A DNA stretch of 64,000 nucleotides from Amycolatopsis methanolica 239 (GTDB taxonomy: Bacteria; Actinomycetota; Actinomycetes; Mycobacteriales; Pseudonocardiaceae), in contig NZ_CP009110.1 of the NCBI RefSeq assembly GCF_000739085.1, positions 1,240,001 through 1,304,000 on the forward strand. The letters run 5' to 3'. Position 1 is the first letter of the stretch; each line of letters opens with the position of its first letter. The notes beneath the pieces are model-generated. The model had not been told where the DNA came from. It did not search any database and saw only the letters and a list, made by a program, of their open reading frames with translations. Below, piece after piece: positions 1 through 64,000 of this stretch. Position numbers and translations under genes: made by a program.

Positions 1-306
1 TTCGCGCGGGCACTCGTCATGCGCCCGGATGTGGTGCTGTTCGACGAACCGGACTCGGGGCTCGACCCGGTCCGCACTCGGCTGCTGTGCCAGCTGATCA
101 CGCAGATGCACGCCGAGCACGGCGGGACCTACATCGTCATCACGCACGACATCGCTAGTGCCCGCACGCTCAGCGACTACGTCGGCGTGCTGTGGCAGGG
201 AAAGATGGTGCATTACGGCGAGGCGGAGGAGGCGTTCGCCTCCGACAACGCGTTCGTGCGTCAGTTCCTCGCCGGTGACGCCGTCGGCCCCTTGGGAATG
301 GACTGA
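1..306 (+). CDS. Mce-associated ABC transporter ATPase (MlaF/MceG-like), 3' part only
   Basis: The reading frame is open from base 1, so the N-terminal part with the Walker A motif lies outside the window. Visible are the end of the helical domain (FARAL), Walker B (VVLFDEPDSGLDP, with the catalytic Glu), the D-loop and the switch histidine (VITHD). ATPases of this family power lipid movement by an MlaE/YrbE permease. The stop is followed two bases later by the first mce gene, so this is the dedicated energiser of the Mce complex downstream. YrbE permeases are expected just upstream but are not in view. Mycobacteria usually encode this ATPase away from their mce operons, so its position here is informative. 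Confidence 0.9.
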   Translation, partial: FARALVMRPDVVLFDEPDSGLDPVRTRLLCQLITQMHAEHGGTYIVITHDIASARTLSDYVGVLWQGKMVHYGEAEEAFASDNAFVRQFLAGDAVGPLGMD

Positions 307-308
307 CG

Positions 309-1538
309 ATGCGCCGGACGAGATGGCTGATTCTGTCCGTGGTGATGACCCTCGCGCTGGTCGGCGCGGGTTTCGCGGTGTTCGGCCAGAGCGACTACGA
401 AGTCGAGATCCTGATGCCCAACGCCGACGGCACGTATCCGGGTGGTCAGGTGGTGCTGGCCGGTGAACGAGTGGGGCAGATCCGCGAGGTGCGCGTGGTC
501 GAGGACCGGGCGCTGGTCAGGGTGGAGGTCGACGCGGACCATGCGCCACTGCGCGCGGGCACCACCGCACGGATAAATTGGCTGTCCGCGATCGGCGCGC
601 GGGTGCTGGAACTGCTGCCCGGTGGTGCCTCGAATCCTTTGCTGCCCAGCGGAAGCCGCATCGTCTCGGGCAACGAGCGGGTCGAGATCGACGACCTGCT
701 GGCGACATTGGACAAGCCAACCAGGGATCAGGTCCAGGGATTGGTCGACCAGCTGAACAAGACGCTGGCGCAACGGGAACCCGACGTGCAGGAAACACTG
801 CGCAGCACCGGCCCGGCCGTCGAAGCGCTGGGCGACGTGATGCGTGCGGTGGGTGACGACGGCCCGGCGATCCGTGAACTCGTCACGCGACTGCACGACG
901 TGACCGCGCAGCTGGCTGCCCGTGGTCCGGACCTCGGCCAGACGGTTGACAACCTGCACCAGCTGACCTCCGCCGTGGCGAACGAACAGCAGGCGCTGCA
1001 GAACGGTCTTTCGCAGCTGCCCTCGACGGTCGGCCAGGCGAACACGACGCTGCGAAACGTGCCCGGCGCCGTGGACGCGACGGTCCCGTTGCTGAACACC
1101 CTCCGGCCAGCCACGGCACAACTGCCGTCGGTGGCTCGCAATCTCAGCCCGGTGCTCGAGCAGTTGCAGCCGACCGTGGCCGCGCTGCGGCCTGCCCTCG
1201 GCGACGTGCAGTCGTTGCTGCAACAGACGCCCGCGCTGCTGGACAGTGCGCACGGCACCCTGCCCGCCGTGACCGCGGCGATCACCGAACTGCAGCCCGC
1301 GGTGGCGTTCTTGCGGCCTTACGCGCCGGAAATCGCGGGCTGGCTGTCGAACTGGACGGAGATCTTCGCGAACCAGAACAGCGGGAACTACGGCCGCGTT
1401 CTGATTGCGGCGTCGAGCACCAGCGTCAACGACAACCCGGGCCTGCTGCCGCCGGGAATCCGCCAGGACCAGCGGCCCGCGCCCGGTTCTCTGGTCAACC
1501 AACCCTGGGTGGACGCGAACGGGGACGGTATTCGATGA
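309..1538 (+). CDS. Mce family protein (first of six)
   Basis: 409 aa. One N-terminal membrane anchor (about residues 6-26) is followed by a MlaD/MCE domain (about 30-105) with the typical AGERVGQI turn, then a long helical region rich in Leu, Gln and Asp, and a Pro-rich C-terminus. Known Mce proteins form hexameric barrels or tunnels that carry lipids or sterols between the membranes or cell-wall layers; the substrate cannot be read from the sequence. It begins two bases after the ATPase stop, and its TGA overlaps the next ATG (ATGA), consistent with fixed-ratio production of the six subunits. Confidence 0.92.
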   Translation: MRRTRWLILSVVMTLALVGAGFAVFGQSDYEVEILMPNADGTYPGGQVVLAGERVGQIREVRVVEDRALVRVEVDADHAPLRAGTTARINWLSAIGARVLELLPGGASNPLLPSGSRIVSGNERVEIDDLLATLDKPTRDQVQGLVDQLNKTLAQREPDVQETLRSTGPAVEALGDVMRAVGDDGPAIRELVTRLHDVTAQLAARGPDLGQTVDNLHQLTSAVANEQQALQNGLSQLPSTVGQANTTLRNVPGAVDATVPLLNTLRPATAQLPSVARNLSPVLEQLQPTVAALRPALGDVQSLLQQTPALLDSAHGTLPAVTAAITELQPAVAFLRPYAPEIAGWLSNWTEIFANQNSGNYGRVLIAASSTSVNDNPGLLPPGIRQDQRPAPGSLVNQPWVDANGDGIR

Positions 1539-2908
1539 AGACGAACAAGGCTCGCCGCGCGGTCGGCGCGTTGGTGACCACGCTGGCGGTCGCCGCGACG
1601 TGTGTCGGCGCCTCACAACCGGACAGCGGAAGCTCCACTGTGGTTGGCTATTTCACCGACGCCAGCCCGCTCGACCCCGGTTCACAGGTCCGCGCGTCCG
1701 GTGTTCAGGTGGGCACCGTCGACAGCATCCAGCTGGACAGTGGCCGCGCCAAGGTCACGATGACGCTCGATCGCGCGGTGCTGCCGTTGCACCGGGACGC
1801 GAAGCTGACCATCAAGCCGGTCAGTCTCCTGGGCGAGCGGTTCATCGACGTGGACGCCGGTTCGCCGACGCAGCCGTATCTCAGCCCGGCGATTGTGCCG
1901 GTCACGCAGACTTCGTCGGCGGTCACGTTGCAACAGGTCATCGACACGTTCGACGACCCCACCTCCACCTCGCTCGCCGTGGTGCTGAGCAGCCTCGGGG
2001 AGGGGTTTCGGGACGCCGGTCCGCAGGCGGCGCAGGCGATCAGCGCACTCGCGCCGGCAATGATCCAGACCAAAAGCCTCGGCGACCTGCTGCGCGGGCA
2101 GAACCAGCAGCTGGGCGAATTGGTGGACCGGGTCCAGCCCGTTGCGGACGCATTGGCGTCGAACGACGGCAAGGTCCTCGACGATCTCGTCGGCAGCACG
2201 CAGACGACACTGTCCACACTGGCCGTGAACCAGCAAGGTCTGGACCAGACGCTGGCCGAGCTGCCCAGCACACTTACCCAGGCACGGCAGACGCTGCAGA
2301 ACCTCACCGGGGTGGCTGCCCCGGCGACCCCGACGTTGCAGTCGATCCGGCCGATCACCGGCAATCTCGACCAGATCAGCGGAGAACTCGACCAGTTCGC
2401 CGACGCCGCGGATCCGGCTCTGGCCTCGCTGCAGCCGGTGCTGACGCACGCGGACGCACTGCTGCGTGAGGCGGCGCCGGTGGTCGCCAATCTCGCTGCG
2501 GCGGGGCCCAACCTCGCGGGCACGGCGGCGAACTTGCGCCCGGTCGGCGACCAATTGCTGAACCAGCATCTGGACGACCTGATGGCGTTCGTGCGGAAGT
2601 GGTCGCTCAGTACCAATGGCCGGGACGCGCTGGGACACTACTTCCGCGGTGTCATCCATGTGACTCCCAATGTGGCGAAGGATCTCGTCGCCGGGGCGTT
2701 GGCCCAGTTCGGCCCGGGCAAGCCGGCCGGCGCGGCACCGCCGCCGCTCGTGCCGAACAGCGGGGGCCTGTCGCAGCTGCTGCCGGGCCTGCTGGGCAAC
2801 GGCGCGCAACCAGCCGGGACGCCCGCCGGCGGCGACCCCGGGAACGCGACCGGTCTGACGGAGACGCAGGAACAGTCGCTGCTGGGTCAACTTCTCGGAG
2901 GGGTGTGA
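1535..2908 (+). CDS. Mce family protein (second of six), possible lipoprotein
   Basis: 457 aa. A short signal-like N-terminus (about residues 10-25) ends in AATC, which only loosely resembles a lipobox, so lipidation is uncertain. The MCE domain (about 35-110) has the SGVQVGTVDSIQL signature. A helical domain to about residue 380 and a Gly/Pro/Gln-rich tail follow. In mycobacteria the lipoprotein subunit is usually the fifth mce gene (MceE), so if this one is lipidated the gene order differs. The start is an ATGA overlap with the previous gene, and there is one base before the next start. Confidence 0.9.
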   Translation: MKTNKARRAVGALVTTLAVAATCVGASQPDSGSSTVVGYFTDASPLDPGSQVRASGVQVGTVDSIQLDSGRAKVTMTLDRAVLPLHRDAKLTIKPVSLLGERFIDVDAGSPTQPYLSPAIVPVTQTSSAVTLQQVIDTFDDPTSTSLAVVLSSLGEGFRDAGPQAAQAISALAPAMIQTKSLGDLLRGQNQQLGELVDRVQPVADALASNDGKVLDDLVGSTQTTLSTLAVNQQGLDQTLAELPSTLTQARQTLQNLTGVAAPATPTLQSIRPITGNLDQISGELDQFADAADPALASLQPVLTHADALLREAAPVVANLAAAGPNLAGTAANLRPVGDQLLNQHLDDLMAFVRKWSLSTNGRDALGHYFRGVIHVTPNVAKDLVAGALAQFGPGKPAGAAPPPLVPNSGGLSQLLPGLLGNGAQPAGTPAGGDPGNATGLTETQEQSLLGQLLGGV

Positions 2909-2909
2909 C

Positions 2910-4175
2910 ATGCCCGGACCGGTGCACCGCGACCACGCGCGGAGTTTCCTGATCGGCATCGTGGCCGTCGTGGTGATCGGCGCGATCGCCTGGGTCGGTG
3001 CGACCGTCCAGGTCGGCGGCGAGCTGCCGGCGAAAGCCTACACGTATGTGCGCGCGGCCTTTGCGGATGTGGGGACGCTGACCCCACGGCAGGAGGTGGA
3101 GGAGAACGGCGGCCGGATAGGGCAGGTCGACCGGGTCGACTACCACGACGGGCTGGCGATCGTAACGATGCGCCTCGACGGTAACCGGGCGGTGTACCGG
3201 GACGCCACCGCGTCTATCGCAAACGCGTCGGCCCTCGGTCGCAAGCGCGTGGAACTCGACCCGGGCACGCCCGGCGCCGGGCCGCTCGGCGGCACCGTCA
3301 TCGCGCAGTCACACACCCGCAGCTCGACCTCACTGGACGACGTGTTCGCGCCGTTCGACGCGCCGACCAGGTCCGCCCTGCAGTCCAGCCTCAACCAGCT
3401 CGCGGGCGGGGTCGCCGGCCACAGCCAGGACCTGCACGACTTGCTGACCGTGGCGCCGGAACTGCTGAACGACTTCGGCACCACGACCGGCGCGCTGGCG
3501 AGCCGCGACGCGAACCTGCCGCACCTGCTGGACAGCGCGGACCGGCTTACCGGGCGGTTCGACGGGCACGAAGCCCAGCTCCGCGGTCTACTGTCTGAAA
3601 TGGATGCGACGCTGCGAGCGGTCGGTGTGGACGGTGCGCGGCCGCTCGCCGAAACCGTGACCGGCTTGCCTGCGACGTTGCGGCAAGCACGTGAATCGCT
3701 GCGGTCACTGGATCAGCCGCTGGCGGATGTGCGCACGGCGGTGACCACCGTGGCACCGGGGGCCCGCGCATTGGGCGCGTCCACCGAGGACCTGCGTGGG
3801 TTGTTCCGGGAGGCGGTCGGCCCGCTGCGGAAGGTGCCCGGAGTGGGCGGGCAGGCGCTCCCGGCGGTGGACGAACTGAAACATACGTTCGCCGATGCGC
3901 GACCGATGGTGCCGCGGATCGCGGAGACGGTGACCCAGGCGAACGTGTTCCTCACCCAGTTGGCGCCGTACTCGACCGATATCGGCCGGTTCTTCAGTGA
4001 GCACGATCTGCTGAGCGGGAGCTTCACACCGGACCAGCACTTCTTCTCGGCAACGCTGGCGATTCCGAGCCTGTACAACGTGAGTCTGCCTGATCCGACC
4101 GCGAAGCGGATTCCCTATCCCGCTCCGGGCGGCGGCGCCTGGCGGGACAACCCGGCCACGGGAGGTACCCGGTGA
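2910..4175 (+). CDS. Mce family protein (third of six)
   Basis: 421 aa. The membrane anchor (about residues 13-32, IGIVAVVVIGAIAWVG) precedes an MCE domain (about 40-120) containing GGRIGQVDRVDYHDG, and then a long helical stalk. The C-terminus ends in a Pro/Gly-rich motif (IPYPAPGGG) resembling the ends of other Mce subunits. It is separated from the preceding gene by one base and overlaps the next gene's GTG start by four bases. A structural subunit of the same transport hexamer is the only assignment the sequence supports. Confidence 0.91.
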   Translation: MPGPVHRDHARSFLIGIVAVVVIGAIAWVGATVQVGGELPAKAYTYVRAAFADVGTLTPRQEVEENGGRIGQVDRVDYHDGLAIVTMRLDGNRAVYRDATASIANASALGRKRVELDPGTPGAGPLGGTVIAQSHTRSSTSLDDVFAPFDAPTRSALQSSLNQLAGGVAGHSQDLHDLLTVAPELLNDFGTTTGALASRDANLPHLLDSADRLTGRFDGHEAQLRGLLSEMDATLRAVGVDGARPLAETVTGLPATLRQARESLRSLDQPLADVRTAVTTVAPGARALGASTEDLRGLFREAVGPLRKVPGVGGQALPAVDELKHTFADARPMVPRIAETVTQANVFLTQLAPYSTDIGRFFSEHDLLSGSFTPDQHFFSATLAIPSLYNVSLPDPTAKRIPYPAPGGGAWRDNPATGGTR

Positions 4176-5500
4176 TCGGCAGCAAGGTACTCAGCCGCAG
4201 GCGGCGGCCGTCGAAGGCCGCGATCGGGCTGATCTTCTTCCTGGCGGCGGCGATCGCGATCGTGTTGCTCGCCTTCAAGGCCCCGATCACGACGTTCTTC
4301 CGGCCAGGCGCGTCGATCGAGGCGGAGTTCGCTCGGAACTACCAGATGGTCGTCGACGAGACGAAGGTCAAGGTCTCGGGACTCGAGGTCGGCGTCGTGG
4401 ACGGAGTCCGTTACACCGACCACGGGACCGCCATCGTGTCGATGAAGGTGGATCGGTCCGTGTTGGACGGGCTGGGCACGGCGCCGTCCGCGGAGATCTC
4501 GCCGCTGACGGTGCTCGGTGGTCGTTACACCGTCGAACTCCAGCACGGCGGCGGCACCGGTTCGTTCGTCGGGGGGTTCATCCCGCTGAACCGGACCAAA
4601 CTGCCGGTCGAACTGGACCGGGTGCTGGAGGCACTGCCCAAGCCGACCCGTAAGAGCGTGCAGGACGACGTCGCGAACCTCGACGCGACACTGCGAAACG
4701 GGGGACCGGACGTGCGCGCGCTGGTGTCCGACCTGCCCTCGACGATGCGACCCGCCGAAGCCACCTTGCAGGGTCTTCAAGGCACCAGGCCAGATGTCGA
4801 CCTGTCCAGCCTGGTGTCCGATATGGACAACGTTGCACGGGTGATAAGCACGCACGACGGGCAACTCGCCGACATCGTGCGGGACTTGCAGGCCACTACC
4901 GGCGTTCTCGCGCAGCAGAGCAGGCCGCTGGCGCAAGGGATCGACACACTGCCGACCGCGCTGTCGACCACCCGGGATGGGCTGGCCGGGCTGGACAGCA
5001 CACTGACCCGGCTGACGCAGACCGCCAAGGACTTCCGGCCCGCGGCAGCCCAGCTCGATCCGGTGCTGCGGAAGTTGAATCCGGTACTGGTGGACGCGCA
5101 GCCGCTGCTGCGGGACCTGCGGCCGCTCGTCGACGACGCCCGCCCGGCGGTGCACGAGCTGGTCCCGGTGGCGCAGCGGGGTACGCAGATCCTGAACGAC
5201 GTCCGCGGGCCGGTCATCGACCGGGTCAAGGGCCCGATCGCGGACACGCTGATGAACACCTGGCACGGCACCGGCCCCTACGCCGGGAGCGGTGGTGGAA
5301 TGCAGGCCGACCACAAGTTCTATCAAGAGATCGGCTACATGGCGGCGAATCTCGATCGTGCGTCGTCTACGCAAGACAGTCAGGGCTCGCTTCTCGGGTT
5401 CCAGGTCGGGGTCAATCTCGGCTCGGTGCAAGGTCTTCCCTTCACCTTGCAGAACCTGTTGGCCCAGGTGGAGAGCGCAGTAGTGGGAGGTCGTCCGTGA
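4172..5500 (+). CDS. Mce family protein (fourth of six)
   Basis: 442 aa, GTG start in a GTGA overlap with the previous stop. The basic N-terminus (SRRRRPSK) and membrane segment (about residues 17-35) are followed by an MCE domain (about 45-125) with SGLEVGVVDGVRY, and a helical region to about residue 370. The C-terminal part is the least regular of the six. The next gene again starts with a GTGA overlap, so translational coupling continues. Localisation to the outer face of the cytoplasmic membrane is inferred from the anchor. Confidence 0.91.
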   Translation: MIGSKVLSRRRRPSKAAIGLIFFLAAAIAIVLLAFKAPITTFFRPGASIEAEFARNYQMVVDETKVKVSGLEVGVVDGVRYTDHGTAIVSMKVDRSVLDGLGTAPSAEISPLTVLGGRYTVELQHGGGTGSFVGGFIPLNRTKLPVELDRVLEALPKPTRKSVQDDVANLDATLRNGGPDVRALVSDLPSTMRPAEATLQGLQGTRPDVDLSSLVSDMDNVARVISTHDGQLADIVRDLQATTGVLAQQSRPLAQGIDTLPTALSTTRDGLAGLDSTLTRLTQTAKDFRPAAAQLDPVLRKLNPVLVDAQPLLRDLRPLVDDARPAVHELVPVAQRGTQILNDVRGPVIDRVKGPIADTLMNTWHGTGPYAGSGGGMQADHKFYQEIGYMAANLDRASSTQDSQGSLLGFQVGVNLGSVQGLPFTLQNLLAQVESAVVGGRP

Positions 5501-6759
5501 CAGCAGTGGCAAGAATCCGCCGGACCTGGGAGCGCGTCCGCAATGTGCCAGGCCTCGGCCGGGACGCCGTGGCACTGGCTGTGCTGGTGGCGCTGGGCCT
5601 CGCCTGCACCGGATACATCTTCTCGCAGTACGACATCAAGCCGCCGTGGCAGAGCGGCCGGGTGGTGTTCGCCGCCGAGTTCGAGAAGACGCCGGGCGTC
5701 CGGCCGGAGAGTCGGAACGAGGTGCGGATCGCCGGGGTCACCGTGGGGAAGATCGAGTCGGCCGAGCCGCTGCCGAACGGCAATGCGCGACTGGTTATGT
5801 CGCTCGACCCGGGGCACACCGTGTATTCCAACGCGAAGGCGGTGCTGAGCACCAAGGCGCCGTTGAACGTGATGTTCGTTTCGCTCGATCCTGGTGGCCC
5901 TCCGGGTACGCCGCTGCCTGCCAACGGCACAATTCCGGTGTCCCAGACCAAGCGCGTCATCCAGCCCTCCGAGCTGCTGTCCAAATTAGACGAGCGCACG
6001 CGGGACGCGTTGCAGACGCTGCTCGATGAGGCGGACACGGCGCTGGCGAACGCACCCGCGCAGCTGCCGGACGGTCTGCGGGCCACCGACGCGACGGTGA
6101 ACGCGTTCCGCCCCGTCGTCGAGCAACTGCAGACCCGGCGGGGAACGATCAGCAAGCTGGTCACCTCGCTGTCGCAGATTTCCACCGCCGCGGGCCACGA
6201 CGACGGCCGGCTGGCGGATCTGGTCGCGTCACTGCAGCAGACGCTGTCCGTACTGTCGCAACGGGACACTGAGTTGAGCGGCACGCTCGGCCAGATTCCG
6301 GGCTTCAGCGACGACCTGACGCACGCGATGGGCAGCGTGCGCGACCTGACGGGCGAGCTCAATCCGACGCTCGACGGGCTGCGGTCGGCATCCACCACAC
6401 TGCCGCCCGCGCTGTCCAGGGTCACCGGCATGGTCGATCGTGCGGGCCCGCTCGTAGCGGCGGCGAAGCCGGTGGTCAGCGAAGCGAAACCGGTGGTGGC
6501 CGACCTGCGGCCGCTCGCCGGTGACGTGCACACGGCGTTCCGTCAGCTCGCCCCCGTCACGGGTTATCTGCCCTCGGCGACCGCGCGCATCGTGCCGTGG
6601 ATGGGCGACCTCGCAGCCTTCGTGTACCAGACCTCGTCCGCGTTCAGCTTGGCCGACGCCAACGGCGGCCTCGGCAGGGCCAACCTCACGCTGTCGCTGG
6701 ACAACCCGACGGGCGGTCTCGGCCCGGCCGACGGCGGGCCTGTCGGAGGTGGGAAGTGA
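5497..6759 (+). CDS. Mce family protein (fifth of six)
   Basis: 420 aa, GTG start overlapping the previous stop. The membrane anchor lies at about residues 28-48 (AVLVALGLACTGYIF), later than in its paralogues because of a longer cytoplasmic N-terminus. The MCE domain (about 55-135) includes RIAGVTVGKIESAEPL. The rest is helical with repeated Asp-Leu-Arg-Pro-Leu elements typical of the Mce tail. LACTG within the anchor resembles a lipobox, but the long N-terminus makes processing uncertain. Position five is where the lipoprotein sits in mycobacterial mce operons. Confidence 0.9.
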   Translation: MTAVARIRRTWERVRNVPGLGRDAVALAVLVALGLACTGYIFSQYDIKPPWQSGRVVFAAEFEKTPGVRPESRNEVRIAGVTVGKIESAEPLPNGNARLVMSLDPGHTVYSNAKAVLSTKAPLNVMFVSLDPGGPPGTPLPANGTIPVSQTKRVIQPSELLSKLDERTRDALQTLLDEADTALANAPAQLPDGLRATDATVNAFRPVVEQLQTRRGTISKLVTSLSQISTAAGHDDGRLADLVASLQQTLSVLSQRDTELSGTLGQIPGFSDDLTHAMGSVRDLTGELNPTLDGLRSASTTLPPALSRVTGMVDRAGPLVAAAKPVVSEAKPVVADLRPLAGDVHTAFRQLAPVTGYLPSATARIVPWMGDLAAFVYQTSSAFSLADANGGLGRANLTLSLDNPTGGLGPADGGPVGGGK

Positions 6760-8054
6760 AGCTCACAATGCGCCCGCGCAGATACGGCAGGCTGCTGACG
6801 ATCGTCGGGTTGTCCCTGGCGTTCGTCGCTGGGTTCCTCTACTTCTGGACCGCGTCCGGCGGCACGGTGCCGGGGTTCACCCAAGACGGCTACCGTGTCT
6901 CGTTCGACAGCGCTGACACGAAGAACCTGCAGGAGCAGAGCGAAGTCACGATGGCGGGGGTCAAGATCGGCCAAGTTGTCGCGGAGGACCTCTCCGCAGG
7001 TGGCCGCCGGGTGGTGCTGAGCCTTACCGACGCGGCGCCGCTGCACCAAGGGGTGACCGTCCGGATCGGCGTCAAGTCGGTGATCGGGCAGTCCTATGTG
7101 GATGTAGTGGACGGGCAAGGGCCGCCGCTCGCGGAGGGCGCCGCGCTGCCACCGTCGGCGGTCATCCCCGCCGTCGACGTCGACGAGGTGATCAGCACCT
7201 TCGACCCGCAGACGCGAGCCGCCCTGAGCCAGAGCGTTCAATCGCTCGGCGCCGCGACAAAAGGTACCGCCGAGAGCACGTCCCAGCTGCTGTCGGGTCT
7301 CGGCGATCTCGGCCGCAACGGCTACACGGCGCTCGACGCGATCGCCGCGCAGTCGGCCGACCTGACGGCGCTGACCCGCGAAGCGGGACAGCTATTGGAC
7401 ACATTGGATACTGGTCGTGGGCGGATCGTATCCGTGGTCGACGACGCACACACGCTCGCCACGGCGACCGCCGGTCAGCGCAACGCGATCGAGTCGACGA
7501 TGCGCCAGCTGCCGTCGTTGCTGACCGCTGCGAACTCCGCCACGGGCAAGCTCGGCGAGCTTTCCGTTGCGCTGCAACCGGTCACGACCGACCTCCGCGC
7601 CAGTGCACCAGACCTGAACCGGGCGCTGCTGCAGCTCCCGGCGACGACGAACGACCTGCGCGGCCTGCTGCCCGCGCTGAATGGCACGCTCGATGACGCG
7701 CCCGCGACGCTGCACCGGGTTCCGGCGGTCGGCGCCGACGTACGAGGGCTGCTGCCCACCGCCGACACGGCCCTGCGCGACCTGAACCCGGCCTTGTCCT
7801 ATCTGGCGCCCTACGGCCGGGACGTGGGCGCAATGTTCGCGAGCTTCGGCGCGTCCATGGACCTGGTCACCGAGAACGGCATCCGGCCGATCCGGCTGGG
7901 CACCGTGTTCGATTCGGGCACGCTGCGGAACTATCCGGTGCCGCTGACGCTGGATCCGACGCACTGGAACAACGCGTACCCGGCGCCCGGCAAGGCCGGC
8001 GACCCGGCCCCGTACACGGGCACCTATCCCCAGGTGCAACGGGAACCGCGATGA
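6756..8054 (+). CDS. Mce family protein (sixth of six)
   Basis: 432 aa when started at the GTG that overlaps the previous stop (GTGA). The frame is open further upstream, but this start matches the spacing used throughout the operon and gives a normal Mce N-terminus; an ATG four codons later is the alternative. Membrane segment about residues 15-33, MCE domain about 40-120 (MAGVKIGQVVAEDL), helical stalk to about 370. The TGA overlaps the ATG of the transporter gene that follows. This completes the six-protein set expected of an actinobacterial Mce complex. Confidence 0.9.
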   Translation: MKLTMRPRRYGRLLTIVGLSLAFVAGFLYFWTASGGTVPGFTQDGYRVSFDSADTKNLQEQSEVTMAGVKIGQVVAEDLSAGGRRVVLSLTDAAPLHQGVTVRIGVKSVIGQSYVDVVDGQGPPLAEGAALPPSAVIPAVDVDEVISTFDPQTRAALSQSVQSLGAATKGTAESTSQLLSGLGDLGRNGYTALDAIAAQSADLTALTREAGQLLDTLDTGRGRIVSVVDDAHTLATATAGQRNAIESTMRQLPSLLTAANSATGKLGELSVALQPVTTDLRASAPDLNRALLQLPATTNDLRGLLPALNGTLDDAPATLHRVPAVGADVRGLLPTADTALRDLNPALSYLAPYGRDVGAMFASFGASMDLVTENGIRPIRLGTVFDSGTLRNYPVPLTLDPTHWNNAYPAPGKAGDPAPYTGTYPQVQREPR

Positions 8055-10372
8055 TCCGCGTACTTCGGCGGCTGGCGGGCGCCCTGCGCCGATGGTGGCG
8101 GGGCATCTCCCGGCGCGGGCTCGTAGCCGGTGCTGTGCTGCTCGCGCTGGCCGCGTGCACCGGCGGCGGGCTGTGGCAGGTGCGGATCGACACCGGCATC
8201 GAGTCGTTCCTGCCCACCGGGGATCCCGCCTACCAAGCGCTGCAGGACAAGGCGCGCTCCTTCGGCGGCGATCCCGTGGTGGTACTGCTCCGGTCGAAGG
8301 ACCCGAACGATCTCCTGATGCAGCAGGAGAAACTGGCCGGGTTGCTAGGGCTGGAGGGCCAGCTGGCGAAGCTGCCGGACGTGGCCGCCGTATACGGGCC
8401 GGCCACGGTGCTGAACCAGATCGCGGGCGCCGCGCAGGACGTGCTCGCGCAGATCAGCGGCCGGCGCGACGCGCTGCGCAACACTGCTGAGCAGCAGGCG
8501 CGGGCCAACGGCGCGCGTGACGCCGACGTGAGAGCGGCCGGGGACGCGGCGGTGGCCCAGTTCGACGCCCGCTACGGCCCGCTGATCGTGCGGGGCCTGC
8601 CTACGGGCCTGCCCACATTGCGCAATCCGCGTTTCGTGGCCACGGCGATGTTTCAGGACGACGGCAGGCCCCGGCCCGAATGGCGGTTCGTGGTGCCGGA
8701 CGATCACACGGCCACGCTGCTGATCCGGCCCCGCGAAGACATCGACCAGGCAGCGACGGGTCGGCTCGTCGACTCGGTGCGGTCGTCGGTCGATCACGCT
8801 GGGCTGGGCGCCGCGCAGGTCACCGTCACCGGGGTGCCGGCGGTGACCTCGGCGCTCACCGAGCGCGCCCGGCAGGAATTCCCCGTACTGGGCGCGATCG
8901 CGCTCACCACTGTGGGGTTGATCTTCTTGTTGGTGCCGTGGACCCGGCGGCGATGGACCCGGCTCCGCCCGCTGCTCGCCGCGATGTGCGGCACCGCGAT
9001 CACCGTCGCCCTGTTCGGGTGGCTGCACCGGCCACTTTCGCTGGGTGTGGTCGCGTTTCTGCCCATCCTGCTGGGAATCGGCAGCGACTTTCCCTATTAC
9101 CTGTTCCAGCGTGACCAGCTGCGGCGAGTACTCGTCGCAGCGCTCGCCGCGGCGCTGGGCTTCGCCTCGCTCGTTCTGTCGCCGCTCCCGTTCGTCGGCG
9201 AACTCGGACTGGCACTCGGGATCGGGATCGTCGCGACGGTCGGCGTCGCCCTGTTCCTGCGCCGGATGTTCGGGGTCGAAGAGGCCCAGCCGACGAGCGG
9301 TGGCCGACCGCTGCCGCGGGGCACGCGACGCTGGCGTATCGCGGTCGCGGTCGTCGCGATCGCGCTCGCCGGGCTGGGGTGGACAGCGCTACCTCGGTTG
9401 GGAATCGAGGCCGACCCGCAACAGTTGGCCAAGGGACTCACCGAACTCACCGACGCGCAGCGCGCCGAGCAAGTACTCGGCTCCGCCGGTGAGGTCAGCA
9501 TCATGGTGCGCGGCAAGGACGTCAGCAGCCCGCAGGTCCTCCAATGGGCCCGTCAGGCCGAGGAGAGCCTCGTCCGCGGTTACGGGCGCGACCTGCATCC
9601 GATCATCACGATCGACGACCTGCTCCAGTTCCTCGGCGACAACCCCACGGCCGAGCAGATCGACGCGGCGAAGCAGCTGATGCCCGCCTACCTCACCTCC
9701 GCTGTCCTCCGGCAGGACGACACCGCCGGCGTGCTGGTGTTCGGAGTGGACCTGCGCGATCTCTACCAGCAGCGGGACCTGTTGGCACATGTCCAGGCCA
9801 GCCTGCCAGCACCGCCCGCCGGTTACCACGCCGAGTTGGTCGGCCTTCCGGTCGCCGCCGTGCGCGGCCTCGATCTCGTGTCCGGCGGACGCATCCTGAT
9901 AAACATCGTCAGCGTTCTCGTTGCCGGGCTGGTGCTCACGATCGGCTTGGGCCGTCGCGACGCGTTGCGTGGCGTGCTGACGGTTCTGCTCGCCTCCGGG
10001 TGGGTGCTCGCCTTGGCGTGGACGGTGATCGGCTCGCTGAGCCCGCTCACCGTCGCGATCGGGTCGCTCACCACGGCAACCGGCTGCGAGTTCGCGGTCA
10101 TGATGGCCAAGCCGGGCCACGGCGGGCGGCGGTGGTTGTTCCGGGGCGTCGGCACCACCGCGCTGGCCGGGTCGGTCGGATATCTCGTTCTCGCGTGTTC
10201 CGGCCTCGCGGTGCTTTCCCAATTCGGGCTGCTGCTCGCGTCGGGCGTGGTGTGCTCCTACGTGGCCGCGCTGCTGGTCGTTTGGCTTGTGCCGCCGCAT
10301 GCCGCTCAACCGGCGGCCGTCCCCGCCGAACCCGAAGTACCGGCATTGGCAGGAAAGGAATCGGTGTCATGA
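8051..10372 (+). CDS. MMPL/RND-superfamily transporter
   Basis: 773 aa. About 12 hydrophobic segments fit the RND plan: one near residue 25, then an extracytoplasmic domain (about 45-270), a block of five or six helices (about 275-410), a second soluble domain (about 450-600) and a terminal helix block. The first exported domain begins with the characteristic IDTGIESFLPTGDPAY. MMPL proteins move lipids or lipoglycans across the membrane using proton motive force. The start overlaps the last mce stop and the stop overlaps the foldase start, so it is probably a working partner of this Mce system. The family is clear; substrate and direction are not. Confidence 0.88.
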   Translation: MIRVLRRLAGALRRWWRGISRRGLVAGAVLLALAACTGGGLWQVRIDTGIESFLPTGDPAYQALQDKARSFGGDPVVVLLRSKDPNDLLMQQEKLAGLLGLEGQLAKLPDVAAVYGPATVLNQIAGAAQDVLAQISGRRDALRNTAEQQARANGARDADVRAAGDAAVAQFDARYGPLIVRGLPTGLPTLRNPRFVATAMFQDDGRPRPEWRFVVPDDHTATLLIRPREDIDQAATGRLVDSVRSSVDHAGLGAAQVTVTGVPAVTSALTERARQEFPVLGAIALTTVGLIFLLVPWTRRRWTRLRPLLAAMCGTAITVALFGWLHRPLSLGVVAFLPILLGIGSDFPYYLFQRDQLRRVLVAALAAALGFASLVLSPLPFVGELGLALGIGIVATVGVALFLRRMFGVEEAQPTSGGRPLPRGTRRWRIAVAVVAIALAGLGWTALPRLGIEADPQQLAKGLTELTDAQRAEQVLGSAGEVSIMVRGKDVSSPQVLQWARQAEESLVRGYGRDLHPIITIDDLLQFLGDNPTAEQIDAAKQLMPAYLTSAVLRQDDTAGVLVFGVDLRDLYQQRDLLAHVQASLPAPPAGYHAELVGLPVAAVRGLDLVSGGRILINIVSVLVAGLVLTIGLGRRDALRGVLTVLLASGWVLALAWTVIGSLSPLTVAIGSLTTATGCEFAVMMAKPGHGGRRWLFRGVGTTALAGSVGYLVLACSGLAVLSQFGLLLASGVVCSYVAALLVVWLVPPHAAQPAAVPAEPEVPALAGKESVS

Positions 10373-11418
10373 AGTTCAGCGGTCTCCGCACCGTCCGGCG
10401 CTGGCCCGCGCTCGCACCGCGCGGGCGCGGCCAGCGGGCTGTCGTGCCGATAATCGTGGCGGTCATGCTCGCGGCAGGAGCACAGTTGGGCGTCGCCTGG
10501 GCGACCGCGCTGCCCGCCAATGCCGTGCTGCGCACGGGAAACACGGTGATCACCAAGGACGACTTCCAGCGGCGCACCCACGTGCTCGAGGCGCTGTACG
10601 GCATTGAGGTCCCACCGGCGGGCAAGCAGCTGGACACGTTCAACAAGGACGTGGCCAAATCCATCGCGGTGAGCCTGATCCTGGACGACGCGGCGCGCCG
10701 GAGCGGGATCGTGATCGCCGACAAGAACGCGAGTGACGCGCTGCAGGACCTGATCGACAAGCAACTGCCCGGCGGCAGGCAGGCATTCGACGGGTTTCTC
10801 GCGACCGCACGGATTTCCGAGCCGGACGTGCTCGACGAGGTGAAGCGACAGCTGGCCACCAACAAACTGTTCGACCAGCTGGCCGCACAAACACCACCGG
10901 TGACGGACGCCGACACGCGAGCCGCGTTCGACCAGCGCAGGGACCAGCTCGCCGTACCCGAACGCCGTCAGTTGCGCAATATCGTGGTGGCTTCACAGGC
11001 CGACGCCGACCAGGTGCTCGTCCAGGCGCAGTCGGGAGCCGACTTCGGGCTCCTCGCGTCCGCGTCGTCGCTGGATCAGAGCTCGAAGGACAAGGGCGGT
11101 GACATCGGCACGTTGAGCTCCGACCAATTGGATCAGACCTTTGCGAAGGCCGCTTTCGCGGCGCCGGTCGGGGCCTTTTTCGGACCCGTGCAGACGGGGT
11201 TCGGCTGGAACGTCGGACAGGTGGTGAACATCGAGCCGGGCAACAAGTTGAGCTACGACGAGGCGTCGCCGCAACTCAAGGGCCAGTTGGACGAGGAACG
11301 CAAACTCGGTGTGTGGCAAAGCTGGCTGGGGGAGCAGATCGAGGGTGCGCATGTTGAATATGCCGACGCGTACCGTCCGGACAACCCCGACGCGCCACCC
11401 GCCTTCGCCCCCCGTTGA
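10369..11418 (+). CDS. SurA/PpiC-like peptidyl-prolyl isomerase, exported
   Basis: 349 aa from the ATG that overlaps the transporter stop; an upstream extension of the open frame is rejected because it would lie inside that gene. There is a membrane segment or uncleaved signal at about residues 23-48. A SurA-N-type domain (about 50-170) is followed by a parvulin rotamase domain (about 190-300), including DKGGDIGTLSSDQLDQTF and a GPVQTGFGW segment. It probably assists folding of the exported Mce or MMPL domains. Foldases are not standard parts of mycobacterial mce operons, so this coupling is notable. Confidence 0.85.
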   Translation: MKFSGLRTVRRWPALAPRGRGQRAVVPIIVAVMLAAGAQLGVAWATALPANAVLRTGNTVITKDDFQRRTHVLEALYGIEVPPAGKQLDTFNKDVAKSIAVSLILDDAARRSGIVIADKNASDALQDLIDKQLPGGRQAFDGFLATARISEPDVLDEVKRQLATNKLFDQLAAQTPPVTDADTRAAFDQRRDQLAVPERRQLRNIVVASQADADQVLVQAQSGADFGLLASASSLDQSSKDKGGDIGTLSSDQLDQTFAKAAFAAPVGAFFGPVQTGFGWNVGQVVNIEPGNKLSYDEASPQLKGQLDEERKLGVWQSWLGEQIEGAHVEYADAYRPDNPDAPPAFAPR

Positions 11419-11522
11419 CCGACGATTCCGGTTCGCGGAACCCGATCTTGCGTCAACAGCGTCGCCCTTACATCGTTGAATCACGGAAATTCGCTGGCGG
11501 ATTTTGAGAAAAGGACCTCACG

Positions 11523-12668
11523 ATGGGCTTTTCCACGAAGACGTCTCCACGACAGTACGACCGCGCGCCCCAGCTGGAACTGGCCGAGAGCTTGGCGCCG
11601 CGCAAGACCCAGCCGGTGAAGCTCTTCGCGATCGTCGGCGCGATCTTCCTTGCGCTGACCATGTACTGCTGGGCGGACTGGCTTTTCTCCGGCGACGCGA
11701 AAGCGGCGCCGCTCGGCCCGACTCCGATACCCGGCTGGCTGCGCAACTCGGCCTTGATCTGGCAGATCGGGTTCGGCGCCGGCGGGCTTGCGGTATTGTA
11801 TTTCTTCCTCATCCGGCCGTGGGTGCGCGAAGGGCGGCTCACTTTTGACGGCATGATGGTGCTGTGCTGGCTACAGTTGTGGGCACTGCAGGACCCGCTG
11901 GCGAACTACACCGTGCAGATATTCAATTACAACGCTGTCCTGTTCAACCGTGGCTGCCCGCAATGCCATCTCCCGGGCTGGCAGAGCCCGCACGGTGAGC
12001 GCATGGCCGAGCCGCTGGTGCTCGGCCCGGGCCTGTACCTGGTGGGTCTGTTCCTCATCGTCTTGCTGTGTAACCACATCATGAGCCTGGCGAAGCGGCG
12101 GTGGCCGCGGCTGGGTACCGTGGGCCTCATCGTGGTCGCGATCGTGTTCATGGGTGTTGTGGACTTCGTGCTGGAGATCATCTGGATTCGGACGGGCCTC
12201 TATCACATGGGTGGCTCGATGCGGTCGATGTCACTGTTCGCCGGTGAGTGGTACCAGGTCCCGTTGTACGAGATGTTCCTGTGGGGCACGACCTGGGGCC
12301 TGCTCGCCTGCGTCCGCTACTTCCGTAACGACCGCGGCGAGACCATTGCCGAGCGGGGCGCCGCGGAGATTGCCGGCGGCCAACGGAAGAAGGCGGCGGT
12401 GCGGCTGCTTGCGTTGTGCGGCGTGATGAACCTCATCATGTTCGTGTTGTTCACCTTGCCCTGGCAGTGGTTCGGCCTGCACACCGACGACTATCCGCAG
12501 GGCATTCTGGACCGCTCCTACATGACGAACGGCATGTGCGGCCAGGGCAGCGAGTACGCCTGCCCGGGCCCGGACATCCCGGTCGTGCGCGGCCCCGGTT
12601 CGCCCTACGCCACTCCGGACGGACGTCTCGTCCAGCCCGGGGCGCTGCCGATCCAGGTCGGCGGATGA
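11523..12668 (+). CDS. AveC-like (spirocyclase family) membrane protein
   Basis: 381 aa with about seven membrane helices (roughly residues 33-55, 74-95, 104-120, 160-185, 195-222, 240-262 and 290-312). The spacing, an aromatic-rich fourth loop and the PGWQSPHG motif resemble the AveC-like family, named after the Streptomyces avermectin protein that performs spiroketal formation and dehydration. A CPQCH sequence just before PGW matches the CxxCH haem-attachment pattern. AAAAGGA lies upstream of the ATG. It follows a 104-bp gap, so it may have its own promoter, and its stop overlaps the VWA gene (ATGA). Membrane oxidation or cyclisation of the imported lipid is a guess. Confidence 0.7.
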   Translation: MGFSTKTSPRQYDRAPQLELAESLAPRKTQPVKLFAIVGAIFLALTMYCWADWLFSGDAKAAPLGPTPIPGWLRNSALIWQIGFGAGGLAVLYFFLIRPWVREGRLTFDGMMVLCWLQLWALQDPLANYTVQIFNYNAVLFNRGCPQCHLPGWQSPHGERMAEPLVLGPGLYLVGLFLIVLLCNHIMSLAKRRWPRLGTVGLIVVAIVFMGVVDFVLEIIWIRTGLYHMGGSMRSMSLFAGEWYQVPLYEMFLWGTTWGLLACVRYFRNDRGETIAERGAAEIAGGQRKKAAVRLLALCGVMNLIMFVLFTLPWQWFGLHTDDYPQGILDRSYMTNGMCGQGSEYACPGPDIPVVRGPGSPYATPDGRLVQPGALPIQVGG

Positions 12669-14311
12669 CGAAAACTGGCGCGCTCGCGGAATATTCCCTT
12701 CTCGCGAGCGCTGTGGGCTGCCGCGATGTCGAGGTGGTCGGCGTCGACGGTGGCCCGTCATACACCGACGGCAGGCACGTCGTCGTCGACGCCCGGGCCA
12801 GTGACCCGCTGCCGACATTGTTGTGCCAGTCGGCGCTCATCGGAGCGGGCAGCCTGCAGCCCGACATGGTCCGGAAACTGTCGCGGGGTCGGGAAACGGT
12901 CGCGCGTTACGTGCTGCTGGAGGTCCACCGCGCCTGCCGGTCTCTGCGGAACTCGCTGCCCGGCTGGTTCGTCGAACTCGTCGGCAGCTCACCCGGTGCG
13001 GAGGTCTCGGCGTCCGCGGAGGAGTCCCTGCAGCGCGCGCTGGGCCGCGAGGAATTGCCCGCCACGCCCGAATGGTTCGGCACGGTGATGCCGAGAACCT
13101 CGCTGCGGAAAGGAAAAGCGAGTAGGTCCACCCCGGTCGACGGCAGCAAACTGAAGGCTGCTGAGGTTGTGGCGCCTGACCGTGACGCGCAGGACGATCC
13201 GGTCCGCCGGATCTTCCGGGCGCCGTTCGCCGTGCACAACCCGCTCTCCCGACTCCTCGGCCGCGGCCTGTCCCGGGCCGAGCGGCACCCGCGCGGCTCG
13301 GTGAGCGCTTTGCACCTCGACGATTCGAACCTGGCCGCCGGATCGGGCAGGCGACTCGTCACCTCACCTCCCGGGAGCGGTCGGAGCAGTTTCGCCGCGG
13401 TACCCGAACCCCTCGCGGGATCACGGTTTCCGGAGTGGGACTGCTGGCGCGGGGAGTACCGGCGAGGCTGGTGCTCCGTCATTGAGTACGCGCCAGAACA
13501 GCGCGTGCCGCGCCCGGCGCCCGAGGTGAGCGTGCACGGGGACCGTGCGATCCGCGCGGACCTCGCCAGGGTGAGCCGGTCGCTAGCCTGGCATACCAGG
13601 CAGCCACAAGGCGAGGACGTCGACCTCGACGCGGTGGTCCAGGGCGTGGCGCGGAGCGGACGGGCGTCGCCGCATATCGAGCACGCCTATCGGGAGAAGC
13701 GCCGGTCGCGACCGGACCTGACGGTGTCGATCCTGCTCGATGCATCCGGCTCCACCGCGGATGAGCAGCCCTCCGGCGGCACCGTCTACGACCGGCAGTC
13801 GGCGATCGTGCTGAATCTGATGCGTGCGCTCGAGGATGTCGGGCACGGCGTCGAGGTGACCGCGTTCAACTCCGCGGGCCGGGCGCAGGTCCGGGTGATC
13901 CCGATAAAACGGTTGCAGGAGAACGGGAACTCCGCGGTGCGGTCGCGATTGTTCCAGGTGCGGCCGACGGGGTGCACTCGGATGGGAGCCGCGATCCGGT
14001 ACGCGACCCGCCGCATGGCGCATGTCCCGGCAGGTAGGCAGGTGCTGCTCATGGTGTCCGACGGTTTTCCCTACGATCAGAACTACGAGGGCCGTTATGC
14101 GGACGCCGACACCGGCCGCGCCCTGCGGGAAGCCAGGCGTGCCGGTGTCGCATGCGTGTGCCTTTCGGTCTCGAACACGATGACCGAGGACCGGCTGACC
14201 CAGATCTTCGGCAACGCCGCGCATCTCCGGCTGGCGAGCGACCGTGACGTGTCCGAGCGGGTGGTTTCGTTGCTGCGGCAGGCACTGCGAGGCGTGTCGC
14301 AGACAGTCTGA
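12665..14311 (+). CDS. VWA-domain protein, NorD/CobT-like
   Basis: 548 aa, cytoplasmic, started at the ATG that overlaps the AveC-like stop. The N-terminal 330 residues are poorly conserved and have a disordered central linker. The C-terminal third is a von Willebrand A domain with a complete MIDAS: DASGST at about residue 360, a Thr in GCTRMGAAIR, and Asp in VSDGFPYD. In NorD, CbbO and related proteins this domain pairs with a MoxR-type ATPase to remodel or insert metal into a target enzyme. The partner ATPase is the next gene, so the pair is internally consistent; the client is unknown. Confidence 0.82.
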   Translation: MTKTGALAEYSLLASAVGCRDVEVVGVDGGPSYTDGRHVVVDARASDPLPTLLCQSALIGAGSLQPDMVRKLSRGRETVARYVLLEVHRACRSLRNSLPGWFVELVGSSPGAEVSASAEESLQRALGREELPATPEWFGTVMPRTSLRKGKASRSTPVDGSKLKAAEVVAPDRDAQDDPVRRIFRAPFAVHNPLSRLLGRGLSRAERHPRGSVSALHLDDSNLAAGSGRRLVTSPPGSGRSSFAAVPEPLAGSRFPEWDCWRGEYRRGWCSVIEYAPEQRVPRPAPEVSVHGDRAIRADLARVSRSLAWHTRQPQGEDVDLDAVVQGVARSGRASPHIEHAYREKRRSRPDLTVSILLDASGSTADEQPSGGTVYDRQSAIVLNLMRALEDVGHGVEVTAFNSAGRAQVRVIPIKRLQENGNSAVRSRLFQVRPTGCTRMGAAIRYATRRMAHVPAGRQVLLMVSDGFPYDQNYEGRYADADTGRALREARRAGVACVCLSVSNTMTEDRLTQIFGNAAHLRLASDRDVSERVVSLLRQALRGVSQTV

Positions 14312-14339
14312 TGTGGACGATTCTAGGGAAGGTGACGAC

Positions 14340-15170
14340 GTGACGGAGATTACGGTGGCGGCCCCCGCGCGACGGACGGCCGACGGGACCGGTCCCTATT
14401 ACCAGCCTGTCGGCAACGAGGTCGAGGTTTTCACGGCCGCGTTCCGCAGTCGCCGGGCGATCATGCTGACGGGCCCGACCGGCTGCGGCAAGACCCGATT
14501 CGTCGAGGCGATGGCGCACCAGTTGGGGGTGCCCCTGCACACCGTGTCCTGCCATGAGGACCTCAGCTCCTCCGATCTGCTCGGGCGTTACCTGCTCAAG
14601 GCCGGTGAGACGGTCTGGGTGGACGGGCCGCTGACCCGCGCGGCGCGGCACGGCGGTATCTGCTACCTGGACGAGATCGTTGAGGCCAGGCAGGATGCGA
14701 CGGTCGTGGTCCATTCGGTCGCCGACCACCGGCGCGAACTCAACCTCGAGCGGCACGGGGCGGAACGCATTGTCGCGCATTCGGATTTCTGCCTGGTCGT
14801 GTCGTTCAACCCGGGTTACCAGAGCGTCCTCAAGGATCTGAAGGTCTCCACCCGGCAGCGTATGGTGACGGTGCGGTTCGGTTTCCCGCCAGCCGAGGCC
14901 GAACATGAGGTCGTCGTGCGCGAGACCGGTGTCGGCCCCGACGAGGCGTGGGCCCTGGTGTTGTTCGCACAAGCGGTACGGCGCCTGGAACACGGCCGTC
15001 TGCGGGAGGCCGCCTCGACCAGGACGGTGGTGGCCGCAGCGGCCTTGACCAGCCAAGGTATGTCGACGTTTGACGCCGGCATGGCCGCGATGGTTCGCCC
15101 GATGACCGACGACGCGGACGAGGAAGCCGGTCTCGCTGCGATGTTGGAGACCTACACCGCCCGTCGTTGA
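14340..15170 (+). CDS. MoxR/NorQ (CbbQ)-type AAA+ ATPase
   Basis: 276 aa from a GTG preceded by GGGAAGG at a normal distance; there is no ATG near the N-terminus of the domain. Walker A is GPTGCGKT (about residues 48-55), Walker B is ICYLDE, sensor 1 is SFNPGY, and the C-terminal helical lid follows. MoxR-family ATPases of the NorQ/CbbQ branch form hexamers that act with a VWA adaptor, here the gene 28 bp upstream. It is the last gene of the forward run that starts with the Mce ATPase. A role in maturing a protein of this locus is inferred from neighbourhood only. Confidence 0.87.
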   Translation: MTEITVAAPARRTADGTGPYYQPVGNEVEVFTAAFRSRRAIMLTGPTGCGKTRFVEAMAHQLGVPLHTVSCHEDLSSSDLLGRYLLKAGETVWVDGPLTRAARHGGICYLDEIVEARQDATVVVHSVADHRRELNLERHGAERIVAHSDFCLVVSFNPGYQSVLKDLKVSTRQRMVTVRFGFPPAEAEHEVVVRETGVGPDEAWALVLFAQAVRRLEHGRLREAASTRTVVAAAALTSQGMSTFDAGMAAMVRPMTDDADEEAGLAAMLETYTARR

Positions 15171-15213
15171 GCCGGACACCCGCTGCGCCGGCCGGTCACC
15201 GGGTAGCGCGGCG

Positions 15214-15600
15214 TCAGCCGGGGAAGTGGCACAGCTCCAGCTGGATGTTGTCCGGGTCGCGGGGTACCAGTACGGAGTAGGGGCCGCTCGGTGACGCCGG
15301 AGTGGGGGACGTCCAGCTGGTCCAGCCATGATGCCCACGCGACGAGGTCCTCGGGTCGCTACGGCGATGCCAAGATGGTCCAGGCCAGCGCGGCTTTCGT
15401 CCGCTTGTTCGCCTTGTTGGTTTCGTGGTGGTGCAGGCCGATGGCCAGGCCCGACTTCTCGTCCAGCAGCAACACGGCGTAGTCGCCCGCCTCGTCGCCG
15501 TAGTGGGGGAACGGGGGCGGCACCCGCTGGAGGCCGAACACGCGTTGGTACGACGTCACGAGTGTGCGCGTGTGCCAGCCGCTCATCTCCACGATCCGCC
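15214..15600 (-). pseudogene. VOC (glyoxalase-fold) protein, frameshifted remnant
   Basis: Read on the minus strand, three frames carry successive parts of one VOC domain: YQRVFGLQRVPPPFPHYGDE and GLAIGLHHHETNK in the first, LDHLGIAVATR in the second, and PYSVLVPRDPDNIQLELCHF before the stop in the third. The order and spacing match a typical dioxygenase/glyoxalase-fold protein of about 130 aa, so at least two shifts break it. No normal start is seen; the frame runs back into an unrelated HTH remnant. Confidence 0.72.
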
Positions 15601-15601
15601 A

Positions 15602-15875
15602 TCGACCGGTTAACGGCGCCGCGGACCTTGCAACGCCTCTCGCCACAAGGTGCCAGTGCCACACCGTGCCGTGGTCCACGGCCATCCGCTCGCCGATCAG
15701 CGCGAACGACCAGCCAGACTCGTACAGTCGCATCGCCTCGTCGACCTGCTCGGGGGAGCGGCCCTGGCGCCGCATCGCTACGCCTTGCCGCTGGAGGAGC
15801 AGGCTGGCTGTCTGCCGGCTTATTGCGAACTCCCGCCCGTGCCGGTAGGAGGCGTACGCCGCGCCGAGTGCCACC
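15602..15875 (-). pseudogene. Helix-turn-helix protein remnant (recombinase/transposase-type HTH)
   Basis: About 90 codons contain two HTH-like units: FAISRQTASLLLQRQGVAMR and a second with EQVDEAMRLYESGWSFALIG followed by ERMAVDHGTV. This tandem arrangement is common in short actinobacterial HTH proteins and in the C-terminal tail of serine recombinases. No start, no upstream catalytic domain and no stop of its own are seen; the frame continues into the VOC remnant, which is accidental read-through. Original function unknown. Confidence 0.5.
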
Positions 15876-16052
15876 AGGGCGGTGCAGCGGCACTGCACCC
15901 ACAACGCCCGCCCCGACGACGTGCCGGCTCCGTCGTCGGGGTCATCGGGCACCACCGCCCGCCGCGTGCCGATCGGACGAACCGTGATCTCAGGGCCTTC
16001 GACCAGCACTTCGCGGCTCTTTTGCTGACACGTTAGGTCCACAGTCGTCAAG

Positions 16053-16096
16053 ATCGCCCGATCTGCTCGAGGGAGCAGGTCGGGCGATTTTTCGTT
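16053..16096 (+). terminator. Strong intrinsic terminator with no obvious gene
   Basis: A 16-bp stem (ATCGCCCGATCTGCTC against GAGCAGGTCGGGCGAT, one G-T pair) closes a 4-base GAGG loop and is followed on the plus strand by TTTTCGTTTT. This is one of the few stretches here with a canonical U-tract. No intact plus-strand gene ends just before it, so it probably outlived the gene it served. Confidence 0.75.
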
Positions 16097-16209
16097 TTGG
16101 CGAACATCCGCGCACCGCTGAGCCGGCTTCGGTATCTGGGCAACCGTGGTCGCGGCTGGTTCCACGGCACGGGGTCGCGGCGGCTCGGCGAGCCGGCTGA
16201 TCGCCCGTT

Positions 16210-16598
16210 GTGGATGGTGTTCCGCTGACACGGGCAGTCGATGGGCGGGATGGGGGCGCGGGTCTTTACAACGAGGTGGAATCTCGTGAAGAAGCGTGTC
16301 CGAACTGTGGACGAAGAACTACTCGCCAAGTTCAGTTCCGATACGGCTCGAACAAACTCGGCCGGTACAAGATCGGCGACTTCCTCGAGTGGGGCGCCAA
16401 CGACGCCGGGACTCCTCAGAGGTCCCTCGTTGCGGTGCGCGGATACGGGCTGCCCTGTCCCAATTGGAAATTCTACGACGAGCCGATGTACGACGTCTTG
16501 CTTGATTCGACGTGATAGTCGAATTCCGACGAGAGTCTGGGTTGTACGACTACGATCAAGACGGGAGTGACGAGGAGTTCGTCATCATTCGGGAGTGA
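16210..16598 (+). pseudogene. Small zinc-ribbon-like protein, frameshifted
   Basis: The first frame (101 codons from an ATG at 16210) carries EEACPNCGRR, QFRYGSNKLGRYKIGDFLEW and YDVLLD, then stops at 16515. The continuing homology-like sequence, VIVEFRRESG through YDYDQDGSDEEFVIIRE, lies in another frame and stops at 16598, so a single shift near 16507 splits the gene. The first CxxC is intact; the second pair reads CPNW, so a zinc ligand appears lost. I believe this is an uncharacterised actinobacterial family of about 110 aa but cannot name it. The start may also be degraded. Confidence 0.5.
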
Positions 16599-16718
16599 GC
16601 CGTCCTCGAAGGCGGCGTGGATCCTGGTCGGCAGGTCGGGGTGCTTCTCCATGTGCAGCCAGTACATCCGACCTGAAAAAGGACACAACCTGACCGCCTC
16701 CCCTGGGAGCATGCCGCG

Positions 16719-17795
16719 GTGACCACTTTGGACAGCAGGGCGCTCAACCGGGCGACGTTGGCTCGCCAGTTGCTCCTCGAGCGGGCCGATCTGCCCGTCG
16801 TGGAGGCGGTGTCGCACCTGTGCGGGTTGCAGGCCCAGGAGCCGCAGGAACCGTTCGTCGGGTTGTGGTCGCGGCTTCGGGGCTTCCAGCCGGCCGCGCT
16901 TGACGAGCTGCTGACCGGCAGGCGAGTCGTGCGCACGCACCTCATGCGCCGCACCATTCACCTCGTCACGGCGGGCGACGTCCTGGCCTGGCGGAGCCGC
17001 CACGACGCGATGCTGCGCCAGCGGGTGCTCGGCGTCTACCGCCGCGAGCTGGACGGCGTGGATCCCGGCGGGGTGGCCGCGGCGGCGCGGGCGGAGCTGG
17101 CCCGTGACGAGCCGCGCACGATGGCCGACATCGGGCGGGCGCTCGCCGGGCGCTGGCCGTCCGCGGGGCCACGGCCGCTGGGCGAACTCGCGATCGCGGC
17201 GCTCGTGCCGACGGTGCAGGTGCCGCCGCGGGGGCTGTGGCGCGCCAAGGCCGGCGTCCGCAACGCCCGGCTGTCCTCCTGGCTGGGATGCGACGTCGAC
17301 CCGCTCCCCGAGGACGGCGCCGACCCCATCGGGCAGGCGCTCACGCGCCGCTACCTGGCCGCCTTCGGCCCGGCCACCGGGGCCGACCTGCGGGCCTGGA
17401 GCGGCCTCGCCGGCCTGCCCGCCGCGGTGGCCGCCATCCGCGACGAACTGGTCGCCTTCCGCGACGAACACGGCCGCGAACTCCTCGACCTGCCCGACGC
17501 GCCGCGACCCGACCCCGGCACACTCGCCCCGGTCCGGTTCCTGCCCGCGTTCGACAACGCCATCCTCGGCTACCAGGACCGCAGCCGGATCATCGACGAC
17601 GCCCACCGCAACCTGTCCGTGGCCGGCGAGCGCGTCGTGCTGGTCGACGGCCGAGTCGCCGCCACCTGGACCGTCGGAGCGGACACTGTGACCATCACAC
17701 CGCTGCGCCGCTTCACCCGCGCCGAGCGGACCGCCGTCGACGAGGAGGCCCGGCACCTCACCGCGTTCCTCACCGACGCAGTCCGAACTTCCTGA
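16719..17795 (+). CDS. Winged-helix DNA-binding protein of the AlkZ-like family
   Basis: 358 aa, GTG start with GGGAG about 10 bases upstream. The N-terminus carries LCGLQAQEPQEPFVGLWSRL, which is the QxQ-type region of the AlkZ-like winged-helix family (Pfam HTH_42), and the whole length matches that fold. Some members are DNA glycosylases that unhook interstrand crosslinks (AlkZ, YcaQ) and protect antibiotic producers; most actinobacterial copies are untested. No partner gene is visible. Its intact state contrasts with the decayed genes on its left. Confidence 0.85.
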   Translation: MTTLDSRALNRATLARQLLLERADLPVVEAVSHLCGLQAQEPQEPFVGLWSRLRGFQPAALDELLTGRRVVRTHLMRRTIHLVTAGDVLAWRSRHDAMLRQRVLGVYRRELDGVDPGGVAAAARAELARDEPRTMADIGRALAGRWPSAGPRPLGELAIAALVPTVQVPPRGLWRAKAGVRNARLSSWLGCDVDPLPEDGADPIGQALTRRYLAAFGPATGADLRAWSGLAGLPAAVAAIRDELVAFRDEHGRELLDLPDAPRPDPGTLAPVRFLPAFDNAILGYQDRSRIIDDAHRNLSVAGERVVLVDGRVAATWTVGADTVTITPLRRFTRAERTAVDEEARHLTAFLTDAVRTS

Positions 17796-17969
17796 CCGGC
17801 CCGCGTCATGTCGGCGAGCCTCACCCGGCCTGAGTGGTGTGGCGCGCCGCGACACCTGACGGCATCCGGTTGTGACCCGGATCGCATCCTAAAATGTCGG
17901 TCCGTTCCGCGACATGGCGGGCGGGGCTGCGCCGTCTCCACACCGGAGGAACGAACACGAGGGGGACGG

Positions 17970-18242
17970 ATGATCTGGCGCGGCAGGGTGCGGGTGACAA
18001 ACGGGTCCGCGGTGCTGCGGTGCTACCGCCGCACCGTGTGCGGGTGCGGGCGCAAGCAGCGCAGGCTCCAGGTGTTCGGCACGCCCCTGCGCGACGAGAC
18101 CGGCGCCGTCCGTTCGCCGCGCAGCCTCCGGCGCGCCCTGCGTGCCGCGGCGAAGGCGTGGCAACCGGACCGGACGTGCGACGCGTGCGCCCGCCGGTCA
18201 CGAGCCGGCGTTCTGGACCGGAACAACGCGACCGTGCGCTGA
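17970..18242 (+). CDS. Small Cys-containing basic protein, unknown
   Basis: 90 aa from an ATG with GGGGGACGG immediately upstream. Two cysteine clusters (CYRRTVCGC and CDAC) and many Arg/Lys residues suggest a small zinc-binding nucleic-acid-associated protein, but there is no recognisable domain. It lies 174 bp after the AlkZ-like gene and 73 bp before a small membrane protein on the same strand. The coding evidence is a good ribosome site, correct codon bias and an ending in TGA; function unknown. Confidence 0.55.
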   Translation: MIWRGRVRVTNGSAVLRCYRRTVCGCGRKQRRLQVFGTPLRDETGAVRSPRSLRRALRAAAKAWQPDRTCDACARRSRAGVLDRNNATVR

Positions 18243-18315
18243 CTCACCCGGCGTGGCGGAACCGGGCGCGGTGCCGGCGCGTCCATGCGAGGACAGCCCG
18301 CCGGAAAGGACTCCC

Positions 18316-18705
18316 ATGGCTCAGCCGTATCCCGCCCCACCGCCGCGCCGCCGGTGGCCACTCGTCGTGACCGCCCTCGTGGTGGGGCTCGTGGTCGGCG
18401 CGGGAATCGTCGGGCTGGTCTGGATCGGGTCCGGGCCGGGCGCCGCCGCGGCCGACGCCGACGCTGCCTGCGCGGCAGTGGCGCGCACCACGTCGCTCGA
18501 GCCCGACACCCAGTACGCCGGCTTCCAGCGCTGGGGCGCGGCGTCGCAGCTCGCGGCCGCGGCGGCCGAGCAGGAGCCGCGCTACCAGGCCCTCGCCGAC
18601 GCGTTGAAGGCGCCGCTCGAGATCGTCATGCGGACTTTCGAGGCCTCCGGACCGCAGTTCGACGCGGCGATGAACCGCGCCAGGTCGGCCTGCGACGACC
18701 TCTAG
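18316..18705 (+). CDS. Small membrane-anchored protein, unknown
   Basis: 129 aa. The ATG at 18316 is preceded by GGAAAGGA, giving a Pro-rich N-terminus (MAQPYPAPPPRRRW), one transmembrane helix (about residues 15-38) and an extracytoplasmic domain of about 85 residues, Ala-rich with two Cys (one near each end) that could form a disulphide. The domain is not recognised. Its stop overlaps the stop of the convergent XRE regulator gene by four bases, which is common in compact genomes. Confidence 0.65.
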   Translation: MAQPYPAPPPRRRWPLVVTALVVGLVVGAGIVGLVWIGSGPGAAAADADAACAAVARTTSLEPDTQYAGFQRWGAASQLAAAAAEQEPRYQALADALKAPLEIVMRTFEASGPQFDAAMNRARSACDDL

Positions 18706-19538
18706 GACGTGGTCAGCGGGCGCCCGCCGGTGACCCGCAGGAGGTCCAGCTTGCCGGCGTCCGCGCTGCCCGCCGCCGTCGTGTAGGTGACCACCCGCAG
18801 GTCCGCGCCCGGCACCAGCAGCACGTCGCAGTCGAACAGGATGTCGCCGACCTCGGGGTGCGTGACCGTCTTGCGTTCGGACTCGTGCACGGCCGCCGCG
18901 GTCTGGGTGTCCCAGTACCGGGCGAAGGCGTGCGAAGTTCGGCGCAGCTCCCGCACCAGGCGGTCGAGCTGGGCGTCGGCCGGGTAGCGGGACACGGCGT
19001 CCTTCAGGTCGGCCACGAGCGACATCGCGAACGCCTCCGCGCCGCGCTCCGGCCGCACCGGCGGGGCGGCGCCGGTGAAGACCGCCCGCACCAGGTTGCG
19101 GTCGGATCCCGGGTCCCCGAACAGGGCGGACCACGTGGCGTTCCACCAGACCAACGTCCAGTCCGCGGCGAACACCCCGATCGGCACGTCGCCCAGGCGC
19201 GCGACGAGCCGCTGGACGCCCGGGGGCACGTGCGTGTTCACCGACCCGTCCTGCGGCGGCAGGAGGCCGGCCGCGCGGTAGAGCTGGTCCCGTTCGGGCC
19301 GGGACAACTGCAGCGCCCGGGCCAGCGCGCCGACCACCTGCGCCGACGGGTTCTTCGCGCGGCCCTGCTCCAGGCGCAGCACGTAGTCCACCGACAGCCC
19401 GGCCAGCTGGGCGAGCTCCTCGCGGCGCAGGCCGGGAGCGCGGCGGCCGGTCGTGACGGGCAGGCCGGCATCAGCCGGGGACAGGCGGTCGCGCCAGGCG
19501 CGCACCAGCCTGCCGAAACCGGAGTGGGGGACAGCCAC
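18702..19538 (-). CDS. XRE-family regulator with MmyB-like ligand domain
   Basis: 278 aa, GTG start. An XRE helix-turn-helix (about residues 30-85, LRREELAQLAGLSVDYVLRL) is followed by a MmyB-like PAS-type domain (about 105-270) containing VFAADWTLVWWNATW. MmyB-like regulators sense fatty acids or small ligands and usually control an adjacent divergent oxidoreductase. Exactly that is present: an SDR gene starts 87 bp away on the other strand, with a 12-bp inverted repeat between them. The stop overlaps that of the convergent small membrane protein. Confidence 0.9.
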   Translation of the reverse strand: MAVPHSGFGRLVRAWRDRLSPADAGLPVTTGRRAPGLRREELAQLAGLSVDYVLRLEQGRAKNPSAQVVGALARALQLSRPERDQLYRAAGLLPPQDGSVNTHVPPGVQRLVARLGDVPIGVFAADWTLVWWNATWSALFGDPGSDRNLVRAVFTGAAPPVRPERGAEAFAMSLVADLKDAVSRYPADAQLDRLVRELRRTSHAFARYWDTQTAAAVHESERKTVTHPEVGDILFDCDVLLVPGADLRVVTYTTAAGSADAGKLDLLRVTGGRPLTTS

Positions 19539-19565
19539 GGGTCCATTCTGTCCGCTCCCAGCCGG

Positions 19566-19598
19566 ATCAGCCTGGGTATCGCTGGTCCCCTGGCTGAT
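19566..19598. promoter_or_regulatory. Candidate operator between XRE regulator and SDR gene
   Basis: The inverted repeat ATCAGCCTGGGT - 9 bases - CCCCTGGCTGAT lies in the 87-bp divergent spacer, with arms matching at 10 of 12 positions. Its size, symmetry and place fit a dimer-binding site for the XRE regulator controlling both genes. Binding is inferred, not shown. Confidence 0.5.
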
Positions 19599-19625
19599 GT
19601 CCGCGCCGGGCGGGACGGTGGTCGC

Positions 19626-20507
19626 ATGAGCCACACGATCGTCATGACCGGCGCCAGCCGCGGCATCGGGCGCGTCGCCCTGGACGAAATCCGTCGGCGA
19701 GACCCCGATGCGCACGTGGTCGTCGTCGCGCGGACGGACCTCGGCGACGGCACGGTGACGGCGGACTTGAGTTCGCTGCGCAGCGTCCGGGACGCTGCCA
19801 CCGCGATCCGCGACCGGCTGGACCGCGGCGACCTGCCGCCGCTGCGCGCGTTCGTGGGGAACGCCGGTGTCCAGCACACGAACGCGCTCGTGACGGGGCC
19901 GGAAGGGTTCGAGTCGACCTTCACCGTCAACGTGCTCGCCAACCACGTGTTCGTCCGCGTGCTGCAGGACCGCTTCGCCACGCCAGGGCGGGTCGTGATC
20001 ACCACCAGCGACACCCATTTCGGCGACTTCCGGCACAACCTGGGTCTCGTGCCCGGCCCGGTGTGGCAGTCCCCGGACGTGCTCGCGCGGCCCGGCGCCT
20101 TCCCGGACCCGTCGAGCGCGGCCGCCGGGCGCACCGCGTACTCGACCAGCAAACTGGCCACCATCCACCTGGTGCACGAGTCCGCGCGCCGGCTGCCGCC
20201 CGGGGTCACCGCCGTGGCCTACAACCCCGCGTTCGTGCCCGGCACCGGACTCACCCGCGACGCCGGTCCGGTCGTCCGGTTCGCGGTGCGCCGGATCCTG
20301 CCCGCGATGACCTGGACTCCGTGGGCGACCAGTCCCGCCGCCGCCGGCCGCTACCTGGCCGACGTCATCCTCGGGGCGATCGACGCGCCGAATGGGTCCT
20401 ATGTGGACCTTGGCGCGGTCGTCCCGTCCTCCCCGGAGTCCTACGACCCGCGGCGCGAGCGGGAGCTCTGGGATGCGGCCGAGCGGTTAACCGGGGTCGG
20501 GGTGTAA
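19626..20507 (+). CDS. Short-chain dehydrogenase/reductase
   Basis: 293 aa. The ATG gives a correct Rossmann start, with the nucleotide-binding TGASRGIG (residues 8-15), NAGV, and the catalytic YSTSK (YxxxK) near residue 171. The C-terminal extension (SYVDLGAV and beyond) is typical of the longer protochlorophyllide-reductase-like SDRs in actinomycetes. Divergent from the MmyB-like regulator and probably repressed or induced by it. Substrate unknown. Confidence 0.9.
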   Translation: MSHTIVMTGASRGIGRVALDEIRRRDPDAHVVVVARTDLGDGTVTADLSSLRSVRDAATAIRDRLDRGDLPPLRAFVGNAGVQHTNALVTGPEGFESTFTVNVLANHVFVRVLQDRFATPGRVVITTSDTHFGDFRHNLGLVPGPVWQSPDVLARPGAFPDPSSAAAGRTAYSTSKLATIHLVHESARRLPPGVTAVAYNPAFVPGTGLTRDAGPVVRFAVRRILPAMTWTPWATSPAAAGRYLADVILGAIDAPNGSYVDLGAVVPSSPESYDPRRERELWDAAERLTGVGV

Positions 20508-20555
20508 CCTATTTGACTGCTCGGAAAGCCTTGCGCCGCAAGCTAAACTGCGCGC

Positions 20556-21065
20556 ATGGGAGTGAAGGCGAAGATCGGGTCCGCCGGTGCGGCGCTGGTG
20601 GTCGCGGCGGGTGTGGCGTGGTCGCTGGGCCCGGGGCTGAACGGGTTGAGCGACGACGCGCCGGCGATCGCGCTCGGGATCGGCGTCCGGCCGCCCGCGG
20701 TCGCGCCGCCGGCCGAGACGTCCGTCGCCCCGCCCGCGCCGGAAGTCACCCGGCCCGCGCCGGACCAGGTCGGCGGGGTCCGGCCGGTGAACCGGCCGGG
20801 CACGGCGGTTCCGCTGGTTCCGTTGCCGTCGATGCCGGCGCCCGCGGTGCCGGGCGCGCCCGGGATGCCCGCGCCCGACGTGCCGCCGAGTGTGCCGCAG
20901 CAGCCGGGGGCGCCGTCCGCGCCCGCGGAACCCACCTCCCCGGCGACGCCCACCCCGTCCCCGGCGCCCCCGCCCGACGCGACGCCGACCCAGCCGGCGA
21001 GCGGCTGCGTGTCGGACACTCGGCTGGGTTCGCTGATCTGCGGGATCGCGGGCGTACTCAGCTGA
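20556..21065 (+). CDS. Secreted or anchored Pro/Ala-rich protein
   Basis: 169 aa. An N-terminal hydrophobic segment (about residues 5-25) precedes a long low-complexity Pro-Ala-Thr-rich stretch (about 45-145) and a short tail with two Cys (GCVSDTRLGSLICG) that may form a disulphide. Such proteins are often wall-spanning linkers; no catalytic domain is seen. The short spacer upstream contains the palindrome CTTGCGCCGCAAG (20530-20542), which could be a small operator or hairpin. Function unknown. Confidence 0.6.
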   Translation: MGVKAKIGSAGAALVVAAGVAWSLGPGLNGLSDDAPAIALGIGVRPPAVAPPAETSVAPPAPEVTRPAPDQVGGVRPVNRPGTAVPLVPLPSMPAPAVPGAPGMPAPDVPPSVPQQPGAPSAPAEPTSPATPTPSPAPPPDATPTQPASGCVSDTRLGSLICGIAGVLS

Positions 21066-21149
21066 TCGCTGTCCCCGGTCACTCCCGTCGGTGGCCGTCG
21101 ATCCGTGAGCCGGCGGAGACACCGGGGTGGCCGATCGGGGCTCGCGAGC

Positions 21150-21845
21150 CGCTTTCGGAACATCCACTGGTCGCGATCACCAGGCGGTAGCCGACGTCCA
21201 GCGAATCCCGGTCCAGGAGATCGGTGCCACGTGCCGGAGCCGAGGTCCTCGGCCAGTCTGCGCACCGCGAGGCGAACCACGTCCGCCGGCAGCGCCGCGA
21301 CGCCGGACATGCCCGCCCGCACGTCGTCGTCCAGGTAGCTGTGCGGGCGGCGCCAGTAGGCGGCCAGGAAACCGTCGGTGCAGTCCCACGGGACGGGGAC
21401 CGGCTGGACCACCACCCGCCGGTCGGGGGCCGCTCAGCCCGCGGACCACGGTACTAGCGGACGAGCCAGTACCGCGCCATCACCTCGACGTCCCACGTGA
21501 ACACCACCTGCCGCCCGGACACGCGGCGCCGGCCGCCGGGCCGCGCCAGTGGCGCACGGTCAGCACGGCGAGCGCGGCGTCGAGCCGGTCGTCGACGCAG
21601 GGCAGGTGCCCGGCGACCGCGCACCCGGCCGGGGCCGAGCCCGGCGGTCGCTGGCGCAGCATCGTCGCCGACGGTTCGACCGCCAGCACGTTCCGGCCGT
21701 CCGGTTCGTACGATCCGGCGCCCGCGCCGACGTTCAGCACCGTCGCGGCCGCGCCGAGCGCGGCGTGCACCTGGCGGGCGATCCGCGGATCCGGCTGCCG
21801 CACCGCGGAGTAGCCGCGGCCGAGCGAGCGGTAGGCGTCGGCCAT
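21150..21845 (-). pseudogene. Class I SAM methyltransferase, broken
   Basis: The first part (from an ATG at 21845) has YRSLGRGYSAVRQPDPRIA and the SAM-binding VLNVGAGAGSYEP. Later parts lie in other frames: VVFTWDVEVMARYWLVR, then CTDGFLAAYWRRPHSYLDD, then LLDRDSLDVGYRLVIA at the end. Pieces of the normal middle are also shorter than expected, so there are several frameshifts and a probable deletion. Such methyltransferases of about 250 aa are common in actinomycetes. No working product is expected. Confidence 0.8.
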
Positions 21846-21910
21846 CCCGGCACCCTAGCTCGATGCGGTGATGAGTGCGTCGATCCGGGGGATGCGGGTA
21901 TCGCCGAGCC

Positions 21911-22360
21911 ATGCGTGCATCGGTGCTCCTTCCCGTACTGGCGATCGCGTTCGTGCCGGCCACCGCTGCGGCACAAGAGATTCCAACGTTCGACGGCCGC
22001 GACTGCCCGCAGGACAGTCTGTGCCTGTACCGGGACCACGGCTTCACCGGCGGCGGTCTGGCCCTGCGACCGGGTGACCGGATCGACGACCTCGCCACCC
22101 ACGACCTCGCCGACCGGATCTCGTCCTGGACCAACGACACCGGCGTCACCAACGTCCAAGGTCGGGGTGAAGATCACTTCCCGGACCGCCGCCCCGGCCC
22201 GGCCCGCATGCGGCCCGCGGTGGGCCTCTGCCCGGACACCGGCCGCGGACGGCTGTCCTACGAGCGCGCGGAGTACCTGTTCAAACAGGCGACGCGCGCG
22301 CTGGCCCCCGCCGGGCGCGGCTTCACGCTGCGGCAGCTGTGGTCGGGGCGGGGCGTGTAG
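21911..22360 (+). pseudogene. I36-type peptidase inhibitor N-terminus joined to tyrosine recombinase C-terminal remnant
   Basis: A signal peptide (RASVLLPVLAIAFVPATAAA) leads into half of a peptidase inhibitor family I36 domain: CPQDSLCLYRDHGFTGGGLA and SSWTNDTG. At about 22160 the sequence changes to PDRRPGPARMRP, LCPDTGRGRLSYERAEYLFK and GFTLRQL, which resembles the region just before the HxLRH box of actinobacterial tyrosine recombinases. The recombinase part breaks off before its catalytic Arg/His/Tyr. The 149-codon frame is therefore a chance fusion of two truncated genes, not a working inhibitor. Confidence 0.6.
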
Positions 22361-22475
22361 TGGTGGGCCTGCACGGCTGGGGCGGGTGATGTTCGTTGGC
22401 CGGGCGCGGCTGCACGTCTCCCGGTCACCGGCGCCGCTCATGAGCGGTGGCTGCGGTCGGGCCTGCGATGGGAGT

Positions 22476-23486
22476 TCAGGTCAAGGCCAGCAGCCGCAGC
22501 CACTCCCGATCCGCGCCCTCCGCCGTGAGCAGCGCGGCCAGCACTCCGGTGGCTCCGGTGAGCAGGCTGAGGTCCACCATCGCGAGCACCTCGGGCAACC
22601 GTGCGTGCAGGAACCGGAGCAGGCGGTCCCGCAGGACGCCGCCGACGGGGGCGCGCCCCGCGAAGGCGTCGGCGATCAGCAGGACCCCCGCGGCGCCGTG
22701 GCAGAGGCTCAGCGGGTTGTCGTTCAGGTGCACCTCCTCGTCGTACGCCGCGCACAACGTGTCCATCGCCCGCAGGCCGGCTTCCGCGAACAAGCCGCCC
22801 GCCGTCCACAGTGCCCACGCGATCCCGGGCGTGCCGTAGCACCACGCCTGCCGCCGCACCACCGCACGCCGCGCGCCGTCCGGGCGGGAGCGCCACGACA
22901 CGACGCCCAGCTCGTCCGTCTCCTGGTGCTCGACCAGCCACGACGCCAGATCCGGCGACCCGCCCGGCCCCAGCGCGGCCAGCGGGCCCGCCACCCCGTG
23001 CGCCAGCCCGGTGACGACCCCACCCCGCGCCCACGCCGGCGCGGCCCCGCCGATGCGGAAACCCTCGGGCACAGCCAGCGCGGCCAGGTGCTCTCGCGCC
23101 GCCTGCGCTCCGGGCAGCACCGCCAGCAAGCCGGCCGGCCCGGAAACCAGGTCGTAATCGGCGAACCCGACCTCGCGCGACCGCCAGCGGCCGTCCGCCG
23201 CCAGCCGCGCCGCAGCCCGGTCGGCCAGCGGCCCCAGCGCGGGATCGACCCGCGCGGCCAGGCGCAGTCCGGCCAGGACCCCGGCGAACCCGCCGTGCAG
23301 GCCGGCGCCCGAGCAGCGCGGGATCGCCCGCAACCAGGCCCGCAGCGCCGCCCGGCTCGCCGGGTGGTCGCCGAGCAGCGCGGCGAGCACGGCCGCCCCG
23401 GTATCGGGCGCGGCCGTGCTCGCTTCCTGCTGCTCGGTCCAGGTCGTGAGGACCGTGGCGGCGGCACCGGTCAGCTCCCGCGCCAT
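22476..23486 (-). CDS. LanC-type lanthionine cyclase
   Basis: 336 aa from ATG 23486. LanC proteins fold as an alpha/alpha barrel and bind one zinc with Cys-Cys-His, activating peptide cysteines for addition to dehydrated residues. All three ligands are visible: AWCYGTPG supplies the first Cys and LCHGAAG the second Cys with the His. It is shorter than many LanC proteins (about 400 aa) but includes both motifs and repeated GxxG-type inner helices (GLHGGFAG, GLAHGVAG). It starts 10 bases after the precursor stop and is the last gene of the reverse lanthipeptide operon. Confidence 0.9.
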   Translation of the reverse strand: MARELTGAAATVLTTWTEQQEASTAAPDTGAAVLAALLGDHPASRAALRAWLRAIPRCSGAGLHGGFAGVLAGLRLAARVDPALGPLADRAAARLAADGRWRSREVGFADYDLVSGPAGLLAVLPGAQAAREHLAALAVPEGFRIGGAAPAWARGGVVTGLAHGVAGPLAALGPGGSPDLASWLVEHQETDELGVVSWRSRPDGARRAVVRRQAWCYGTPGIAWALWTAGGLFAEAGLRAMDTLCAAYDEEVHLNDNPLSLCHGAAGVLLIADAFAGRAPVGGVLRDRLLRFLHARLPEVLAMVDLSLLTGATGVLAALLTAEGADREWLRLLALT

Positions 23487-23496
23487 CCCGAACGGG

Positions 23497-23655
23497 TCAG
23501 CACACGAACCAGCTCGACTCTTCGTCACCGCAATACCCGCTGCACAGCAGCAGGGAGGGCGGCTTACCGGTTTCCGGGTCTCCGGAACTGCTGATCCGCG
23601 CGTCCAGACGCTCGACCAGACCGTCCAGTTCGGACAGCTCCAGCGTGGCCTCCAT
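23497..23655 (-). CDS. Class I lanthipeptide precursor peptide (LanA)
   Basis: 52 aa from ATG 23655, with AAGGAG eight bases upstream. The leader is acidic and amphipathic (MEATLELSELDGLVERLDAR), with LSELD in the place where FNLD-type recognition motifs sit in other class I leaders. The core is Ser/Cys-rich: SLLLCSGYCGDEESSWFVC, with Cys at positions 38, 42 and 52 and Ser at 34, 39, 47 and 48. Between them is a flexible GDPETGKPP. Up to three rings are possible; a free or AviCys-type C-terminal Cys is conceivable, but no LanD is seen here. Cleavage site unknown. It lies between the LanB and LanC genes, the expected setting. Confidence 0.8.
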   Translation of the reverse strand: MEATLELSELDGLVERLDARISSSGDPETGKPPSLLLCSGYCGDEESSWFVC

Positions 23656-23680
23656 GATGAACTCCTTCCGTTGGTTTCCT

Positions 23681-26041
23681 CTACCCACCGACTGCGGTGG
23701 TCTCGGGGGCGCGCCGCGCGCGCCGGGTGGTGATCCGCTGCCAGGCGGCGGTCACGTCGTCGGCCAGCCGGGACGGCGACGCGCCCAGCAGCAGCCGCAC
23801 CACGGCCTGCACCGCCCGCCGGGATCCATCCACATCGGACACCGTCAGGTCGTCGGGGGCGGGCAGCATCTCCTCCAGCACCAGGCCGCCGACCGCGGGA
23901 TCGGCCAGCATCCGGTCGAACACCCGCAGCGTGGCGATGCTGTCCAGGTCGACCGGCTGGGACCGGCGGCCGTCCCGGGCGAACACCCACCGCGGCGCGC
24001 CGGTCACCAGCCGCAGGTTCGCCAGCGCTCGCATCCGCGCGAACCGGTCGCCCCCCGGCTCCGGCAGCACGTCCCGGCCCGCGAACACCGTCGCCGGGGC
24101 GAGCACCAGGTCCGGGTCGGCCAGCAGGCGCGGCGTGCGGGCGCGGCCGGGGAAGGCGGCGCGCGGATCGCCGAATCCGTGCGACACCGCGAGCCGGCGG
24201 GCCGGGGACGCGGCGGTGAGCAGCGAAACCACCAGGTCCCACGGCGGCGGTGGCCGCCGGGTCGCGTGGTAGACCGGCCACAGCACCTGGCCCGCGCGGT
24301 CCTCGGCGATCACCCCGCGCGCGTCGCGGCGCAGCGTGATCTCGTCCAGCGGCAGGTAACGGCGCATCCCGGCCGGATCGTCCACATAGGTCGCCGGGTC
24401 GGCGTCGCCGGTCCAGGTCCGCGTGTAACGCGGGCGGCGGACGGTGTTGGCGCCCTGGCTGCCTTGCGGCGGCACGAGGACCTCGACGAGCTCCGCGCCG
24501 CACCGGGCCGCGGTCTCGGTCAGGAACGCGCGGTGCGCGCTGACCTGCGGGACCTCGCCGTGCAGGCTCTGCAGCGCGGCGGCGAACCGCGCGTCCGTCA
24601 CGCCCGCCGGGGTGACGGCCTCCAGCACGGCCCGGCCTCCGGGCAGCGGGCGGAGCAGGCAGTCGACCGGCCACGGCGAGGGCCGCGCGGGCGGTGCGCC
24701 GAGGTAGTCCAGCACCGCCGGGCCGAGTTCGATCTCGCTTTCGTCGGCATGCCGGGCCATCCACTCGCACAGCCGCTGGTAGATGGTTCGCGGCCGCGGT
24801 TCCGGCCACGCCGATCCGGGCAGGGCGGGCCGGGGCGGCTCGCCGGAGTCGAGGGCCTCCGCGACGATCGCGGACAGCGGCCGCGGCTCGGGGCCGACGA
24901 GGTCGAGCGCGGGGTGCGCCCGGCGGTCGGCGATCACCGCGGCGAGCCGTCCCGTGTGGTCGACCAGCTCGGGCAGCCGCGACGGCACCGGCACGCCGCC
25001 GTGCGCGCGCCGGTAGACGTCGGTGAACCCGGAGCCGGGCTCCGCGGCGACCCGCCAGCGGTGCAGCAGCCCGGCCGGCGCAGACGACACCTGCACGAGC
25101 CCCAGCTGCGCCAGGTGCCGCAGGAACTCGCGCAGCACCGGCTTGCGCCGCACGTCCGGCGCGAGCAGCGTGACGACGTCCCGGGTGCGCATCGCCCGCG
25201 CGCCGAGCACCCGGCACAGCGCGTCCACCACCGGCGTGCGCCTGATGTCGCCGCGGCGCACCGCGTCCGGCCCGTCGTGGTCGGCGACGTGCCAGCACAG
25301 CCGGTCGCCCTCCGTCCACCGCAGCGCCGTCAGGCTCAGCCACGCGTCCGGCAGGACCGGGGCCGCGGTCAGCCTGCGGCGGTCCTCCTGGATGTTGGTC
25401 AGCCGGTGCACCGCGTGGTCGCCGACCGTCAGCGGCCCCGGGCCGGTCCCGGCGAGGGCGACGTGCGCGAGCCAGCCGCGCGGGGTGCTCTTGAACGCGG
25501 CCCGGAACAGCAGCCGCAGCAGGTGGTCGGCGCGTTTGCGCAGTGCCTTGCCGGTCCACGGCTCACCCGCGGCGAGCCGGGCGCGGATGTCCTCGACGAC
25601 GCCGGGCGCGGTGGCGGCGACCATGCGGGCCGCTTCGGGGTCGCCGCTGATCAGGTCCCACACCAGGCCGTGGTGCATCCGCGCGGTCTGCTCGACCGCG
25701 TCGTGCAGCGCCGCGGTCTCGGCGGTCAGCGCGTCGCCCCATTCGGCGATCCGCGCCAACGGCCGGAAATCCAGGTCCCCGGGCTGGACGAACTCGCCGC
25801 GGTGCAGACGGCGCCGGACGTCGAGCGCCTGCCACCGCAGGTCGCGCGGCAGGGCCGGGACCAGCTCCACACCGATGCGCTCGGCCACGTCCGCGGCGCA
25901 CGCGCGGTAGGCGGTCTCGGCGCGGATCAGGTGCCGCATCCGTTCGGTCAAATCGGGCGTGCCGAGCGCGGCGGGCAGCGCCGCGGGCAGGCCCGCGACC
26001 CGCACCAGCACGGAATCGCCGGCCAGGGCTGGATCAGTCAT
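23681..26041 (-). CDS. LanB glutamylation domain protein (lanthipeptide dehydratase, N-terminal part)
   Basis: 786 aa, ATG start. The whole protein corresponds to the Lant_dehydr_N domain, which attaches glutamate from glutamyl-tRNA to Ser/Thr of the precursor. Visible markers include LLRLLFRAAFKSTPRGW, a run common to LanB proteins, and a Thr/Arg-rich region near RPRYTRTWTGDADP. The elimination half is absent and is supplied by the preceding gene, so this is a split LanB. It overlaps that gene by eight bases and lies 25 bp before the precursor gene. Confidence 0.9.
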   Translation of the reverse strand: MTDPALAGDSVLVRVAGLPAALPAALGTPDLTERMRHLIRAETAYRACAADVAERIGVELVPALPRDLRWQALDVRRRLHRGEFVQPGDLDFRPLARIAEWGDALTAETAALHDAVEQTARMHHGLVWDLISGDPEAARMVAATAPGVVEDIRARLAAGEPWTGKALRKRADHLLRLLFRAAFKSTPRGWLAHVALAGTGPGPLTVGDHAVHRLTNIQEDRRRLTAAPVLPDAWLSLTALRWTEGDRLCWHVADHDGPDAVRRGDIRRTPVVDALCRVLGARAMRTRDVVTLLAPDVRRKPVLREFLRHLAQLGLVQVSSAPAGLLHRWRVAAEPGSGFTDVYRRAHGGVPVPSRLPELVDHTGRLAAVIADRRAHPALDLVGPEPRPLSAIVAEALDSGEPPRPALPGSAWPEPRPRTIYQRLCEWMARHADESEIELGPAVLDYLGAPPARPSPWPVDCLLRPLPGGRAVLEAVTPAGVTDARFAAALQSLHGEVPQVSAHRAFLTETAARCGAELVEVLVPPQGSQGANTVRRPRYTRTWTGDADPATYVDDPAGMRRYLPLDEITLRRDARGVIAEDRAGQVLWPVYHATRRPPPPWDLVVSLLTAASPARRLAVSHGFGDPRAAFPGRARTPRLLADPDLVLAPATVFAGRDVLPEPGGDRFARMRALANLRLVTGAPRWVFARDGRRSQPVDLDSIATLRVFDRMLADPAVGGLVLEEMLPAPDDLTVSDVDGSRRAVQAVVRLLLGASPSRLADDVTAAWQRITTRRARRAPETTAVGG

Positions 26042-26957
26042 CGTCGGCCGCCAGCGACTCGGCGATCAGGACCTGCTTGCCGAAGCTCAGCTTCCCGCGG
26101 TTCCAGTGGAACACCACGTAGTAGCAGGCCGCCTCGCGTGGGCCGACCCGCGCGCCGTCCGCGGTGAAGTAGTGGGACCACCACCCGTCGAGCAGCGGCC
26201 GGATCTCCTCGGCGTGCCGCTCGGCCAGCCGCCGGGCGGGCCCGGGCACGGTGGCGGCCAGCTCGTCCGGGTGGTTCCACCACCGGCGCAGGCCGGCGGC
26301 GGCGCCGGCGGTGTCGACCGGCTCGGGGTGCCGCCGCCCGGTCTCGCGGACCCGCGCCCACACGTCCCGGTCCTCCCAGCCCGCGATCCGCAGCCCGTCG
26401 AAGACGCCGCGCAGCATCAGCATTGACAGCGCCCACGACGGGCAGCCGGACGGGCGGGTGTGGTGGTCGAGCCAGGTCAGCGAATCCACGGTGAACAGCC
26501 GGTGCGCCCACGCCATCGACGCGGGACCGCCGAACAGGTGCGCCTCCGGCTCGTACACCGACGGCACCGCCCTGGTCACCAGTCCGATGTTCTGCCACAG
26601 CCGGATCCGCTCGCGCAGCAACGCTTCCACGTGCTCGGCCTGTCCGGGCGCGGGAGCCAGGCGCAGGCGCAGACCGGGTGGCTTGTGCATCACGAAGAAG
26701 TCGTCGATCGTCTGCTGCCACAACCAGTCCCGGGCCAGCGCGGCGATCGCGCCGTGCAGTTCCGGCAGATCCGGCGTTTCCAGGCCCCACTGCACCCACC
26801 GGTCCTCCTCGGCCGCGAGCGCGGCCGCGCCCGCGGTGAGGAACGTGGTGAGCTCGCGGCTGGTCCGCCCCTCGGACAGCGCGCTGACGCAGTCGGCGAG
26901 GAAATCCCGCATGGGCACGGAATTCTCCCGCAGGCGCACGGTCGCAGGCATCGTCAT
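26034..26957 (-). CDS. SpaB_C/thiopeptide-type elimination domain protein (split LanB C-terminal part)
   Basis: 307 aa, ATG with GGGAGG upstream. The FFVMHKPPGLRLRL segment and YEPEAHLFGG are hallmarks of the thiopeptide-type bacteriocin biosynthesis (SpaB_C) domain, which removes glutamate to leave dehydroalanine or dehydrobutyrine. It is the first gene of the reverse operon and overlaps the LanB gene (ATGACTGA), so the two halves are co-translated. Split LanBs are known from thiopeptides and some actinobacterial class I lanthipeptides. The 220-bp spacer upstream probably holds the operon promoter. Confidence 0.9.
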   Translation of the reverse strand: MTMPATVRLRENSVPMRDFLADCVSALSEGRTSRELTTFLTAGAAALAAEEDRWVQWGLETPDLPELHGAIAALARDWLWQQTIDDFFVMHKPPGLRLRLAPAPGQAEHVEALLRERIRLWQNIGLVTRAVPSVYEPEAHLFGGPASMAWAHRLFTVDSLTWLDHHTRPSGCPSWALSMLMLRGVFDGLRIAGWEDRDVWARVRETGRRHPEPVDTAGAAAGLRRWWNHPDELAATVPGPARRLAERHAEEIRPLLDGWWSHYFTADGARVGPREAACYYVVFHWNRGKLSFGKQVLIAESLAADDD

Positions 26958-27177
26958 CTCGCCTCCCGAAAGGAATTCTCGAAACGGTTTCCGGAAATGC
27001 GGAAATCCGTATTCAGTCTGTGCCGGGAGGTGGACGGCGGAAAGTGCGGGAACGGCTTTTCGCCGGGTCGAACGACCCCTGAACGTGGTGACCTGGCAAG
27101 CCGCGTCCGGTGCCGGGACACAGGGTCACGACCGCCGGACGCGGTTACTCACACCGGTCCGCGCGGAACCGCTCGGG

Positions 27178-28011
27178 TCAGCGGTTTCGCCACACCGGTT
27201 TCCTTTTCTGCGCGAACGCGGCCGGTCCTTCGAACGCGTCCTGGCTGACGAGGAGTTCGTCGAGCGCGGGCGAGGGGGGCCGGACGGCTTCCACGGTGTC
27301 GGCGAACCCGTCCGCCTCCGCCATGATCCGCAGCGAGGTGCGCACCGACGTCGGTGAGCCCTCCAGGATCGCGGCGGCCAGCTCGCGCGCGACCGCCGGC
27401 GCCTGCCCGGCCGGCGCGACCCGGCTGATCAGGCCGTAGGACTCGGCCTCCGCGGCGGACAACCGCCTGCCGGTGAGGATCACGTCGCGTGCGACCTTCG
27501 GCGGGATCGCGCGTGGCAGCCGGACCAGCCCGCCCGCGGCGGCGACCAGGCCGGCCCGGACCTCGGGCAGGCCGAACTGCGCGGTCTCGTCGGCGACCAC
27601 GAGGTGGCAGGCGAGGGCGATTTCGCAGCCACCGCCCAGCGCGAACCCGTTGACCGCCGCGATCACCGGTTTCGGCAGGGACTCGCGGCTGGTGAGCCCG
27701 GCGAACCCGTTCCTGGGCACCCACATCGGTTTGCCGCTGGCGGAGTAGACGAGGTCGTTGCCGGCGGAGAACGCCTTGTCGCCGGCGCCGGTGATGATCG
27801 CGACCCACAGCGCCGGGTCGGCGAAGTAGGCGTCGAACACCTCGTCCAGTTCGGCGTTGGCGGGCGGGTGCAGGCTGTTGCGCGAGTCCGGGCGGTTGAT
27901 GGTGACTTCGAGCAGGTGCCCGTCGCGGCGCACCAGGATGTGCTCGTAGTCGTCGCGGAAGCCCGGCGCGCGCGGCGGGAACAGCTCGTCCATCCGCTCG
28001 GCTGTCATCAT
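27178..28011 (-). CDS. Enoyl-CoA hydratase/isomerase (crotonase) family protein
   Basis: 277 aa from the first of two adjacent ATG codons. The crotonase fold is shown by the oxyanion-hole region FSAGNDLVYSASGK, by NGFALGGGCEIALACHLVVA, and by FGLPEVRAGLVAAAGG with the catalytic Glu region. Such proteins hydrate or isomerise acyl-CoA intermediates in fatty acid or sterol side-chain breakdown. The start is in frame with the preceding thiolase remnant with no stop between, so the annotated start is chosen from the normal N-terminus of the family. The thiolase neighbour supports an acyl-CoA degradative pair. Confidence 0.88.
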   Translation of the reverse strand: MMTAERMDELFPPRAPGFRDDYEHILVRRDGHLLEVTINRPDSRNSLHPPANAELDEVFDAYFADPALWVAIITGAGDKAFSAGNDLVYSASGKPMWVPRNGFAGLTSRESLPKPVIAAVNGFALGGGCEIALACHLVVADETAQFGLPEVRAGLVAAAGGLVRLPRAIPPKVARDVILTGRRLSAAEAESYGLISRVAPAGQAPAVARELAAAILEGSPTSVRTSLRIMAEADGFADTVEAVRPPSPALDELLVSQDAFEGPAAFAQKRKPVWRNR

Positions 28012-29437
28012 GACCCGGTTGCCGAACCCGAACGAGCGCACGTGGATCTTGCTGCCGATTGGCTCGCCGTCCAGCAGGCGGCCGAGCGTCTCCTCGTCCT
28101 TGGTGGAGGCGAGGAAGCGGCGGCCGTCGTCGAGCCGTCCGATGACCACGGCGCTGCCCGCGGCGTGCTGGACGGTGTAGGTCTCCAGCGTGGCCCAGCC
28201 GTCCGGGTGCACCGCGGTCGGCACCGCGGGGCGGGCGTCCAGCTCGGCCTGCAGCTCGGCGCTGCGGCCGGGGCGCCACGGCGCCGGGGTCGTGGAGTAC
28301 ACGCCGGCGGAGTACTTGGACAGCATGCCGCCGTTGGCGCCGACCAGGCCGAACGCGCCCGGTTCGCGCGCAGCCGCACGACGGTCTCGGCGATCGCGTG
28401 CGTCGAGTAGTTGTTGCCGGGGCCGCCGAAGAAGGGCAGGCCACCCGTCACGGTGAGACCGCGCGGGTCGTCCGGGGCGAGGCCGAGCCCGTCGCAGACG
28501 GCGAACACGGCGATCGGGAAGCAGCTGTACAGGTCGATGGTGGCCAGGTCGCCGACCGCGATGCCGGCGAGGTCCAGCGCGTGCCGCACCGCCAGCACCG
28601 CGGCGGGCGAGCCGCTCAGGTCCTCGCGCTCCAGCAGTGGCTGTTCTTCCAGGTCGGCGTGACCGTGCAGGAACCCCCACTTCTTCTCGGGCACACCGAG
28701 CCGCCGCGCGGCGCGCACGGACATCAGCAGCACCGCGGCGCCCTGGTTGACCTGCTCGCGGGCGATCAGGAACCGCGTGTACGGGTCGGCGACCGGGCGG
28801 TTGCGCTCGGTCGGCGTCGCCAGCTCGCGGGCATCGCGCCGCACCGGCGCGGCTGCGTGCGGGTTGGCCGCGGCGACCGCGGTGAACGGCGCGAACAGCT
28901 CGCTCATCGCCGGCGCGTAGTCCTCGCGGGACAGGCCGAGCCGAGCGCGGCGGGCGTTTTCGAACAACGCGTACTGGCTGGTGGGTTCGAGCAGGCCGTG
29001 CGCGAGCATCTGCCGGTTGGCCAGGCCCTTCAGCCCGAACCCGCGGTCCTCCAGGTCGCCGTCGACGTGCTCGGTGAAGTCCGGCTTGTCGTCGGCCTGC
29101 TGCAGGTGCCGGACCGTGGAGATGGCCTCCGCGCCCGCGATCAACGCGACCTCGGCCCCGCGCCGATGCGGTTCGCGACCGAGCGCGGGAAGTTGTCCGA
29201 CCGGCCCAGCGGCGAGTGCGGGATCGGCGTGGAGATCTCGAACTGGCGGATGCCGGCGACGGTGTCGACGGCGGACGCGACGTCGCCGGGGTCCGCGCCC
29301 GTGTCGGCGAGGGCGTCCCGGGCCGCCGCGGCCGCGAACTCGACCGCGGACAGCCCGCGGTAGCCGGTGTCGTCGATGCGCTCGGACGCCTGGCCTACGC
29401 CGACGAGGACCGGCGTCCGGTGATCGAGAGAGGTCAT
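28012..29437 (-). pseudogene. Thiolase-like acetyl-CoA acetyltransferase, two frameshifts
   Basis: Three consecutive frames carry one thiolase-like protein of about 475 aa: VLVGVGQASERIDDTGY to ANRIGAG; then LIAGAEAISTVRHL to YSCFPIAVFAVCDGLGL and GGPGNNYSTHAIAETVVRL; then GAFGLVGANGGMLSKYSAGV to IHVRSFGFGNRV. The shifts fall near 29158 in GGCGCGGGGCC and near 28382, each as if one base were lost. The content matches the thiolase-like family with an extra C-terminal domain. If the calls are right the gene is dead; if they are base-call errors it is an intact partner of the crotonase. Confidence 0.8.
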
Positions 29438-29482
29438 ACCGAACGGTAACCCGGCGGCGCAGTCTCGATCACCGGTCCCGGA

Positions 29483-29893
29483 TCACGAACTTTGCGCGAT
29501 GTTGACCATCCACGAGACGCCGAACCGGTCCAGGCACGCGCCGAACTCGTCGCCCCACATCTGCTTCTCCAGCGGGACGGTGACCGTGCCGCCGTCGGAC
29601 AGCTTGTCCCAGTAGCCGCGCAGCTCGCCGGCGTCGTCGCCGCTGAGGCTGATCGACATGTTGTTGCCGGGCTGGTGCTCCATGCCGGGCGGGGTGTCCG
29701 AGGCCATCAGCGTGAAACCGCGCTCGGTTTCGAGCTGGGCGTGCATGACCTTGTCCGCGTCGGTGCCCTCCATGCCGCCGAAGTCGCCGAAGGTGTTGAG
29801 GTTCAGCTCGCCGCCGAAGACCTGCCGGTAGAACTCCATCGCCTGCCGCGCGTCGCCGGCGAAACTGATGTACGGGTTGAGCCGCGAAGCCAT
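29483..29893 (-). CDS. PhnB-like VOC protein
   Basis: 136 aa, ATG with GGAGGGAG upstream. It has the PhnB/3-demethylubiquinone-methyltransferase-like VOC pattern: NPYISFAGDARQAMEFYRQV near the start, GGELNLNTFGDFGG and WGDEFGACLDRFGVSWMVN at the end. These proteins dimerise and often bind small molecules or resistance ligands, but most are uncharacterised. It is transcribed away from the gene at 29993, with a 99-bp spacer between the starts. Function unassigned. Confidence 0.85.
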   Translation of the reverse strand: MASRLNPYISFAGDARQAMEFYRQVFGGELNLNTFGDFGGMEGTDADKVMHAQLETERGFTLMASDTPPGMEHQPGNNMSISLSGDDAGELRGYWDKLSDGGTVTVPLEKQMWGDEFGACLDRFGVSWMVNIAQSS

Positions 29894-29992
29894 TTCCGGG
29901 TCTCCCTCCATCGCGAAGGGGCCAATCCTCGCAGACCGTTCTGCCTGCGACAACACCCTGCGGGGTAGGAAAAACTCCGCCAGAATCGGCCC

Positions 29993-30610
29993 GTGATCGG
30001 GTCGGTTTGGTACGTGGGTTACGGGTCCAACCTGCACGCCGCGCGGCTGCGGTACTACCTGGAGGGCGGCACGCCGCCGGGCGGCCGGCGGTCGTGCTGC
30101 GGGTGCCGTGACCCCCGGCGACCGGAGCGGGTGGTCGCGCATTCGATGCCGGGCGCGGTGTACTTCGCGACCGAGTCCGCGACATGGGGCGGCGGGCGCG
30201 CGTTCTACGACCCCTCGTTGCCGGGGACGGCCGCCTGCCGGGCGTACCTGCTGACCGTGGGGCAGTTTTCGGACCTGGCGGCCCAGGAGATGTACCGTGC
30301 GCCGGACGGCGACCTGGACCTGACGACGGTGCTGTCCGCGGGCCGCGACGTGCTGGGTCCGGGACGGTACGAGACGTTGCTGCACGTGGGTGACCTGGAG
30401 GGGTTCCCGGTGCTCACGTTCACCGCTCCGTGGACCGCCGACGAGGTGCCGTGGAACCCGCCGTCCGCCGTCTACCTGCGGATGCTCGGCGACGGGTTGC
30501 GGGAGTCGCACGGCTGGCCGCCGTTCCGCGTCGCGGAATACCTGTGCGGCCTGCGCGGGGCGGAGGGCTTCTGGTCGGTGGACGAGGTGGCAGACCTGCT
30601 GGCTCAGTAG
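29993..30610 (+). CDS. GGCT-like protein (gamma-glutamylcyclotransferase fold)
   Basis: 205 aa, GTG start. The VWYVGYGSNLHAARL opening carries the YGSN phosphate-binding-like loop of the gamma-glutamylcyclotransferase fold, and a central region with VGDLEGFPVLTFT and FRVAEYL follows. Homologues are sometimes labelled histone deacetylase without basis. It is convergent with the sigma factor gene, overlapping by seven bases. Substrate unknown. Confidence 0.65.
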   Translation: MIGSVWYVGYGSNLHAARLRYYLEGGTPPGGRRSCCGCRDPRRPERVVAHSMPGAVYFATESATWGGGRAFYDPSLPGTAACRAYLLTVGQFSDLAAQEMYRAPDGDLDLTTVLSAGRDVLGPGRYETLLHVGDLEGFPVLTFTAPWTADEVPWNPPSAVYLRMLGDGLRESHGWPPFRVAEYLCGLRGAEGFWSVDEVADLLAQ

Positions 30611-31476
30611 GCCAGCTCCGCGAGGCGCTCCGGGTCGGAGATGATGTCGATCGCGGCGATGAGGTCGTTCACCACGGTGAACGCGAAGAGCGTCTGCGGG
30701 CGGCCGTCGCGCAGGATGAGGCGGCCCGCGACGCCGTTGACCAGCACCGGGACCGGCTGCCCGCCCTGGCCGGACTCCCGGAAGGTGAGCGCCTGCCCGG
30801 CCACCGCCTCGGCCCCGTGCGCCAGCCGGGACGCGCCCGCGGGCAGGGCGGTGGCCTCGACCCGCAGCACCACGTCCGGGTCCAGCACGTTGATCAGCGC
30901 GGCGAAGTTCCCGTCCCGGGCGGCGGCGAAGAACGCGTCCACCACCTCACGCTGCCGGGTCACGTCCCCGTCCGGCACCGTCGGGCTGCCCTGGATCCGC
31001 CGCCGTGCGCGGCTCGCCAGCTGGCGAGCCGCGGCCGGGGTCCGGTCCACGATCGGGGCGATCTCGTCGAACGGCAGCGCGAACATGTCGTGCAGCACGA
31101 ACGCCAGCCGCTCCGCCGGGTCGAGCGTGTCCAGCACGACGAGCAGCGTCAGCCCGACCGAATCGGCGATCAGCGCCTGCTGCTCGGGGTGCGAGCCGTC
31201 CTCCGGGACGATGACCGGGTCCGGCAGGCGTTCCGGGTAATCCTCGCGGCGCGCCGACCGCGACCGCAGCATGTCAAGGCACACCCGGCCGACCACGGTC
31301 GTCAGCCAGCCGCCGAGGTTGCGTACCTCGTCGGCGTCGCCGCGGCTGAGCTTCAGCCACGCCTCCTGTACCGCGTCGTCGGCCTCGGTCAGCGAACCCA
31401 GCATCCGGTAAGCCACCGCCCGCAGGTGCGCCCGGTGCGACTCGAACCGCTCGGCCAGCCACTCGTTCTCGGTCAT
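30604..31476 (-). CDS. ECF41-type RNA polymerase sigma factor (SigJ-like)
   Basis: 290 aa. Region 2 contains RMLGSLTEADDAVQEAWL and region 4 contains FALPFDEIAPIVDRTPAAAR. The linker has YPERLPDPV, which resembles the WLPEP signature of ECF41, and a C-terminal SnoaL-like domain (about residues 175-290) acts as a built-in regulator in this group instead of a separate anti-sigma factor. Its natural targets are often a carboxymuconolactone decarboxylase-type or oxidoreductase gene next door, which is not present. It is convergent with the GGCT-like gene. Confidence 0.9.
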   Translation of the reverse strand: MTENEWLAERFESHRAHLRAVAYRMLGSLTEADDAVQEAWLKLSRGDADEVRNLGGWLTTVVGRVCLDMLRSRSARREDYPERLPDPVIVPEDGSHPEQQALIADSVGLTLLVVLDTLDPAERLAFVLHDMFALPFDEIAPIVDRTPAAARQLASRARRRIQGSPTVPDGDVTRQREVVDAFFAAARDGNFAALINVLDPDVVLRVEATALPAGASRLAHGAEAVAGQALTFRESGQGGQPVPVLVNGVAGRLILRDGRPQTLFAFTVVNDLIAAIDIISDPERLAELAY

Positions 31477-31495
31477 ACCGTTCTGACGGATCCCG

Positions 31496-33763
31496 TCACG
31501 CCGGTGTGACCGGCTCGGACACCCGGATCACGATCAGGCACGAGTCGTCCTCGGTGTCGGACGTCGCCTCGGCCAGCAGCTGGTCGCTGATCCGCTCCAC
31601 CTCCGTGCCCGCGTGGCAGGCCGCGGCGGCCAGCCGGTCCAGGCTGTCGTCGAGCAGCACGCCGCGCCGTTCGATCAGCCCGTCGGTGAACAGGACCAGC
31701 GTGTCCGCGGGCCGCAGCTTGAGCACGGACTCCTCGAACCGCGCGGTCGGCCGCGCGCCGAGCAGGATTCCGCGCGGCAGGGGCAGCTGCTGGGTCACCC
31801 CGCCGCGCACCAGCATCGGCGGCAGGTGCCCGGCGCGTGCCCAGGTCAGCGTCCGGCTGTCCGGTTCGTACAGCCCGCACAACGCGGTGCCGGTGACGCC
31901 GCGGTTCACCGTGAACGTCGTCGTGTTCAGCCATTCCAGCAGCCGTCCCGGGCTCGCCCCGGTCACGGCCAGCCCGCGCAGCGCGTTGCGCAACGCGATC
32001 ATGCCGGTGGCCGCGCCGATCCCGTGCCCGGCGACGTCGCCGATCACGAGCAGGATCCGCCCGCTGGGCAGCACCGTCGCGTCGTACCAGTCGCCGCCGA
32101 CCTTGTGCTCCTGCGCCGCGGGCCGGTACCGGACCGCGACGTCGAGCCCTTCCATCTCCACGGGCCGCGCCGCGGACGGCAGGATCGCCTGCTGAAGCTC
32201 CCGCGCGATCCGGTTCTGCTGCTGGGCCTCGTGTTCGGTGTCGGCGAGCCGGTCGCGGGTCGCGGTCAGCGCGACCTGGCTCTGGTACTGCGCGGACAGG
32301 TCCTGGTAGATCCCGCGCACGGCGACCAGCTGCCCGCTCTCCGACAGCACCGGCTCGCCGTGCGCGCGGATCTGCCGGTGCGTGCCGTCCGGCCGGATCA
32401 GCCGGAACACCGTCGCGGCCTCCTGACGCGCCAGCAGCGTGGTTTGGAACGCCTCGGCGATCGGCAGGTCCTCGGGGTGGACGTAGGTGCACAGCTCGTT
32501 CCACGCGACCGGGCCCGCGGACGTCGGCAACCCGAACAACTCGAAGGTCTGCTCGGTCCACGTCATCTCGCCGGTGAGCACGCTGTGTTCCCAGCTGCCC
32601 AGCCGGGCGATGTGCTGCAGGTTGTGCAGCAGTTGCGCGAGCCGCTGGTCGTCGTGGCCGACGGTGAGCCCGATCCGCACCCCGTCCAGGAACCGGGTGA
32701 TCCGCACGTCCACGGTCGCCGGGGTGGCCGCGCCGCCGGTCCGCGCGACCAGCGGGACCGGCCCGAGCCGCGCGGTCGCGCCGCTGGTGAGCACCTCCAC
32801 CGCGCGGTCGGCGAGCCCGTACGCGCACAGCAGCGGGTACGCCCTGGTCAGTCCGCGGCCGATCAGTTCCGCGGCCTGCCGCCCGTGGGGGTCCTCGAAG
32901 TCCTCGCCGACCTGCGCGATCTCGAAGTCGGTCACCTGGCCGGACTCGTCCGAGCGCGGCCGGGCGAACAGGCCGGAGTCCAGCAGGCCCACCGTCGACG
33001 GCAGCGCCCCGGCCGGTTGCGTGCTGAGCACGATCTCCCGGCCGCACAACGCGGCGAGCGCGGTCAGCCGTCGCTTCTGCTCCGGCGGGAACAGCGGTAG
33101 CGGCGCGGCCCAGACGAACTCCACCACACCGGCGATGCTCCGCGAGGTGGTCACCGGGACCACCGCCCGCGCCCCGCGCCGCTCGTCCGCCAGCAGCGGC
33201 ACGGCGGGGGCGAATTCCACCCCGGGGATCCAGTGCGGCCGCCGTTCCCGCGCCGCGCGCTGCGGCAGGCAGTCCATCAGCACCGGGAGGTGCCGCCAGC
33301 GGCTGGCCTCCAGGAGGTCGAGCCCGCTGTGGCCGGCGAGGCCCAGCGCGCCGTCCGGCCGCACCTGCCACACGGCGACCGCGGCCGCGCCCGCGGTGTG
33401 CCGGACTTCCTCCAGCAGAGCGGAATTCTCCGCGGTGGCGTCGCGCAGCCGGGCGAAGTCGGGAGCGTTGTCGGGCTCGGCGAGCGTCCGCGGCGGCCGG
33501 ACCGCGCCCGCGACCACGTCCGCGGCCAGCTCGGCGACGGTGATTCCGGTGCGCGCGGCGAGCTCGGCGAGGTGCGTGGCGGCCTCGGCGGGGGAGTAGC
33601 CGAGCCGTTCGACGAGGATGCCTTCGGCGACCGGGACGAGCAGCCCGCCGTCCTGTTCGGCGCGCAGCCGTTCGATTTCCTGCTGCTGGCATTCCACGAC
33701 GGCGGCGAGCCCGGCGACTCGCGGATCGAGGTCGCTGGTCTGCGGCGGGTACTGGGCCGTCAC
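31496..33763 (-). CDS. ANTAR-GAF-PAS-PP2C (SpoIIE-type) phosphatase
   Basis: 755 aa, GTG start. An ANTAR-like RNA-binding segment (about residues 40-95, VAEGILVERLGYSPAEAA) is followed by GAF-type sensing regions (about 110-245 and perhaps 255-370), a PAS domain (about 385-500, ending DGTHRQIRAHGEPVL) and a C-terminal PP2C phosphatase (about 530-750) with VGGDWYDA and IGDVAGHG metal-binding motifs. Such enzymes dephosphorylate STAS anti-anti-sigma proteins. A STAS protein is encoded 4.4 kb away across the kinase gene. It ends 20 bp before the sigma factor start on the same strand. Confidence 0.88.
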   Translation of the reverse strand: MTAQYPPQTSDLDPRVAGLAAVVECQQQEIERLRAEQDGGLLVPVAEGILVERLGYSPAEAATHLAELAARTGITVAELAADVVAGAVRPPRTLAEPDNAPDFARLRDATAENSALLEEVRHTAGAAAVAVWQVRPDGALGLAGHSGLDLLEASRWRHLPVLMDCLPQRAARERRPHWIPGVEFAPAVPLLADERRGARAVVPVTTSRSIAGVVEFVWAAPLPLFPPEQKRRLTALAALCGREIVLSTQPAGALPSTVGLLDSGLFARPRSDESGQVTDFEIAQVGEDFEDPHGRQAAELIGRGLTRAYPLLCAYGLADRAVEVLTSGATARLGPVPLVARTGGAATPATVDVRITRFLDGVRIGLTVGHDDQRLAQLLHNLQHIARLGSWEHSVLTGEMTWTEQTFELFGLPTSAGPVAWNELCTYVHPEDLPIAEAFQTTLLARQEAATVFRLIRPDGTHRQIRAHGEPVLSESGQLVAVRGIYQDLSAQYQSQVALTATRDRLADTEHEAQQQNRIARELQQAILPSAARPVEMEGLDVAVRYRPAAQEHKVGGDWYDATVLPSGRILLVIGDVAGHGIGAATGMIALRNALRGLAVTGASPGRLLEWLNTTTFTVNRGVTGTALCGLYEPDSRTLTWARAGHLPPMLVRGGVTQQLPLPRGILLGARPTARFEESVLKLRPADTLVLFTDGLIERRGVLLDDSLDRLAAAACHAGTEVERISDQLLAEATSDTEDDSCLIVIRVSEPVTPA

Positions 33764-33907
33764 TCGAGCCCCTCGGTCACGGTGGGCGGACGAAGCAAGT
33801 CTAGTGAAGTGGCGCTGGGATACGTGTCGCGCTACCAGTAGATTCCTCTTCTGCGGGGATTGTTCGCAAGAGCGGTTCCCAGAGCCTCACGGAATCGGAG
33901 TGCGCTG

Positions 33908-36900
33908 ATGGCTGAGAGCCGGACCGCCCAGGCCAAGCGGGACCCGGGCCGAGGCGGTGAACGGGAGCTGGCCGATCCCCGGTTGCAGCAGCTGCTGGCC
34001 GGTCTGACCGCGGTACGCGACGGCGATTTCGGCACGCGGCTGCCGCAGGTCGGCGACGAGCTGATGGACGAGATCGCGGCCGTCTTCAACGGCATGGTCG
34101 ACCAGCTTTCGGTGTTCACGTCCGAGGTGACGAGGGTGGCGACCGAGGTGGGCACGGAGGGCAAGCTCGGGGGCCAGGCGCGGGTGCCCGGGGTGTCCGG
34201 GACCTGGGCGGACCTCACCGATTCGGTGAACGCGATGGCAGGCAACCTGACCGCTCAGGTGCGCGACATCGCGCAGGTCGCGACCGCGGTGGCAAAGGGC
34301 GACCTGTCGCAGAAGATCACGGTGGACGTCCAGGGCGAGATGCGGGAGCTGAAGGAAACCATCAACACGATGGTGGACCAGCTTTCGTCGTTCGCCGACG
34401 AGGTCACGAGAGTGGCCCGCGAAGTCGGCACGGACGGCAGGCTGGGCGGTCAGGCGCAGGTGCCCGGTGTCGGCGGCACGTGGCGGGCGCTCACCGACTC
34501 GGTGAACTTCATGGCCGGCAACCTGACCGACCAGGTGCGCTCGATCGCCTCCGTGGCCACCGCGGTCGCCGACGGCGACCTCTCCCAGAAGATCACCGTC
34601 GACGCGCGCGGCGAGATCCTGGAGCTGAAGAACACGATCAACACGATGGTGGACCAGCTGTCCGCGTTCGCGGACGAGGTCACGCGCGTGGCCCGAGAGG
34701 TAGGCACCGAGGGCCGCCTCGGCGGTCAGGCCGACGTCAAGGGCGTGTCGGGCACCTGGAAGGCGCTCACCGAATCGGTGAACGTCATGGCCGCCAACCT
34801 GACCGACCAGGTGCGGTCGATCGCCGACGTGACCACCTCCGTCGCCAAGGGCGACCTGACGCAGAAGATCCGCGTCGACGCGCGCGGCGAGATCCTGGAA
34901 CTGAAGGAGACCATCAACACGATGGTGGACCAGCTGTCCGCGTTCGCCGACGAGGTCACGAAGGTGGCCCGCGAAGTGGGCACGCACGGCAACCTGGGCG
35001 GGCAGGCCAACGTCCGCGGGGTGTCGGGCACCTGGAAGGACCTGACCGACAACGTCAACGGGATGGCGTCCAACCTGACGAGCCAGGTGCGGTCGATCGC
35101 GCAGGTGGCCAGCTCCGTGGCGCAGGGCGACCTGTCGAAGAAGATCACCGTCGAGGCCAAGGGCGAGGTCGCCGCGCTGGCCGACACGATCAACACGATG
35201 GTCGACACGCTCGGCGCGTTCGCCGACGAGGTGACCAGAGTGGCCCGCGAGGTCGGCACCGAAGGGATCCTCGGCGGCCAGGCCCGCGTCCCCAACGTCG
35301 CGGGCACCTGGAAGGACCTCACCGACAACGTCAACTCGATGGCGAACAACCTGACCAACCAGGTGCGCAACATCGCCCAGGTGACGACCGCCGTCGCGGA
35401 CGGCGACCTGACCAAGAAGATCGACGTCGACGCCCGCGGCGAGATCCTCGAGCTGAAGACGACGATCAACACCATGGTCGACACCCTCGGCTCGTTCGCC
35501 GCGGAGGTGACCCGCGTGGCCCGCGAGGTGGGCAGCGAAGGACGGCTGGGCGGTCAGGCCGAGGTCGAGGGCGTGTCCGGCACCTGGAAGCGGCTCACCG
35601 AGAACGTCAACGAGCTGGCGGGCAACCTGACCCGCCAGGTGCGCGCGATCGCCGAGGTGGCCAGCGCCGTCGCCACCGGCGACCTGACCCGCTCGATCTC
35701 GGTCGAGGCGCAGGGCGAGGTCGCCGAGCTCAAGGACAACATCAACTCGATGGTGCGGTCGCTGCGCGAGACCACGCACGCCAACCAGGAACAGGACTGG
35801 CTCAAGACCAACCTGGCGCGCATCGCCGGGTTGATGCAGGGCCACCGCGACCTGGCCACCGTCGCCGAGCTGGTGCTGAACGAGCTGGTGCCGCTGGTGA
35901 ACGCGCAGCAGGGCACGTTCTTCCTGAGCAGCGGGCAGAACGGCACCGGGCGGCTGCGGCTGATCGCCACCTACGGCGCGCACTCCACCGAGGAGCTGGC
36001 GCGGGAGGTGGAGGTCGGTCAGACGCTCATCGGCCAGGCGGCCCGTACCCGGCGGCCGATCATCGTCGACAAGACCCCGCCGGGGTACGTGCGGATCTCC
36101 TCCAGCCTCGGCGAGGCGCCGCCGGTGAACCTCGTCGTGCTGCCGGTGACGTTCGAGGACCGCACCCTCGGCGTGATCGAGCTGGCCTCGTTCGAGCGGT
36201 TCACCCAGGCGCAGCGCGACCTGCTGGACCAGCTGGGCGAGACGATCGGCGTCAACGTCAACACGATCGTGGCGAGTTCGCGCACGGACTCCCTGCTCGA
36301 GGAGTCGCAGCGGCTCGCGGCCGAGCTACGGGTCCAGCAGGAGGAACTGCAGCGCTCGAACGCCGAGCTGGCCGAGAAGGCGACGCTGCTGGCCCGCCAG
36401 AACCGCGACATCGAGGTCAAGAACACCGAGATCGAGCAGGCCAGGCGGGAGATCGAGGAGCGCGCCGAACAGCTCGCGCTCGCCTCGAAGTACAAGTCCG
36501 AGTTCCTCGCGAACATGTCACACGAGCTGCGCACTCCGCTCAACAGCCTGTTGATCCTGGCGAAGCTGCTCGCGCAGAACCCGAGCCGCAACCTCACCGC
36601 GAAGCAGGTGGAGTACGCCGAGGTGATCCACTCGGCCGGTTCGGACCTGTTGCAGGTGATCAACGACATCCTCGACCTGTCCAAGGTGGAGGCCGGGCGG
36701 ATGGACATCCACCCGGAGCCGTTCGCGCTGAACCAGCTGCTGGACTACGTCGAGGCCACGTTCCAGCCGCTGACCGCCGAGAAGGGGCTGACCTTCGCGG
36801 TCACCGCCGACCAGGACGTGCCGCGCGAGCTGGTGACCGATCAGCAGCGGTTGCGGCAGGTGCTGCGGAACCTGCTGTCCAACGCGGTCAAGTTCACCGA

Positions 36901-38152
36901 CCACGGCCGGGTCGAGCTGCGCGTGCGGATGGCCCGCGAGGAGGAGCTGCCGGCAGGCACCAGCGGCCCGGTGGTGGCGTTCGCGGTCACCGACACCGGC
37001 ATCGGCATCGCGAAGGAGAACCTGAGCGCCATCTTCGCCGCGTTCCAGCAGGCCGACGGCACCACCAGCCGCCGCTACGGCGGCACCGGGCTGGGGTTGT
37101 CCATCAGCAACGAGGTGGTCTACCGGCTCGGCGGCGAGATCCGCGCGGAGAGCGAGCTCGGCGAGGGCAGCACGTTCACGTTGTTCCTGCCGCTGGGCAA
37201 GTCCCCCGGCGACGGCCTGCCCGCGCCGGTGGCCGCCGAGGTCGAGGTGCCCGAACCCGCGTCGGAGGCCTCGCGCGAGACGCACGGCAAGCGGCAGGTG
37301 CTGGTCGTCGAGTCGGCGGGCAGCGGCCTGCTGTCGCTGCTGGCGAGCAGCGCCGCCGCCGACCTCGCCGACACCCACGGCACAGTCACGGTCGCCACGG
37401 TGAGCACGGCGGAGCAGGCGACGAACGTCCTGCTCAGCCGCCCGCACCACTGCGTCGTGCTGGACGTCAGCCTGCCCGAGGGCGGCCCGTTCGCCGTGCT
37501 GGACGCCCTGGCCGAACACCCCGACCTGCGTTCGGTCCCGGTGCTCGCGCACCCGTCCCGCAAGCTGACGCCGGACCAGGAGAGCCTGGTGCAGACCCGC
37601 GCGGCGATGCAGCCGCTCGAGCTGCTGCCCTCGCTGGACGAGCTGCGCGAGCGGATCGCGCTGCACCTGTCCGCCGACCAGCCGGACGACGTCATCCCGC
37701 TGACCCAGCCGCGCTCGCCGCTGCCGTCGCTGACCCGGCCCGTCGACGACCGGCCGGTGGACGAGCCGTTGCGCGGGCACAAGGTGCTGATCGTGGAGGA
37801 CGACCCGCGCAACGTGTTCGCGCTGCGCGGCGCGCTGGAGAGCTACGGGCTGGACGTGCGGCACGCGGTGAACGGGCGCAAGGGCATCGACGTGCTGCTC
37901 GCCGAGGACGGCATCGAGCTGGTGCTGATGGACGTGATGATGCCGGAGATGGACGGCTACGCGGCCACGGCGGCGATCCGGGAGATCCCGCGGTTCGCCG
38001 ACATGCCGATCATCGCCGTCACCGCGAAGGCCATGCAGGGAGACCGGGAGAAGGCGCTCGCGTCCGGGGCCAGCGACTACCTGACGAAACCAGTCGACGC
38101 GGAGGAGCTGCTTCAGTGCCTGCGGCGGTGGCTGCCGGAGGTGCGGGCCTGA
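33908..38152 (+). CDS. HAMP-array hybrid histidine kinase with two receiver domains
   Basis: 1,414 aa from ATG 33908 with GGAG upstream; a TTG 48 bases earlier is in frame but lacks a ribosome site. No membrane segment is seen. Residues about 38-620 hold seven HAMP-like units, six of them in a near-perfect 92-residue period, each with GDL...KI and LGGQA motifs. Then follow a GAF domain (about 635-795), a coiled coil, HisKA with the phospho-accepting His872 in [12 protein letters not shown], HATPase_c (about 960-1095), a degenerate receiver (about 1130-1240) and an intact receiver with Asp1342 in [12 protein letters not shown]. The layout resembles cytosolic osmosensing group III kinases of fungi. 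It is divergent from the phosphatase gene. Confidence 0.9.
34298..35770 (+). repeat. 276-bp tandem coding repeat (HAMP units)
   Basis: The motif GGCGACCT(C/G)(T/A)C recurs at about 34298, 34574, 34850, 35126, 35402 and 35678, a constant 276 bp (92 codons), inside the kinase gene. Protein copies are more alike than the DNA copies, so the array is old and kept by selection, but it is long and similar enough to recombine unequally or to collapse during assembly. Confidence 0.85.
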
Positions 38153-38216
38153 CCCGGGCGGCGGATCCGGCGAAGGAGGTGTTCCGCCGGGGCGCGCGGA
38201 AGTGGAGGATGGGTGC

Positions 38217-38600
38217 GTGCAGGCACCCGATCCACTGAACCCGCGCGATCCGGCCGGCGACCCCGCCGACGGCGTCGCGGTCGCCGTCGAACGCCGCGGT
38301 GAGGCCGTCGTGGTCCAGGTCAGCGGCGAACTCGACCTCCTGACGACGCCGCGGCTGGACGACGCGGCGAGCCAGGCGCTGCGCGAGCGGCCGTCGCTGC
38401 TGGTGCTCGACCTGACGGGGGTCACGTTCCTGGGTTCGGCCGGCATGGCCTCGCTCGTCGCCGTGCGGCAGGCCGCCGGGGACGACCTGCCGATCCGCCT
38501 CGCCGCCGCGGACCCGGTCGTGGTGCGCGCGATGGAGGTCGTCGGCCTCGACGAGGAGTTCCCCCTCTACCCGACGTGCGAGGACGCGCTGGCCGGCTGA
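38217..38600 (+). CDS. STAS-domain anti-sigma factor antagonist
   Basis: 127 aa from GTG 38217, which has GGAGG eight to nine bases upstream; a GTG 15 bases earlier is the alternative. A single STAS domain (about residues 20-125) contains VQVSGELDLLTTPRLDDA and LVLDLTGVTFLGSAGMASLV, where the Ser in FLGSAG is the phosphorylation site that switches binding to an anti-sigma kinase. It lies 64 bp after the hybrid kinase. With the PP2C phosphatase nearby, two of the three parts of a partner-switching module are present; the anti-sigma kinase is not seen in this window. Confidence 0.9.
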   Translation: MQAPDPLNPRDPAGDPADGVAVAVERRGEAVVVQVSGELDLLTTPRLDDAASQALRERPSLLVLDLTGVTFLGSAGMASLVAVRQAAGDDLPIRLAAADPVVVRAMEVVGLDEEFPLYPTCEDALAG

Positions 38601-38760
38601 CCGGCGAGCAGCGTGCGCAGCCGCGCTCGGCAGGGTAGGTCTCACCGCGGCCGGGGTGGTGCAGCACCCCGGCCGGGGCACCCGGAGTCCGCCGTACGGT
38701 GCCGTCCGAGCGTCCTGTTCGCCGACGGCGGTTTCGTTGCGCAGGCGTGGAAAAACCTTT

Positions 38761-39681
38761 TCACGGTAGCGGCGCCGCCGCGCCCAGGCCCTGCGCCGCG
38801 GCCGCCGCGCGGACCGCGTCGATCACCAGCTGCAGGGACGGCCGCGTGGACGCCGTGCGGTGCGCGATCGACACCGTGCGCATCGGCGGTTCGGTCAGCG
38901 CCACGATGTCCACCCCGTTCGGCCGCAGCGACAGGCCCAGGTCCGACACGAGCGTGACCCCGAGCCCGGCGTCCACCATCGCCAGCGCGGTCGCCTGCTC
39001 GCCGACCTCGTGGTTGATCTTCGGCTCGAACCCGTGCCGCTGGCACGCCAGCCGCACCGCCCGGCCGAAGTGCGAGCGTGGCCCGGCCAGTATCCACGGG
39101 TGCTCGGCCAGCTCGGTCAGGCTCACCGTGCTGGCAGGCACCGTGCCGCCCGGAACCGCCGCGTGCAGCCGTTCGACCGCGATCACCACCCGCGTCAGCG
39201 CCGGGTCCCACGGCATCGGGTAGTCGGAGTAGTCGATGACGAACGAGAAGTCGAGCGCGCCGTCGCGCACCGCACCCGCGGTTTCCTCCGGCGCCAGCTC
39301 CTTCGTGCGCACCTCGATGCCCGGGTGTTCCCGCGCCAGCGCGGACAACGCGAACGGCAGCAACCCGGACGCCACCGACGCCCACACCCCCGCGGTCAGC
39401 CGCGCGGTGACGCCCTCCTGCGCCTCCTCCAGCGCCATGGTCGCCCGTTCGACGGACTTGAGGATCTCCTCGGCGTGCTCGGTCAGCACCACGCCCAGCT
39501 CGGTCAGCTGGACCCGCCTGCCGAGCCGCTCGAACAGCTTGGCCCCGACGTCCCGTTCCAGTTGCGCGAGCTGCTGCGAGACGGCCGACGCGGTGTAGTG
39601 CAGGGCGGCCGCGGCCGCGGTGACGGTCCCGCGGCGCTGCAGCTCCCGAAGCATCCGCAACCGGTGCAGCGACAGCTCCAT
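38761..39681 (-). CDS. LysR-type transcriptional regulator
   Basis: 306 aa. The HTH (about residues 3-62) has TVTAAAAALHYTASAVSQQL, and a periplasmic-binding-type effector domain (about 90-290) follows. It is divergent from the amino acid dehydrogenase gene. In the 214-bp spacer GGATCA (39700-39705) and TGATCC (39740-39745) form an inverted repeat, a possible binding site. LysR proteins typically activate the divergent gene in response to its substrate, so regulation of the dehydrogenase is likely. Confidence 0.9.
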   Translation of the reverse strand: MELSLHRLRMLRELQRRGTVTAAAAALHYTASAVSQQLAQLERDVGAKLFERLGRRVQLTELGVVLTEHAEEILKSVERATMALEEAQEGVTARLTAGVWASVASGLLPFALSALAREHPGIEVRTKELAPEETAGAVRDGALDFSFVIDYSDYPMPWDPALTRVVIAVERLHAAVPGGTVPASTVSLTELAEHPWILAGPRSHFGRAVRLACQRHGFEPKINHEVGEQATALAMVDAGLGVTLVSDLGLSLRPNGVDIVALTEPPMRTVSIAHRTASTRPSLQLVIDAVRAAAAAQGLGAAAPLP

Positions 39682-39895
39682 GCCGCCCAGGGTAGGTAAG
39701 GATCACCTGCTGTGCAGGGAACGTGAACGGAACCGTGCATGATCCCTAACTGGACGTCTCCGGGAAGCCTGCCGCACCCTGGTGTCAGCGGGAATGGATC
39801 TCCCGATTCCACCCAGACCGGCGACCGAAGCCACCGCGCGCGGCGGAGGTGCGCTGTGCTGCGCCCGGAATCGGCGACAGGCTTGGAGGGGACAG

Positions 39896-41122
39896 TTGAC
39901 CACGATGCAGGATCCGCGGGGGCTCGCCGGCGAGCGGACCCGCCCGCGCACGCAAGAGCCGATGCTGCGGCTGACCTGGACCGACCCGGTCACCGGCACC
40001 CGCGGCTACCTCGTGGTGCACACGCTGGTCTCCGGCCTGGCCACGGGCGGCACCCGGATGCGCGCTGGCTGCACGTTGTCCGAGGTCGAGGACTTGGCGC
40101 GTGGCATGGCGGCCAAGACCGCGACGTTCGACCTGCCGGTGGGCGGGGCGAAGGGCGGGATCGACTTCGACCCGAAGGACCCGGGGGCCGTCGGGGTGCT
40201 GGAGCGGTTCTGCCAGGCCATGCGCCCGTGGCTGGACGCGCACTGGGTGACCGCCGAGGACCTCGGGGTGCCGCAGCACCTCATCGACGAGGTCTTCGAG
40301 CGGCTCGGGCTGGAGCAGTCGTACCACGCCGCCATCCGCCGTTCGCCCGATCCGGCGCGGACGCTGCGTCGCGTGCACGCCGGGCTGAACGCGCCGGTGC
40401 CGGGCGGGCTGCTGCTCGGTGACGTGGTCGGCGGTTACGGCGTCGCGCAGGCCTGTCTCGGCGCGGCGAGCGCGTGGGGCTGGGAGCCAGCCGCCAGGAC
40501 CGTGGCGATCCAGGGCATCGGCACGATGGGCGGTGGCGCGGCCTGGTACCTGCACGAGGCGGGCATGCGGGTGGTCGCCGTCGCCGACGCGGCCGGGACG
40601 CTGTACGACGCGGCGGGGCTGGACGTGCCCGCGCTGCTGGAGCTGCGGGACGCCTACGGCGAGGTGGACCGCTCGCGGCTGTCCGGCTCGGTCCGGCAGC
40701 TGCCGCGCGACGCGGTGGTCGGGGTGGCGGCGGACATCCTGGTGCCGGCGGCGATTTCCTACGCGCTGACGCCGGACAACGTCGCGGACGTCGCGGCGAA
40801 GGTCGTGGTGGAGGCGGCCAACGCCGCGACGACGCCCGAGGCCGAGGCGATGCTCGCCGCCCGCGGTGTCCCGGTGGTCCCGGACTTCGTGGCGAACGCG
40901 GGCGCCGCGGCGTGGGCGTGGTGGCTGCTGCTGGGGCAGGTGGGCGCCGACCCGGTCGACTCGTTCCACCGGCTGCAGACGGAAATGCGGTCGAAGGTGG
41001 CGCTGCTGCTGGCCGCCTGGTTCGCCGACGGGGTCCCGCCGCGCACGACGGCGGAAGAACTGGCCGCCGCGAACCGCGCCGCGCGCCTCGCCGCTGGCGA
41101 TGCTGGGGTCACGATCCCCTGA
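39896..41122 (+). CDS. Glu/Leu/Phe/Val dehydrogenase family protein
   Basis: 408 aa from TTG 39896, chosen because GGAGGGG ends four bases upstream; ATG 39905 is the alternative, and an upstream open extension has no ribosome site. The catalytic-lysine region AVGGAKGG-like (LPVGGAKGGIDFDP), the AEDLGVP segment with the catalytic Asp region, and a Rossmann domain with IQGIGTMGGGAAWYL identify an oxidative deaminase of amino acids. The enzyme would produce 2-oxo acids and ammonia with NAD(P). Substrate not determined. Divergent from a LysR regulator. Confidence 0.88.
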   Translation: MTTMQDPRGLAGERTRPRTQEPMLRLTWTDPVTGTRGYLVVHTLVSGLATGGTRMRAGCTLSEVEDLARGMAAKTATFDLPVGGAKGGIDFDPKDPGAVGVLERFCQAMRPWLDAHWVTAEDLGVPQHLIDEVFERLGLEQSYHAAIRRSPDPARTLRRVHAGLNAPVPGGLLLGDVVGGYGVAQACLGAASAWGWEPAARTVAIQGIGTMGGGAAWYLHEAGMRVVAVADAAGTLYDAAGLDVPALLELRDAYGEVDRSRLSGSVRQLPRDAVVGVAADILVPAAISYALTPDNVADVAAKVVVEAANAATTPEAEAMLAARGVPVVPDFVANAGAAAWAWWLLLGQVGADPVDSFHRLQTEMRSKVALLLAAWFADGVPPRTTAEELAAANRAARLAAGDAGVTIP

Positions 41123-41451
41123 ACACGCTGAAGGGCCGCGGCGAACCCCGCTGAACTGGCGACGTCGGGCCGCCATTCCCGGAACACGCTGAAGGGGCCC
41201 TTCGCGAGGGTGCGAAGGGCCCTTCACTGCGTGTCGACACCTTGGTTCCGGCCTGGTTCGCCGACGGGGAGGTGAACCAGGTCCGGTATCCAATCGGCGG
41301 TTGCGGCCTTCGGAGCCGTCGTCGGCGGGACCGTAGGGCCTCGACCTCGTAGTGCCCGGGCACCTCGGGGTCTGCCCCATACAGTGCCCCATGGCCCACG
41401 CCGGAACCAGGGCCTAAGGTCCCTTTTCACTCGTCCGGCATGCTCTGGGCC
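41123..41451. other. Intergenic stretch with repeated GAACACGCTGAAGG element
   Basis: No gene is seen in these 329 bp. The 15-base GAACACGCTGAAGGG occurs twice (about 41122 and 41182), 60 bp apart, and the second copy leads into a strong hairpin (41191-41225). The remainder is GC-rich and has stop codons in the frames examined. Confidence 0.6.
41191..41225. terminator. GC-rich hairpin, probable terminator or repeat element
   Basis: GAAGGGGCCCTTCGC pairs with GCGAAGGGCCCTTC around a 6-base loop (one bulged G). There is no U-tract, as is usual for terminators in high-GC actinobacteria. Elements of this type appear to recur in Amycolatopsis genomes (recollection, not checked). It lies after the dehydrogenase gene. 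Confidence 0.6.
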
Positions 41452-41955
41452 ATGGACCACCCGCTGCGCGCCATCCGCGCCACCCGAGTGTTCGCCGACC
41501 GGCCGGTGCCCAGGGACCTCGTCGTGGACCTGGTCGAGACGGCGCGCTGGACCGGTTCCGCGCGGAACCGCCAGCCGTGGCGGCTCGTCTCGGTGACCGA
41601 CCCCGCGGTGCGTCACGCGCTGGCCCGCCTCGGGCAGTACGCGCAGCCGCTGGCAGCGGCCCCGGTCGCGCTCGTGTTGCTGTCCGACGCGGAAGCGGGT
41701 GCGGACACCGAGTTCGACCTGGGGCGGCTGTGCCAGACCCTCGTCGTGGCAGCGCACTTCGCCGGGCTGGGCAGCTGTCCGGTCTCGTTGTACCCCAAGG
41801 CCAACGCGGTGGAGGCGGCCGCGCTCACCGGACACGGGCACCCGTGGCGCGCGCACCACGCGCTCGCGCTGGGCTGGCCGGGGGAGCGCCTGCGTGGCCG
41901 GTCCGCCGTGCCGGTCGGACGCAAGGCGCTGGCGGACGTGTTCTCGGAGTTGTAG
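41452..41955 (+). CDS. Nitroreductase-family protein
   Basis: 167 aa from ATG 41452; an ATG 12 bases earlier is in frame but gives an atypical N-terminus. RATRVFADRPVPRDLVVDLV, RNRQPWRL and the LGSCPV segment with a following ALGWPG-type turn fit the FMN-binding nitroreductase fold, which is slightly short here. These flavoproteins reduce nitro groups or quinones, or act in cofactor-related chemistry. It is convergent with the ABC ATPase gene, with four bases between stops. Confidence 0.8.
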   Translation: MDHPLRAIRATRVFADRPVPRDLVVDLVETARWTGSARNRQPWRLVSVTDPAVRHALARLGQYAQPLAAAPVALVLLSDAEAGADTEFDLGRLCQTLVVAAHFAGLGSCPVSLYPKANAVEAAALTGHGHPWRAHHALALGWPGERLRGRSAVPVGRKALADVFSEL

Positions 41956-41959
41956 CCCG

Positions 41960-42748
41960 TCAGACCAACGGCTCGGCGCGGGCGGTCCAGCGGCCTTCGG
42001 TGCGGGTGATGCGCACGGGGTGGTCGAAGCATTTGCTGATGTGGTCGGTGGTCACGACGTCGTCCGCCGTCCCGGACGCCAGGCATTGGCCTTCGCGCAG
42101 CAAGAGCGCGTGGGTGGTGCTCGCGGGCAGCTCCTCCAGGTGGTGGGTGACCAGCACGGTCGCCAGCTCCGGGTGGTCCCGCCGCAGAGCGTCCACACTG
42201 GACAGCAGTTGCTCGCGGGCGGCGACGTCCAGGCCGGTCGCCGGTTCGTCGAGCAGCAGCAGGCGCGGCGACGGCATCAGGGCGCGGGCGATCAGCGCCC
42301 GGCCGCGCTCGCCCTGGGACAGGGTCGGCCAGCGGGCGTCGCGTTGTCCGGCGAGGCCCAGCATCCGGATCAGGCGCTCGGCGCGTTCCCGCTCCGCCGC
42401 GGCCGGCTGCCAGCGCGGCACCAGTTCGGTCGTGTTCGTGAGCCCGGTCAGGACCACCTCGAACACCGACAGCGGCGACGTCAGCGGGTGCCGCGGGTTG
42501 ATGTGCCCGAGGAACGACCGCAGCTTGCGCATGTCGACCCGGCCCAGCCGGTGCCCGAGCACGTCGACCGTCCCGCGCGTCGGGTGGGTGAGCGCCCCCA
42601 GCAGCCCGAGCAGCGTGCTCTTGCCGGCGCCGTTCGCGCCGAGCAGCGCCCAGTGCTCGCCCTCGCGCACGGTCAGCGAGATCGACCGGAGCAGGTACCG
42701 GCCGTCGCGGACGAGATCCACATCGCTCACCTGCAGCACGGGGGTCAT
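41960..42748 (-). CDS. ABC transporter ATP-binding protein
   Basis: 262 aa from ATG 42748; a GTG three bases upstream is also possible. Walker A GANGAGKST, the signature LSQGERGRALIARALM (LSQGE), Walker B LLLLDEPATGLD and the switch His (VTHHLEELP) are all intact. The closest pattern is of single-ORF ATPases of the molybdate or iron type, but no permease or binding protein is adjacent, so it may act as an orphan or a translation-related ABC protein. Its start faces the LysR gene at 42809. Confidence 0.87.
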   Translation of the reverse strand: MTPVLQVSDVDLVRDGRYLLRSISLTVREGEHWALLGANGAGKSTLLGLLGALTHPTRGTVDVLGHRLGRVDMRKLRSFLGHINPRHPLTSPLSVFEVVLTGLTNTTELVPRWQPAAAERERAERLIRMLGLAGQRDARWPTLSQGERGRALIARALMPSPRLLLLDEPATGLDVAAREQLLSSVDALRRDHPELATVLVTHHLEELPASTTHALLLREGQCLASGTADDVVTTDHISKCFDHPVRITRTEGRWTARAEPLV

Positions 42749-42808
42749 CACCGCACCGTATCAAGTCCTCAGACGTCTGATGAAACGGACATCCGATAAC
42801 CTCCCGGA

Positions 42809-43702
42809 GTGGATCGGGTGGAGACGCGAGAACTCGCCTACTTCGTCGCCGTGGCGGAGACCCTGCACTTCGGTCGCGCGGCGGAAGGGCTGGGACTGGC
42901 CCAGCCTGCTCTGTCGAAGGCCGTGCGGTCGCTGGAACGGCGGCTGGAGGTCACGTTGTTCGACCGCACGAGCAGGCGGGTCGAACTCACCCCGGCCGGC
43001 GAGGTCCTGCTCGACGAGGCGCGGAAGGCGCTGGCGGCCGTCGCCGCGGCGGCCCGGCGCACGCAGCGGGCCGGGCGTGGCGTGCCCTACCTCGCCCTGG
43101 CCGCCAAACCCGGCGGCGACGCGGGGCTGCTGCCGTCGATCCTGCGCCGCTACGAGAGCGACCCCGCCGCGGTCCCGGTCGAACTCGTCACCGCGCATGA
43201 GGACAGGGTGTCCCTGCTGCGCGACGGGCGCGCGGACGTCGCCCTGCTGCACACCCCCTTCGACGACGCGGGCGGCTTGGAGACGGAGGAGCTGCGCGCC
43301 GAGCCGAGGTCGGCGCTGCTGCCGCCGGAACACCGCCTGGCGCGCCGGTCGATCCTGCAGCTGAGCGACCTGCGCGGCGAGCCGGTCGGGCGATGGGCCG
43401 GTTACCCGGACGACGGTGGCGTCGAGGTGACGGACCTGGCGAAGCTGCTGCGCGTGACCTCGCGCGGGCGGGCCGTCGCGCTGCTGCCGCAGTCGGTGCT
43501 GGACGCGCTGGACCACAACCTGGTGACGGTGCCGGTGGTGGACGCCGCCCCCGCACGGCTGCTGCTCGCCTGGCCGCAGGGCACCCGGTCACCCGCGATC
43601 TCGGCCCTGGCCAGGGCAGCGCGCGAGGTGGCGGCTGAATGCCGCACCGCGACCAGGCCGGTGCGCCCGGCAGGCATGGCGGAGCGGGTGGGCGGACGCT
43701 GA
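42809..43702 (+). CDS. LysR-type transcriptional regulator
   Basis: 297 aa, GTG start. The HTH (about residues 5-64, ETLHFGRAAEGLGLAQPALS) and the co-inducer domain (about 90-290) are complete. It is divergent from the ABC ATPase gene across 60 bp, so a shared control region is likely. The last codons resemble a degenerate copy about 150 bp downstream. Confidence 0.88.
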   Translation: MDRVETRELAYFVAVAETLHFGRAAEGLGLAQPALSKAVRSLERRLEVTLFDRTSRRVELTPAGEVLLDEARKALAAVAAAARRTQRAGRGVPYLALAAKPGGDAGLLPSILRRYESDPAAVPVELVTAHEDRVSLLRDGRADVALLHTPFDDAGGLETEELRAEPRSALLPPEHRLARRSILQLSDLRGEPVGRWAGYPDDGGVEVTDLAKLLRVTSRGRAVALLPQSVLDALDHNLVTVPVVDAAPARLLLAWPQGTRSPAISALARAAREVAAECRTATRPVRPAGMAERVGGR

Positions 43703-43998
43703 CCCGGCTCGCCGCGCAGGTCCGACGTAGGCACGCGTTCGAGCAGCAGGGTGCATGCCTGCCGCACCAGCGGCCGGAGGGCGTGGGAGGTGGCTGGGGA
43801 ACGCCGCCCAGGCCGGTGCGGGCCCCGCGCCCGGTGAGGATGGCTGAGTGGGTGGGCGCTGCGTCGCGGCCCGGGCCTACGTCCGGCTGAGCACCCGTCC
43901 GACGGTGCCGAGCAGCACGACGCTCGCCTGGTCGTCCGGGGCCGGGAGGTAGCCCCGCGGCGGGTTCCAGTGCGTGGCGAGCACCAGCCGGGGCGGGA

Positions 43999-44002
43999 CT
44001 AG
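43999..44002. repeat. CTAG target-site duplication, left copy of first IS
   Basis: CTAG borders the first element on both sides (second copy 45047-45050). IS5 elements commonly duplicate a YTAR tetranucleotide, which this fits. Confidence 0.8.
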
Positions 44003-45046
44003 GGCCTGTTTCAATGCGCTGATCTGGGAAGGTCTTCGGCAGTGTGGGTGTCGCGGCGTGTCGTTGATCAAATAAGTGAGGTCTCCGGTAGATCGATCAG
44101 CGACTAAGAAGATCGAGAACACCGGAGACCTCGTGGCTAGCGTAGCGGCGGCGGGGCGAGCCGATCTGACCGACGCGCAGTGGGCGGTGCTGGAACCACT
44201 GCTGCCGGTCGGCCAGAAGCCGGGTCGCCCACCGAAGTGGACCAAGCGTCAACTCCTCGACGGAATTCGGTGGCGAGTGCGTGTGGGCTCTCCCTGGCGC
44301 GATGTCCCACCGGTGTATGGGTGCTGGCAGACGGTCTATGGGTTGTTCCGGCGCTGGCAGCGCGCGGGTGTGTGGGCGGTGATCCTGGCGGCCTTGCAGA
44401 GCAGGGCCGACGCCGCTGGGGTGATCACCTGGGACGTGAGCGTGGATAGCACGATCAACCGAGCGCATCAGCATGCGGCGGGCGCGCGGACCGAGAGTGA
44501 GGTGCAGAAGGAACCACCGGGTGGGGTGGGCGCGCCCGAACCCGCTGATCACGCATTGGGCCGGTCTCGGGGTGGATGGACCACCAAGCTGCATCTGGCG
44601 ACTGAACAGGGGCAGAAACCGCTGTCGCTGCTGGTCACGGCGGGGCAGCGTGGGGACAGCCCGGAGTTCGAGGCGGTACTGGCCGGAATCCGGGTCGCCC
44701 GAATCGGCGGTGGACAAGCCCGGACCCGACCGGATCGGGTGCTGGCGGATAAGGCCTACAGTTCCCGCGCCAACCGGGCCCACCTGCGCAGGCGCGGGAT
44801 CGCGTGCACCATCCCCCAGCCCGCTGATCAGATCCGGCATCGCCGCAACCGTGGACCAGACGGTGGCCGGCCACCAGCCTTCGACCCGCACACCTACAAA
44901 CAGCGACACGCGGTCGAGTGCGGGATCAACCGCCTCAAACGTCACCGAGCCCTCGCCACCCGATACGACAAGCTCGCCGTCCGCTACGAAGCCACAATCC
45001 ACATCGCCGCGATCAACGAGTGGCTACCTCGCTTATGAAACAGGCC
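44003..45046 (+). mobile_element. IS5-family insertion sequence, 1,044 bp
   Basis: Terminal inverted repeats GGCCTGTTTCA (44003-44013) and TGAAACAGGCC (45036-45046) bracket one intact transposase. CTAG is duplicated at both edges and the host reading frame is restored exactly when the element and one CTAG are removed, so both ends are fixed with confidence. It looks recent: the transposase is unbroken and the repeats match perfectly. Confidence 0.92.
44133..45038 (+). CDS. IS5-family transposase
   Basis: 301 aa from GTG 44133 with GGAG upstream; an earlier GTG (44076) is possible. N-terminal [16 protein letters not shown] and [20 protein letters not shown] are characteristic. The DDE triad residues are seen in WDVSVDST (Asp), VLADKAYSS (Asp) and [14 protein letters not shown] (Glu), with the YREK-like spacing. 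Unbroken, in one frame, so probably active. Confidence 0.93.
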
Positions 45047-45153
45047 CTAGCTCGGTGCCGTCGAACAGCGCGGCAACCTCCTGCCTGCGCTGCAGCCCTT
45101 CGTCCTCTGGGGGGCGTGATGTGCGTGAGCGCCAGGTAGCTGCCCGGAGCTAG

Positions 45154-46129
45154 ACGAGTAATGCGTAAGTCGGGGTGATGCCCGGAGTGAGGTGAAGGGT
45201 GTCCAAGATCAGTTTGTGACGACCGACCTGAACACCCTTCTCACCGCACTCTACGTCAAGATCGACGACCATCTCGCGGGCAGGCGGCGGATGGGCAGAC
45301 CGCCGAAGCTGACCGACGCTGAGCTGGTCACGCTGGCCGTCGCCCAGGCGTTGCTGGGGTTCACCTCCGAGGCCCGCTGGCTGCGGTTCCTGCCCGCCCG
45401 GATGCCCGGCGCGTTCCGCTACCTGCCCGGCCAGTCCGGCTACAACCGTCGCCTGCGCGCTGCGCTGCCACTGATCAAGCACGTGATGCGCTGGCTGGCG
45501 GCCGATACCGACCTGTGGACCGACACCACCTGGATCGTCGACTCCACCCCGGTGGAGTGCGGCCGGTCCCGACCGACGGTCAAGCGCTCAGAGCTGGCCG
45601 GCTGGGCCAAGTACGGCTTCTGCCGCTCACACTCCCGCTGGTTCTGGGGACTGCGGCTGCATCTGGTCTGCACCCCTGCCGGACTCCCGGTGGCCTGGGC
45701 GCTGGCGGACCCGAAGATCGACGAGCGGCAGGTACTCATGGCGATCTGCGACCACGAACCCCACCTGCTCACCGACCGCCCCGGCCTGCTGATCATCGCC
45801 GACAAGGGCTACGTCTCCCGCGAACTCGACCACTACCTCACCGAGCGCGGGGTCCGGCTGATCCGACCGTCCTACCGCAACCGCCGGCCCCATCCCGGCG
45901 AGCCGCTGCTCAAGTCCATCCGCCAGCTCATCGAGTCAGTCAACGACACCCTCAAAGGCCAACTCGACCTCGAACAGCACGGCGGACGCACCATCGAAGG
46001 CGTCGGAACCCGCGTCGCCCAACGCCTCCTGGCCCTCACCGCCGCCATCTGGCACAACCGCGCCACCGGCCAACCCATCACCCGATCACTGACCGCCTAC
46101 GACCACTAACCGAGATACGCATTACTCGT
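45154..46129 (+). mobile_element. IS982-family insertion sequence, 976 bp
   Basis: Terminal inverted repeats ACGAGTAATGCGTA (45154-45167 and its complement 46116-46129) start with AC as in IS982 elements. CTAG at 45150-45153 and 46130-46133 is the duplicated target. It contains one intact transposase and lies 108 bp from the IS5-like element in the same target gene. Confidence 0.88.
45192..46109 (+). CDS. IS982-family transposase
   Basis: 305 aa from GTG 45192; a GTG eight codons later also fits. IDDHLAGRRRMGRPPKLTDA, TWIVDSTPVECGRSRPTVKR and LLIIADKGYVSRELDHYL are typical of the family, with catalytic Asp in VDST, Asp in IADKGY and Glu in LIESVNDTLKGQL. One uninterrupted frame ending 20 bp before the right repeat, so the element is probably functional. 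Confidence 0.9.
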   Translation: MKGVQDQFVTTDLNTLLTALYVKIDDHLAGRRRMGRPPKLTDAELVTLAVAQALLGFTSEARWLRFLPARMPGAFRYLPGQSGYNRRLRAALPLIKHVMRWLAADTDLWTDTTWIVDSTPVECGRSRPTVKRSELAGWAKYGFCRSHSRWFWGLRLHLVCTPAGLPVAWALADPKIDERQVLMAICDHEPHLLTDRPGLLIIADKGYVSRELDHYLTERGVRLIRPSYRNRRPHPGEPLLKSIRQLIESVNDTLKGQLDLEQHGGRTIEGVGTRVAQRLLALTAAIWHNRATGQPITRSLTAYDH

Positions 46130-46886
46130 CTAGGCCCAGCCGCCGCGCCGCACCAGGGGGCGCACGTCGCCCGGCACGAAGGGCAGCACGGACACCATCA
46201 GCAGCCCCACGGGCTGGCCGAAGTCCAGCAGCCCGGCCCGCTCGAAGATCGCCTCCGGCTCGCGCGCGTCGGCCAGCAGGCAGGCCGCGTCCGGCTCCCC
46301 GGCGAGCAGGGCGTTGCTCACCTCGACCGTGCGCGGGTCCAGGTCGACGTAGACCACCCGCGAGCCCGGCGCGCACCGCTGGGCGATCTCGTGCACGTTG
46401 CCCGTCACCGGGTAGCCGGAGCCGATGTCGAGGAACTGCCGGATCCCGTGCCCGGTCATCCAGCGGGCCACGCGCTGCAGGAAGTCCCGGTTGTAGCGCG
46501 CGACCCGTCCGGCGAGGGGGAAGATCTTCTGGGCCTCGATCGCCACCTCGGCGTCTTACGGCAGGTGGTGGTGCCCGTTCAGGTACCAGTCGTACACGCC
46601 CGCGGCCGTCGCCGTGGTGCGTTCCTGCTGGGGCATCGGCGATCACCACCGGTCCGGCGTGCTGCGAACCCGCTCAGTCTGGCACGGCGGTCAACGGCCC
46701 GGGAGGGCTTCAGCTGGCGCCGACGGTGGCCGCGCGGACCGTCGGCCCGCGCCGCAACGGCCGTGCGGCTCCGGCGTTGGCGGAGTTGGCGCGCAGCACG
46801 GCTGAGTTCGCGGAGCTGCGGCCGCGGGTCCTCAGCGCCCGTCTTCGTGGTGGGGAGCAGTTTCCGCCTGTTGATCGCTTGGCGCC

Positions 46887-47741
46887 TCAGCGCTTCGGCC
46901 GCTTGCCGAACGACTCCATCTCGTCGACCTGCCGCCGCGCCTCGTCGGCGGTCTTGTCGGCTGCGGCCGCGGCCTTGCGGGCGGCGGTGAGCTCCTTGCG
47001 CACCGCGCGTTCTTCGCGGGTCGCGTCGTCCAGTTGCGAGCGCAGCTCGGCCACCCGCGCCGCGGCCTTGTCGGCCCGGGCGCTCACCTCGTCGACCACC
47101 TGCTGGGCCGCGGCGCGGGCCGCCTCCGCCGCGTCGGCCTTCGCGCGGGCCTCTTCGAGTGCGGCCTGCCGTCGCTCGGCTTCCGGGTCCCGTTTCGGCG
47201 GTTTCGGGGCAGGCTTGGGTGCGGCCTTGCGCTTCGGCGAAGCGGCCAGCGCGGCCGCCAGCCAATCCTCCGAAGAGGACGGTTCCAGCGCCGCGGAAAG
47301 CCGTCCCGCGGCCACTTTCTCCGCCGCGTCCGGATCGGACACCGCCGCCTCGAACGTGTCCTCCACCTGGCGCATCGCGACGTCGCCGTAGGGGATGCCC
47401 GCCTCGCCGGCGACGCCACCCGCCCGTCCGCTCAGCCGCCGGATCAGCTCGTTGCGCTGCCGCGACAGCGTGCGCAGCTCGTCGCCCGCCAGCGTCTGGT
47501 GCGCGGTGCGCAACCGCGCGCCGAGGTCCGCGAGCTGCCCGATCTCGTCCGGGTGCCGCCGGCTCACCTGGTTCACCAGCCACGCGGCGACGGTCGGTTT
47601 GCGCAGCTGGGTGATGCGCTTGGCGAGTTCGGGGTCGTGACCCTTCGCCTCCTTGGCCCGCTCCGTGCGGGCCGGCGTGAACTCGTCCCGGGGCTGTGCG
47701 TACAGCTCGTCGGCAACCGCGTCGAACCCCCGGGACGTCAT
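46887..47741 (-). CDS. Coiled-coil Ala/Arg-rich protein, unknown
   Basis: 284 aa, ATG start. The N-terminal half (about residues 1-170) is helical with ITQLRKPTVAAWLVNQVSRR and an RQRNELIRRL segment. A Lys/Pro-rich linker (about 170-190) and a long coiled coil (about 190-280) of Ala-Arg-Glu heptads follow. No signal or membrane segment is seen. The pattern matches unnamed cytoplasmic actinobacterial proteins; function unknown. A 250-bp spacer on its left, next to the methyltransferase pseudogene, contains no recognisable gene. Confidence 0.7.
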   Translation of the reverse strand: MTSRGFDAVADELYAQPRDEFTPARTERAKEAKGHDPELAKRITQLRKPTVAAWLVNQVSRRHPDEIGQLADLGARLRTAHQTLAGDELRTLSRQRNELIRRLSGRAGGVAGEAGIPYGDVAMRQVEDTFEAAVSDPDAAEKVAAGRLSAALEPSSSEDWLAAALAASPKRKAAPKPAPKPPKRDPEAERRQAALEEARAKADAAEAARAAAQQVVDEVSARADKAAARVAELRSQLDDATREERAVRKELTAARKAAAAADKTADEARRQVDEMESFGKRPKR

Positions 47742-47780
47742 GCCTCCATCATCGGCTCGCCCGCGATCACCGGCAAACCG

Positions 47781-48149
47781 TCATTCGGCCTGCTGCTGCT
47801 TCGCGATCTCCGCGCGCACCTGGTCCATGTCGACCTCGCGCAGCTTGCCGATCAGCTCCTCCAGGCTCTGCTCGGGCAGCGCGCCCGGCTGGGCGTAGAG
47901 CACGACGCCGTCCCGCACCGCCATCAGCGTCGGGATCGACTGGATGCCGAAGGCCTGGGCCAGCTCGGTCTGGTCCTCGGTGTCGACCTTGCCGAACACG
48001 ATGTCGTCGTGCCGGTCGGCCGCCCCCTCGAACACGGGCGCGAACATCCGGCACGGCCCGCACCAGGCCGCCCAGAAGTCGACCAGCACCATGCCGTCGG
48101 AGTTGACGACCTCTTCGAAGTTGTCCTTGGTCAGCGTTACCGTCGCCAT
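47781..48149 (-). CDS. Thioredoxin
   Basis: 122 aa, ATG start. The active site WCGPC (AAWCGPCRM) and the cis-proline after IPTL are present, as are the usual VDFWAAW beta-strand and the KVDTEDQTELAQAFGI segment. The C-terminus has an extra 15-residue helix (VRAEIAKQQQAE). It reduces disulphides in cytoplasmic proteins. It ends 40 bp before the coiled-coil gene on the same strand; a joint transcript is possible but not shown. Confidence 0.93.
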   Translation of the reverse strand: MATVTLTKDNFEEVVNSDGMVLVDFWAAWCGPCRMFAPVFEGAADRHDDIVFGKVDTEDQTELAQAFGIQSIPTLMAVRDGVVLYAQPGALPEQSLEELIGKLREVDMDQVRAEIAKQQQAE

Positions 48150-48272
48150 GAGCGGTGCAACACGCCCCCGGGGTCACCTATTCCGGGTGGCACCGGCCAC
48201 CACAAAAACCTCGAAACTTATGTCCCTGGCACACATAGGCATCCCGCTTCAGGCCGCTTACCGTCTGTCGCC

Positions 48273-49022
48273 ATGAGTGGCTACTGGAACGGGCGCGTCG
48301 CGCTGGTGACCGGCGCCGGCAGCGGGATCGGGCGTGCCTGCGCGCACGCCCTGGCCGAGGCCGGGGCGAAGGTGCACGTGGTGGACATCAACGCGGACGC
48401 GGCGGCGCGCGTCGCCGACGAGACCGGCGGCTGGGCGCACACCGCGGACCTCGCCGATCCCGCGGCCGTGGACGCCCTGCCCGCCGACGCTGACATCCTC
48501 GTCAACAACGCCGGCTTCCAGCACGTCGCGCCGCTGACCGAGTTCCCGCCGGACGTGTTCACCCGCATGCACCAGGTCATGGTGACCGCGCCGTTCCTGC
48601 TGATCCGCCGGGTGCTGCCGCACATGTACGCGCAGGGCTGGGGCCGGATCGTGAACGTCTCCAGCGTGCACGGCCTGCGCGCAAGCGCTTTCAAGTCCGC
48701 TTACGTGTCCGCCAAGCACGCGCTCGAAGGACTGTCCAAAGTGGCCGCGCTGGAGGGTGCGCCGCACGGGGTGACCAGCAACTGCGTCAGCCCGGGTTAC
48801 GTGGACACCCCGCTGGTGCGCGACCAGATCGCCGACCAGGCCGCCGCGCACGGACGCCCCGAGGACGAGATCCTCGGCGAGGTCCTGCTCGGGCGCGCCG
48901 CCATCAAACGGCTCATCGGCCCGGCCGAGGTCGCCGACGCGGTGCGCTGGCTGTGCGGCCCCTCGTCCGGCCACATCACCGGGATTTCCCTGCCCCTCGA
49001 CGGCGGCTGGACCGCCGCCTGA
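48273..49022 (+). CDS. 3-Hydroxybutyrate dehydrogenase (SDR)
   Basis: 249 aa, ATG start. VTGAGSGIGRAC (NAD binding), NNAGFQHV, APFLLIRRVLPHMYAQGWGR, SSVHGLRASAFKSAYVSAKH (catalytic Ser, Tyr and Lys) and the HGVTSNCVSPGYVDTPLV segment closely follow the 3-hydroxybutyrate dehydrogenase subfamily. The enzyme oxidises D-3-hydroxybutyrate to acetoacetate with NAD. A transporter gene starts 34 bp downstream, which supports a ketone-body or PHB-related uptake and oxidation unit. Confidence 0.88.
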   Translation: MSGYWNGRVALVTGAGSGIGRACAHALAEAGAKVHVVDINADAAARVADETGGWAHTADLADPAAVDALPADADILVNNAGFQHVAPLTEFPPDVFTRMHQVMVTAPFLLIRRVLPHMYAQGWGRIVNVSSVHGLRASAFKSAYVSAKHALEGLSKVAALEGAPHGVTSNCVSPGYVDTPLVRDQIADQAAAHGRPEDEILGEVLLGRAAIKRLIGPAEVADAVRWLCGPSSGHITGISLPLDGGWTAA

Positions 49023-49056
49023 GGATTTCCGCCACGGCACAAAGGAGTGTTGCCCC

Positions 49057-50388
49057 ATGCCCCGCAGCGAGAACCGCTCGATCGCGAAGGTGGTCGGCGC
49101 GAGCCTCATCGGCACCACGATCGAGTGGTACGACTTCTTCCTCTACGGATCGGCCGCGGCCCTGGTCTTCAACAAGCTCTTCTTCCCCGGCAGCGATCCG
49201 CTGACCGGGACCCTGCTCTCGTTCGCCACCTACGCCATCGGCTTCCTCGCCCGGCCGCTCGGCGGCCTGGTGTTCGGCCACTTCGGCGACCGCGTCGGCC
49301 GCAAGAAGCTGCTGGTGTTCAGCCTGCTGCTGATGGGCGGCTCGACCTGCGCGATGGGCCTGCTGCCGACCTACGCGACGGTCGGCGTGGCAGCGCCGCT
49401 GCTGCTCACGGCGCTGCGGCTGGTGCAGGGCTTCGCGCTCGGCGGCGAGTGGGGCGGCGCGGTGCTCATCGTGTCCGAGCACGGTGACGACCGCCGCCGC
49501 GGGTTCTGGGCCTCCTGGCCGCAGTGCGGCGCGCCGGGCGGGAACCTGCTGGCCACCGCGGTGCTCGCGATCCTCGCCGCGGTGCAGTCCGACGCCGCGT
49601 TCACCGCGTGGGGCTGGCGCATCCCGTTCCTGCTCTCCGGCGTGCTGGTGATCATCGGCTTGTGGATCCGGCTCACCGTCACCGAGTCGCCGGTGTTCCT
49701 GGCCGCGCAGGAGAAGGCCCGTCAGCGCGGCGAGCAGCACCGCGCCCCGGCGGTGGAGGTCTTCCGCGGCGCGTGGCGCCGGGTGCTCATCACGATCGGC
49801 GCCCGCATGGCCGAGAACGTGTCCTACTACGTGCTGACCGCGTTCATCCTGGTCTACGTCACCGGCCCGCTGGGGCTCAGCAAGTCGGCCGGGCTCAACG
49901 CCGTGCTCATCGGGTCGGCGATCCACTTCGTGACGATCCCGCTGTGGGGCGCGCTGTCCGACCGGATCGGCCGCCGCCCGGTGTACCTGTTCGGCGCGGT
50001 CGCCATGGCCGGCTGGGCGTTCGTGTTCTTCGCTCTGATGGACACCCGCTCGTCCGGGATGATCATCCTCGCCGCGACCATCGGCCTGGTGCTGCACGGC
50101 GCGATGTACGGTCCGCAGGCGGCGTTCTTCGCCGAGCAGTTCCCGACCCGCGTCCGCTACACCGGTCTGTCGATCGGCGGGCAGCTGTCCTCGATCGCCG
50201 CCGGCGCGCTGGCGCCGATCGTCGCGGTCGCGTTGTTCAAGGAGTTCGGCGGCACGCTGGCGGTTTCGCTGTACGTGGTGGTGATGTGCGTGCTCACGGT
50301 GATCGCGGTGACCAGCGCGAAGGAGACCGCGGGCAGCTCGCTGCACGACGAGCAGCCCACGACCGCCCCGCAACCGGCGACGCGATGA
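49057..50388 (+). CDS. MFS transporter, metabolite:H+ symporter (MHS) type
   Basis: 443 aa with 12 hydrophobic helices. ASLIGTTIEWYDFFLYGSAA and GHFGDRVGRKKLLVFSLLLM are the hallmarks of the MHS branch, which imports carboxylates such as shikimate, citrate or 3-hydroxybutyrate-like acids using protons. AAAGGAG lies just before the ATG. It is positioned between the dehydrogenase and a GAF-PucR regulator with short gaps (34 and 4 bp), so it probably imports the dehydrogenase substrate. Confidence 0.9.
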   Translation: MPRSENRSIAKVVGASLIGTTIEWYDFFLYGSAAALVFNKLFFPGSDPLTGTLLSFATYAIGFLARPLGGLVFGHFGDRVGRKKLLVFSLLLMGGSTCAMGLLPTYATVGVAAPLLLTALRLVQGFALGGEWGGAVLIVSEHGDDRRRGFWASWPQCGAPGGNLLATAVLAILAAVQSDAAFTAWGWRIPFLLSGVLVIIGLWIRLTVTESPVFLAAQEKARQRGEQHRAPAVEVFRGAWRRVLITIGARMAENVSYYVLTAFILVYVTGPLGLSKSAGLNAVLIGSAIHFVTIPLWGALSDRIGRRPVYLFGAVAMAGWAFVFFALMDTRSSGMIILAATIGLVLHGAMYGPQAAFFAEQFPTRVRYTGLSIGGQLSSIAAGALAPIVAVALFKEFGGTLAVSLYVVVMCVLTVIAVTSAKETAGSSLHDEQPTTAPQPATR

Positions 50389-50392
50389 GACG

Positions 50393-52183
50393 ATGATCGG
50401 CGTGGACGACGACGTGCTCCGGCTGCTCGACCTGCTCGCCGGCGGGGCGAGCAGCGAGCAGCTGGCGCGCGCCGGCGCCGCGAACCCCAAGGCCACCGAA
50501 CTGGCGCTGCGCATCCACGCCACCCTCACCGCGCACCGCCGCCGCGAGGCCGAGCTGACCGCGTTGTTCGACACGGCCAGCGACCTGGCCCGCCTGCGCG
50601 ATCCGGACGCCGTGCTGCGGTCGATCGTGCGGCGGGCCCGCACGCTGCTCGGCGCGGACGTCTCCTACCTCAGCCTCAACGACGAGGCGGCCGGACGCAC
50701 CTACATGCGCGTCACCGACGGGTGCGTGTCGCCCCTGTTCAAGGAAGTCATCCTGGGCATGGGCGAGGGGCTCGGCGGCCTGGTCGCGCAGAGCGCGCGC
50801 CCGTATGCGACACCGGACTACTTCCGGGACGAGCGGTTCCGGCACACCAAGCCGATCGACGACGCGGTGCGCGACGAGGGCCTGGCCGGCATCCTCGGCG
50901 TCCCGCTGTCGCTGGGCGGCGCGGTGATCGGGGTGCTCTACGCGTCCGACCGCACGCCCCGCGAGTTCACCCCGGACGAGGTCGCGCTGCTGTCCTCGCT
51001 GGCCGACCACGCGGTCATCGCGCTGGACAACGCCCGGCTGCTGGACGAGATCAGCTCGCACTCCGCGGCGATGCACCGCGCCGAGGAGGCGCACGACCGG
51101 CTCATGGACCTGGTGCTGCGCGGCGGGGACGTGCCGGAGGTGGCAGCCGCGGTGGCCGACGTCCTGCGCGGCTCGATCGGCCTGTTCGACGCGGCGGGCG
51201 AGGAGCTCGCGCACGCCGGGACCGCCCCCTCCGCCCCGGATCCGGAGGTGGTGGCGCTGTCGCGGAGCACCGGGCGCTCGGTGTCCGGCTGCGGGTCGCT
51301 GGTGTGTGCCGTGCAGGCCGGGCCGGAGCTGCTCGGCAGCATGGTGCTCACCGGGCGGGACGCGCTGCTCGACGCCGACCGGCGGCTGTTCGAGCGGGCG
51401 GCCGTGGTGACCGCGTTGTTGCTGCTGCTGCGCCGGTCGGTGGCGAAGGCGGAGGACGAGGTCCGCGGCGAGCTGCTGACCGACCTGCTCACCGCGCCGG
51501 ACCGCAACCCGGGCGCGTTGCTGGCGCGCGCCGAACGGCTGGGCGTCGACCTCACCGAGCCGCACGCGGTCCTGGTCGCGCACGCCGAGTCGGTGTCCCG
51601 CGCGCGGCTGGCGGTGGCCGCGGCCCGGCACGGGGCGCTCGCCGGGATCCACGCGGAGGAGGTCGTGCTGCTGGTCCGCGGCGACCCGGACGCGGTGGCC
51701 GCGCGGATCGCGGAGGCGCTGACCGCGGCGACGGACACGCCGGTGACGGTCGGCGCGGCGGGCCCGGCGCGGGGCCCGGCGGCTATCGCCGCGGCGCATG
51801 CCGAGGCGGTCCGGTGCCTGCGGGCATTGCTGGCGCTGGGCCGGTCCGGCGAGGGGGCGTCCGCCGGCGGGCTCGGGTTCCTCGGGGTGCTGCTCGGTGA
51901 GCGCGGCGACCTGACCGGTTTCGTGCGACGCACGCTCGGCCCGGTGCTCGACTACGACGAACGACGTGGCACCGACCTGATCGGAACGCTGCACGCGTAC
52001 TTCGCGGCGGGCGGCAACCTGACGCGAGCGAAGGAGGTGCTGCACGTGCACGTCAACACGGTGGTGCAGCGGCTGGACCGGATAGCGACCCTGCTCGGCG
52101 ACGACTGGCAGGAGCCGGGGCGGGCGCTGGAGATCCAGCTCGCACTGCGGGTGCAGCGCTTGACGGGGTGGCGGAGCGGGTAG
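50393..52183 (+). CDS. GAF-PucR-type transcriptional activator
   Basis: 596 aa, ATG start four bases after the transporter stop. A GAF domain (about residues 60-215) contains GMGEGLGGLVAQSARPYATP. A central PucR/CdaR-like domain follows. At the C-terminus is the PucR helix-turn-helix, in LHAYFAAGGNLTRAKEVLHV and HVNTVVQRLDRI. Such regulators activate degradative operons in response to the substrate. Its place as last or next-to-last gene suggests it controls the 3-hydroxybutyrate operon it belongs to. Confidence 0.88.
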   Translation: MIGVDDDVLRLLDLLAGGASSEQLARAGAANPKATELALRIHATLTAHRRREAELTALFDTASDLARLRDPDAVLRSIVRRARTLLGADVSYLSLNDEAAGRTYMRVTDGCVSPLFKEVILGMGEGLGGLVAQSARPYATPDYFRDERFRHTKPIDDAVRDEGLAGILGVPLSLGGAVIGVLYASDRTPREFTPDEVALLSSLADHAVIALDNARLLDEISSHSAAMHRAEEAHDRLMDLVLRGGDVPEVAAAVADVLRGSIGLFDAAGEELAHAGTAPSAPDPEVVALSRSTGRSVSGCGSLVCAVQAGPELLGSMVLTGRDALLDADRRLFERAAVVTALLLLLRRSVAKAEDEVRGELLTDLLTAPDRNPGALLARAERLGVDLTEPHAVLVAHAESVSRARLAVAAARHGALAGIHAEEVVLLVRGDPDAVAARIAEALTAATDTPVTVGAAGPARGPAAIAAAHAEAVRCLRALLALGRSGEGASAGGLGFLGVLLGERGDLTGFVRRTLGPVLDYDERRGTDLIGTLHAYFAAGGNLTRAKEVLHVHVNTVVQRLDRIATLLGDDWQEPGRALEIQLALRVQRLTGWRSG

Positions 52184-52208
52184 CCGGGGGGCGACGAAGG
52201 GAGGCCCG

Positions 52209-52448
52209 ATGAACGTGACCGCGGGTGATCTGAAGGCGCTGCTGGACGCCGGGAACGGCGCGCAGCTGGTCCTGCAGGAGGGCAGCGTCGCGGTGTTGCC
52301 TGCCGAGGAGCTGCCCGGGCACGAGGGCGCGCTGACGGTCATCGAGCGCGAGACGCTGCGGCAGCGGGTGGGGGAGCAGCCGGAGGAGCGCGAGCTCGAC
52401 GAACAGGCCGCGATCCTCTCTACCCAGATCGACACCCTCGGCGCTTGA
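52209..52448 (+). CDS. Small protein, unknown
   Basis: 79 aa, ATG with GAAGGGAGG upstream, 25 bp after the regulator. Acidic and hydrophilic, with LKALLDAGNGAQLVLQEGSV and a C-terminal helix of Glu/Gln residues. No domain is recognised; the sequence is not repetitive and the codon use matches its neighbours. It probably belongs to the same transcript. Confidence 0.6.
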   Translation: MNVTAGDLKALLDAGNGAQLVLQEGSVAVLPAEELPGHEGALTVIERETLRQRVGEQPEERELDEQAAILSTQIDTLGA

Positions 52449-52516
52449 TCGCTACATGGCCACGGCTGCTGAGGAGCCGGCCGCGCTCGGTCACCGCACC
52501 TCGGCTGTCCTCGGTT

Positions 52517-53482
52517 TCAGCGGGCGTACTCCGCCAGCGCGGGTTCCGCCGGAACGTGCGGGTACAGCGCGACCTGGGTCGCCACCACCGTTGCCATGCG
52601 GGCCTCGTTCACGGCGAGGAACACCGGGTCCACGCCGGGCATCAGCAGCCGCGTGCAGGCGTCCGCGGGCAGCCGCGCGGGGTCGGCCGGGCCGTCGTGC
52701 GTGAGGGCGTCCACCACGAGCGCGAACGCGACGCCGTCGGTGGTGCCGGTCGTCAGGTGGTCGGCCACGTGCGCGGGGCACACGTCCTGCAGCCCGACGT
52801 TGCTGATCCGCCCCTGCCCGGTGTGCAGCGAGCTGCTGCCGTGGTCGTTCAGGTTGGGCGCGACCACCTCGTCGAGCACCGTGTAGACGTTCGTGTAGTC
52901 GACGCCCGCCCAGGTTTCCGCGCCGCTGTTCAGCGCGGTCAGGAACGCCGACCCGGTGCGCTGCTGCCAGAACGCGGGCGCGCAGCCCGGCCGGCAGACG
53001 GCCGAAGCCACGACCGTGCCGTGGTTCGACGGCGCCAGCCCGATCACGTCCCCCACCCGGGCGCGCGTGTCCGGCCAGTACTTGAGCGCCCAGCGCGGAA
53101 CCATGCCGCCCTGGCTGTGCCCGACGATGTCGACGTCCCGCCCGGACGCGGCGCTGACCGCGCGGATCGCGTGCACGACGTACTCGGCGGCGACCTGGAT
53201 GTCGGCCATCCCGTTGTCCGGCAGGGCGACCGTGCAGAACGGACGCCCCAGCGCGGTCAGCGCGGGCCCGTAGTTCCAGACGAAGACCTCCGGCGTCAGC
53301 GTCGTCCCGGCGATCAGCAGGATCGGGTTGTGCGCGGACCCGCCGACGTCACCCGAACACACCAGCGCCGCGTCGAGGGCGGCCTCCGGGACACGCAGCG
53401 CGGGGCCGTCCGCGGCTTCGGCGGACGTGGGCGCCAGCACCGCGCCCACGAGGACCAGCAGGGCGAGCAACGAGCGCTTCAT
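52517..53482 (-). CDS. Secreted lipase, CALB-like alpha/beta hydrolase
   Basis: 321 aa with a signal peptide (about residues 1-23, LLALLVLVGAVLAPTSAEA). The catalytic Ser is in VGHSQGGMVPRW; NPILLIAGTTLTPEVF holds the oxyanion region; Asp and His are probably in the C-terminal third. Length and VWNYGPALTALGRPFCTVAL resemble the Candida antarctica lipase B-like family found in actinobacteria. It hydrolyses esters outside the cell. The gene is divergent from the amidohydrolase (77-bp spacer). Confidence 0.88.
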   Translation of the reverse strand: MKRSLLALLVLVGAVLAPTSAEAADGPALRVPEAALDAALVCSGDVGGSAHNPILLIAGTTLTPEVFVWNYGPALTALGRPFCTVALPDNGMADIQVAAEYVVHAIRAVSAASGRDVDIVGHSQGGMVPRWALKYWPDTRARVGDVIGLAPSNHGTVVASAVCRPGCAPAFWQQRTGSAFLTALNSGAETWAGVDYTNVYTVLDEVVAPNLNDHGSSSLHTGQGRISNVGLQDVCPAHVADHLTTGTTDGVAFALVVDALTHDGPADPARLPADACTRLLMPGVDPVFLAVNEARMATVVATQVALYPHVPAEPALAEYAR

Positions 53483-53559
53483 GACCGTCCTTCCGGCACA
53501 CTCCGTCGTGTGGACCGAGGGGATCTTGTCACGCGGGCGGCCGGGGAAGCGACTTCACG

Positions 53560-54717
53560 GTGGTGAACGCCTTCGTGATCCGCGCCGGCCAGGTCTTCGA
53601 CGGCGAACGCACCCACCGCGACCTGCCGGTTCTCGTCCTGGACGGCGCCATCGCGCGGCTCGGCGGCCCGGTGCCGGACTGGCCGGTGGTCGACTCGCCC
53701 GGCACGTTGCTGCCCGGACTGATCGACATGCACACGCACCTGTCCGGCGACGGCGGTTTCGGCGCGCTCGACCGGCTCGCGGACTACTCCGAGGACGAGC
53801 TGGACGGCGTGATTGAGCGGGCGCTGCGAGCCCAGCTGGCCGCCGGGGTGACCAGCGTGCGCGACCTCGGCGATCGCCGGTACGCCACCCTGCGCTGGCG
53901 GGGCCGCCCCGGCCTGCCGTCGATCGTCGCCGCGGGGCCGCCGATCACCAGTCCCCGCGGGCACTGCTGGAACATGGGCGGCGAGGCGAGCGGCGCCGAC
54001 GGCCTGCGCGCGGCCGTCGCCGAGCGGGCCGAGCGCGGCGTGGACGTCGTGAAGGTCATGGCCAGCGGCGGCGGCATGACGCCGGGCACCGACATCATGG
54101 CCTGCCAGTTCACCCTCGACGAGCTGCGGCTGATCGTCGAGGAGGCCCACGCGGCCGGGCTGCCGGTGACCGCGCACGCGCACGGCACGCCTTCGGTGGA
54201 ACAGGCGGTCGCTGCGGGGGTGGACGGCATCGAGCACTGCAGCTGCTTCACGCCCGAGGGCATCCGGATGAGCGACGAGCTGGCCGCCGCGATCGCCGCG
54301 CGCGGGATCACCGTGTGCCCCACGCTCGGCGCGGTCGGCGAGATGACCCCGCCGCCCGCGTTGCGTGAGTTCCTGGAACGGACGGGTTCCACGATCCGCG
54401 ACCGGATCGGCCAGGTCGCGCGGATGGCCGACGCTGGCGTGCGGATCGTGTCCGGCGGCGATTCCGGCATCTCCCCGGGCAAGCCGCACGGGATGCTCGC
54501 CACCTCGGTGGAGTGGCTGGTGGACGGCGGAATCCCGGCGGAGGCCGCGTTGGCTTCGGCGACGTCGCTGGCCGCCGAGGTCGCGGGCCTGGACCGCAAG
54601 GGCCGCATCCGCCCCGGTTTCGACGCCGACCTGCTGCTGGTGGACGGCGACCCGCTGACCGACATCACGGCGCTGGCGCGCCCGGCGCAGGTGTGGCTGG
54701 CCGGCACGGCTAGATGA
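53560..54717 (+). CDS. Amidohydrolase-family metal-dependent hydrolase
   Basis: 385 aa, GTG start (another GTG follows immediately). Metal-binding HTH in [10 protein letters not shown], the carboxylated-Lys candidate in VKVMASGG, His residues in TAHAHG and EHCS, and Asp in SGGDSG form the amidohydrolase site. The pattern is of the imidazolonepropionase/prolidase-like group (Xaa-Pro or cyclic amide hydrolases). No partner gene shows the substrate. Its stop overlaps that of the convergent multicopper oxidase remnant. Confidence 0.85.
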
Positions 54718-55165
54718 TCTCCAGGTTGGCCATCATGCCCATGTCCTCGTGTTCGGCGTTGTGGCAGTGGAAGAGGTACCGGCCGCGGTAGCCGTCGAAC
54801 CGGGTGATGATCTCCACCGATTCCCCCGGCCGCAACGAGACCGTGTCCTTCAGCCGTGGTGGCCGTGCGTCCGTCCCGCGCGGAAGGCGAACTCACGCAC
54901 CCGCACCGCGTCGGACCGCTGCCAGCCCGGCAGGCCGGCCGAGAGCACGCCGGGGATCCGGCTGTCGTCGGTGGCGCGGCGGGCGACGCGGAACGCCATC
55001 ACGTCCCGCGTACGGCCCGACCCCAGCCGGTTCCGGATCCGGACGCGGCCGCCGACTGGAACGCCGGCGAAGTCGACGATCACGTCGTAGCGTTCGGCGG
55101 GCGCGACCGGCAGCGTCGAGTGCGTGACCGGCGTGGCGAGCAGTCCCTGGTCGGCGCCGATTCGT
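54710..55165 (-). pseudogene. Multicopper oxidase, C-terminal remnant
   Basis: The minus strand shows IGADQGLLATPV with APAERYDVIVDFAGVPVGG, later DDSRIPGVLSAGLPGW, and, in another frame after a gap, [13 protein letters not shown] and [20 protein letters not shown] before the stop. The last motif is the type 1/3 copper site at the end of multicopper oxidases. The N-terminal 300 or so residues are missing: homology stops where the hemerythrin gene begins. At least one shift or small deletion also divides the rest. Dead. Confidence 0.82.
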
Positions 55166-55715
55166 GTCGACGGACAAGAAGGACGTCATCGCGTTGCTGG
55201 AGGACCAGCACCAGGAGATCCGCCGCCTGTTCGTCGTGGTCGAACGCGCGAAGGGGGACGAGCGCGAGGACGCCTTCCGCGACCTCGTGCGGCTGCTGTC
55301 GGTCCACGAGACCGCGGAGGAGGAACTGGTCCACCCCGAGGTGCGGCGCCACGACGGCGGCGAGCCGGTCGTCGAGGCCCGCCTCGGCGAGGAGCACCGG
55401 GCCAAGGAACTGCTGTCCACATTGGACGATATAGGCCCGGACGCGGAGGGCTTCGACACCCTGCTGATCCAGCTCCGGGACGACGTGCTCGCCCACGCTG
55501 AGCACGAGGAGCGGTCGGAGTTCCCGCTGCTGCGCCAGGCGTGCGACAGCAAGCGGCTGGCGGCGATGGCCGACACGGTGCGGGCGGCCGAGGTCGTGGC
55601 CCCGACGCGCCCGCACCCGGGAACGGAAAGCGCCGCGAAGAACATGCTGCTCGGTCCGCCGGCCGCACTCATGGACCGAGCCCGCGACGCCATCCGGAAC
55701 GTACTCAAACACTGA
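55164..55715 (+). CDS. Hemerythrin-domain protein
   Basis: 183 aa, GTG start. A hemerythrin HHE domain (about residues 5-145) contains LEDQHQEIRRLF, VHETAEEELVHPEV, EEHRAKELL and HAEHEERSEFPLL, whose His and Glu residues form a likely di-iron site. Such proteins bind oxygen or respond to nitric or oxidative stress. A basic C-terminal tail ends at KH. The start lies directly against the truncated multicopper oxidase, suggesting a deletion junction. Confidence 0.88.
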   Translation: MSTDKKDVIALLEDQHQEIRRLFVVVERAKGDEREDAFRDLVRLLSVHETAEEELVHPEVRRHDGGEPVVEARLGEEHRAKELLSTLDDIGPDAEGFDTLLIQLRDDVLAHAEHEERSEFPLLRQACDSKRLAAMADTVRAAEVVAPTRPHPGTESAAKNMLLGPPAALMDRARDAIRNVLKH

Positions 55716-55763
55716 CGCCCCGGAAGCCGGCCGCCCGCCGAACGGCAGGCGGCCGGTTCCGCG

Positions 55764-56840
55764 TCACAGACCGACCCGCACCACGCTGCCGCTGCCGGGT
55801 GCGCCCGGCGGGTTCGGGCAGGCGCTGCAGTTCGACACGTACGCCTTGCCGTCGCGCAGTGCCAGCCCACCGGGCATCGTCAGCTGCTGCGTCACGATGT
55901 GCTGCGCGCCGTCCTTGCCGACCTGGATCAACGCGCCCGCCGGGTCGCCGCTGAGCAGGCCGTTGTGCGCGATTTCCAGCACGTACAGCTTCCCGTGCGC
56001 GAAGCCGATGTCGATGATGTTGGTGAAGCCCTCCGCGTACACCTGCGGCGCCTTGCCCGGCACCACCCGGTACACCCGCGCCGCGCCCTTCGGGAACGGG
56101 AAGCCGGTCAGCTCGCCGACGTACAGCGCGCCGTCCGGGCCGAGCGCGACCGAGGTCGGCACCGACTGCATCGGGATCTGCGAGCCGTCCGGCCCCGTCG
56201 CCATCCGCGTCGGGAACGTGGCGATCGTCTGGATGCGGCCCTTGTCCGGGACCCACAGCAGGGAGTTGCCGCCCGCGTCGGCCACCACGCGGCCGCCGGG
56301 CAGGGCGAGGACCGAGTTGGGGTTGCTGTCCGGCTCACCACCGTCGGGGTTGGCCGTTGCCTCGTAACCGGCGATGTCGGCGACCGGTTTTCCGTTGCGC
56401 AGCAACCACCCCATGAACTGCTGGCCCTTCGGCGGCAGGTTCGTGCGCACCGCGGGGTTCGCCCCCAGACCGACGGTGACGTACATGTTGCCCTTGCCGA
56501 GGAACGAGACGTCCGACGGGCCGATCGCGCCGGAACCGTCGCGTGCGGCGAGCGACGGCAGGCCGCTCAGCACGCGTTTCTGCTGCCCGCGGTCGATCCG
56601 CGTGAGGGCGCCGGATTCGCCGTAGCACGCCTCGCCCTCGGGCCCCGCCATGCACGGACCAGCGCCGCCGCGGCCGGCTTCCGCGACGTACAGGGCTCCG
56701 TCAGGCGAGAACGACAGCCCGCGTGGGCTGTCCAGGCCGCCGGCCACTGTGGACACCTTGCCGCCGGCCTCGGCGCCGAGCGGAACCAGTGTCACCGCGA
56801 GCGCGGTGGCGGCTGTCAGCAGGATTCGGGATGTTTTCAT
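55764..56840 (-). CDS. ScyD/ScyE-family secreted beta-propeller protein
   Basis: 358 aa with a signal peptide (about residues 1-25, ending AEA). Repeated NHL-like blades (GLDSPRGLSFSPDGALYVAE, GSGAIGPSDVSFLGKGNMYV, PTSVALGPDGALYVGELT) make a six- or seven-bladed propeller. Several Cys residues may form disulphides. The family is named after cyanobacterial scytonemin cluster proteins, but actinobacterial members are of unknown role. Its ATG overlaps the acyltransferase stop (ATGA), so it is co-translated with a surface-sugar modification gene. Confidence 0.85.
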   Translation of the reverse strand: MKTSRILLTAATALAVTLVPLGAEAGGKVSTVAGGLDSPRGLSFSPDGALYVAEAGRGGAGPCMAGPEGEACYGESGALTRIDRGQQKRVLSGLPSLAARDGSGAIGPSDVSFLGKGNMYVTVGLGANPAVRTNLPPKGQQFMGWLLRNGKPVADIAGYEATANPDGGEPDSNPNSVLALPGGRVVADAGGNSLLWVPDKGRIQTIATFPTRMATGPDGSQIPMQSVPTSVALGPDGALYVGELTGFPFPKGAARVYRVVPGKAPQVYAEGFTNIIDIGFAHGKLYVLEIAHNGLLSGDPAGALIQVGKDGAQHIVTQQLTMPGGLALRDGKAYVSNCSACPNPPGAPGSGSVVRVGL

Positions 56841-58018
56841 AGGCCCGTCCTTTCACGACGATGTGCCCCCCTTCCGGAGACGGAATCGCGTGGACGGGCG
56901 TTACGAGGAGATTTCGGTTGAGGGCGCAAGTAAACGCGCAGCCGTTGCGTCGGGATTTCCACGAGCTGCCAGGACAGCAGCCCGCACGCGTAGGCCAGCG
57001 GCAACGCCAGCGCCATCAGCAGGTACGAGTTCCGCACCCCGGCGAACACGATGAGTTGCTGCACCGGCATCGCCCAGATGTACATGCCGTAACTGCCGTA
57101 GACCCACTTGTCGTAACGCGCCAGCCGCCGCGGCCAGTGGTGCGCCCATACGATCGCGCCGTACCCGGCGGCGAACGGCAGTACGATCCGCGCGCAGGGC
57201 TGCAGGACGGGCACGAAGTTGACCACCAGGTACCCGGCCACGCCGGCGTATGCGGCGGCCCGCGACAGGGGGATCGTGCCGTGGTAACGGTGCATCACCA
57301 TGCCGATGACGAACGCGACGCCGAACGCGACCATCGCGCCGACCGGCACGGACAGCAACGACCCGCCGCGGCCCTGGAAGGTGTAGGTGGCGCCGAGGAA
57401 ACCGTCGAGCACGACGATCGCGGCCAGCAGCGCGAACAGGCCGGCCCGGGCGCGGCCGAGCAGACCGGTCAGTCCCGCGACGAGAACCAGCGCGTACCCG
57501 GTGGTCTCCATCGGCAGAGTCCACAGTGAGCCATTCGCCGACCACGGGTACGGGTTCTCCGCGAACACCCCGGGAAGCAGGTGCTGCAACGGGTACAGCG
57601 CCGCGTTGTGCACCACGTAACCCCAGGTCGCGGTGTCCGTCCAGTACTCGCCGGCGTCGAGCACGGTGACCAGTGGGCCGATCACGAACGCGGTGAACAT
57701 GACGACGACGAGCAGTGGCGGCCAGATCCGCAGCACGCGCTTGGCGGCGTACCGCCACCACGACGCGTCGCGCGCCCAGCTGTCGGTGATCTGGAACCCG
57801 CTCATCGCGAAGAAGCCCATGAGCGCGAAGTAACCGGGGGACAGGTCCCAGCTCGCCGGCAGGATCGTCAGCCGTTGCGGGTCGACGAGCGGGAACGAAT
57901 GCTCGACGACGACCATGCTCGCGCCGACGAGCCGCAGCCACGCGAACCCGGTCTCGGCCTTGGCGTACTTGACGGGGCGGATCTGCTGCGTGCGCTCCGC
58001 CGAGTTGTCCCGCGGCAC
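56837..58018 (-). CDS. Acyltransferase 3 family membrane protein
   Basis: 393 aa with about ten membrane helices. N-terminal GFAWLRLVGASMVVVEHSFP (R/H-rich active-site region), MGFFAMSGFQITDSW and the WRYAAKRVLRIWPPL segment are characteristic of acyltransferases that O-acetylate surface polysaccharides. It follows the large methyltransferase-glycosyltransferase gene by three bases and overlaps the propeller gene, so the three form one operon that probably makes or decorates a cell-surface glycan. Confidence 0.88.
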   Translation of the reverse strand: MPRDNSAERTQQIRPVKYAKAETGFAWLRLVGASMVVVEHSFPLVDPQRLTILPASWDLSPGYFALMGFFAMSGFQITDSWARDASWWRYAAKRVLRIWPPLLVVVMFTAFVIGPLVTVLDAGEYWTDTATWGYVVHNAALYPLQHLLPGVFAENPYPWSANGSLWTLPMETTGYALVLVAGLTGLLGRARAGLFALLAAIVVLDGFLGATYTFQGRGGSLLSVPVGAMVAFGVAFVIGMVMHRYHGTIPLSRAAAYAGVAGYLVVNFVPVLQPCARIVLPFAAGYGAIVWAHHWPRRLARYDKWVYGSYGMYIWAMPVQQLIVFAGVRNSYLLMALALPLAYACGLLSWQLVEIPTQRLRVYLRPQPKSPRNARPRDSVSGRGAHRRERTGL

Positions 58019-58021
58019 CGC

Positions 58022-60838
58022 TCAGCCCAGCAGCTCGGTCAGCGCGGCGCGCGCGACGTCCGGCCCGAACTGCGCGGCCACCGCGGCCTGCCCGGCCCGG
58101 GACAGCCGCAGCCAGAGCGCGTCGTCCGTCAGCAGTGACACGATCCCGGCGGCGATCTCGTCGGCCTTGTCCCCGGCGAGCACCTCCGCGCCGTGCCGCA
58201 ACCGCATGCCCTCGAACGCCAGCGTCGTGCCGACCACCGGGACACCCGCGGCCAGGCTCTCGCCGACCTTGCCCTTGACGCCGGCGCCGAACCGCAGCGG
58301 CGCCACCGACAGCCGGGCCGTCTCGTAGAGCGCGTCGAGGGCGGGCACCCAGCCGCGGAACTTCACGCCGTGACCGTCGAGCGTGCGCAGCTCGTTCGTC
58401 GGGTCGTGGCCGACCAGGTCGAGCACCGCGTCCGGCACCTGCCTGCGCACCAGCGGCCAGATCTCCCCGGCCAGCCAGTACGCCGCGTCGCGGTTGGGCG
58501 GGTGCTCGAAACTTCCCACGAACAACACGCCGGGCCGCCCATCGGGGCTCGCCTCCGGACCCGGGGTGTGCACATTGGACAGCACGCTGACCGGCGCGCC
58601 CGGCGCGAGGTCGGCCAGCAGGTCGCGTTCGGCCTCCGACACCACCAGCGTGCGGTCGCAGGCCCGCACCAGCGCCAGCTCCAGCTCGCGGTAGAGCTTC
58701 GCGCGCTGGTGCAGCATCGTCGACGTCTCCGGCGCGCCGCCGAGCCGCTCCACCAGCTCGGCCTCCCTGGACAGGCGCACGAAGTGCAGGTCGACGGTGT
58801 CGAACACGATCCGCGCCCGCGGCGCGCAGATCCGCAGCCGGTCGGCGAGGTGCCAGGCCACGGTCGGCCGGGACAGCAGCGCCAGCCGGATGTGCTTGCC
58901 CGCCTCGTGCAGGAACTGCTCGCGCAGGCCGTTGTCGGTGAGCACGGTGATCCTCGCGCGGTGCAGCTGGTCCAGGTACGCCGGGTCCGCGGGCGGCCCC
59001 ATCGGGCAGAACACCACGCGGTGACCGAGCGCGACCAGCTCGTCCAGGAGGCACCGCAACCGCACCGACCCGGAGTCGCGGTCCGGGGTGGGCACGGTGA
59101 CGTCGGCGACCAGCACCAGGTCGCCGTCGCGCTGGGTCCGGCCGGGCACGCGCTGGCGGGCGATCCACAGCGGCGTGCCCGGGTCGGCCTGCTCCGCGAG
59201 GGCGTCCGCCCACTTCGCCGTGAAGACCTCGCGGTTGACCTCCTGGTACCGCTTGACGCCCTGCGTGACGTCGGTGCCGTGCGAGACACCCTCGTGGTGG
59301 ACGACCACCGCGTCCGGGACCACCACCACGCGGTGGCCCGCGGCGCGGACCGCGAACGCCAGGTCGGTGTCCTCGTAGTAGGCGGGCGAGTAGCGCTCGT
59401 CGAACCCGCCCAGCCGCTCCCACAGGTCCCGGCGCACGAGGATCGCCGCGCCCGAGCAGTAGTCGACGTCGCGGACCGCCTGGTAACGCGGGTCTTCCGG
59501 GTTGTCGCCGTGCCCGTAGTTGGCGGCGCTGCCGTCGGCGAACACGATGCCGCCACACTCCTGCAGCCTGCCGTCCGGGTAGACCAGCCTCGCCCCGGCC
59601 AGGCCGATGCTCTCGTCGCCGCGGACGACCTCGGTGAGCGCGTCCAGCCAGCCGGGCCGGACCTCGGTGTCGTTGTTGAGCAGCACCAGCAGCTCACCGC
59701 GGGCCTGCGCGGCGCCGAGGTTCACGGCGCGCAGGAACCCCAGGTTCTCCGGGGCGCGCACGAGCCGGACACCCGGGCAGGCGGCGAGCTGCTCGGCCGA
59801 ATCGTCCGGCGAGGCGTCGTCGACCACCACGACCTCGAACGGCACGCGCGTGCCGCTGTCCTCGATCGACCGCAGGCAGCGGCGCGTGTAGCTCCACTGC
59901 CCGTGCACCGGGACGATGATGCTGACGAGCGGTTCGTCGCTGGTCGACACCGCGACCGGGCCTTCGGTGGCGCGCCGCCGCGGCCGGTAGCGCTCGATGA
60001 CCTTGCGGTACTTCGGGCCGTTTTCGTCGGTGGTGAGCCGTTCGATCTCGGCGCGCAGCGGGGCGGCGGCGCGTTCGGCGGCCGCGCCGGGCAACGTGAG
60101 CTGCGGGTCCAGCATCGTCGCCGCGGCGGGCACCTCCACCGGGTTGTCGGAGGCGACGCCGATCAGGTAGGTGTGCGGCGCGCCGGTGCCGACCGACCAG
60201 CTGTCCTCGCCCGTGCGGCGCAGCTGCTGCGACAGCACCGGGCCGTGCTCGCGATCGCTGGTGAGCACCGAGCCGACCGCCACGTTCTGCCGCAGCACGG
60301 TCACGTGCCGGAACGACGCGCCGAGCAGCGCGCGGAACTGCGGCTCGGTCAGCTCCTTGACGTGGAAGGGGTTTTCGTTGCCGTGCTCGTGCGTGTAGAC
60401 GAGGACGTCCGGCGTGCTGGTGAAGAACACCCCGCCGGGCGCGAGCCGGGCGCGCACCAGCGCCAACAGCTCGTCCTGCTCCGCGACGTGCTCGAGCGCC
60501 TCGAAACAGGTGATGACGTCGAACGTCCCGGCGTCGGCGAGCAGGTCCGGGTCGGTCATCGAGCCGGTGGTGAACCGCAGGTTCGGCTGTCCGCAGTAGC
60601 GCGCGCGGGCGTGCTCGACGCTGGCTTCGTCGATGTCGACGCCGACCACCTCGGACGCGTGGGCGGCCAGCAGCGCGCTGCCGTAGCCCTCGCCGCTGGC
60701 GAGGTCGAGGACGCGCCGCCCGAGGGCGTAGCGGGCGGCGAGGGCGTAGCGGTGGTAGTGCTCGTAGATCACCTGGATGTCGTCCGTCCAGGGCACGCAG
60801 CGCTCGCCCGTCCAGTCGATCCCCCGAGGTCCCACCAT
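58022..60838 (-). CDS. Methyltransferase-GT2-GT4 trifunctional protein
   Basis: 938 aa from ATG 60838; the open frame continues upstream but this start gives the usual N-terminus. Residues about 1-220 are a class I methyltransferase (VLDLASGEGYGSALLA, CFEALEHV). About 325-560 is a GT-A type glycosyltransferase family 2 domain (LVSIIVPVHGQW, LLNNDTEVRPGW, SPAYYEDTDLAF). About 610-930 is a GT-B type family 4 domain (GVLFVGSFEHPPNRDAAYWL, PLRFGAGVKGKVGESLAAGV). All three keep their key motifs. It would transfer two sugars and a methyl group during synthesis of a surface glycan. It is the first gene of the operon with the acyltransferase and the propeller protein. Confidence 0.88.
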   Translation of the reverse strand: MVGPRGIDWTGERCVPWTDDIQVIYEHYHRYALAARYALGRRVLDLASGEGYGSALLAAHASEVVGVDIDEASVEHARARYCGQPNLRFTTGSMTDPDLLADAGTFDVITCFEALEHVAEQDELLALVRARLAPGGVFFTSTPDVLVYTHEHGNENPFHVKELTEPQFRALLGASFRHVTVLRQNVAVGSVLTSDREHGPVLSQQLRRTGEDSWSVGTGAPHTYLIGVASDNPVEVPAAATMLDPQLTLPGAAAERAAAPLRAEIERLTTDENGPKYRKVIERYRPRRRATEGPVAVSTSDEPLVSIIVPVHGQWSYTRRCLRSIEDSGTRVPFEVVVVDDASPDDSAEQLAACPGVRLVRAPENLGFLRAVNLGAAQARGELLVLLNNDTEVRPGWLDALTEVVRGDESIGLAGARLVYPDGRLQECGGIVFADGSAANYGHGDNPEDPRYQAVRDVDYCSGAAILVRRDLWERLGGFDERYSPAYYEDTDLAFAVRAAGHRVVVVPDAVVVHHEGVSHGTDVTQGVKRYQEVNREVFTAKWADALAEQADPGTPLWIARQRVPGRTQRDGDLVLVADVTVPTPDRDSGSVRLRCLLDELVALGHRVVFCPMGPPADPAYLDQLHRARITVLTDNGLREQFLHEAGKHIRLALLSRPTVAWHLADRLRICAPRARIVFDTVDLHFVRLSREAELVERLGGAPETSTMLHQRAKLYRELELALVRACDRTLVVSEAERDLLADLAPGAPVSVLSNVHTPGPEASPDGRPGVLFVGSFEHPPNRDAAYWLAGEIWPLVRRQVPDAVLDLVGHDPTNELRTLDGHGVKFRGWVPALDALYETARLSVAPLRFGAGVKGKVGESLAAGVPVVGTTLAFEGMRLRHGAEVLAGDKADEIAAGIVSLLTDDALWLRLSRAGQAAVAAQFGPDVARAALTELLG

Positions 60839-60917
60839 GGGCCGGAAGGCTACCGGTACTGGGCCCCCGGGTGATACTGATGCCCGGTAATCTGCGGCGG
60901 GGAGGGAATTTCTCACG

Positions 60918-61532
60918 GTGACCAGTGACGTCCGCCGGCAGCGCCGGGAGATGACCCTCGGGATCGCGATCATCGTGGTGCTGGCGCTGGGTCTCGCCGT
61001 GTCCGCCACCGGGTACCTGCTCACCCGCAATGCCGGCCTGGCCGATCCGCCGGACGCGAAGCCGGCGCCTGAGCACAGCGCGCTGGCCCTCGTCGAACCG
61101 CCCGGCGCGCCCGGTCCGAGCGGGCCGTTCACCCTCGCCGCGCTCCGCAGCACCGTGTCGCTGCCGCAGCCGATGGTCGACGTGCTGACCGCGGCCGGGA
61201 TGAGCGACGGGATGCGCAAGACCGCGGTGCGGGCCGGGGTGACGATCGGTCTGTACGCGCTGGCGACGGGTGATCCGCGAGGCGCGGTGCGGGCGTACGG
61301 CGCGGGCGTGGAGCTGCAGGGGCTGGCCGCCGACCGGGACCTGTCGCTGGAGGGCGTCATGGCGTACGGCACGCCGGTGGGCGCCCCGCTGGCCCGCTTC
61401 GGCGCGGCGTACGTGCTCTACGACCGCGTGGTGGTCGTCGAGACGGCGGGCCAGGGCGACGCGGCGCACGACGTGTTCCGGACGACGCTGGACCGGCAGA
61501 TCGAGCTGGCGCCGCCTAGCGACCGCTCCTGA
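60918..61532 (+). CDS. Membrane-anchored protein, unknown
   Basis: 204 aa, GTG start with GGGAGGGA upstream. One transmembrane helix (about residues 14-36) follows a basic N-terminus, then an exported region: a Pro-rich linker and a folded part rich in small residues (about 75-195). No recognised domain. It is divergent from the glycan operon across 79 bp, and its 3' end overlaps the convergent methyltransferase gene by 17 bases. Function unknown. Confidence 0.65.
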   Translation: MTSDVRRQRREMTLGIAIIVVLALGLAVSATGYLLTRNAGLADPPDAKPAPEHSALALVEPPGAPGPSGPFTLAALRSTVSLPQPMVDVLTAAGMSDGMRKTAVRAGVTIGLYALATGDPRGAVRAYGAGVELQGLAADRDLSLEGVMAYGTPVGAPLARFGAAYVLYDRVVVVETAGQGDAAHDVFRTTLDRQIELAPPSDRS

Positions 61533-62322
61533 CGGCGCGCACGACGCGGGACAGGTGGGCGGGGCGCAGGCTGTCCACGCGGCCGGCGAGGAAGTCGTGC
61601 TGGCCGAGGTCTTCCACGACGTCGAACCCGTGCTTGAGGAGTAGCGCGCGGATCTCGTCCGGGTCGAGGAACGTGCGCCACGGCTCACCCCGGCCCGCGG
61701 TCATCGCGCCGACGGCTTCGACGTAGGTGTTGCCCGCCTCGTCACGCAGGTGGGACGGCAGCAGGTAGTCGGCGACGAGCTCGCTGCCCGCGGCGAGCCG
61801 GGCGAGGGCGGTCAGGGTGGCGTCGAGCGCTGTGGCGTCGAGGTACATGAGCACGCCGAGCCAGCTGACGAACGCCGGCTCCGGCGCGAGACCGTGCGGT
61901 GTCAGGTCGAGGTCGGCTTTGGCGAGGTCGAGCGGGACGTGGGTGGCCGCCTCGGGAATCCCGGCCGCGGCGAGGAGTTCGCGTTTCGCGGACTGGCTCG
62001 CCGGGTGGTCGACTTCGAAGGTGCGGACGCGGCCGTCGCGCTGGGCGAAGGTGTCGAGCCCGGCGCCGAGGACCACGTACTGGCGCAGGCCCGAGGCGTG
62101 CAGGCGGTCCTCGGCGATGCGGCTGCGCAGCGTGGTCTGCACGCGGGCGCCGGCCAGGACCGGGTGGTCGCCGTGTGCCAGGTGGTAGCCGAGGAGTTCG
62201 GTCGCGTGCTCGCCGAGGAGGCGTTCGGCGAGCGTGTCCCGGAACAGGAGCGGTTCGGAGTCGACGTGGAGGTGGGCGGCTCGGGCCGCGGCCGCGGTGA
62301 GCGCGGTTCTGCTGGCTGGCAT
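61516..62322 (-). CDS. SAM-dependent methyltransferase, LCMT/Ppm1-like family
   Basis: 268 aa, ATG start. SRTALTAAAARAAHLHVDSE opens the domain and QYVVLGAGLDTFAQR is the SAM-binding motif of the family (TIGR00027-like); FEVDHPASQSAKRELL and WLGVLMYLDATAL follow. Such proteins are common in actinomycetes and methylate carboxyl or hydroxyl groups of largely unknown substrates. It is convergent with the membrane-anchored gene. Confidence 0.88.
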   Translation of the reverse strand: MPASRTALTAAAARAAHLHVDSEPLLFRDTLAERLLGEHATELLGYHLAHGDHPVLAGARVQTTLRSRIAEDRLHASGLRQYVVLGAGLDTFAQRDGRVRTFEVDHPASQSAKRELLAAAGIPEAATHVPLDLAKADLDLTPHGLAPEPAFVSWLGVLMYLDATALDATLTALARLAAGSELVADYLLPSHLRDEAGNTYVEAVGAMTAGRGEPWRTFLDPDEIRALLLKHGFDVVEDLGQHDFLAGRVDSLRPAHLSRVVRAVRSGR

Positions 62323-62411
62323 GCATCCACGTTATCGTACAACTTCGGGAGTATAGCACAGAAAAGTCGATTCCGGAAGGGCTGCCCGATCACGATCCGG
62401 TGTGGACGGTG

Positions 62412-63338
62412 CTACCAGTCCGGGTGCGATTCCCAGGCGCGCAAGCGAAGCGCGCTCTCGAAGCGGTGCTCCGCGCCGGTGAGCGGATCGGTGAACGCGA
62501 GAACCTTCGCGAGCAGCTGCAGCGGACGACGGAAGTCGCCGGGCGGCACCTCCCGGACCTCCGGGTACAGCGGATCGCCCAGGATCGGGATGCCCAGCGA
62601 GTTCAGGTGCACGCGCAGCTGGTGCGTGCGGCCGGTTTCCGGCACCAGCCGGTAGCGGCCCAGCCCGTCGCGGTGCTCGATCAGCTCCACGTGCGTCCGC
62701 GCGTTCACCGGCCCCGGCAGTTCGCGCGCGGTCAGCACGCCGCGCTTCTTCACGATCCGGCTCTCCACGGTCCGCGGCAGCGCCAGCTCCGGCGAGTAGG
62801 GCGCGATCGCCTCGTACTCCTTGTGCACCAGGCGATCCCGGAACAGGTTCTGGTAAGCGCTGCGGTGCGCCGCGGTCTTGACGAACATCAGCACACCCGC
62901 CGTGAGCCGGTCCAGGCGGTGCGCGGGGGAGAGGTCCGGCAGGTCCCGCGTGTGCCGCAGGCGCACCAGCGCGGTCTCCCGGACGTGCCCGCCGCGCGGT
63001 GTGGTGGCCAGGAAGTGCGGCTTGTCGACCACCAGCAGGACGTCGTCCTCGTGCAGCACCGTCAGCTCGAACGGCACCGGCACCTCGTCGCCGCGGTCCC
63101 GGTGGAACCACAGGAAGGTGCTGGGCGTGAACGGTGTGCGGGCGTCGATCGGCCCGTCCACCCCGACGATCGCGCCCTCGGCCAGCATCCCGTCGATCAC
63201 CGCCGGGTCCAGCTTGGTCAGCTTGCGGACCAGGTAGTCGCGGATGGTGTCCCACGGGCCGTCCGGCGGGGTCCGGATGCGCGCCGCGTTGACCCCGTCG
63301 CGCGGCGGCAGCGGGGACGGGGGCGGCTTGCGTCTCAT
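62412..63338 (-). CDS. RluA-type pseudouridine synthase
   Basis: 308 aa, ATG start. The catalytic motif HRLDRLTAGVL (Asp is the nucleophile) and the pattern ETGRTHQLRVHLNSLGIPIL identify an RluA-family enzyme that makes pseudouridine in rRNA or tRNA. There is no obvious S4 RNA-binding domain at the N-terminus, though the first 60 residues are basic. The start overlaps the stop of a decayed membrane protein gene by four bases. Confidence 0.92.
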   Translation of the reverse strand: MRRKPPPSPLPPRDGVNAARIRTPPDGPWDTIRDYLVRKLTKLDPAVIDGMLAEGAIVGVDGPIDARTPFTPSTFLWFHRDRGDEVPVPFELTVLHEDDVLLVVDKPHFLATTPRGGHVRETALVRLRHTRDLPDLSPAHRLDRLTAGVLMFVKTAAHRSAYQNLFRDRLVHKEYEAIAPYSPELALPRTVESRIVKKRGVLTARELPGPVNARTHVELIEHRDGLGRYRLVPETGRTHQLRVHLNSLGIPILGDPLYPEVREVPPGDFRRPLQLLAKVLAFTDPLTGAEHRFESALRLRAWESHPDW

Positions 63339-63700
63339 CGGTCAGCACTGTAGCGAGGCGCGACCGCGCCCGCCGCGACCACCGCCACCGCGGCGAGCAG
63401 CACGAACCCCGCCGAGTAGGCAGGCGCCGCGGCCAGCTGCGCCCCTACCGCGAGCTCGTCGCTGACCCGCGGGGACGAGCTCGCGCCGAGCTGCGGCGAG
63501 AGCGAGGGCGCGACCAGCATCACGACCGCCATCGGCACCAGCACCAGCCCCGCCGCGTCGCGGACTTCTCGAACACCGCCGGGTCCTGCACGAGCCGGGC
63601 GGCATGGTCACCGCGCCGAACATGGCCGCCGCGACGACCGCGGTGACGCCGTTCACGGCCGCCACCGCGGACGGCCTGGGGCGCCGCGGCCGCAGCGCCG
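63335..63700 (-). pseudogene. Membrane protein remnant
   Basis: Successive frames read AAVNGVTAVVAAAMFGAVTM (one helix-like stretch), then in another frame VPMAVVMLVAPSLSPQL and SAGFVLLAAVAVVAAGAVAP, ending at a TGA that overlaps the next gene's ATG. This looks like pieces of an MFS-type transporter split by shifts or a deletion. There is no catalytic motif to name it. Identity tentative. Confidence 0.45.
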
Positions 63701-63752
63701 GGAACGGCCGGCTCAGCGCGCAGGCGACCGTGCCGGCTTCGCCGAGCTGATC

Positions 63753-64000
63753 ATGACCCGCGGCAACCACGGCCCCGGCGGGCTGCGTCTCGCGGAGGTC
63801 CTCGCGGCCGCCGGCCTGGACGAACCGGCCCAGGCGTGCTTCTACCTGGTCTTCCTGGACGTCGTGCTGGGCCGCGCCCACCGCGAGGTGCACGGCGACC
63901 CGGCCACGCCGGAACGCAACGCCGGGATCTTCGAGGCCGCACGGGCGAGCTCGGCAGCGCCTACACTGAAAGCACTGGTACCGCACCTGCGCGCCGTCAC
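63753..64000 (+). CDS. Partial ORF, unknown; possibly the C-terminal part of a TetR-type regulator
   Basis: An open frame from ATG 63753 runs off the window (82 complete codons). It reads NHGPGGLRLAEVLAAAGLDE and FYLVFLDVVLGRAHREVHGD, a helical pattern similar to ligand-binding domains of TetR regulators. The ATG lacks a convincing ribosome site, and codons before it are also open, so the gene may be decayed at its 5' end. Low certainty. Confidence 0.35.
   Translation, partial: MTRGNHGPGGLRLAEVLAAAGLDEPAQACFYLVFLDVVLGRAHREVHGDPATPERNAGIFEAARASSAAPTLKALVPHLRAV

Follow-up and report, generated by a model that had tools for sequence, protein, structure and literature searches.

The four genes described here very probably make up a full set of biosynthetic genes for a small, SapT-type (spt) class I lanthipeptide, encoded in Amycolatopsis methanolica 239 within a stretch of 64,000 nucleotides (the window, positions 1,240,001-1,304,000 of the 7.24 Mb chromosome). 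Gene order, homology, active-site residues, conservation and selection were observed, and the predicted product is best read as a tri-lanthionine peptide. What is new is the core, SLLLC-SxxC-..SW..C without threonine, found in a Pseudonocardiaceae branch; its first two predicted rings are spaced like A and B of nisin, and TP(G/S) is lacking.

All four genes lie on the minus strand in the order lyase, LanB, precursor and LanC, and all four reading frames are intact. A stand-alone, SptBb-like SpaB_C protein, the putative lyase for glutamate elimination (26034..26957, 307 aa), overlaps by 8 bases with the SptBa-like LanB glutamylation protein (23681..26041, 786 aa). After a gap of 25 bases follows the 52-aa precursor peptide (23497..23655, three cysteines, leader motif ELSELDGLVERLD, core region SLLLCSGYCGDEESSWFVC) with AAGGAG directly 5′ of its ATG, and 10 bases further on the LanC cyclase (22476..23486, 336 aa from its ATG). 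The original prediction of a compact split-LanB class I lanthipeptide locus was supported: the four genes lie where it had placed them, and the coordinates and core it gave are correct. A scan for promoters and terminators found nothing. Downstream of LanC, window positions 21912-22360 match two sites about 4.9 kb apart in genomes G015 and G017, as if a deletion in the window's strain had fused two genes; by eye, the G015 segment missing from the window holds sigma-factor-like and other unrelated ORFs and no lost cluster genes. An AlkZ-like gene (16719-17795) was rejected as a second flank marker, being close to the operon in G015 and G017 alone. A second LanB/LanC locus in the window's genome, G000, at about 542.6-544.2 kb (L135, 10617-14930), appears fragmented by eye.

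The lyase scores 80.2 bits against TIGR03891 (cut-off 48.45) and matches PF14028 over the curated cut-off (E 2.8e-14); the elimination domain of a class I LanB is present, on a separate protein. Placed on PDB 9g04 and 5ehk by the family profile, Lys92 aligns with Tyr and Leu141 with Arg, and Arg97 and Arg99 are kept. According to the accessible parts of PMC9011353 and PMC9486935, a Lys where NisB has Tyr and a Leu where it has Arg826 characterise the syn-type glutamyl lyases, SptBb among them. Both marks of the SapT type are found here (K92, L141), and together with R97 and R99 they make up the predicted syn-type active site. The wider family was followed in 68 lyase rows, namely the window and 67 loci, with same-genome loci and loci without a lyase match left out: Lys92 is present in 60, Leu141 in 63 and both in 56, the window among these. 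Rows off the pattern are L034 (internal deletion), L066, L119, five loci in which Lys92 is lost (L047-L050 and L052), and L042-L045, with Lys or Arg at 141. The last four lyases (L042, L043, L044 and L045; Arg in three, Lys in one) keep Lys92 and have a mixed active site. His284 is present in 65 of the 68 rows, and is probably not the catalytic His, judging from the NisB motif; the catalytic His of NisB has no placed counterpart because the PDB matches end before it.

The LanB protein is barely above the cut-off of PF04738 (29.8 bits against 28), and a 28-row LanB profile matches PDB 6ec7, TbtB of a thiopeptide, at E 3.3e-16; by these two matches the glutamylation domain of a class I LanB is present. 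LanC matches PF05147 at 51.9 bits and has NisC-like stretches. Its residues D110/D112, H163, R212, C216, C262 and H263 are invariant in all 13 aligned LanC proteins, and the zinc ligands and catalytic residues of a class I cyclase are in place, with NisC aligned in part. The operon has the arrangement of the SapT type, with glutamylation and elimination on separate proteins beside a LanC.

A search with LanB of 390 genomes of the window's family gave matches at E 0.001 in 38 of them, some of these partial, and a search of a named genome collection gave 63 loci. Around the family-set matches we fetched 35 loci, of which several share one genome and many are closely related. Lyase, LanB and LanC are all present in 21 of the 35, and LanC was not detected in the other 14, one of which (L035) is cut by a contig end. 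By eye, a Cys-bearing precursor-like ORF follows LanB in every one of the 21 complete loci and in just one of the 14 without detected LanC (L043), and a leader with a Ser/Thr-Cys core is conserved in all 21. The original prediction had named the lack of such an ORF beside LanBC in relatives as what would count against it, and this is not what the complete loci show. The LanB of Amycolatopsis tucumanensis is 95% identical to that of the window. In a 41-row LanB tree, which is midpoint-rooted and does not show which clade came first, Amycolatopsis, L040, Actinokineospora, Actinophytocola, Saccharothrix and Kutzneria form one clade (100/100), separate from a Streptomyces clade with SapT-like precursors; Streptoalloteichus, Longimycelium, Kibdelosporangium and a Pseudonocardia bin are placed opposite them in the tree.

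Among the window's 287 short ORFs, 8 (with the precursor counted in) have at least three Cys and at least three Ser/Thr in their last 20 residues, so composition alone proves little and was discarded as stand-alone evidence. The leader is more telling. A motif ELxELDxL(I/V)xxLD is common to most of the relatives' precursors, including those of Streptomyces, and the LSELD that had been regarded as unusual proved to be the motif of the split-LanB family, found also in Streptomyces precursors with SapT-like cores; the likeness to the SapT type is therefore by way of Streptomyces relatives and not of SptA's own leader. The leader pattern gave 19 matches on both strands of the window and the 35 loci, every one of them in the stretch that follows LanB, a test that is partly circular because the pattern was written after the precursors had been seen. 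Five of the 21 complete loci have precursors that it does not match (L045, L060, L061, L062 and L066). Precursor dN/dS values are not very low, at 0.16-0.33 on 1-4 changes and 0.39-0.46 against G007.

The core string SLLLCSGYC...SWFVC is shared by the window and G015, and A. tucumanensis (G017) has the same core with DASWFVC. The fourth Amycolatopsis core (G007) reads SLLLCSGDC...SWHWC, followed by SLLLCSYGC..SWYHCW in L040, SLLLCSGGC..SWHWYC in L041 and SLLLCSFGC..SWYWHC in L044. Among these close-branch cores, the first two Ser-Cys pairs have constant spacing, the third pair spans 5 or 6 residues, and there is no threonine. From this spacing and the co-conservation of Ser and Cys, we predict the rings S34-C38, S39-C42 and S48-C52, which together span 19 residues, S34 to C52. 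The core has one more serine, Ser47, which is replaced by Ala in A. tucumanensis; although not conserved, it could be where ring C starts. Thr29 lies upstream of the predicted rings, so a leader cut before it would leave a threonine in the core. The charged residues of the core region are D, E and E, with no basic residue. Other members of the clade differ: L042 has four Cys and a Thr, the cores of L043 and L045 seem degenerate, and Kutzneria has DSAIC[ST]L[VI]GC-like cores. That the core is unlike known lanthipeptides held up, in that its strings are absent from the papers searched; most subscription papers and supplements lay beyond that search, and a mining table may already list the cluster.

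The chemical steps, ring map, cleavage and export of the product are inferred by homology with SapT. The leader motif would recruit the enzymes, and LanB would transfer glutamate from Glu-tRNA onto the serines of the core as an ester. Removal of this glutamate by the separate lyase, probably using Lys92 as in SptBb, would give dehydroalanine, and LanC would add the three cysteines to form the predicted rings. The calculated monoisotopic [M+H]+ of the 52-aa peptide with its start Met is 5591.58 unmodified, 5537.55 after three dehydrations and 5519.54 after four; for S34-C52 it is 2097.86 unmodified and 2043.83 with three dehydrations. An unlinked protease would cut off the leader, and an unlinked exporter would release the peptide.

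The Pfam scans of 44 predicted window proteins, for which gene calls were mechanical and several proteins had no match at all, found no protease and no LanD-like flavoprotein. The original prediction that transporter, protease and LanD are missing nearby stands for the last two; transport-like genes do exist, at least 12 kb from the operon (MMPL, 8051-10372; ABC ATPase, 41960-42751; MFS, 49057-50388). The missing protease is no anomaly, being normal for the SapT type, as the spt cluster has none either in the accessible text of PMC9011353. Neighbour clustering of 897 predicted proteins from 57 loci gave three groups present in most loci, LanB, LanC and lyase (53, 51 and 46), and a linked transporter or protease was rejected as a family trait, the next-largest clusters reaching 9 of 57 loci.

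ABC genes follow LanC in some relatives. L041 has an ATPase (6195-7043, by Pfam match) and a permease (5278-6198, below the Pfam cut-off), and L044 has a similar permease-looking ORF without a Pfam match. The L041 permease has unlinked homologues in G007, G015 and G017, none in the window's genome, and further ones in three genomes without the operon (G003, G005 and G011); by this distribution, it is not the general exporter of the window's branch. Tandem ABC genes come directly after LanC in L088, L092, L104 and L127 (Pfam on L088, blastp on the rest), and these loci with L087 make up a Nonomuraea/Jidongwangia/S. silaceus branch with ABC transporter genes near the operon; the L088 and L092 cores end in CTGSCPC(TA). 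A deoxyxylulose-phosphate-synthase-like gene adjoins the operon in four loci (L041 12387-15875, L042 11779-13638, L043 12283-14313 and L044 11907-16298; Pfam on L041, blastp on the rest). L041 also has a polyprenyl synthase, with a similar-looking ORF in L044, and L044 has a terpene synthase.

As to function, SapT is reported to be a biosurfactant with a surface-active or morphogenetic role in aerial growth, and its addition to SapB-deficient S. coelicolor is a reported assay. By analogy, the window product may act at surfaces or in morphogenesis during aerial growth, a tentative assignment that we nevertheless consider the likeliest, ahead of lipid II binding. The transfer is weakened because the core is acidic (D, E, E, no basic residue) and not of the hydrophobic, Thr-rich SapT kind. 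Unlikely, but next in line, is an antibacterial lantibiotic in which a five-residue ring A (S-LLL-C) and the directly adjacent four-residue ring B (S-GY-C) would enclose the lipid II pyrophosphate in a nisin-like cage. The pattern SxxxC[ST]xxC reproduces rings A and B of nisin in size and in adjacency; it occurs in the window, three more Amycolatopsis, L040, Actinokineospora (L041), Actinophytocola (L044) and one Streptoalloteichus core (L057). The Streptomyces cores L121 and L123 also fit this loose pattern, through extra serines, so ring spacing alone is weak evidence. The motif behind it is SxxxCTP(G/S)C for rings A and B of nisin and gallidermin (accessible part of PMC7268733); SLLLCSGYC has its spacing and lacks TP(G/S). 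The acidic core region also speaks against a lipid II binder, as does the finding that no immunity genes adjoin the operon in the window Pfam scans, which likewise gave none of the linked immunity and export genes of a nisin-type binder. The literature searched held no paper joining class I lanthipeptide, Amycolatopsis and lipid II.

A more specific proposal, which we regard as improbable, is that SapT machinery independently gave rise to a bicycle that binds lipid II as nisin does, with syn-type lyases acting on all-serine cores. Since the stereochemical signature of the lyase cannot show on such cores, the L042-L045 lyases would have been free to regain Arg or Lys at 141 with Lys92 kept. If true, this would tie ring spacing, threonine loss and a relaxed lyase active site together within one clade. 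Against it, the L042-L045 sub-branch is weakly supported in the LanB tree (80/66), the L042 core has Thr and four Cys, and degenerate-looking cores occur in L043 and L045.

Loss of operon parts is common in Amycolatopsis. The locus adjoins an enoyl-CoA-hydratase-like gene in 9 of 19 genomes; the operon is complete in four of these nine (G000, G007, G015 and G017), and LanB alone is intact in the other five (G006, G014, G016, G018 and G008). G006 has an in-frame internal deletion in the lyase and fused remnants of precursor and LanC, G016 keeps a lyase remnant, and G008, G018 and G014 have LanB only, the G014 contig ending 356 bases after it. The product is therefore dispensable. The same five loci could suggest that the operon is a relic whose product is no longer made, a reading to which we give very little weight: the four frames in the window are intact, and in pairs of G000, G015 and G017 dN/dS is 0.18-0.20 for LanB, 0.20-0.34 for the lyase and 0.32-0.35 for LanC, against 0.145-0.29 for the adjoining hydratase-like gene. 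In all five reduced loci the LanB frame is open, with dN/dS of 0.34 (G006-G014) and 0.45 (G008-G018) against 0.16 and 0.17 for the hydratase-like neighbour. Neutral simulation of the G008-G018 LanB left no stop in 11% or 45% of runs, depending on the assumed base bias, so this open frame may have been retained by chance. Replacement by class III enzymes was considered and set aside as a lead only: LanKC-like genes, picked out by eye in 19 genomes from roughly 290 bits upwards, occur in none of the four complete-operon genomes and in 7 of the 15 others (p 0.13, not significant), the counts are not independent of phylogeny, and the family also matches 12 of 14 control genomes.

A different kind of reduction is seen in five Kutzneria genomes (L047, L048, L049, L050 and L052), in which lyase and LanB are kept and LanC and precursor were not found, in a neighbourhood that resembles the complete K. 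viridogrisea operon (L046). Lys92 of the lyase is Gly in four and lost in L050. Their LanB dN/dS is 0.09-0.15 in all ten pairs, below the 0.19-0.29 seen among four paralogous loci that are complete; for L051, a sixth and more distant Kutzneria bin, the value is 0.35-0.40. All five genomes carry, in addition, a paralogous locus that encodes lyase, LanB and LanC. A 48-codon ORF after the orphan LanB was rejected as coding by eye, its conservation being in blocks.

Another LanB-dependent product, such as a thiopeptide, a merely dehydrated peptide or an amino acid added to a scaffold peptide, is brought to mind by the thiopeptide name of TIGR03891 and by LanB aligning best with the LanB-domain protein 6ec7, and seems most improbable, as the operon LanC has a full active site and goes together with the precursor, which is present in 21 of 21 complete loci and in 1 of the 14 without detected LanC, and the window scans gave one elimination protein only, with no YcaO or other azole-forming enzyme and no second SpaB_C-like protein for cycloaddition.

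The SapT-type lanthipeptide reading extends this type to a branch of the Pseudonocardiaceae whose predicted rings differ. Because the natural substrate of this syn-type lyase would offer serine alone for elimination, the lyase chemistry could be studied separately from MeLan stereochemistry. The predicted product is also a small candidate peptide that shares the ring spacing of nisin and could be produced in E. coli as published for SapT, with the Thermobispora bispora GluRS/tRNA-Glu pair.

Among known systems with a split LanB, pinensins are produced by Bacteroidetes. Their glutamylation and elimination lie on separate proteins, as in the window (PMC7268733, accessible part). The CoiSA(ED) lyase of S. 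coelicolor shares the syn-type active-site marks of the window lyase; it forms a fusion with a methyltransferase and accompanies a full-length LanB, whereas the window lyase stands alone (PMC9011353 and PMC9486935, as far as accessible). Nisin and gallidermin resemble the window in having SxxxC followed directly by a four-residue ring, and differ in that the window has no TP(G/S) in ring B, Ser for Thr, a split LanB and no linked immunity genes seen. The closest system is SapT, whose spt cluster (SptA, SptBa, SptBb and SptC) comes from Streptomyces lavenduligriseus Tu901; in the parts of PMC9011353 at hand, SptA is turned into the ring peptide by SptBa, SptBb and SptC in E. coli, giving three MeLan and one Lan. 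Common to SapT and the window are the split LanB with a separate lyase, LanC, the lyase Lys and Leu and the lack of a cluster protease, and the leader motif is that of Streptomyces precursors with SapT-like cores, a comparison made through relatives and not with the Spt proteins themselves. These Streptomyces cores are threonine-rich, and that of S. eurythermus (L089), YTQGCSGLCTIVICATVVICG, has three Thr-Cys pairs and one Ser-Cys pair, which fits the three MeLan and one Lan of SapT when compared with its stated rings rather than its sequence (PMC9011353, accessible part). In contrast, the window core has three predicted rings and belongs to a separate LanB clade (100/100); having no Thr in its core region, it is expected to yield no MeLan, and with three Cys in place of four rings its product is not SapT itself but a predicted all-serine relative of it.
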